The notes under the pieces were generated by a model. That model had not been told where the DNA came from. It saw nothing but the letters and a program-made list of their open reading frames with translations, and ran no database searches. Both the position numbers and the translations under genes were made by a program. DNA of 22,489 nucleotides from a virus, in IMG/VR virus record IMGVR_UViG_3300042006_000256, positions 1 through 22,489 of that record; one strand, written 5' to 3'. Positions 1 to 22,489 of this stretch are shown in pieces. Numbering within the stretch: the stretch's first letter is position 1; each line of letters starts with the position of its first letter.

Positions 1-438
1 TGTCGGAGATTTATCCGACCCTTGCTCGGATTTTTTTCCGACCTTGCTCGGAGATTTATCCGAGGTAGATCGGATTTTTTTCCGACCTTTGTTTTTTGGT
101 GGGGTCGGATATTTTTCCGACCCATCAAGCTTCTGGTTCCACTCGATGGCCTTCTCGGTAAGGCGAAAAAGCGTGATGTTCGAAGTGCTGGAAAGCTCAA
201 TCAAACCGGCCTCTTCCAGGGCCTTCAGCATACGGTAAGCGGTGTCTGGCTTGTCGGTGAGCAGCGGCAGCTCATCAGTGATCTTGGCCTTGCTCAGCGC
301 GAAGAAGATCCCGTCATCAGTCTTGATTGGCTTGGCCCAGCTCGGGCAGCCGTAGACGAAAGCGAACAGCAGGGCCTGCTGAGAATTCAGCCCCCACTCC
401 AGCGCCTTCACCTGGTTAATCGTGACGGTGTACTGCAT
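1..438 (-). CDS. Phage replication protein, N-terminal part (cut by window edge)
   Basis: The minus-strand frame is open from an ATG at 438 to the window edge (146 codons, no stop), so the C-terminus is missing. The ATG lies one base after the stop of the antirepressor gene, with a GGGAAGG ribosome site inside that gene, so the two are probably translationally coupled. Residues 1 to about 100 look like a winged-helix DNA-binding domain (for example TAYRMLKALEEAGLIEL). After that comes a Lys/Ser/Pro-rich, probably disordered stretch encoded by five DNA palindromes. This layout, a DNA-binding N-terminus with origin iterons inside the gene, is that of lambda O-type replication initiators. Role inferred: binds the iterons and recruits the replicative helicase. 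The replisome-organiser role is an inference from position and layout, not from a catalytic motif. Confidence 0.75.
   Translation of the reverse strand, partial: MQYTVTINQVKALEWGLNSQQALLFAFVYGCPSWAKPIKTDDGIFFALSKAKITDELPLLTDKPDTAYRMLKALEEAGLIELSSTSNITLFRLTEKAIEWNQKLDGSEKYPTPPKNKGRKKIRSTSDKSPSKVGKKSEQGSDKSPT
3..120. repeat. Five palindromic iterons, candidate phage replication origin
   Basis: Five 16-bp inverted repeats of the form TCGGA-N6-TCCGA lie at 3-18, 26-41, 48-63, 70-85 and 105-120. The middle is A/T-only in all but one base. The starts are 23, 22, 22 and 35 bases apart, so four of the sites sit on about the same face of the helix. They lie inside the replication gene. Iterons within an initiator gene are the arrangement of the lambda origin. 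The protein frame differs between copies, which indicates that the DNA rather than the peptide is conserved. Confidence 0.75.
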
Positions 439-439
439 G

Positions 440-1291
440 TCAGGCCTTCCCGATCAATTTGGCCAACTCAAGGAAGCGATCCACGTACCAGTGAGGCTGC
501 GTCTCGCGGGGGCATTGAGGGCTGGTGAGGTTCTTGCCGTAGGCCATGCCCTTCTCGGTCACGGACCAGAAGTCCACCATTTCCTGCTTGGAGTTTTTGC
601 GCTGGAGGACCTTGAGGAAGCCGTGGGCCTCAAGAGCAAGGTTGAAGGCACGGGCGGTGCTGGCGATGGCGTGATCTTTGATCAGAGCGGTGATTGCCTT
701 GGTAGGCATCGAAGAGCCGCCAGCGGCATCGGGGGCGGCGTCCACCGCATAGCCGGGGAGGAACTTGGCGTCCAGGCCGTTGTTGGCGGCGATCTTGGCC
801 AGCATCACCATCTTGCTAGAGTTGGCGGGCTTCAACAGGCGGTCAAAGCACTCAAGAATGGCCAGCTCTCCGACGATTTTGGAGTTGTTCGGGCCTTGGG
901 CAGAAAAGGTGCCGGTCTTGCGGATGCTCGGCAGCACCTGCCCGACCACCCACTCTTCGAACTTCTCGGCGGCCGGCAGTTTGGACTTCATCACCAGTCG
1001 GTACAGGTCCCGCTCCGGGATGATGGTCATGAAACCACCACCCTGTTTCGGGGTAGTGGTCGCAGCCTTGCAATGACGGGACACGGCGTTCTCTGGCTTG
1101 GAGTAGCCCAGGGCGTCGGCGACGTCACGCGCGATAAACCACGGATCGCCGAGCCTGTCGGTGATGACCCGGATTGCGGCGCCGTCGAAGTCGAACGGAA
1201 TCACTGAGGAATTGCGCGCCACGTTTTCAGATTGCGAAAAACGTGGCGCGGGAATGTTGGGGCTATTGATCGATTCGGTGTGTTGGTGCAT
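440..1291 (-). CDS. BRO-N / KilAC-type phage antirepressor
   Basis: A 283-residue protein. Residues about 30-125 carry a BRO-N domain, seen as IRVITDRLGDPWFIARDVADAL, the GGFMTIIPERDLYRLVMKSKLPAAEKFEEWV block and the ending VLPSIRKTGTF. These are hallmarks of the Bro/Ant family of phage antirepressors. Residues about 140-283 form a second domain resembling the KilAC/antirepressor C-terminus. The ATG at 1291 is preceded by CTGGAG at a six-base spacing. It is the third gene of the leftward early operon and sits directly upstream of the replication gene. Family knowledge: such proteins bind DNA or the phage repressor and favour lytic growth. The exact target here cannot be read from sequence. 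Confidence 0.85.
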   Translation of the reverse strand: MHQHTESINSPNIPAPRFSQSENVARNSSVIPFDFDGAAIRVITDRLGDPWFIARDVADALGYSKPENAVSRHCKAATTTPKQGGGFMTIIPERDLYRLVMKSKLPAAEKFEEWVVGQVLPSIRKTGTFSAQGPNNSKIVGELAILECFDRLLKPANSSKMVMLAKIAANNGLDAKFLPGYAVDAAPDAAGGSSMPTKAITALIKDHAIASTARAFNLALEAHGFLKVLQRKNSKQEMVDFWSVTEKGMAYGKNLTSPQCPRETQPHWYVDRFLELAKLIGKA

Positions 1292-1323
1292 GATTCGCTC
1301 CAGATGTTTACCGCTGTAGAAGA

Positions 1324-1349
1324 AGCCACCCTCGTCCGGTGGCTTTTTT
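1324..1349 (+). terminator. Terminator-like hairpin between cII-like gene and antirepressor
   Basis: AGCCACC (1324-1330) pairs with GGTGGCT (1338-1344), followed on the plus strand by a run of six T. A 7-bp stem with a T-run is a standard intrinsic terminator, but it faces the plus strand. That is opposite to the operon it lies in. On the minus strand the hairpin is followed by TTCTTCT, which is weaker. Confidence 0.6.
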
Positions 1350-1360
1350 GTGTTTGAAAT

Positions 1361-1783
1361 TCAGGCAACCTTCACAGAGGCTTTCAGCTGAGCCAGGGCG
1401 CTCTCGGCGTGATCTATCTCACGCAGAATCCGGGCGCGCTCGACCTGATCAACTCGCCCATCAGCCATCGCCGCATGCGTCTCGACGGTAACTTCTGCAA
1501 ACTCCAGCGTTGCGCGCCCCAGTGCGTCATGAATGTCGATAGCCATAGGCTGGTCGGTCTTAATGATCGAATAACCGAACTCGCCAGCCAGCGCCGCCAA
1601 TGGACGCATGTCCTCGGTATGCAGCAGCAGGGAGTACAGGTGCTTTACGTTGAACCAGGCGCCGTCGTAATTCGCGTTGGCGCGCTGGAGCAGGCTCACC
1701 GGCGGCATGCTCATCAACGTTGCGAGATTCTTGGTGTTCGCCTCTTCGACGGAGGTATCACAAGCCCTCAGAAAATCCTGCAT
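1361..1783 (-). CDS. CII-like phage regulatory protein
   Basis: A 140-residue protein starting MQDFLRACDTS. The ATG at 1783 was chosen because GAGG lies eight bases upstream, while the longer frame from 1837 has no clear ribosome site. The N-terminal half (LATLMSMPPVSLLQRANANY) looks like a helix-turn-helix followed by a short strand region. The C-terminal half is helical and charged. Length, layout and position directly after cro match the phage regulatory CII family common in Pseudomonas prophages. Family role: transcription activator or regulator of the lysis-lysogeny choice. I inferred membership from overall look and position, with no single diagnostic motif. It ends 70 bases before the antirepressor start, with a hairpin between. 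Confidence 0.6.
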   Translation of the reverse strand: MQDFLRACDTSVEEANTKNLATLMSMPPVSLLQRANANYDGAWFNVKHLYSLLLHTEDMRPLAALAGEFGYSIIKTDQPMAIDIHDALGRATLEFAEVTVETHAAMADGRVDQVERARILREIDHAESALAQLKASVKVA

Positions 1784-1865
1784 ACCTAAAACCTCGAAAT
1801 TCTTTACGTGGCGCCCTGCAGGTGCAGAGGCGATCATTTACTCAATGGAACGGCGGACAGGGATG

Positions 1866-2078
1866 TCATGCGGCGGATCGGGATCCCTTCTGGGGCATGC
1901 ACAGCTCACGCGCAGTGATCTTTCCACCGGTCAACTCTTCAGCCTTGAAAGCTTTTTCTGCACGCATCGGGTGAATCCCGGCGACCCAGTACGAAACTGC
2001 TGCTTGGGATACGTCGAGCGCTGAAGCGGTTTTGGTTTGCCCGCCGAAGAAGTCGACGAGCCTTTCGATAGGGGTCAT
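1866..2078 (-). CDS. cro: Cro-like repressor (YdaS/P22-Cro type)
   Basis: A 70-residue protein whose residues 14-34 (QTKTASALDVSQAAVSYWVAG) form a helix-turn-helix with recognition helix SQAAVSYW. Size and fold match the small Cro/YdaS repressors. The ATG at 2078 has a strong AGGAGGG site at 2086-2092, seven bases upstream. It is the first gene of the leftward early operon and diverges from cI across three operators, the classical position of cro. Expected role: repress cI and its own promoter during lytic growth. The overall helical layout fits P22 Cro better than lambda Cro. Confidence 0.85.
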   Translation of the reverse strand: MTPIERLVDFFGGQTKTASALDVSQAAVSYWVAGIHPMRAEKAFKAEELTGGKITARELCMPQKGSRSAA

Positions 2079-2093
2079 ATGAGAGCCCTCCTG

Positions 2094-2154
2094 ATAAGCC
2101 TGCTTATATCGTAGGTAGAAGCAGGCTTATTTGCAAGCCAATAAGGAAACTTAT
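2094..2154. promoter_or_regulatory. Three-operator immunity region between cro and cI
   Basis: Three 14-bp sites are centred 23 and 24 bases apart: ATAAGCCTGCTTAT (2094-2107, perfect dyad), AGAAGCAGGCTTAT (2117-2130, one outer mismatch) and ATAAGGAAACTTAT (2141-2154, weaker core). Three evenly spaced operators between divergent repressor genes match lambda OR. The first covers the start of the cro transcript, the second lies in the cro promoter spacer, and the third is next to the cI start. The same motif returns at 7817-7855. Confidence 0.85.
2108..2136 (-). promoter_or_regulatory. PR-like promoter for cro operon
   Basis: On the minus strand, TTGCAA (2136-2131) and TACGAT (2113-2108) are separated by 17 bases, a good sigma70 promoter. 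Transcription should start near 2101, about 23 bases before the cro ATG. The middle operator fills the spacer and the first operator covers the start point, so repressor binding would block it. Confidence 0.75.
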
Positions 2155-2157
2155 AAA
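2152..2157 (+). promoter_or_regulatory. Candidate -10 of the cI maintenance promoter
   Basis: TATAAA at 2152-2157 lies just upstream of the cI ATG codons at 2161 and 2167. No good -35 sits at normal spacing (TTGCAA at 2131 is only 15 bases away), as expected for a promoter helped by bound repressor. A start near 2163 would leave almost no leader, as for the leaderless lambda cI message from PRM. Confidence 0.45.
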
Positions 2158-2166
2158 TTCATGTGC

Positions 2167-2829
2167 ATGAGCACACTTGCAGAACGACTAAAAGAAGCGC
2201 GGAAACACGCGAAACTGACCCAGGCAAAACTGGCGACGGTTTCCGGTGTTGAGCAGCCCCTGATCTCCCAGCTGGAGACAGGCAAGAACCTTCAAAGCGC
2301 ACACCTTCCAAAATTCGCCCACATATGCGGCGTGAGTGCTATTTGGCTGTCGGACGATATTGGGCCCATGGTCATTGACTCAAAAAAGGAAGAGTCGAAC
2401 GTATCGCTGGCTGCCCAGAATCCTCAGAGCTTCCGCTATCCAGTGATCAGCTGGGTTTCCGCCGGATCTTGGGCCGAGGCCGTAGAGCCCTACCCTGTTG
2501 GTATATCGGATCGCTACGAGTTTTCCGAATACAACTCGAAAGGCCCGGCGTTCTGGCTGACAGTTAAAGGCGACTCGATGACAGCGCCCGCCGGCCAGAG
2601 CATCACTGAAGGTACTCTGATCCTAGTGGACACTGAGGCCGAAGTCGCCCCAGGCAAGCTGGTGGTAGCCAAGCTGCCAGACAGCAACGAAGCGACGTTC
2701 AAGAAGCTGGTCAGCGATGGCGGCCGGCTGTTCCTGAAACCGCTGAACCCGAGCTACCCAATCGAGGCCGTCGACGAGAACTGCCGGATCGTGGGCGTGG
2801 TGGTCCAGGCGCTGCAGAAGTTTTACTGA
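2167..2829 (+). CDS. cI: CI-type phage repressor (HTH + S24 self-cleaving peptidase)
   Basis: A 220-residue protein. Residues about 5-60 form an XRE-type helix-turn-helix (LTQAKLATVSGVEQPLISQLETGK). Residues 92-220 form a LexA/S24 peptidase domain. The probable cleavage bond is Ala99-Gly100 in VSAGSW, the nucleophile Ser137 in VKGDSM, and the general base Lys169 in VVAKLP. It should therefore self-cleave when RecA is activated, releasing the prophage. The ATG at 2167 gives the normal N-terminus MSTLAERLKEAR. ATG 2161 is in frame and possible. The in-frame TTG at 2131 falls inside the operators and was rejected. It probably binds the ATAAGC dyads at 2094-2154 and 7817-7855. Confidence 0.92.
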   Translation: MSTLAERLKEARKHAKLTQAKLATVSGVEQPLISQLETGKNLQSAHLPKFAHICGVSAIWLSDDIGPMVIDSKKEESNVSLAAQNPQSFRYPVISWVSAGSWAEAVEPYPVGISDRYEFSEYNSKGPAFWLTVKGDSMTAPAGQSITEGTLILVDTEAEVAPGKLVVAKLPDSNEATFKKLVSDGGRLFLKPLNPSYPIEAVDENCRIVGVVVQALQKFY

Positions 2830-3071
2830 TGCCATCCGCCCTTGGAAAACCTTCGACCTCATGGCGAGAGCAGAGCTTCTGGAGCAAAGTCGGGATCATT
2901 GCTTGCCTCGCTTTCCTCATGATGATCCCCGGCTATTCCGACGCAGCTGGTCTTAGCTGGGGCTCATCAGGCCGTAAGCGGGTCTTCAGCCCTGGCTTCG
3001 TTGTGCTCTGCACCATCGTGGCTGTCGTTGAGCTGATAGCGCTGAACCACTTCTATGGCGCGAGCGAATGA
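2829..3071 (+). CDS. Small two-segment membrane protein downstream of cI
   Basis: An 80-residue protein with two hydrophobic segments, about residues 20-36 (SKVGIIACLAFLMMIPG) and 55-72 (FVVLCTIVAVVELIALNH), so probably an inner-membrane hairpin. Its ATG overlaps the cI stop by one base (TGATG). It is therefore co-transcribed and coupled with the repressor and expressed in the lysogen. No family was recognised. Small membrane proteins expressed with a repressor are often superinfection-exclusion factors, but nothing in the residues proves this here. Confidence 0.65.
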   Translation: MPSALGKPSTSWREQSFWSKVGIIACLAFLMMIPGYSDAAGLSWGSSGRKRVFSPGFVVLCTIVAVVELIALNHFYGASE

Positions 3072-3158
3072 GGTGAAGGCGGGAAGGATTTTGAGGCAGA
3101 AAATGGAGTAGCTTGTTTGTAAATTTATTTGCGAAAACGGACGAATGTGCGCATTTTG

Positions 3159-3196
3159 CCACTGACAGTGGATGCCAGACACACCATAATTCGAAT
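3159..3196. promoter_or_regulatory. Possible operator upstream of the HTH-ImmA gene
   Basis: A perfect 13-bp dyad CCACTGACAGTGG lies at 3159-3171, and an ATTCGAAT dyad lies about 20 bases further on, within 60 bases of the gene start. HTH-ImmA pairs usually regulate themselves, so these are candidate operators. I could not place a convincing -35/-10 pair in the 148-base gap. Confidence 0.35.
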
Positions 3197-3219
3197 GGAC
3201 ACTCGATGATAAAGATATT

Positions 3220-4350
3220 ATGGACACGCTAAACATTTCGCCAGCCCTGCTAGATTGGGCCGCCAGCCAGATTGGCAAGTCCCTTGAGGATCTTGCTTCT
3301 CTGGTCGTGTCCGGAAAAGGAATTGATAGGTTTGTGGTTGGAGAGCTCACTGTTCGCCAGCTAGAAAAGGTTGCCAAAGTCACCCATACCCCCTTTGGCT
3401 ACCTGCTGCTCGACACGCCTCCAAGCATTGCCAAGCCACGACTACCCGACATGAGACAAGTCGTTTCTCCCGATCCTTTGGGTCCGGACTTCTTCGAGGT
3501 TCTAGACGACGTAATTGCGAAACAGAACTGGTATCTTGATTATCTACATGATATCGGTGCAGACCCGCTGCCTTTTATTGGTAAATACAGCACTTCTGAT
3601 GACCCCTGCTTAGTGGCAAAGCACATCACGGAAACTGCAGGTATTGACTTCGCTTTAAAAAAATCTTGCGCAAACCAATCCGAGTACTTCCGAGCGTTAT
3701 CTGAAAGTTTTGAATCCATTGGAATACTTGTCTTTAAAAACAGTATTGTGAAGAGCAACTCTAGGCGGGGGCTTTCCGTATCCGAGTTCCGTGGGTTTGC
3801 CATATGTGATGAGTACGCACCCGCGGTGTTCATTAATGGTAAAGATGCTGAAGCGGCATGGATTTTTACCTTAGCTCATGAAGTTGCTCACCTCTGGATA
3901 GGTGAGAGCGGGGTTTCTGACATACCCTCTCCAAAAGATTTCAGGCCTGGAAAAAATGTCGAGTCTTTTTGCAATAGCGTCGCAGCAGAAATGCTCGTCC
4001 CAAAAGATGAGTTCCTCTCTCTATGGGCTGGAAGCGAAATTGAGGCTATTGACCGTGCAAGCAGACACTTCAAGGTCAGCAAGCTAGTCGTAGGACGTCG
4101 CGCGTTTGAGCTAGGTAAGATTTCTAGGTCCGCTTACTCCCAGCTTTACGCATTGAGCTACAAGTCCGGCGGTTCTGGAGGAAATCCATATGCAACCATT
4201 CCGGTTAGAAATAGCAAAAAGGTTACCAATGCGTTAGTCAAAAGCGCCATGGAGGGAAGCATTTTGATTCGTGACGCCGCAAGGCTTCTGAACATTACGC
4301 CAGACACAGTCACGAACCTTTACAAGAAGAACATTCGCGCCTATGCATAA
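3220..4350 (+). CDS. HTH-ImmA/IrrE metallopeptidase (antitoxin-like)
   Basis: A 376-residue protein. Residues about 5-65 are a helix-turn-helix-like N-terminus. Residues about 150-270 are an ImmA/IrrE zinc peptidase with HEVAH at 220-224 as the zinc site and the FCNSVAAEMLVP block at 250-261, whose Glu257 is the likely third ligand. Residues about 330-376 (VKSAMEGSILIRDAARLLNIT) look like a second helix-turn-helix. In the known pairing, such proteins partner a DUF4411 PIN-like protein as antitoxin and regulator, and the next gene is exactly that, overlapping by eight bases. The A+T content is higher than in the flanking phage genes, suggesting later acquisition. Expressed on the same strand as cI, so probably active in the lysogen. 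Confidence 0.85.
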   Translation: MDTLNISPALLDWAASQIGKSLEDLASLVVSGKGIDRFVVGELTVRQLEKVAKVTHTPFGYLLLDTPPSIAKPRLPDMRQVVSPDPLGPDFFEVLDDVIAKQNWYLDYLHDIGADPLPFIGKYSTSDDPCLVAKHITETAGIDFALKKSCANQSEYFRALSESFESIGILVFKNSIVKSNSRRGLSVSEFRGFAICDEYAPAVFINGKDAEAAWIFTLAHEVAHLWIGESGVSDIPSPKDFRPGKNVESFCNSVAAEMLVPKDEFLSLWAGSEIEAIDRASRHFKVSKLVVGRRAFELGKISRSAYSQLYALSYKSGGSGGNPYATIPVRNSKKVTNALVKSAMEGSILIRDAARLLNITPDTVTNLYKKNIRAYA

Positions 4351-4870
4351 GTATCTAGTTGACTCGAACATATTCTTGCAAGCGAAGAACTTTCACTACC
4401 GGTTCGAGTTTTGCAGTCACTTTTGGAGCTGGATAAAGCAAGCCCATAATGACGGGATGCTCTGCTCCATACAGAAAGTAAAAAAAGAGCTGAGCCGCGG
4501 ACAGGATGGTGATCCTGTTAAAGAATGGTTGAATGAGTTGCCTGAAAGCTTTTTCCTACCTGACGATACCGATGCGAAGGTGATATTAAGATACAGGGAG
4601 GTTATGCAATGGACAGCCAGCAGCACACACTTCAAAGACGCTGCAAAAAAAGAATTTGCAAGAAGCGATATAGCAGATGCCTTTTTGATAGCTGTAGCTA
4701 TGGCTTACGGGTATGAAATAATCACCCACGAACTAAGCAACCCGGACCGAAAGAATAAAATTCAGATTCCCGATGCGGCATTGCATTTTGGTATTAAAAC
4801 ACATTTTGTTTATGACGTTCTTAGTGATAACTCAAACAAAGATTTCTGCTTCGCTCGGAAGGCTTTGTAG
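4343..4870 (+). CDS. DUF4411 PIN-like protein (toxin-like)
   Basis: A 175-residue protein opening with KYLVDSNIFLQ, the first acidic residue (Asp7) of a PIN-type nuclease. Glu49 in KKEL and Asp109/Asp112 in RSDIADAFLIAVA follow, and YEIITHE completes the usual DUF4411 pattern. These positions match the metal-binding acids of PIN RNases, so RNA cleavage is the likely activity. It overlaps the HTH-ImmA gene by eight bases and is followed by a terminator, making a closed two-gene unit. It is A+T-rich like its partner. Such pairs are treated as toxin-antitoxin or phage-exclusion modules, but the target RNA is unknown. Confidence 0.8.
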   Translation: MHKYLVDSNIFLQAKNFHYRFEFCSHFWSWIKQAHNDGMLCSIQKVKKELSRGQDGDPVKEWLNELPESFFLPDDTDAKVILRYREVMQWTASSTHFKDAAKKEFARSDIADAFLIAVAMAYGYEIITHELSNPDRKNKIQIPDAALHFGIKTHFVYDVLSDNSNKDFCFARKAL

Positions 4871-4891
4871 TAAGCCGTCTTAAAGATTTAC

Positions 4892-4916
4892 GCCCGGCCC
4901 AGCGCCGGGCTTCTTG
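4892..4916 (+). terminator. Intrinsic terminator after the HTH-ImmA/DUF4411 pair
   Basis: GCCCGGC (4892-4898) pairs with GCCGGGC (4904-4910) and is followed by TTCTTG, a short U-rich tail. The hairpin lies 21 bases after the DUF4411 stop. It is the first copy of a 30-bp repeat (see 5377-5406). Confidence 0.7.
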
Positions 4917-4932
4917 TATCTATGCCCTGGGC

Positions 4933-4941
4933 TGATAAAAT
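4933..4941 (+). promoter_or_regulatory. Extended -10 promoter for the 4971 gene
   Basis: TGATAAAAT is a TG-N-TANNNT extended -10. No good -35 is visible. The expected start is near 4948, about 23 bases before the ATG. The same promoter style recurs upstream of several neighbouring genes. Confidence 0.5.
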
Positions 4942-4970
4942 CTGTGCCCCCCTCGAATGGACTTGTTTTC

Positions 4971-5315
4971 ATGCGCCTATCCTCAATGCCACTGGCCTTC
5001 TGCGCCATCTTCACCTGCACTTTCTTAACAGCCCAAGCCGACACCAAAAAAGAAAGAGACATCCACTGCGCGGCCTACTACGAAGTGCTTTCAGTAGCTG
5101 GTGACCAGCCAGACATAAGCCGCAGTCAGTCCTCAAGAGCCTCCTATGTACTATTGGTGCACGCTGGCTACACCCCGCAGGCCCAGGAAGAAGTTGCGCA
5201 AAAAATGGTGGAATTACACAAAGAGACACCAGGGCCGATGACGCCAGCTAGTACTGCCAAGCTGCGTGAAAAATACGACGCCGAATGCAAAGTCCTTCTG
5301 AAGGCCGCCTTGTGA
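4971..5315 (+). CDS. Small secreted protein of unknown function
   Basis: A 114-residue protein. The ATG at 4971 was chosen because it begins a clean signal peptide (hydrophobic core PLAFCAIFTCTFLT, likely cleavage after TAQA) and lies at a sensible distance from the upstream -10; the frame itself is open further upstream. The mature part of about 90 residues is polar and helical, with two cysteines (in DIHCAAYY and DAECKVLL) that could form a disulfide in the periplasm. No family was recognised. It stands alone between a terminator and the next promoter, typical of a cargo gene expressed from the lysogen. Confidence 0.7.
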   Translation: MRLSSMPLAFCAIFTCTFLTAQADTKKERDIHCAAYYEVLSVAGDQPDISRSQSSRASYVLLVHAGYTPQAQEEVAQKMVELHKETPGPMTPASTAKLREKYDAECKVLLKAAL

Positions 5316-5376
5316 ATATCCTGGTGCTTGTGAGAGCCGATTCCCTGGCGGTAGCAGCATAAGCAGCCATCATCGA

Positions 5377-5406
5377 GCCCGGCCCAGCGCAGGGCTTCTT
5401 GTATCT
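5377..5406 (+). repeat. Second copy of a 30-bp terminator-like repeat
   Basis: This 30-bp stretch equals 4892-4921 except at one position (A for C at the 15th base). Both follow a gene and precede a promoter. The mismatch weakens the hairpin here to GCCC-GGGC plus flanks. Repeats at cassette borders could assist recombination between cargo genes. Confidence 0.7.
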
Positions 5407-5422
5407 GGTGATCCCCCTACCC

Positions 5423-5431
5423 TGCTATCGT
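5423..5431 (+). promoter_or_regulatory. Extended -10 promoter for the first DUF2388-type gene
   Basis: TGCTATCGT has the TG-N-TANNNT form. The expected start is near 5438, about 27 bases before the ATG at 5465. No -35 is seen at normal spacing. Confidence 0.5.
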
Positions 5432-5464
5432 GGCGCCCTCTGATCGCAATGGAAGCTTCGAAGA

Positions 5465-5791
5465 ATGGACTCATGGAAAACACTGGCGATAGCCCTATTG
5501 GCATCGGTCAGCACGCAGGCCGTATCAGGTGAAGGCGCCAATCCTACCGCTGCCGCGATATTTCTCACAATTTGCGCGCCGACACTTTTAATTGGGGCTA
5601 CCACGTCCCTCACGACCGAGCCGCCAAAGGTTTTCAAATCGGCGAAGACCGACGCTCTGGCGTTCATTGGTTCGGATGGTCTGATCCGTGGCGCACAGTT
5701 TGAGCAAGCATCCCGGCACTATCGTTCGGCCTACACGTCGCCTCCTATGTCCGACATGCAGCTGGCACAGGCGATAGCAGTCTCTTTCTGA
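5465..5791 (+). CDS. DUF2388-type periplasmic protein, copy 1
   Basis: A 108-residue protein with a signal peptide (LAIALLASVSTQAVSG, cleavage near residue 22). Residues about 60-108 carry KTDALAFIGSDGLIRGAQFEQA, which resembles DUF2388 (TIGR02448), a Pseudomonas-specific paralogous family with the pattern DDAxxFVASDGxIRGAxLE. The function of the family is unknown. Location is periplasmic by signal peptide. The next gene is a clear paralogue: both start with WK(T/A)LA, share the SDGxIRGAQFEQA core and end in Ser-Phe. The sequence upstream of the ATG (AATGGAAGC followed by CGAA) is also shared, so the duplication included the leader. Confidence 0.75.
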   Translation: MDSWKTLAIALLASVSTQAVSGEGANPTAAAIFLTICAPTLLIGATTSLTTEPPKVFKSAKTDALAFIGSDGLIRGAQFEQASRHYRSAYTSPPMSDMQLAQAIAVSF

Positions 5792-5849
5792 TGTCGACCC
5801 CCACTACCCGCCGTGCCGGTCTCACCGTCTCCACCGCAGGTACCGGCTC

Positions 5850-5858
5850 TGCTAGAGT
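5850..5858 (+). promoter_or_regulatory. Extended -10 promoter for the second DUF2388-type gene
   Basis: TGCTAGAGT has the TG-N-TANNNT form. The expected start is near 5865, about 29 bases before the ATG at 5894. The same 14 bases TGCTAGAGTGGCTC occur on the minus strand at 18613-18600, before the membrane coiled-coil gene. Confidence 0.55.
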
Positions 5859-5893
5859 GGCTCCGTACTTTAAACGCAATGGAAGCGCCACGA

Positions 5894-6220
5894 ATGAACT
5901 CATGGAAGGCTCTGGCGGCAGTCATTACATTATTGATCAGTGTTGACGCAATGGCGTGGTATGTCGAAAATCCAGTAGAGCGTGCGCGTACCGTCACCAC
6001 GTTGCTTCCGACAATGGTCCTCGGCGCATCAACGGCATTTACAGTTGATGGCACGGCAATAATGAAAAAAGCGAAGAGCGATGCTCTAGCATTCATTGGT
6101 TCAGATGGAGAGATTCGTGGCGCCCAGTTTGAACAGGCAGTACGCTTTTATCACACGACCTACGTGCCGCCACTAATGACTGACCAGCAACTCGCCCTGA
6201 CAATCGCTAGTTCATTTTGA
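5894..6220 (+). CDS. DUF2388-type periplasmic protein, copy 2
   Basis: A 108-residue protein, exactly the length of its upstream paralogue. The ATG at 5894 aligns with the first copy and starts a signal peptide (ALAAVITLLISVDAMA, cleavage near residue 21). The frame is open upstream, but that part runs through the promoter. The conserved core is KSDALAFIGSDGEIRGAQFE, followed by QA-R-Y and a P-M-D-Q-LA-IA-SF ending. The N-terminal halves of the two copies have diverged while the C-terminal 50 residues stay alike, which points to the C-terminal part as the functional module. Unknown function, probably periplasmic. Confidence 0.75.
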   Translation: MNSWKALAAVITLLISVDAMAWYVENPVERARTVTTLLPTMVLGASTAFTVDGTAIMKKAKSDALAFIGSDGEIRGAQFEQAVRFYHTTYVPPLMTDQQLALTIASSF

Positions 6221-6281
6221 ATCTGGCTTGCGCTGCTTGCTCTGCCCCCCTCCCTCGAAAACTCTAGATCCCTTCCACATC

Positions 6282-6309
6282 TTGATTCGCAAAATTCCTG
6301 AGCTAGAAT
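6282..6309 (+). promoter_or_regulatory. Promoter for the candidate small RNA
   Basis: TTGATT (6282-6287) and TAGAAT (6304-6309) are 16 bases apart. Transcription would start at about 6316, exactly at the first base of a stem-loop. Confidence 0.5.
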
Positions 6310-6315
6310 TAAGTT

Positions 6316-6373
6316 GTCGAGCTGCAAGCCCCCCTCCGCGCTCGACTTTAGCTCGCATATGCGAGCTTTTTTG
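6316..6373 (+). ncRNA. Candidate 58-nt small RNA with C-rich loop
   Basis: No gene fits this stretch, but a promoter ends just before it. The predicted RNA starts with GTCGAGC (6316-6322) pairing perfectly with GCTCGAC (6340-6346). The 17-base loop contains CCCCCCTCC. Three bases later a perfect 18-bp dyad (6350-6367) with a T-run forms an intrinsic terminator. Promoter, exposed C-rich loop and terminator together are the plan of a trans-acting small RNA. The loop is complementary to GGAGGG ribosome sites, which this phage uses before cro (2086-2092), before the gene at 8198 and before the gene at 6790. Target pairing is an inference. Confidence 0.5.
6350..6373 (+). terminator. Strong intrinsic terminator
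   Basis: The perfect dyad AGCTCGCATATGCGAGCT is followed by TTTTTG. It forms the 3' end of the candidate small RNA. Confidence 0.85.
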
Positions 6374-6443
6374 TTTGCCTCGCGATTTGCTAAAGGATAA
6401 AGCTCTGCGCCTGTAACGGAGGATGAGCGAGCCGCTAGAGTGC

Positions 6444-6665
6444 TTAAGGGCCCGCGTCATTCTCTGTGCCCTCCCCAACTAAAATTGTGGAAGCATCACG
6501 CACAAGGTGGCGCCACTCAGTAGCGCTGATGACACCTTCCTGCTCTAACGAATTAGCCATCCCAAGGAGTATGTCGTAAAGCTCTTCGGGATCTATGTAG
6601 AGATTTGGCTCCTCGAGCATGCGGCACCAGGTGGCCAATTCAGTCGATTTACTGTCTCTGCTCAT
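6444..6665 (-). CDS. Small acidic hypothetical protein
   Basis: A 73-residue protein, MSRDSKSTELATWC onward. It is acidic and helical with a well-formed core (YIDPEELYDILLGMANSLEQ, then EWRHLVRDA). The frame is open upstream to 6773, but that part overlaps the promoter of the divergent gene at 6790, so the ATG at 6665 is preferred. The ribosome site is weak. No family was recognised. It stands alone on the minus strand in the cargo region. Confidence 0.6.
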   Translation of the reverse strand: MSRDSKSTELATWCRMLEEPNLYIDPEELYDILLGMANSLEQEGVISATEWRHLVRDASTILVGEGTENDAGP

Positions 6666-6754
6666 AATGACACGCCAAGTGTTTTTTTGAGTTGGGTCAG
6701 CCGGGTTCAGTCGTCTTGTTGACTGCAGCTTCAATAGTAGCCGTTCGCCACGAA

Positions 6755-6763
6755 TGGTAAAGT
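6755..6763 (+). promoter_or_regulatory. Extended -10 promoter for the 6790 gene
   Basis: TGGTAAAGT has the TG-N-TANNNT form and lies about 27 bases before the ATG at 6790. No matching -35 is seen. Confidence 0.45.
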
Positions 6764-6789
6764 GCGGGCTCAATTACGGGAGGGATCCA

Positions 6790-7365
6790 ATGAAAGGATT
6801 TGGGACGTTCGCGCTGATCGTGGGCGTGTGCTGGCTGATTTTCGCACTGAGCATGGATGTGTCCGTCGCAACCGGCGCTGGCGGCCGGGTGAATAACCTG
6901 GGGTTGATGGCTGACCGCCAGATCCACACCATTGTTGGCGGAGTGATTGCGCTCGCCGGCCTGCTCATGGTTTTGTTGGGCGGTAAGGGCTCCCCTGCTG
7001 CCGCCCAGGCAGAGAAAGACACACGCCCGTGCCCTTTGTGTGCCGAAAGCATCAAGACCGCTGCGGTCAAGTGTAAGCACTGCGGTGCAGACGTTGAACC
7101 GGTAGCCGCCACAAGGCTGAAAAACGGATGGGTCGCCTCGACTGCCTGCCGTGACGAGGAAGAACAACAGCGCACCATTGAAGCCATTACGAGTACCGGA
7201 CTTCCGGTTGTTTCAATGATCGGCCTAGCCGTGGGTGCCGGCCCATTTGAAACGAAGGAAGAAGCCAAGCAAGCCCTGGTCACGATGCGCGACGGCCCCA
7301 GGCTTTTCAGCGAGATCCTCTACAGAGACTCGGTGAGCGGCAAGTACCCACCGATTACGGACTGA
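6790..7365 (+). CDS. Membrane protein with cytoplasmic zinc ribbon
   Basis: A 191-residue protein. The ATG at 6790 follows GGGAGGG. Two membrane segments lie at about 4-22 and 47-64. Next is a zinc ribbon with Cys81, Cys84, Cys95 and Cys98 (CPLCAESI, then CKHCGADV), a type common in short bacterial membrane proteins. Residues about 108-190 form a region with a VTMRDGPRLFSEILYRDS ending that resembles the SPOR-like or phospholipase-regulator repeats seen in Pseudomonas cargo proteins. That last comparison is only a loose impression. Function is unknown. It is followed by a terminator, so it is monocistronic. Confidence 0.75.
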   Translation: MKGFGTFALIVGVCWLIFALSMDVSVATGAGGRVNNLGLMADRQIHTIVGGVIALAGLLMVLLGGKGSPAAAQAEKDTRPCPLCAESIKTAAVKCKHCGADVEPVAATRLKNGWVASTACRDEEEQQRTIEAITSTGLPVVSMIGLAVGAGPFETKEEAKQALVTMRDGPRLFSEILYRDSVSGKYPPITD

Positions 7366-7382
7366 TTTATCAAGCTCAGCGT

Positions 7383-7405
7383 AGCCCGTCATGTGCGGGC
7401 TTTTT
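7383..7405 (+). terminator. Intrinsic terminator after the zinc-ribbon membrane gene
   Basis: AGCCCG (7383-7388) pairs with CGGGCT (7396-7401), followed by a T-run. Confidence 0.8.
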
Positions 7406-7458
7406 CATGCCTAAGAGAAAGGGACTCACAAAATATATGCACTAATGCATGACTTTGC

Positions 7459-7500
7459 TTGCCAATGCCGAGGAACACAAATACTGTATATAGAACCAGT
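7459..7500 (+). promoter_or_regulatory. SOS promoter with LexA-like box
   Basis: TTGCCA (7459-7464) and TACTGT (7482-7487) are 17 bases apart. ACTGTATATAGAACCAGT at 7483-7500 overlaps the -10. It fits CTG-N10-CAG with a consensus left half (CTGTATAT) and an imperfect right half, so LexA repression is likely. An ATGCA-N4-TGCAT dyad at 7437-7450 just upstream may bind another regulator. Confidence 0.7.
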
Positions 7501-7518
7501 AAAAGTAAGGAGCGCCAC

Positions 7519-7770
7519 ATGCCCACCCCAGCATTTACCACTTCGAAACCGTCCTCGTCATACGAAGCGGCAGGCCGCCGCCTCCAAGCACTGATCGCCG
7601 CGCCAGTTGTTCAAAAGGTACAGGCGGTCACAGTGGTGAGGCTGGATCACGAATCACCAGAGGACTGGCAGCGCCTCCTGGACGAGATCGGCGAGACCTC
7701 TGGCGTCCGGGTCGAGATCCTGGAGGGCGGCACCGCCAGGATCGGTTGGCGAGAGTACTGCGACGCATAA
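7519..7770 (+). CDS. DUF1654 family protein, LexA-controlled
   Basis: An 83-residue protein. The ATG at 7519 has AAGGAG eight bases upstream, and the frame upstream of it crosses the promoter. Residues 14-80 match DUF1654: SYEAAGRRLQALIAAPVVQK, the HESPEDWQRLLDEI block, and a final GGTARIGWREY. This family is known mainly from Pseudomonas and its phages, and its function is unknown. The overlapping LexA-like box implies induction by DNA damage together with prophage release. A strong terminator follows, so the gene is transcribed alone. Confidence 0.85.
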   Translation: MPTPAFTTSKPSSSYEAAGRRLQALIAAPVVQKVQAVTVVRLDHESPEDWQRLLDEIGETSGVRVEILEGGTARIGWREYCDA

Positions 7771-7773
7771 ATG

Positions 7774-7798
7774 AGCCCGCTATTGAGCGGGCTTTTTA
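7774..7798 (+). terminator. Intrinsic terminator after the DUF1654 gene
   Basis: AGCCCGCT (7774-7781) pairs with AGCGGGCT (7786-7793), followed by a T-run. It insulates the PL-like promoter from upstream transcription. Confidence 0.88.
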
Positions 7799-7816
7799 TC
7801 GGCCGAAGGAAAATAT

Positions 7817-7858
7817 ATAAGCAGGCTTATTGACGAATAAAATAAGTGTGCTTATATT
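7817..7858 (+). promoter_or_regulatory. PL-like early promoter with two CI/Cro operators
   Basis: TTGACG (7830-7835) and TATATT (7853-7858) are exactly 17 bases apart, a strong sigma70 promoter starting near 7865. ATAAGCAGGCTTAT (7817-7830) meets the -35 and ATAAGTGTGCTTAT (7842-7855) covers the -10. The centres are 25 bases apart. The first is a perfect dyad of the class found between cro and cI. CI should therefore silence this rightward operon in the lysogen. Confidence 0.88.
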
Positions 7859-7864
7859 CACTCC

Positions 7865-8197
7865 ATCGAGTCACCCAACAGGGACTCGCCAGGGCCCAGG
7901 GCCTGACCCGCTCTTTAACAATCAGCGCCATAAACGATTACCCGGCTCTCGCTGGGAGGTCAGCCCCGGCTATCACCTGTGGGGCGAGAGGAAGTCAGGT
8001 GAACAAAACGCGCTGCCACTACTGGTGACCGGCGACAGACAGGCCCGAAAGCCTGCCAACGATGGGATACCCCATACGGCTGTCGAGGTGTTAACCGAAC
8101 TGGCGAATGACCTGGTAAGCGGCGCGGGAAACACCCCCAGATTTCCTCGATGACCTTGGCGACAGGGTCATCCGGGAAATCAACGGAGGGTAGGACG
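7865..8197 (+). promoter_or_regulatory. Long structured leader RNA with boxA (antitermination leader)
   Basis: No convincing gene lies in these 333 bases. From the start point the RNA offers CGAGTC (7867-7872) with GACTCG (7883-7888). Next is CGCTCTTTAACAATC (7909-7923), a near-exact boxA as in rRNA and nut sites. Then CTCTCGC (7946-7952) pairs with GCGAGAG (7984-7990), enclosing AGGT/ACCT. A three-way junction follows: CGACAG (8033-8038) with CTGTCG (8080-8085) encloses CAGGC/GCCTG (8040-8055) and ATGGG/CCCAT (8062-8075). Last, GATGACC (8149-8155) pairs with GGTCATC (8166-8172). BoxA recruits NusB/NusE. The role in antitermination of the early operon is inferred, either with an N-like protein or as a protein-free put-like RNA. 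Confidence 0.7.
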
Positions 8198-8395
8198 ATG
8201 AATAAGGTTCTTCACATCACCGGCCGCGGCGAGCTGCAAGTCTTTGCTGACGAGAGCCTGGCCGCCTGCATCGCCGAGGCAAACCGGCTCAATACCGAGC
8301 ATCGCTACACCAGCGGCGTGCGTGTCGTTGAGTGCGAAGACGGCCATCGACTGACGGCGGCGGATTGCAAGTCCTGCTCAGATATTCCCGTCTAG
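8198..8395 (+). CDS. Small hypothetical protein, first gene of the PL operon
   Basis: A 65-residue protein. The ATG at 8198 follows GGAGGG (8186-8191) and lies 25 bases after the last leader hairpin. It has a compact alpha/beta look (VLHITGRGELQVFADESLAA, then RVVECEDGHRLTAADCKSC) with three cysteines near the C-terminus. There is no arginine-rich N-terminus, so it is not an obvious lambda N. Its position behind a boxA leader nonetheless makes it the candidate partner if antitermination needs a protein. No family was recognised. The last 18 bases overlap the convergent lipoprotein gene. Confidence 0.65.
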   Translation: MNKVLHITGRGELQVFADESLAACIAEANRLNTEHRYTSGVRVVECEDGHRLTAADCKSCSDIPV

Positions 8396-8755
8396 GGAGT
8401 AGATAAAAGGGGCAGTGATCGTAATTGGGCCGTCTTTCATTAAATCGGCTGGTGGTTTCGGCAGTGGTTGGGCGCGACGGATTAATTCTAAAGTGGCCGC
8501 GTCCAAGTCCACATTGCCTGAACTTTGTACCAGCTCATAAGAAACGACATTTCCGTCGCCATCTATCGTAAAGCGCAGTTGGTTTGTCCCTTCAATCCCA
8601 GACAATTGCGAGGCGATCGGGTAATTCTTGAATTTATTCAAATGCGCCACGAGCCCGGCGCTCAGTGTCTTTTCTTGTTCGGCAGTGGAGGAGCAACCAG
8701 AGATTACGCCGAGAAAAACAAAGGCAAAAATAGTGGTTAGAAAAAATCTGGACAT
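8378..8755 (-). CDS. TonB C-terminal-like lipoprotein
   Basis: A 125-residue protein. The N-terminus is a lipoprotein signal with lipobox VISG-Cys21. Residues about 60-125 look like a TonB C-terminal domain: LRFTIDGDGNVVSYELVQSS, then LDAATLELIRRAQPLPKPP, the usual TonB/TolA-type fold. Full TonB has an N-terminal membrane anchor and Pro-rich spacer, and both are missing, so it is a short lipid-anchored relative in the periplasm. It could interfere with TonB-dependent receptor function, but this is only inference. It runs against the PL operon and has its own extended -10 (TGATAGGCT, minus strand 8813-8805), so it can be expressed in the lysogen. Confidence 0.75.
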   Translation of the reverse strand: MSRFFLTTIFAFVFLGVISGCSSTAEQEKTLSAGLVAHLNKFKNYPIASQLSGIEGTNQLRFTIDGDGNVVSYELVQSSGNVDLDAATLELIRRAQPLPKPPADLMKDGPITITAPFIYSLDGNI

Positions 8756-8777
8756 TCAAAAGTCTCGCTATTTGGCG

Positions 8778-8813
8778 GTGCGATTCTCGCACATGGCTGT
8801 TTTTAGCCTATCA
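8778..8813 (-). promoter_or_regulatory. Promoter and hairpin upstream of the TonB-like lipoprotein gene
   Basis: The minus strand has TGATAGGCT (8813-8805), an extended -10. Downstream in the leader is a perfect GTGCGA-GAA-TCGCAC hairpin (8792-8778). The hairpin could be an operator or a leader structure. Confidence 0.4.
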
Positions 8814-8939
8814 GCTCACTCAACTGTCCAGCAATAAAAGCGCCGCTTCAACGAAGTTGGATGACCTGTCCTCCCTTCCCCGCCTCTATTACGTCAGCAC
8901 TCCTCCCCCGCGCCCATCGGCAACCAGCGGGAGGCATGA

Positions 8940-9422
8940 GTGTTGACGAATACAGGTGAACAACCCGCCACTTTGGAGGCGCTAATGAACGCAGCATTGA
9001 AGATATGCCAGGAGCGTTACGACGCTCAGTTGCCTCCAGAGGTCAGCGAGAGCGACGAGGTGACGGACTGGCTTGAGCATTCGGCGGAACGCCTGGTGTG
9101 CGGCGTCGACATCAAGTGGAAGCGCCGCTACGGCCAGCTGCAGGTGGTGACGTTCGACTGGTTCTGCACGGCCCTGCAGGGCTACCTGAACCAGCGCCAG
9201 ATCGACGGCCTGGACCAGCGTGATTCGTTTGCCCGCCTACTGCTGTCGGCGATGCTCGGCAGCCAGAGCGATGCCCGGGCTCACGCAGCCGACCTGCTGG
9301 GCCATCAACGCCCGATTGAAGCGGTCGAGAAGATCGCTGTAGCGCTGCTGAGACCGTATGCCGAAGACGCAGTAGCAGCAGAACGGGAAGAGCGCGAAGA
9401 CGATGTGGATGCCGACCTATGA
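8940..9422 (+). CDS. Hypothetical phage early protein
   Basis: A 160-residue acidic, mostly helical protein. The GTG at 8940 follows GGGAGG by five bases and no better ATG exists in frame. Visible features are WLEHSAERLVCGVDIKWKRR in the middle and a very acidic tail (EREEREDDVDADL). No family was recognised. It begins a chain of tightly coupled genes in which each stop overlaps the next start. The next gene's ATG overlaps its TGA in ATGA. The 184-base gap before it holds only the divergent lipoprotein promoter and this gene's ribosome site. Confidence 0.75.
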   Translation: MLTNTGEQPATLEALMNAALKICQERYDAQLPPEVSESDEVTDWLEHSAERLVCGVDIKWKRRYGQLQVVTFDWFCTALQGYLNQRQIDGLDQRDSFARLLLSAMLGSQSDARAHAADLLGHQRPIEAVEKIAVALLRPYAEDAVAAEREEREDDVDADL

Positions 9423-9610
9423 GTCCGCACATCCTGATTGATGAGGCAATTGAAGCACTTGAGCATCCCAGCAGCGAGGCCGGCGCCCAAGCCGTCGTGG
9501 CGCGGATGATCACCAACATGCTCACCGGCGACGCGATCACCGTCGAAGAATTCAACCACTACTGCCAGCGCCTGCTGAAAATCACCAGGCACCGCAAGGA
9601 GGCTGCATGA
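9419..9610 (+). CDS. Small hypothetical phage protein
   Basis: A 63-residue helical protein (ILIDEAIEALEHP, then ITVEEFNHYCQRLLKITRHR). It is joined by ATGA overlaps to the genes before and after, so it should be made in step with them. The helical, charged profile is typical of small accessory proteins of the phage early region. No family was recognised. Confidence 0.72.
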   Translation: MSPHILIDEAIEALEHPSSEAGAQAVVARMITNMLTGDAITVEEFNHYCQRLLKITRHRKEAA

Positions 9611-9801
9611 CCAAGGCACCGGTTAAATCGTTGATCGACGAGCAGCTCGACGACATCGAGCGCCGCATTGCCATCCTGGGCTTCGGCCTTCCCTTCAACG
9701 AGCTCATCGGCCGCAAGCGTGAAGACCTGGTGCGGGATCTGCCACAGCGCCTGGCGCCAACCATGAAGGGTGGTCGCATCGCGGTGAGGGTTCGGCCTTG
9801 A
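9607..9801 (+). CDS. Small hypothetical phage protein
   Basis: A 64-residue basic protein (SLIDEQLDDIERRIAILGFG, then LIGRKREDLVRDLPQRLAP). The ATG overlaps the previous stop as ATGA and is preceded by AAGGAGG. The first half is amphipathic and could form a short coiled coil. No family was recognised. The stop overlaps the TTG of the next short frame. Confidence 0.7.
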   Translation: MTKAPVKSLIDEQLDDIERRIAILGFGLPFNELIGRKREDLVRDLPQRLAPTMKGGRIAVRVRP

Positions 9802-9914
9802 CTCCCCACCAGCGCACCAGGCGCATGCTGATCTGGCGCGGTTCCTTCTCTGCCCTCTCCGTCTGCACCTTTCTGATGTTGCTCAGCGCCCTCGCTGATC
9901 GAATCACTCAATAA
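9798..9914 (+). CDS. 38-residue membrane peptide
   Basis: A short frame starting TTG at 9798, which overlaps the previous TGA as TTGA. It encodes MTPHQRTRRMLIWRGSFS and continues with a hydrophobic segment (ALSVCTFLMLLSAL) before DRITQ. A basic N-terminus plus one membrane span suggests an inner-membrane peptide. The overlap, the clean span and the lack of any other gene in this gap support it; the TTG start is the weak point. Confidence 0.5.
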   Translation: MTPHQRTRRMLIWRGSFSALSVCTFLMLLSALADRITQ

Positions 9915-9959
9915 CCAACACATCACAGCGCCCCGCAAGGATGGCGCGGGAGTATTGCC

Positions 9960-11054
9960 ATGCTCGCAGCTATTGCAGATCGCATCCGGTCCAAGTCCTA
10001 CGAACTTCCCCTGTCCCGCGATTACGTCCGCCATTGGGGCCTGAAAGAAGCCATCCGGGAGTTGGTGCAGAACGCGCTGGATAGCGAGTCGCCTTTCGAA
10101 TACGCCTTCGCCAACGGCCAGCTGTTCATCACCAGCCGCTTTGCAAGGCTGGAGGCCAGCACCCTGGTTCTAGGCAGCACGTCTAAGTCCGACCGCCCCG
10201 ATGCCATCGGCAGCTTCGGCGAGGGCTACAAAATCGCCCTGTTGGTACTGACCCGGAACGGGTACGACGTGAAGGTCTGGAATGGCAATAAGCAGTGGGT
10301 GCCTGAGTTCCGGCATAGCGACCAGTTCGACGCGGAGGTGCTGTGCATCAACGAGACGCCGGCACATAGGCAGAATCAGGGCGTTGAGTTCGTTGTCTCC
10401 GGCCTCTCCGAGGAAGACGAAACGGAAATCCGGAACATGTGCCTGCGTATGCAGCCGCCGATGAGCGACGTCATCGGTACCAAATACGGCCATATCCTGC
10501 CATCCCGGCCCGGCAAGCTGTACGTCGGCACCCTCTTCGTATGCGACACCGATCTGACCTACGGCTATGACATTCTCCCCGAGCATCTGCAGCTTGAGCG
10601 AGACCGCCAAACGGTTAGCGGATGGGATTTGAAACAGGTGTCGAAAAACGCGTGGATTGACACCGGGCGCTTGGATGAGGTGGCGGAGAAGATCGAGGCT
10701 GGTATTCCTGACGTTGAATATGTCGAGTACGGCAGTACCGAGCTTGTACGGGAGGCCTGCTACCGGTTGTTCCAGCAGAAGCACCCCGGTGCCATTGCCG
10801 TTCAATCCCAGGAAGAACTGAACAACCTGGTCAAGCAGGGAATGACCAACACCGTAGTGGTGAGCCGGACCTTCCACTCTCAGGTTTCAAACTCGACTTC
10901 GTACAAGCAACAGGTCTCCCACGTCGTTGCCATCCAGACGCCCAAAACCGCCCTGGAAGAATGGTATCGCGACAACAAAAAATACATGAGCAGGCTGCCG
11001 TCGACTGCCTTCAAGGAACTGGTCAAGCGCGCTGACGGCTGGAGGAATAAGTAA
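9960..11054 (+). CDS. Stand-alone GHKL-type ATPase-like protein
   Basis: A 364-residue protein. Residues 30-95 show the ATP-binding core of the GHKL (HSP90/MutL/histidine kinase) superfamily: the N box LKEAIRELVQNALDSE with Glu34, Asn38 and Asp41, and the lid glycines AIGSFGEGYKIALLVL at 82-97. The usual G1 motif (DxGxG) is not visible; SRFARLEAS stands in its place, so the nucleotide chemistry may be unusual. Residues about 100-364 are unrecognised and hold no histidine-kinase dimerisation box. The ATG at 9960 follows GGGAG. A CCCGC/GCGGG hairpin precedes the start. The next gene overlaps in TAATG. A role in DNA metabolism or host takeover is inferred from position. Confidence 0.75.
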   Translation: MLAAIADRIRSKSYELPLSRDYVRHWGLKEAIRELVQNALDSESPFEYAFANGQLFITSRFARLEASTLVLGSTSKSDRPDAIGSFGEGYKIALLVLTRNGYDVKVWNGNKQWVPEFRHSDQFDAEVLCINETPAHRQNQGVEFVVSGLSEEDETEIRNMCLRMQPPMSDVIGTKYGHILPSRPGKLYVGTLFVCDTDLTYGYDILPEHLQLERDRQTVSGWDLKQVSKNAWIDTGRLDEVAEKIEAGIPDVEYVEYGSTELVREACYRLFQQKHPGAIAVQSQEELNNLVKQGMTNTVVVSRTFHSQVSNSTSYKQQVSHVVAIQTPKTALEEWYRDNKKYMSRLPSTAFKELVKRADGWRNK

Positions 11055-11797
11055 TGTCCGAGAACACGAGAATTTGGGACCAGGTCAACACAACCGACCC
11101 TGACGCTACTAAAAAATACACTGGCGCGGGTGGCTTTAAGGGCACTGCGATCAGGCCAACCTACCTCATGCGCAAGGCAACAGAGATTTTCGGACCATGC
11201 GGTGAGGGTTGGGGTTGGAATGTCCTTGAGGATCGATTTGACGAAGGTGCACCGCTTCAGGCGCCCACTAAAGAGTGGCCAGAGGCTCCAATGATCTGCG
11301 CGAAGCTGCACACCGTAAAAATCGAGCTTTGGTACCTGGGCAACGCCGGGCAAAAATGCACGGTTCAGCACTACGGCCATACGCCATTTATCTACCTGCA
11401 GCAGGGAAAGATTCTTACTGACTGGGACGCAGCGAAAAAATCGCTGACGGACGCCATCGGTAAATGCCTGCAGCCGTTGGGGTTCGCCGCCGACATCTAC
11501 ATGGGCATGTTCGACGATCCGACCTACGTCGACACCATCACCGAAGAGTTCAAGCTTGAAAAAGCCGAGGACAAGGACGCCGAGATACTTCGCCAAAAAC
11601 AAGAGCGTGTCGACTGGCTTGCCTCAGCGGTCGAAACCATTGGCAAGGCCGTCACGACTCACGAACTCAAGCTTCTGAACGTGAAATACATCCGCGAGGC
11701 AACTCGTCGCAACGAACCCACCTTCATCGCGCGAATCACTCGAACATTCGAGGAGCGCAAAGCTGTGCTTGAAAAAGGCACGGAGGCCGCAGCATGA
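11054..11797 (+). CDS. Candidate Rad52-superfamily single-strand annealing protein
   Basis: A 247-residue protein. Residues 28-58 (FKGTAIRPTYLMRKATEIFG, then GEGWGWNVLED) and 125-150 (DWDAAKKSLTDAIGKCLQPLG) match the two landmarks of Rad52/Sak/DUF1071-type annealing proteins: a FG-x-GW turn and an A-x-K-x-(A/L)-x-D-(A/G)-(L/I)-K-(R/C) helix before a final Gly. The C-terminal 80 residues are helical and charged. If correct, it pairs complementary single strands in phage recombination. No exonuclease gene is next to it, which is unusual but known. It begins inside the stop of the ATPase gene (TAATG), with GGAGG eight bases upstream, and its own stop overlaps the next start. Confidence 0.6.
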   Translation: MSENTRIWDQVNTTDPDATKKYTGAGGFKGTAIRPTYLMRKATEIFGPCGEGWGWNVLEDRFDEGAPLQAPTKEWPEAPMICAKLHTVKIELWYLGNAGQKCTVQHYGHTPFIYLQQGKILTDWDAAKKSLTDAIGKCLQPLGFAADIYMGMFDDPTYVDTITEEFKLEKAEDKDAEILRQKQERVDWLASAVETIGKAVTTHELKLLNVKYIREATRRNEPTFIARITRTFEERKAVLEKGTEAAA

Positions 11798-12357
11798 CCC
11801 AACTCTACGCACTCACCGGCAAACTCGCCGAACTTCAGGCCATGGCCGATACCGATGATGAGGGCCTGAAAGAGGCCCTGCAGCACGCCATGGACGAAGT
11901 GCAAGGCGACTTCAACGATAAGGCTGACAAGATCGTCAAGTTGCGCCGGAACATTGAAAGCGACGTGACGGCTATCGACAACGAAATCGAGCGCCTGGCT
12001 GAACTCAAGCGGATCAAGTCCAACAGCGTGTCGCAGATCGGCGACTACCTGCGCCGCAACATGGAAGCCGCAAACATCAAGTCGATCAAGCGTCCGCTCT
12101 TCACCATCACGCTGGCCATGGGCAGCGAGCGGGTGATCGTGGACAACGAAGATGCAGTGCCGGACGAACTGACCACTGTGAAGTCGAGCATTGCTCCGGA
12201 TAAAAAGGCCATTGCCGCCAAGCTCAAGGAGATACGCGAGCATAACGAAGCGGTGCGCAAGCGCATGGCAGCCGGTGAAGACGCTGAACACGAACTTTTA
12301 CCCGAACCTACCTGGGCTCACTTGGAGCGCGGCGACAGTTCGATCCGGATCAAGTGA
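11794..12357 (+). CDS. Siphovirus Gp157-family protein
   Basis: A 187-residue protein. Residues 1-80 are a long helical region (LYALTGKLAELQAMADTDDE, then DKADKIVKLRRNIESDV), likely a coiled coil. Residues 80-187 carry GDYLRRNMEAANIKSIKRPL and the IRIK-type end typical of the Gp157 family first described in streptococcal phage Sfi21. The family is usually next to recombination genes, as here after the candidate annealing protein. The molecular role is unknown. The start overlaps the previous stop as ATGA. Confidence 0.85.
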   Translation: MTQLYALTGKLAELQAMADTDDEGLKEALQHAMDEVQGDFNDKADKIVKLRRNIESDVTAIDNEIERLAELKRIKSNSVSQIGDYLRRNMEAANIKSIKRPLFTITLAMGSERVIVDNEDAVPDELTTVKSSIAPDKKAIAAKLKEIREHNEAVRKRMAAGEDAEHELLPEPTWAHLERGDSSIRIK

Positions 12358-12364
12358 GGTCGGC

Positions 12365-12610
12365 ATGTACGTCAGCAATCACCTCAACCTGGTTGAGCAG
12401 CAGCGTCAGCACGCCGAGTCAATATCGGAGCGCACGGCGCAGTTTCTGGCGGCTGGCGGAACGATCTACCTGGGTGAAAGCCCGGCGATTAACCCTCCAC
12501 CGCCGAAGCGCTCCACCAAGATCGATCCCGAAACCATCCTCAAGCGCCGCAAGCCGCCTATCACAGCGGCAGAACGTAAGGCGCTGCGCAAACTCGCGGA
12601 GGCTTTATGA
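12365..12610 (+). CDS. Small hypothetical phage protein
   Basis: An 81-residue protein, MYVSNHLNLVEQQRQ onward. The C-terminal half is basic (KRSTKIDPETILKRRKPPIT, then AAERKALRKLAEAL), which suggests nucleic-acid contact. The ATG at 12365 lies seven bases after the Gp157 stop with GAGGT in front; the frame is open upstream but overlaps the Gp157 gene. No family was recognised. The stop overlaps the next start as ATGA. Confidence 0.72.
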   Translation: MYVSNHLNLVEQQRQHAESISERTAQFLAAGGTIYLGESPAINPPPPKRSTKIDPETILKRRKPPITAAERKALRKLAEAL

Positions 12611-13077
12611 GCAAGCGCAAGCCGTGCAATCGGCGCGTTCAGATCGAACGCAGCATGCGGGCCCTGATCAACACCAACCATGCTGCCGTCATCAACATCG
12701 ATCCAAGCGGCCTGCAGGTGATGATCAACTGGAAGAACGGAAAGCAGATTCTTTCGAGAACGGTTTCCGACGCGCTCTGCGATGTTGCACACCGCTGGAC
12801 GATATACATCGCCAGCATCTGTGTTCGCCAAGATGGCGCCCAGTACATGAAATCGATCGACATCAGACCTGACGGCGTGCACCTGGTGGAAAGGCTTTCG
12901 GACGTCCTTGAGCACTTCTATGAAGAAGTGAAGGCCGACTGCAACCCGAATCACCGAGTAGGTATGGGGTGGCTGGCAGTGCCTCGCGAAAAGACGGTAA
13001 CCGAGGCGCAACTGTCATCCTTGCTGACTTCGGTCGGCGCCTGGCGCCAGGTGGAGGTCGATTCATGCGCCGCATAG
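12607..13077 (+). CDS. Hypothetical phage protein
   Basis: A 156-residue protein with basic N-terminus (SKRKPCNRRVQIERSMRALI) and mixed alpha/beta body (AAVINIDPSGLQVMINWKNG). No motif or family was recognised. It belongs to the coupled run (ATGA at 12607). Its 3' end contains the ribosome site and start of a possible overlapping frame at 13065. Confidence 0.72.
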   Translation: MSKRKPCNRRVQIERSMRALINTNHAAVINIDPSGLQVMINWKNGKQILSRTVSDALCDVAHRWTIYIASICVRQDGAQYMKSIDIRPDGVHLVERLSDVLEHFYEEVKADCNPNHRVGMGWLAVPREKTVTEAQLSSLLTSVGAWRQVEVDSCAA

Positions 13078-13277
13078 CCCGCACCCAGCAAAGCAAACGT
13101 CAAACCTGGCTCGTACTGACGGCCAGCGAAATCGAAGAGGTAGCGAATGGCTGTGACCCAGGAAGAACGAACGGCCAGGCTTGCCGAGAAACGGCAGGAA
13201 CTGGGCGAGCAGGAATTGCGGCACACAGTCCCGTACGGCACCCGGCAGATGCTCGACGAGCTGATGCTATGGCATGA
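13065..13277 (+). CDS. Possible small overlapping gene
   Basis: A 70-codon frame with ATG at 13065 and GGAGG seven bases upstream, overlapping both the previous gene's end and the next gene by 131 bases. The first 28 residues (RRIARTQQSKRQTWLVLTAS, then EIEEVANG) look protein-like. The rest, inside the next gene, looks like a shadow reading frame. It may be the remnant of a gene truncated by the next cassette, or a leader peptide coupling translation to 13147. Confidence 0.3.
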   Translation: MRRIARTQQSKRQTWLVLTASEIEEVANGCDPGRTNGQACRETAGTGRAGIAAHSPVRHPADARRADAMA

Positions 13278-13635
13278 AATCAAAGAAGTCAGCGAGGCGG
13301 TGCAACTGCTTGTGCTGAATGGCCGGCCCGAGGATATGCCGCCGGCGCCGCCGAAGGTTAAAGGTCCGACGGAAATCATCCGCCACTACTTCCGGCAGGC
13401 CATGCGCGACCGGCTGGCGGCAACCACCGCCGAACTCGGCGAGACGAAGGATCGGGCGACGATCTGGCGACTGATCACATACGTCCATTCATTGGGCGCC
13501 GAGAAGTCAGCGCCACTCTTCGAAATTAAGCGCCACGGTTACCAGATATCCGAAAACGTGGCGCGCAAATTACGGCAAGCAGGCTTTGCCGAATCGCTCC
13601 AAATGAACGCCGCTGACGACGGCGATAACGACTGA
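13147..13635 (+). CDS. Hypothetical phage protein
   Basis: A 162-residue, mostly helical protein. The ATG at 13147 has GAGG six bases upstream. The N-terminus is charged and coiled (TQEERTARLAEKRQELGEQE). The middle is Pro-rich (MPPAPPKVKGP). The C-terminus contains GYQISENVARKLRQAGFAES, which resembles a short helix-turn-helix. No family was recognised. It ends the tightly packed block; beyond it the gene order becomes interrupted by minus-strand genes. Confidence 0.7.
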   Translation: MAVTQEERTARLAEKRQELGEQELRHTVPYGTRQMLDELMLWHEIKEVSEAVQLLVLNGRPEDMPPAPPKVKGPTEIIRHYFRQAMRDRLAATTAELGETKDRATIWRLITYVHSLGAEKSAPLFEIKRHGYQISENVARKLRQAGFAESLQMNAADDGDND

Positions 13636-13672
13636 TCAGCCGCCTCTCACGGTACCCAACAACAGCGTTTGG

Positions 13673-13942
13673 CTAAAGCACCATTACCCGGCCAACTATT
13701 TCACGGCCTCTGGCAAAAGCGGCGCTCTCCGCCTCGTTCATATCTCTGTACTGCTCTTGAAGCAATTCACGTGTCCCATTGACCTCTGAGCCAGACTCAA
13801 AAATCGCGAGTTTGGCCACATAGTGGGTCATTGAGCAGTTAGTGTCCTGGCGATTTGTCTTCACTGGACCGAACACTTCAACTCTTATCTCGTGATTGAG
13901 GTAATCCTCGTAGTTGGTGCGCAGGGTTGGCTCGATAGACAT
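13673..13942 (-). CDS. Hypothetical protein, minus-strand cassette
   Basis: An 89-residue protein, MSIEPTLRTNYEDYL onward. The ATG at 13942 was chosen because GAGAG lies just upstream and the longer frame runs into the ribosome site of the divergent gene at 14052. It has a beta-rich centre (HEIRVEVFGPVKTN) and a helical tail (EQYRDMNEAESAAFARGREI). No family was recognised. It faces the operon and is probably an accessory gene with its own expression. Confidence 0.65.
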   Translation of the reverse strand: MSIEPTLRTNYEDYLNHEIRVEVFGPVKTNRQDTNCSMTHYVAKLAIFESGSEVNGTRELLQEQYRDMNEAESAAFARGREIVGRVMVL

Positions 13943-14051
13943 AACAGCTCTCACAAAAATGCCGGCCGGATGCAGGCCCCTTGTAATACCCCAACCAAAA
14001 CCAAATTGCCACCACCGGTCACGGAGGGCGGCGCCTGACTGGAGATAATCC

Positions 14052-14684
14052 ATGGACGACCAGTTCTACCTGCAAGACAGCCGCAGCCAGGCCTACGTCG
14101 GCGACGGGTTATCGTTCTGGGGCTTTGGCGGATCTGGTTATGTCACTGATCTGGCCAAGGCCCAAGTGTTCACCCGGGACGGCGCTTGCGATCACCGCGA
14201 CACTGACATCCCCTGGCCCAAAGCCTATGTCGACGCCAGGGCGCGAGTCGGTGTCGATTGCCAGAATGTCACCTTGAGCGAGGCGCTGGACCAACACCCC
14301 GACGCAGCCGAGTTTTACGTCCAGAAGCCGCAATGCTGGAACGGCAACAACCTGATTTGGCTTTGTGAAGACGGAGTATTCACAAGCGATCTGTCGAAGG
14401 CAGCCGTGGTGCCGAGGGCTCACACCGTCACCTGGATCGGCAAGCTCGGTCAATCAGGTGCAGTGGTCTGGCCCAGGCCGTACATCGACGCGCATAGCCG
14501 CCGGTTGGTCGAACGCGACGACGTGAACATCAAGGAGGCTCTACGGGGAACCGGCATCAAGCTGCCCAAGCCGAAAAAACCCAAAATGATGATGTTCAAT
14601 TGTGAAGGCTGCGGCCGGTTCATCAGCGACGCCCAGCGCTATCGGGAAGACTGTCGGAACTGTGGAACAAGCAACACACCTTAA
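14052..14684 (+). CDS. Internally duplicated protein with C-terminal zinc ribbon
   Basis: A 210-residue protein. Residues about 5-80 and 88-165 are two copies of one module: FYLQDSRSQAYVGDGLSFWG matches FYVQ..CWNGNNLIWLCED, then YVTDLAKAQVF matches FTSDLSKAAVV, then WPKAYVDARARV matches WPRPYIDAHSRRLV. After a basic linker (KLPKPKKPK), Cys184, Cys187, Cys201 and Cys204 form a zinc ribbon. The module is unknown to me; the zinc ribbon may bind DNA or a protein. The ATG at 14052 follows GGAG by five bases. It lies between two minus-strand genes. Confidence 0.72.
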   Translation: MDDQFYLQDSRSQAYVGDGLSFWGFGGSGYVTDLAKAQVFTRDGACDHRDTDIPWPKAYVDARARVGVDCQNVTLSEALDQHPDAAEFYVQKPQCWNGNNLIWLCEDGVFTSDLSKAAVVPRAHTVTWIGKLGQSGAVVWPRPYIDAHSRRLVERDDVNIKEALRGTGIKLPKPKKPKMMMFNCEGCGRFISDAQRYREDCRNCGTSNTP

Positions 14685-14690
14685 GGAGCG

Positions 14691-14903
14691 TTACCGTGCT
14701 GGCTTAATGCTGCCTTGCTGAGCGAATTGTTCAAACTCGGCGAGCATGATAACCGCCGTGAACTGCAGATCCCTGTACTGAGCGGCTATCTCGTCAGTCT
14801 GGAACGGCCAGTATTTATCGTAGAAATCTTCCGCAGCCGCCTCAGCTTCCTCCTTTGCGATTTGAAGCTCATGAAGGCCTGCTTCGTAGTTGTAATTACG
14901 CAT
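14691..14903 (-). CDS. Small helical hypothetical protein
   Basis: A 70-residue protein with an aromatic N-terminus (MRNYNYEAGLHELQIAKEE) and a long acidic helix. The ribosome site AAGGAGG lies five bases before the ATG at 14903 and is the best on the minus strand here, which makes the gene credible despite its size. No family was recognised. It pairs with the minus-strand gene at 15012-15242, 108 bases upstream, and may be co-transcribed with it. Confidence 0.7.
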   Translation of the reverse strand: MRNYNYEAGLHELQIAKEEAEAAAEDFYDKYWPFQTDEIAAQYRDLQFTAVIMLAEFEQFAQQGSIKPAR

Positions 14904-15011
14904 ACATACCTCCTTGATCCGGCTCCATGCCGGTCACCCGTAATACCCCATATCGAGGTTCAACACCAATTTATCGGTGCCTTCAAAGACGTACAGGAGC
15001 ACGGCTGCCGC

Positions 15012-15242
15012 TCAAGACCAGATGGCCGTCTCTGTATTGATCTCTGCGACAGAGGTGGCGTTGAACTGCCGCTGACGGTGCAAATCATCCCGCATCTTCG
15101 AGAACTCAAATTTCTTTGTTTCGAGCTCCTTAAGGACGAGACTTGAGATTCGGTACGTACCGCAGTCAGAGCAATCCACAAGCTGTTCGCCTTGACCTTC
15201 TCCTGACTCCTTCGCCTCCATCCCGCAAAGATAGCAATTCAT
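15012..15242 (-). CDS. Small zinc-ribbon protein
   Basis: A 76-residue protein. Cys3, Cys6, Cys24 and Cys27 (MNCYLCGMEA, then LVDCSDCGTYRIS) form a zinc ribbon at the N-terminus. The rest is helical (LVLKELETKKFEFSKMRDDL). The ATG at 15242 has AGGAGG upstream. Similar ribbons occur at the ends of small phage and restriction-linked proteins, but no function can be assigned. It may form a two-gene minus-strand unit with 14691-14903. Confidence 0.7.
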   Translation of the reverse strand: MNCYLCGMEAKESGEGQGEQLVDCSDCGTYRISSLVLKELETKKFEFSKMRDDLHRQRQFNATSVAEINTETAIWS

Positions 15243-15352
15243 ATCTGACCTCCTATTCGTTGATCCATAGGAGAGCACCGCCCAACGACAGAAGTTTCCA
15301 TTACTTAACGCAATCCACTCTTCTGTAACACGCCAGCTGGCGAGGATCCCCT

Positions 15353-16144
15353 ATGTCCGCACAACGACCCCGAATCGTTTGCCAGTTCAGCTGCGGCGCC
15401 GCCTCGGCTGTGGCCACAAAGATGGCCCTGGCACAATACGGCGCCACGCACGACGTGCAGATCATCAATGCTTTTCTGGCAAACGAGCATGAAGATAACC
15501 GGCGGTTCTTGCTGGACTGCCAGGAGTGGTTCGGTCAGGGAATTGCGCAACTGCGTGACGAGAAATACGGCGCAGACATCATTCAGGTTTTCCGGCGCGA
15601 GCGTTTCATGAAAGGGCGCAATGGTGCGCCATGCACAAAGCTGTTGAAACGGCGGTTGCTCGACGCATGGAAGAACCCTGGCGACGTGATGGTGTTTGGT
15701 TACACGATGGAAGAAGTAGACCGCCTGGAAGACTTCCGAGACCGAAACCCTGATCGCCCTGTTATTGCCCCGCTGATTGACGCGGGCCTGGGCAAAGAGG
15801 ATTGCAAGGCGATGATCCAGCGCGCTGGGATCGAGTTGCCGCTGATGTACCGCCTGGGCTACGACAACGCCAACTGCATCGGCTGCGTGAAAGGTGGCGA
15901 AGGCTACTTTCGAGCGATCCGCGAGGACTTTCCGGAGCAATTTGAAGAGCTTTGCCGTGTCCAGGACGAACTTGGCTCAGGCTCGTACCTGCATCGCGAC
16001 CGTAAGACCAATATCCGTTTCTCTCTACGTGACCTTTCGCCTGGTAAACCCCGACGAAACGAGGCGTTACCAGCTTGCTCTTTTTTTTGCGAGATGGCTG
16101 AAGCCGACTATCAACCGAGCGCTGCGGAAATAGCGTCGGGCTAA
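15353..16144 (+). CDS. PAPS-reductase/adenine-nucleotide alpha-hydrolase family protein
   Basis: A 263-residue protein. The N-terminal PP-loop lies at residues 11-20 as QFSCGAASAV; the classical SGGKDS is altered to SCGAAS, as in a phage-encoded subgroup. Cysteines fall as Cys94 (APCTKLLKRR), Cys175/Cys178 (CIGC) and Cys242/Cys246 (CSFFC), compatible with an Fe-S cluster or zinc site of the kind found in CysH/DndC relatives. The ATG at 15353 has GAGGA upstream. The family activates substrates with ATP or PAPS; a sulfur or base-modification role in phage DNA is possible but inferred. Its stop codon overlaps the stop of the convergent HNH nuclease gene. Confidence 0.8.
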   Translation: MSAQRPRIVCQFSCGAASAVATKMALAQYGATHDVQIINAFLANEHEDNRRFLLDCQEWFGQGIAQLRDEKYGADIIQVFRRERFMKGRNGAPCTKLLKRRLLDAWKNPGDVMVFGYTMEEVDRLEDFRDRNPDRPVIAPLIDAGLGKEDCKAMIQRAGIELPLMYRLGYDNANCIGCVKGGEGYFRAIREDFPEQFEELCRVQDELGSGSYLHRDRKTNIRFSLRDLSPGKPRRNEALPACSFFCEMAEADYQPSAAEIASG

Positions 16145-17577
16145 GTGTTAGCTGGTGTAGGGTGAACAATCTGAGCCTTCAATTTGCGATGCAGAACACG
16201 ATGACAGTTGGCACACAGGCACCGCAATTGGTCTAGGGTTGTCTTGTGCTGCTCGCCCATATCTGCAACCTGGATCGCCTCATGATGAACCTCAATACAA
16301 GCCACACCAAAATCGCCATACGCTTCGACAGGATCTGTTCCGCACTCCTCGCAAAAAAGCCGGCCATGCCTCTTGATAAATGAAGCCTTCTTGGCTCTAG
16401 ATAGACCCGGTGAGCGTTCACGTTTCAGGTGATACACCAGCTTGACTTGGCCCTCGGCCCACTCCCTATCTTCAGTGTCATTGGGTATTTCGAGCACCTC
16501 GACTTGCTCGCCTTTCGGGACTATTTTATAACCCGCGGCTTCCAGCAGTTCGAAACAAACAGTTCCCTTCCCCGCGGTGAAGTGGCGAGACTTGAGAGTG
16601 AACCCTAGAGCGGCTGTTGCGGCAAGTCCAAACACCTGCTTCGGTGCCAGTCGCTTCCCTTCATCAACCAACAAATCATAATCAATCGACGGCCCAAACT
16701 CCTCCGAGGTCAGGCCCTGAAGCAAGCTTTGCACTGCCTCCCAAATATACTCAGGGGTTACACTGCGTAATTGCTCTGCAGGTAAACGGCGGTGATCCTC
16801 CCCTGGCCCATTCACTTGTGACGAAGCTGTAACCCGAATTGTTGTCAACGCTTTCAAATCGCGATCCGCTACCAGACCCAGAATCACTCCACCTAGCGCT
16901 GGAGAAATACTTGCGAGGTAACATCCCTGATTTCCATCGCCATTTTTCTGTAATGGGGAATGCTTCTCTGGAAGAAGGTCCAACAAGGCATCTAAGTGTA
17001 ATTTTGGAGAAATTGGATGATCCAGCCTGGCCCACATGATCGGCACCATCCAGCCAAGAGCTTGCCAGTATTCAGCAGCCTGCCAATGACTGTCGGGGAT
17101 AGGCTCTTCGCGATGTGCATCCGAAGCAACGCCTACTGCCTTTATTAGCCCATCCGCATACGAAATTACTACATCACCGGGACTCACGAGAGTGAGGTTC
17201 AGATACGTCTGGTTGGTCGCACCATTACGCTTTTCTTTTGGAGACCAAATGTATCCGCCAGCATACTCATTTAGATGAGTTTGCTTGTGATTAACCCACC
17301 AGTAGCGCCGCATGGGCTTTGCTAAGCGATTTGAGGCTCGGTGAAAAACTGCGGTTTCATTTGCCCTGTTAACGGAAACACATTCCCAACCAGCAGCGAT
17401 CCATAAGTGAGCCCACGTGTGGCTATCCTCCGTACGCGAGTTCGCCCACCAAGCATCATGATTCCGTGCACTGGGCGGCAGGCCATTGACTAGCGCATCG
17501 ATCTGACCGAATGCCAGTTGGACAGAGTCCTGCGCCTGGGCTTTCAGAAAGTCTGCTAAGGGCGCGTATTTACTCAC
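16141..17577 (-). CDS. HNH nuclease with DUF7662-like and EVE-like domains (probable type IV restriction)
   Basis: A 478-residue protein. Residues 1-80 resemble DUF7662 (PLADFLKAQAQDSVQLAFGQ, then LPPSARNHDAWWAN). Residues 91-155 look like an EVE/PUA-type domain (RYWWVNHKQTHLNEYAGGYI, then VSPGDVVISYADG), which can hold a flipped modified base. The C-terminus is an HNH nuclease: Cys409/Cys412, His431-His432, Cys455/Cys458 and His463 (VHHEAIQ, then CANCHRVLH). Reader plus HNH is the plan of modification-dependent restriction enzymes, so defence against other phages is likely. The GTG start at 17577 follows AGGAGG by six bases. It is on the minus strand, separate from the operon. Confidence 0.82.
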   Translation of the reverse strand: MSKYAPLADFLKAQAQDSVQLAFGQIDALVNGLPPSARNHDAWWANSRTEDSHTWAHLWIAAGWECVSVNRANETAVFHRASNRLAKPMRRYWWVNHKQTHLNEYAGGYIWSPKEKRNGATNQTYLNLTLVSPGDVVISYADGLIKAVGVASDAHREEPIPDSHWQAAEYWQALGWMVPIMWARLDHPISPKLHLDALLDLLPEKHSPLQKNGDGNQGCYLASISPALGGVILGLVADRDLKALTTIRVTASSQVNGPGEDHRRLPAEQLRSVTPEYIWEAVQSLLQGLTSEEFGPSIDYDLLVDEGKRLAPKQVFGLAATAALGFTLKSRHFTAGKGTVCFELLEAAGYKIVPKGEQVEVLEIPNDTEDREWAEGQVKLVYHLKRERSPGLSRAKKASFIKRHGRLFCEECGTDPVEAYGDFGVACIEVHHEAIQVADMGEQHKTTLDQLRCLCANCHRVLHRKLKAQIVHPTPANT

Positions 17578-17752
17578 TGCTCACCTCCTTGTTTGAGAGT
17601 GGGAGCATATTGACATCACCTACCAACCGCAACAGCGTCAGCCCGTCGCCAATGGCAGCGCTGGCACGCGCCAACGATCCATGGCGCACTGAGCAACGCC
17701 AAGCACGCGCCGCATAACTCCCCCACTCCACCGCCCGGGCATAGCCCGGCAT
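17570..17752 (-). CDS. Possible small gene coupled to the HNH nuclease
   Basis: A 60-codon frame (GYARAVEWGSYAARAWRCSV onward) ending in TAA eight bases inside the HNH gene, so the nuclease ribosome site AGGAGG lies within its last codons. That overlap could couple translation. No ribosome site precedes its ATG, the GC is higher than in the nuclease gene, and no family was recognised. A CCGGGC/GCCCGG stem sits at its start. It could equally be untranslated leader. Confidence 0.35.
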   Translation of the reverse strand: MPGYARAVEWGSYAARAWRCSVRHGSLARASAAIGDGLTLLRLVGDVNMLPLSNKEVSSE

Positions 17753-17825
17753 AGGACATTGTCATGATCATAAGATCGTCCTCCGCAATGCCGTCCTAGC
17801 CGAAGGCGAGATGTTTAATACATCA

Positions 17826-18575
17826 CTAAACTTGAGAAGGACTAATATATTTATACGCCTTGGCGCTGTCCTGATTTCCGTTATTTTCCACCTTTAAAAA
17901 ACCAAATCTTTGAGCGGATCTATTACCATTAATCTTCAAATACGTAAACTTTACAAAAACACTTTCGCTAACACTCAACAAAGCAAAAGGCAAAGTTATG
18001 AACTGAACACCCCTGCCATCCAAGTAACCAAATGAAGTTAACAGTTCGTAGCCTTCATGGCTCTCTTTTTCCAGAATCACCTCGACAGACTCACACTTAG
18101 GTCCGACATTGGAAATCTCAAAGCGAGCATTACGTCCAGGAGAGTAAACAACGTCATAGTATTTCACTCTGATATCTGGCTCTGCTTGGCGTTCGACTTG
18201 CTCACGCTGATGTGCAGACGCCTCCAGATCGGCTTCAAGTTGTCTTCTGGAAACCTCTACCATAGCGGTCTGCTGCTCTACGGAAGCCCTCAACTCATCA
18301 GCCTGCATTTTCAAAGATTCAGAACTTATTCTTAACTCACGCCCCTGCTGGATATATCCCAAAACCAACCACAAAAAGGCAAGGGGCCCGAAAACTCCGG
18401 CGGCCAGGTCACCTATCTCATTTAGTTTGAGAAGTATTAGTTCGTCGAACTTCGCTGCTATGACGAGTAGGGATCCGCCGAAATAGAAAGCTGTGACATG
18501 TGCAGCCCACCACTCTAATTTTCTGCTGCTCCACCACTGAGCTTGCTCTGCCCAATAATTAAAAAAACGCTTCAA
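17826..18575 (-). CDS. Membrane protein with coiled coil
   Basis: About 249 residues. Two membrane segments (VTAFYFGGSLLVIAAKF and VFGPLAFLWLVLGYI) are followed by a long coiled coil (SLKMQADELRASVEQQTAMV, then RRQLEADLEASAHQREQVER) and a beta-rich domain. The frame opens with a TTG at 18614, but that codon lies on a TGCTAGAGT extended -10, so the TTG at 18575, preceded by GAGG, is more likely. The gene is A+T-rich against its neighbours, indicating recent transfer. The layout resembles membrane-anchored sensors or defence proteins. No family was recognised. Confidence 0.68.
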   Translation of the reverse strand: MKRFFNYWAEQAQWWSSRKLEWWAAHVTAFYFGGSLLVIAAKFDELILLKLNEIGDLAAGVFGPLAFLWLVLGYIQQGRELRISSESLKMQADELRASVEQQTAMVEVSRRQLEADLEASAHQREQVERQAEPDIRVKYYDVVYSPGRNARFEISNVGPKCESVEVILEKESHEGYELLTSFGYLDGRGVQFITLPFALLSVSESVFVKFTYLKINGNRSAQRFGFLKVENNGNQDSAKAYKYISPSQV

Positions 18576-18604
18576 GAGCCCATACCTCGCAATATCAAAG
18601 AGCC

Positions 18605-18613
18605 ACTCTAGCA
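18605..18613 (-). promoter_or_regulatory. Extended -10 promoter of the membrane coiled-coil gene
   Basis: TGCTAGAGT on the minus strand. With the following bases it shares 14 identical positions with the promoter at 5850-5863. Transcription would start near 18598. Confidence 0.5.
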
Positions 18614-18674
18614 AATTTATTGACTACTAAACATAAACATCATGGTCAGCCGCTATAGCGGCAAGGACGAAGTC

Positions 18675-19394
18675 ATGCCTGAAATAAAGGAACGGCCAAT
18701 ACTCTTTTCGGCGCCGATGGTGCGCGCCATCTTGGAAGGTCGGAAGACTGTCACGCGGCGCGAGGTGAAGAAACAAGCGGCGCTGGACTGTTTAGCCGCT
18801 GGGTTTGAGCCGGCCTTTCTCGCGTTGCCTGGTAATGCTGACCTTTGCCCCTACGGCAAGCCCGGCGACAGGCTTTGGGTGCGCGAGACCTGGTACTGCG
18901 ATCACTCCGAGGTCCAGAAAGGGCCGTACCTACAACCTGCTGACATGCAGGACCTTGATCAGGCCCGAGAGGACGGAGACCTGGTGTACGCCGCCGACGG
19001 CCTCAACCCGTACGAGCAGGACCAGCCGACATGGAGGCCCAGCATCCACATGCCCCGCTGGGCCAGCCGCATCCTGCTGGAGATCACCGACGTGCGCGTC
19101 GAGCGGTTGCAGGACATCACCGAAGACCAGGTCCAGGCTGAGGGCTGCTTTTTCACCGACTACGGCCGCAGGTGCGGACACGGCGTGAAAGGCTGGTCTG
19201 AGGTCGGTGCCTGCCCGGCACCCGAAGCGCGTCACCCGCAGCGCAATGGATGGATGTTGGACAGAAACACCAGTCACGAGCAGTGCCTCGACTCGAACCG
19301 CAACGCCTTCGGCAACCTGTGGCAAAGCGTCGGTGGCGACTGGAGCGCCAATCCGTGGGTCTGGGTGGTCGAGTTCAAGCGGGTGACGTCATGA
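18675..19394 (+). CDS. ASCH/PUA-like phage protein
   Basis: A 239-residue protein. The first part, ERPILFSAPMVRAILEGRKT followed by VTRR, is the signature of phage ASCH/PUA-like proteins. KPGDRLWVRETW near residue 60 and LLEITDVRVERLQDITEDQ near 140 belong to the same fold, and WVWVVEFKRV closes it. The fold binds RNA or modified nucleotides; the cellular role in phages is not known. The ATG at 18675 has AAGGA upstream; the earlier in-frame ATG at 18642 lacks a ribosome site. The stop overlaps the next start as ATGA. Confidence 0.75.
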   Translation: MPEIKERPILFSAPMVRAILEGRKTVTRREVKKQAALDCLAAGFEPAFLALPGNADLCPYGKPGDRLWVRETWYCDHSEVQKGPYLQPADMQDLDQAREDGDLVYAADGLNPYEQDQPTWRPSIHMPRWASRILLEITDVRVERLQDITEDQVQAEGCFFTDYGRRCGHGVKGWSEVGACPAPEARHPQRNGWMLDRNTSHEQCLDSNRNAFGNLWQSVGGDWSANPWVWVVEFKRVTS

Positions 19395-19606
19395 CCCTCC
19401 GCCAGCGGATCATCATCTACATGAGTGGCCCGGACGGTACCCGGGATAACTGGTTCTGCACCTGGTGGTTCCGGTTCCATATCGAACCGTTCACCACCAA
19501 ACAGATCCGCCGCGAGTTGGAACTGATGAAGCGCGAAGGCCTGGTCGAGTCGGATCACAGCCAGACGAACAACACCAAATGGAAACTGGTCGAGGTGACG
19601 CCATGA
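19391..19606 (+). CDS. Small winged-helix-like protein
   Basis: A 71-residue protein. After an aromatic N-terminus (DNWFCTWWFRFHIEPFTTK) comes KQIRRELELMKREGLVESDH and then NTKWKLVEV, a helix, turn and wing pattern of a small winged-helix protein. DNA binding is inferred. It is coupled to the ASCH-like gene by an ATGA overlap and to the next short frame in the same way. Confidence 0.7.
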   Translation: MTLRQRIIIYMSGPDGTRDNWFCTWWFRFHIEPFTTKQIRRELELMKREGLVESDHSQTNNTKWKLVEVTP

Positions 19607-19755
19607 TCGCCACCCTGTTTCGCCTACGTGTTCATCTCCAAGGAGCCGCGTTGATGTGGCCTCAGCAACTGAGCGGCTCTTCAGGAGGGCGAGCGTCGAG
19701 AATTGGCATTGGGTCGACTTTGACGCCTCTGACGGCGGTTACCCAAGCTGAATAA
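19603..19755 (+). CDS. Possible short coupled gene, weak
   Basis: A 50-codon frame with ATGA overlap to the winged-helix gene. Only the first half (MIATLFRLRVHLQGAALMWP) looks coding. The second half is antisense to the better-supported minus-strand gene at 19662-19901. It may be a truncated remnant. Confidence 0.28.
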   Translation: MIATLFRLRVHLQGAALMWPQQLSGSSGGRASRIGIGSTLTPLTAVTQAE

Positions 19756-19901
19756 GCAGAGCTATGACGAGCGAAGGCATCATCCCAGCTCGGGCCGGAA
19801 AGCTCGCCCGCCACTACAAGCATCATTAGCTGCGTCGTAGCAGCGTCAAGCTCAACAAGCAGAACGTGTGCCTGAAATCGTAGATCTTCCGCGGAACTCA
19901 T
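19662..19901 (-). CDS. Small hypothetical protein, minus-strand cassette
   Basis: A 79-residue protein, MSSAEDLRFQAHVLLVELDA onward, with an amphipathic helix and a second helix (SWDDAFARHSSAYSAWVTAV). The composition is clearly protein-like and the opposite frame is not. A minus-strand promoter TTGTAC (20006-20001), 16 bases, TATAAG (19984-19979) can drive it. No family was recognised. It probably forms an independent cassette in the operon. Confidence 0.65.
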   Translation of the reverse strand: MSSAEDLRFQAHVLLVELDAATTQLMMLVVAGELSGPSWDDAFARHSSAYSAWVTAVRGVKVDPMPILDARPPEEPLSC

Positions 19902-20109
19902 GGTGGCGCTCAATGTTCTGTGGCGGCCTGCAAGCCAGTTAACCGAATAGTTCTCCTACCTTGATTGCGGCAGTAAAACTTATACACGAAACAACAATTT
20001 GTACAAAACCATACTGGAAAGTTCCCTATAGCGGTTCGGCTAACAACCGCTCCTTGTACCCCTCTTCCAACTCAACAGCTTGCCGGTGAGCGGCGGGCGG
20101 AGCTATGCC

Positions 20110-20579
20110 ATGAATGCACGCGTCCTAGACCCCTGTAGCGCCAGCCGGATGATGTGGTTCGACAAAGGCGACCAGCGCGCCCTGTTCGGCGACATTCGCG
20201 ATGAAGAGCATGTGCTATGTGATGGCCGGGTGCTGAAGGTTGAGCCAGACGTCATCATGGATTTCCGGCACCTGCCCTTCCACGACGCTAGCTTCAACAT
20301 GGTCGTGTTCGATCCACCACACCTGGTGCGCGCCGGCCGGGAAGCTGGCTGCGGCTGAAGTATGGAATCCTCACCGACGACTGGCGCGACGACCTCCGCA
20401 AGGGGTTCGCTGAGTGCTTCCGGGTGCTGCGGCCTGGCCAGTTCCTGATCTTCAAATGGAACGAGACCCAGATCCGGGTCAGCGAAATCCTGGCGCTTGC
20501 CGACGAGCAGCCGCTGTTTGGCCACAAGTCCGGTAAGCGCGAGAAAACGCACTGGATCACGTTCATGAAGCACCCCTAA
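20110..20579 (+). pseudogene. DNA methyltransferase-like gene with a frameshift
   Basis: Reads MNARVLDPCSASRMMWFDKG and continues to the motif IV-type FDPPHLVRAGRE, then meets TGA at 20356-20358. From about 20343 the reading continues one frame back as SWLRLKYGILTDDWRDDLRK and ends at 20579 with GKREKTHWITFMKHP, as expected for phage class I SAM-dependent methyltransferases. Restoring a single base near 20341 (GGGAAGC to GGGAAAGC) joins the halves into a protein of about 157 residues. DPPH is the catalytic motif of N6-adenine or N4-cytosine methyltransferases. There is no classical slippery heptamer, so mutation or a sequencing error is more likely than programmed shifting. GGAG precedes the ATG. 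Confidence 0.75.
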
Positions 20580-20614
20580 CCCCAATCTCCGTACATGCCT
20601 GTCGGTGAGCGGAG

Positions 20615-20863
20615 TCACGGCAACTGACTATCGATCCATCGTTCGGCCGCCGCCATCGCGTCATCAAGCGCTGCTGGATAGTCTGGCCAAGGGCCTTCCA
20701 ACTTCGCTGCAACCTCACCTAAGCCATTGATGGCTGCTGGTTCAATGATATGTGCGGCAACAGGGCTCTCATCGTTCGGGCGCCGCCAGTCGAACTTAAG
20801 AAACATCACGTGGCCCCGGTAAGCGTGCGCTATCGGAGCATCGAAGTTGTGTGACACGTCCAT
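20615..20863 (-). CDS. Small hypothetical protein, minus-strand cassette
   Basis: An 82-residue protein. It has an aromatic-beta N-terminal half (YRGHVMFLKFDWRRPNDES) and an acidic helical tail (PAALDDAMAAAERWIDSQL). No family was recognised and the ribosome site is weak (GATGGGG). It lies antiparallel between the methyltransferase-like gene and the integration genes. Confidence 0.6.
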   Translation of the reverse strand: MDVSHNFDAPIAHAYRGHVMFLKFDWRRPNDESPVAAHIIEPAAINGLGEVAAKLEGPWPDYPAALDDAMAAAERWIDSQLP

Positions 20864-20980
20864 GCCCCATCACGAACTTAATTGAACCTTCTTGTACACG
20901 GCTTTCGGCCTATTTGACATCTAGGCAGAAAGCTATCACTCCAATCCCCTATATGCCGCCCAGCGCGGCGAGGACACCCC

Positions 20981-21202
20981 ATGTTCGCAATAAAACTCAC
21001 CCTGATCCTGCTGGGCGCTTTGTTGTACCTCGTAGGAACACTCGGCTGGCTCTTTTGGGCCGGGCTCGAACTTCTGAACACCGGCACCACTGAGGCACTG
21101 ATCTACGCCTTCGCCGGCACTTGCGCCTGGCTGTTGATCACCTTTGGCCTGGCAATACACATCATCAAGAAAGCGCGTCCCACGACGGGCGGCGGGAGGT
21201 AG
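20981..21202 (+). CDS. Small two-span membrane protein
   Basis: A 73-residue protein with membrane spans at about 5-28 (LTLILLGALLYLVGTLGWLF) and 40-62 (LIYAFAGTCAWLLITFGLAI), followed by a short basic tail. GAGGA precedes the ATG. The next gene starts three bases after its stop. No family was recognised; many phages carry such a protein near int/xis. Confidence 0.72.
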   Translation: MFAIKLTLILLGALLYLVGTLGWLFWAGLELLNTGTTEALIYAFAGTCAWLLITFGLAIHIIKKARPTTGGGR

Positions 21203-21204
21203 GT

Positions 21205-21549
21205 ATGACAGCAGCAGAACAGCTCAACGACGGTATTACCGGAGATAAGGTGCCCGAGGCGCAGATGGCCGAGCTCCTGGGTACCACCCTAGCGGCCCTG
21301 CGCTCCAAGCGAGCCAGAAACCAAATCCCCCTCGGCGTCTGGAATAAGCACGGCAGCCGCGTTATGTACAGCATTAGGAGATACTACGAATGGCTCGAAA
21401 GCCAATGGGTTTGCCCGCAGGAATGGACCTCCACCACGGATCGATCCGCATCCGCTTTATGTGGAACGGCAGCCGGCGCAGTGAAACGCTCCCCTATCCT
21501 CCGACACCGAAAGGAATCAAGTCTGCCTCACAGGTTGTTGATCAAGTAA
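21205..21549 (+). CDS. xis: Excisionase-like HTH protein
   Basis: A 114-residue protein, start ATG at 21205 after GGGAGG at 21194-21199. Residues 15-66 (VPEAQMAELLGTTLAALRSK, then GVWNKHGSRVMYSIRRYYEWLES) look like the winged-helix/MerR-type fold of phage excisionases. After residue about 67 the frame overlaps the start of the integrase gene in a different frame for 160 bases, so the last 48 residues are probably an unselected tail. Excisionase directs the integrase to excise the prophage. Position immediately before int on the same strand supports this. Confidence 0.65.
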   Translation: MTAAEQLNDGITGDKVPEAQMAELLGTTLAALRSKRARNQIPLGVWNKHGSRVMYSIRRYYEWLESQWVCPQEWTSTTDRSASALCGTAAGAVKRSPILRHRKESSLPHRLLIK

Positions 21550-22489
21550 AAGGGCTGATCAAACTGGGGTTGCTCGACGACGACAAGTACGCCGAGCTTT
21601 TCCCTAGTTCCAACAACGTAGCTGGCGGGAAGATCAACTTCGGCGAGTATGCCCAGCTCTGGCTAGACAGTCGTGAGGTGGTCGCTGGAACGAAGGGAAA
21701 CTACAAGGGCGCGTTGAACCGCTATTGGATGCCCGGCTTGGCCCTGGTGCGGATTGACCTGATCACCACCACCCTGCTTCGCCGGATAATGGCGACGAAC
21801 GAGTGGAAGTCGCCGGGAGTGAAGCGCAACGCCATCTCGAAGCTTTCCACCATCCTGAACTCAGCCGTATCCGAGGAACTGATTCCGAAGAACCCGGCGG
21901 CTATTCTGGAGTTGCCCAAGCGCAGCAAAAAAGAGATCGACCCGTTCACCCTGGAAGAAGCAAATCAGATCATCGCCAAGATGTACGCGCATGATCATTG
22001 GCCCAGCACGATCTATGCGGCATTTTTTGAGTTTGTGTTTTTCACCGGCATGCGTCTATCCGAAGCTCTAGCGATGCGCTGGGATGCGGTAGACGAAGAG
22101 AAGAGGACTGCCCACGTTTGTCGAGGGATCGCTTTGGGGGAAGTGGTGGAGCGGACGAAGACTGGTTCAGACCGTTTCGTGCTGCTGAACGATCGAGCGA
22201 TGCACGCCCTGCAGTTCGCCAGGCACTACGCTAATCGTCGGAAAAGTGGCAAGGGCAAGGTGCTGGAAACGCCTTTCATATTCCCGCCTTCAAAGAACTC
22301 GGAGTACGTGAAACAGACGTCCGACCTGCACAAGCAGTGGATTCCGACTCTGAAGGCTTTGAATATCCGTCGTCGGCCGCCATACAACTGTCGTCACACC
22401 TATGCGACAATATGCATTATGTCTGGCATGAACCCCGCCTTCATCTCCCAGCAGCTCGGCCATAGTGTGCAGATGCTGCTCTCGACTTA
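21390..22489 (+). CDS. int: Tyrosine integrase (cut by window edge)
   Basis: About 366 codons are present from ATG 21390, with AGGAG nine bases upstream. An N-terminal arm-binding region (MDLHHGSIRIRFMWNGSRRS) is followed by a core-binding domain (INFGEYAQLWLDSR). The catalytic domain shows the first Arg in FFTGMRLSEALAMRWD, Lys in ERTKTGSDRF, the Arg-His pair in YNCRHTYAT (Tyr replaces the first His of H-x-x-R) and His in QQLGHSVQMLLST. The window ends in the codon after LLST, beginning TA, which is where the catalytic Tyr is expected in this subfamily. It inserts the phage at attP by strand exchange. attP/attB are beyond the window. Confidence 0.92.
   Translation, partial: MARKPMGLPAGMDLHHGSIRIRFMWNGSRRSETLPYPPTPKGIKSASQVVDQVKGLIKLGLLDDDKYAELFPSSNNVAGGKINFGEYAQLWLDSREVVAGTKGNYKGALNRYWMPGLALVRIDLITTTLLRRIMATNEWKSPGVKRNAISKLSTILNSAVSEELIPKNPAAILELPKRSKKEIDPFTLEEANQIIAKMYAHDHWPSTIYAAFFEFVFFTGMRLSEALAMRWDAVDEEKRTAHVCRGIALGEVVERTKTGSDRFVLLNDRAMHALQFARHYANRRKSGKGKVLETPFIFPPSKNSEYVKQTSDLHKQWIPTLKALNIRRRPPYNCRHTYATICIMSGMNPAFISQQLGHSVQMLLST

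Follow-up and report, generated by a model that had tools for sequence, protein, structure and literature searches.

In rRNA operons and in phage lambda, boxA binds NusB/NusE and nucleates a Rho-resistant elongation complex, and with N this boxA-nucleated complex also resists intrinsic terminators (PMC6614801, PMC5725501). Phage HK022 antiterminates by RNA alone, its put RNA working through the β′ zinc-binding domain (PMC9378689), and put, EAR and canT together provide the precedents for RNA-based antitermination (PMC9378689, PMC11658703). A boxA can also mediate repression, as in the 5′ UTR of E. coli suhB (PMC5725501). An N homologue was sought in P. aeruginosa phage YA3 and none was found (PMC7326022); YA3 is not among the established carriers of the leader described here.

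This leader opens the left operon in the window, by which we mean the whole stretch of 22,489 nt that was analysed, Pseudomonas phage DNA that comprises an immunity region and a left operon. The genes and control sites that matter for the argument are the following.

1361-1837, minus strand: CII-like gene.
1866-2078, minus strand: P22-Cro/YdaS-like regulator.
2131-2829, plus strand: S24 repressor.
7519-7770, plus strand: DUF1654 protein, directly 5′ of PL, the most frequently linked neighbour gene.
7817-7855, plus strand: two repressor operators overlapping PL, 14-bp palindromes ATAAGCAGGCTTAT (7817-7830) and ATAAGTGTGCTTAT (7842-7855).
7830-7858, plus strand: PL promoter, −35 TTGACG and −10 TATATT with a spacing of 17, start site at about 7865.
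8198-8395, plus strand: ORF of 65 amino acids, the first gene of the operon, with no Pfam match.
21390-22487, plus strand: integrase at the distal end of the PL operon, from the ORF list (PF00589, 2e-17), continuing past the window edge.

The initial annotation had described PL as repressor-controlled, and this is supported by the confinement of the palindrome ATAAGCnnGCTTAT to PL, where it has two copies (at 7817 and 7842), and to the cI-cro gap, where exact or near-exact copies stand at 2094, 2117 and 2141; the rest of the window has nothing of similar quality. The operon read from PL is long and lies on the plus strand, with the integrase about 13 kb from the leader, and it includes counter-oriented genes at 8378-8755, 13673-14053, 14691-15278, 16141-17577 and 17826-18614. 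Because such genes (e.g. those at 16141-18614) precede the plus-strand integrase, long untranslated plus-strand RNA would be exposed to Rho. Intrinsic terminator-like sites are not enriched in the operon (8 versus 14.5 expected), so that the target of antitermination would be mainly Rho.

Two further gene sets in the window deserve mention in their own right. Between the repressor and PL (3220-4870), an ImmA/IrrE-type metallopeptidase gene is followed, with an overlap of a few bases, by a DUF4411 gene, and the two look like a toxin-antitoxin-type pair. The counter-oriented gene at 16141-17577 (minus strand) encodes a DUF7662 protein whose C-terminus is weakly HNH-like, and it is possibly a defence cassette of the left operon.

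The initial annotation had treated 7865-8197 as one large structured leader with a near-exact boxA and a three-way junction closed by CGACAG/CTGTCG around two hairpins. The structure itself holds up well, as the 333-nt leader has a folding energy of −139.8 kcal/mol (z = −3.8) and is more stable than 100 of 100 shuffles. The boxA proves to be exact, GCTCTTTAACA at 7910-7920 fitting the gammaproteobacterial consensus GYTCTTTAANA (PMC5725501), and the three-way junction, formed by P3, P4 and P5 at 8033-8085, is supported by covariation. The interval needs to be narrowed: the conserved RNA spans about 7909-8128, boxA leading a folded RNA of about 220 nt, while the hairpin before boxA is variable and 8140-8181 belongs to a separate hairpin family. 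The earlier helix inventory had also missed an H-type pseudoknot at 7963-8002. The elements of the leader, all on the plus strand, are listed below.

7867-7888, plus strand: P0, CGAGTC/GACTCG, hairpin 5′ of boxA, outside the conserved core.
7909-7923, plus strand: boxA CGCTCTTTAACAATC, exact rRNA-type.
7941-7956, plus strand: hairpin CCCGGC/GCTGGG of an optional 5′ module, from sequence and alignment.
7963-8002, plus strand: H-type pseudoknot of the optional 5′ module, stem GCCCC (7963-7967) with GGGGC (7981-7985), loop TCACCTG (7973-7979) with CAGGTGA (7996-8002).
8006-8128, plus strand: core RNA, covariance model R1 (129 positions), from cmsearch (114 bits), covariation and mutual information.
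8009-8015/8120-8126, plus strand: P1 of model R1, which closes the domain.
8022-8025/8029-8032, plus strand: P2 of model R1, supported chiefly by invariant bases.
8033-8038/8080-8085, plus strand: P3 of model R1, CGACAG/CTGTCG.
8040-8044/8051-8055, plus strand: P4 of model R1.
8060-8078, plus strand: P5 of model R1.
8087-8089/8094-8096, plus strand: P6 of model R1, a small hairpin.
8024-8032, plus strand: highly conserved GGYGACCGG of the core junction, at least 95% identity at all positions but one (96 distinct sequences).
8097-8113, plus strand: conserved unpaired GAACYGNGNGAAYGACCC, which closes the junction, at least 95% identity at 8102, 8105-8106 and 8109-8112.
8140-8181, plus strand: P8 hairpin, a repeated element that lies outside the core, directly 5′ of the next ORF's ribosome-binding site.

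We show that the leader is a real and widely conserved structured RNA. Seven helices covary, with changes on both sides in 28 of 36 pairs across 100 model-aligned matches (96 distinct). In this alignment (A2), which was fitted to the structure and therefore leans towards the model, 95% of cells are paired and 314 cells carry both-side changes, where shuffles give 76.5 and slid controls 9-44. An independent MAFFT alignment of 24 sequences has 94% of its cells paired and 16 pairs changed on both sides; the cells with such changes number 84, compared with 24.5 for shuffled sequences and 2-12 for slid controls. Mutual information, calculated with no structure supplied, returns model pairs as its top three and as 12 of its top 20. 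Covariation across homologues, on which the initial annotation had proposed that its idea should stand or fall, is strongly positive, with the pseudoknot included.

The invariant bases cluster in two junction segments, 8024-8032 and 8102-8112. The interior of P3 is swapped for other structures in four loci (L139, L155, L161 and L185), which retain P1 and P6 along with the segments GCGACCGG and GAAYGACC. Several cores (e.g. L036, L137 and L196) and the tails of the phi297 and LESphi3 leaders also contain a small recurring hairpin, GCCCAGTAGGC (GCCCAGCAGGC in LESphi3), inserted within the conserved junction segment or at a point downstream of it.

The core and boxA travel together. When core matches were collected with a covariance model that does not contain boxA, 52 of 60 genomic matches had a strict boxA no more than 230 nt upstream (probability by chance about 0.0005 for each), and the other eight comprise three with a closely related boxA, three degenerate copies and two that are apparently cut down. 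In short-type leaders, boxA is followed by about 30 nt of RNA that is A-rich and unpaired. Of 164 leaders, 105 have a sigma-70-like promoter 5′ of boxA, where 15.5 were expected, and when it is present the distance from −10 to boxA has a median of 49 nt (IQR 46-52). In the annotated phages compared, the leader opens the left operon at a position downstream of the repressor gene, and it is kept behind upstream operator sequences that differ. Each phage record has one strong core match (26 of 26 records); the search for a second copy at PR or elsewhere gave weak scattered matches only, and no other boxA was found on the minus strand near cro.

Several elements around this conserved unit come and go. 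The 5′ module is inserted between boxA and the core in 83 of 195 collected instances, the window among them. The pairing of the pseudoknot loop with its downstream stem reaches at least 6 bp in 48 of 55 distinct sequences, compared with 9% of shuffles, and shows compensatory changes, the main alternative loop/tail pairs being CATCGGT/ACCGATG, TCTCCTGG/CCAGGGGA and TCACCCG/CGGGTGA. A stem of at least 5 bp precedes boxA in 56% of leaders and 30% of shuffles; a conserved boxB-like (rRNA-type) hairpin at this position was considered and rejected, as it is present in part only. Members of the P8 hairpin family (TTTCACTGnTGC...GCAnTGGGAAATCAACCGGAGG) directly precede the first small ORF at its ribosome-binding site, and further copies precede small ORFs deeper in the left operon. 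It was found at many loci (e.g. L072, L159, L320 and L327), with 77 copies within 200 nt of a core, 42 further downstream and two upstream in 1.4 Mb, and it also occurs in P. aeruginosa phages that have no core. Possibly, it is a cassette-boundary or processing element.

Note here two unusual arrangements of the leader. On the minus strand of L374 (about 3609-4100 in reverse-complement positions), a complete leader is followed by an HNH-endonuclease-like ORF and then by the 3′ half of a second leader, as if the ORF had entered at the leader by insertion or recombination. In one Pseudomonas genome (G082), four short contigs (L364-L367) contain a variant leader with the same score and a different 5′ module.

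Homologues of the leader are present in more than 100 Pseudomonas phage and prophage sequences, including dozens of named phages (e.g. LESphi3, phiPSA1, phi2 and BUCT566). BLAST with the window as query matched 16 phage records, two of them via the 3′ hairpin only, and other members used as query added further records, including LESphi3, phiPSA1, PSA-2T, PS-1 and YMC11/07/P54; a search with another member gave 64 matches, many of them confined to P8 or the boxA region. Viral contigs, scanned twice by pattern, yielded at least 127 distinct copies of boxA with the core, though metagenome copies may share ancestry and such counts are therefore not counts of independent events. Model R1 matches 43 of 299 Pseudomonas genomes (about 14%), mostly at one or two loci per genome, and none of the 368 other Gammaproteobacteria sampled, the centre genome apart; the two large genome draws were searched with stricter filters, with weak matches lost. 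The covariance model finds the core in Halopseudomonas and rejects as chance the short-pattern matches in Oceanicoccus, Janthinobacterium, Pelomonas, Burkholderia and Thiobacillus. Plasmids gave no match to the leader. Rfam 15 has no matching family, either at the gathering threshold or with E values as high as 5, and a search of open-access papers found no description of the leader. As far as these two sources show, it is undescribed, in agreement with what the initial annotation had proposed.

What might such an RNA do? A boxA-dependent antiterminator RNA explains the position, the structure, the linkage to boxA and the absence of a shared protein, and we think it probable that the leader is a cis-acting processive antiterminator that depends on boxA and Nus factors and needs no N protein. 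That it binds Nus factors, touches RNA polymerase and brings about read-through is what we infer for it. The boxA of the emerging PL transcript would recruit host NusB and NusE (S10), and thereby the Nus complex; the core would fold behind it, together with the pseudoknot module in some phages; and the invariant junction, GGYGACCGG with GAACYGNGNGAAYGACCC, would hold or complete the complex on RNA polymerase, the role that falls to boxB and N in lambda and to put RNA in HK022. The polymerase so modified would ignore Rho and other terminators over long antisense or untranslated stretches and reach the integrase about 13 kb on. Points against this reading include the single copy, with none at PR, unlike nut and put, the lack of enrichment of intrinsic terminator-like sites in the operon, the frequent presence of DUF1654 beside PL, and the use of boxA for repression, as in suhB.

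The leader could instead combine boxA with a receptor RNA for an N-like phage protein, the core replacing boxB and either DUF1654 or an unrecognised small protein completing the complex. N proteins are small and quick to diverge, and DUF1654 precedes boxA by about 400-550 nt in 62 of 105 loci (a count made with four seed sequences, one of them mis-framed) and is present in 15 of 26 whole records of leader phages. However, this gene is mostly transcribed away from PL and is missing from the whole record in 11 of the 26, including W01, W03, W04 and W05, and we rejected it as an obligatory partner on that account. Its presence in 58-59% of cases indicates a gene that is linked and not required; a protein co-factor in a subset of the phages is possible, and DUF1654 is possibly a rex-like or PL regulator. 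Among proteins encoded in the 1.5 kb downstream of the leader, with families counted by direct matches, the commonest family is present at 43 of 167 loci (26%), and when ten phages were compared whole or nearly so (the window being a fragment), the best protein family was found in seven and none in all ten. A family of 146 loci that had emerged from clustering was discarded as a chain of connected spurious ORFs. The initial annotation had also offered the 65-residue protein encoded next as a ligand of the RNA; this is disfavoured, and we rejected the protein as a conserved partner, as its relatives occur at about 11 of 167 leader loci and tblastn against phage records found none. No N-like gene was found by BLAST, which a divergent, small and fast-evolving protein could escape. 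Considering both sides, we regard dependence on an N-like protein as unlikely.

Less likely again is that the boxA-nucleated Nus complex acts mainly in Rho protection or RNA folding, as in rRNA operons, and that the core does another job, such as mRNA stability, translation start or timing. An rRNA-type boxA at the start of the transcript would fit this, as would the spacer, often with a P8 hairpin as well, that separates the conserved core from the first ORF. However, boxA is tightly linked to the core and the core junction contains invariant bases, which together suggest that the two form one machine. Finally, the size and covariation of the leader, its pseudoknot and the boxA-mediated repression known for suhB (PMC5725501) could point to some other regulatory leader (an attenuator, a riboswitch or the source of a trans-acting small RNA, with boxA perhaps even repressing the operon), but this is very improbable, as 7865-8197 contains no intrinsic terminator-like site, base pairing of the core does not extend to the ribosome-binding site, the leader keeps a fixed distance from PL, and the downstream genes differ from phage to phage, their unrelatedness leaving no common metabolite or target.

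The antiterminator reading may also extend to phages in which the core itself is replaced. CF23a-group P. aeruginosa phages keep the promoter and boxA and have a different RNA after them (17 records match the CF23a leader at least partly), and phi297 has a third type of leader RNA with a degenerate boxA. The two non-core leaders at PL of the CF23a group and phi297 are located at 1525-1770 of L405 and 1150-1500 of L406, and R1 has no meaningful match in leaders of the CF23a or phi297 type. From sequence comparison, several unrelated RNAs behind the same boxA may thus serve one role. We see about even chances that the leader and its homologues represent a new antiterminator RNA class of Pseudomonas phages, in which boxA, for host Nus factors, is joined to a large folded receptor that replaces N altogether, and which is modular, unrelated RNAs standing behind the same boxA in some phages, so that several independent RNA solutions may have evolved there. 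The leader offers a common candidate for early-operon reading in lambda-like Pseudomonas phages such as LESphi3, phiPSA1 and UFJF_PfDIW6, with a secondary structure and invariant bases that are ready for mutation. If the reading is true, it would place a further phage RNA antiterminator beside put, uniting the Nus/boxA and RNA-only routes, and the leader RNA could serve as a tool for expressing long gene clusters in Pseudomonas.

Compared with known systems, the leader shares features with several. Like the rRNA operon leader (boxB-boxA-boxC, with Nus factors, SuhB and S4), it has an exact rRNA-type boxA followed by extensive RNA structure; it differs in being found in phages and prophage-type loci and not upstream of 16S or 23S rRNA, and in that a hairpin before boxA is not universal among the phage leaders. 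The core occurs mostly at one or two loci per Pseudomonas genome and not once per rRNA operon, and so is not an rrn leader. Lambda nutL/N resembles it in having boxA near the PL start site and a long left operon with the integrase last. A lambda nut site was nevertheless rejected, as no boxB hairpin stands directly 3′ of boxA, BLAST found no N-like gene and there is no nutR-like copy; the leader is far larger than a nut site, as the initial annotation had also remarked, and lambda-type sites of boxA and hairpin (L180 and L183) differ from it in appearance. EAR of the B. subtilis eps operon, canT of Tn916 and conAn2 of pLS20 are likewise RNAs that bring about processive antitermination in long operons (PMC11658703); they are Gram-positive systems, to which the leader is likened by its proposed function. 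HK022 put, which the initial annotation had suggested as a model, is apt by analogy only: both are structured RNAs directly after the PL of a temperate phage, with no apparent phage protein and with action expected in cis. A put site as such was rejected, since the fold differs and there is no copy at PR. The put RNA has about 70 nt in two stem-loops, is present at both PL and PR and has no boxA described, whereas the leader consists of boxA and about 120-220 nt, with a multi-branched core of different helices and an optional pseudoknot, in a single copy.
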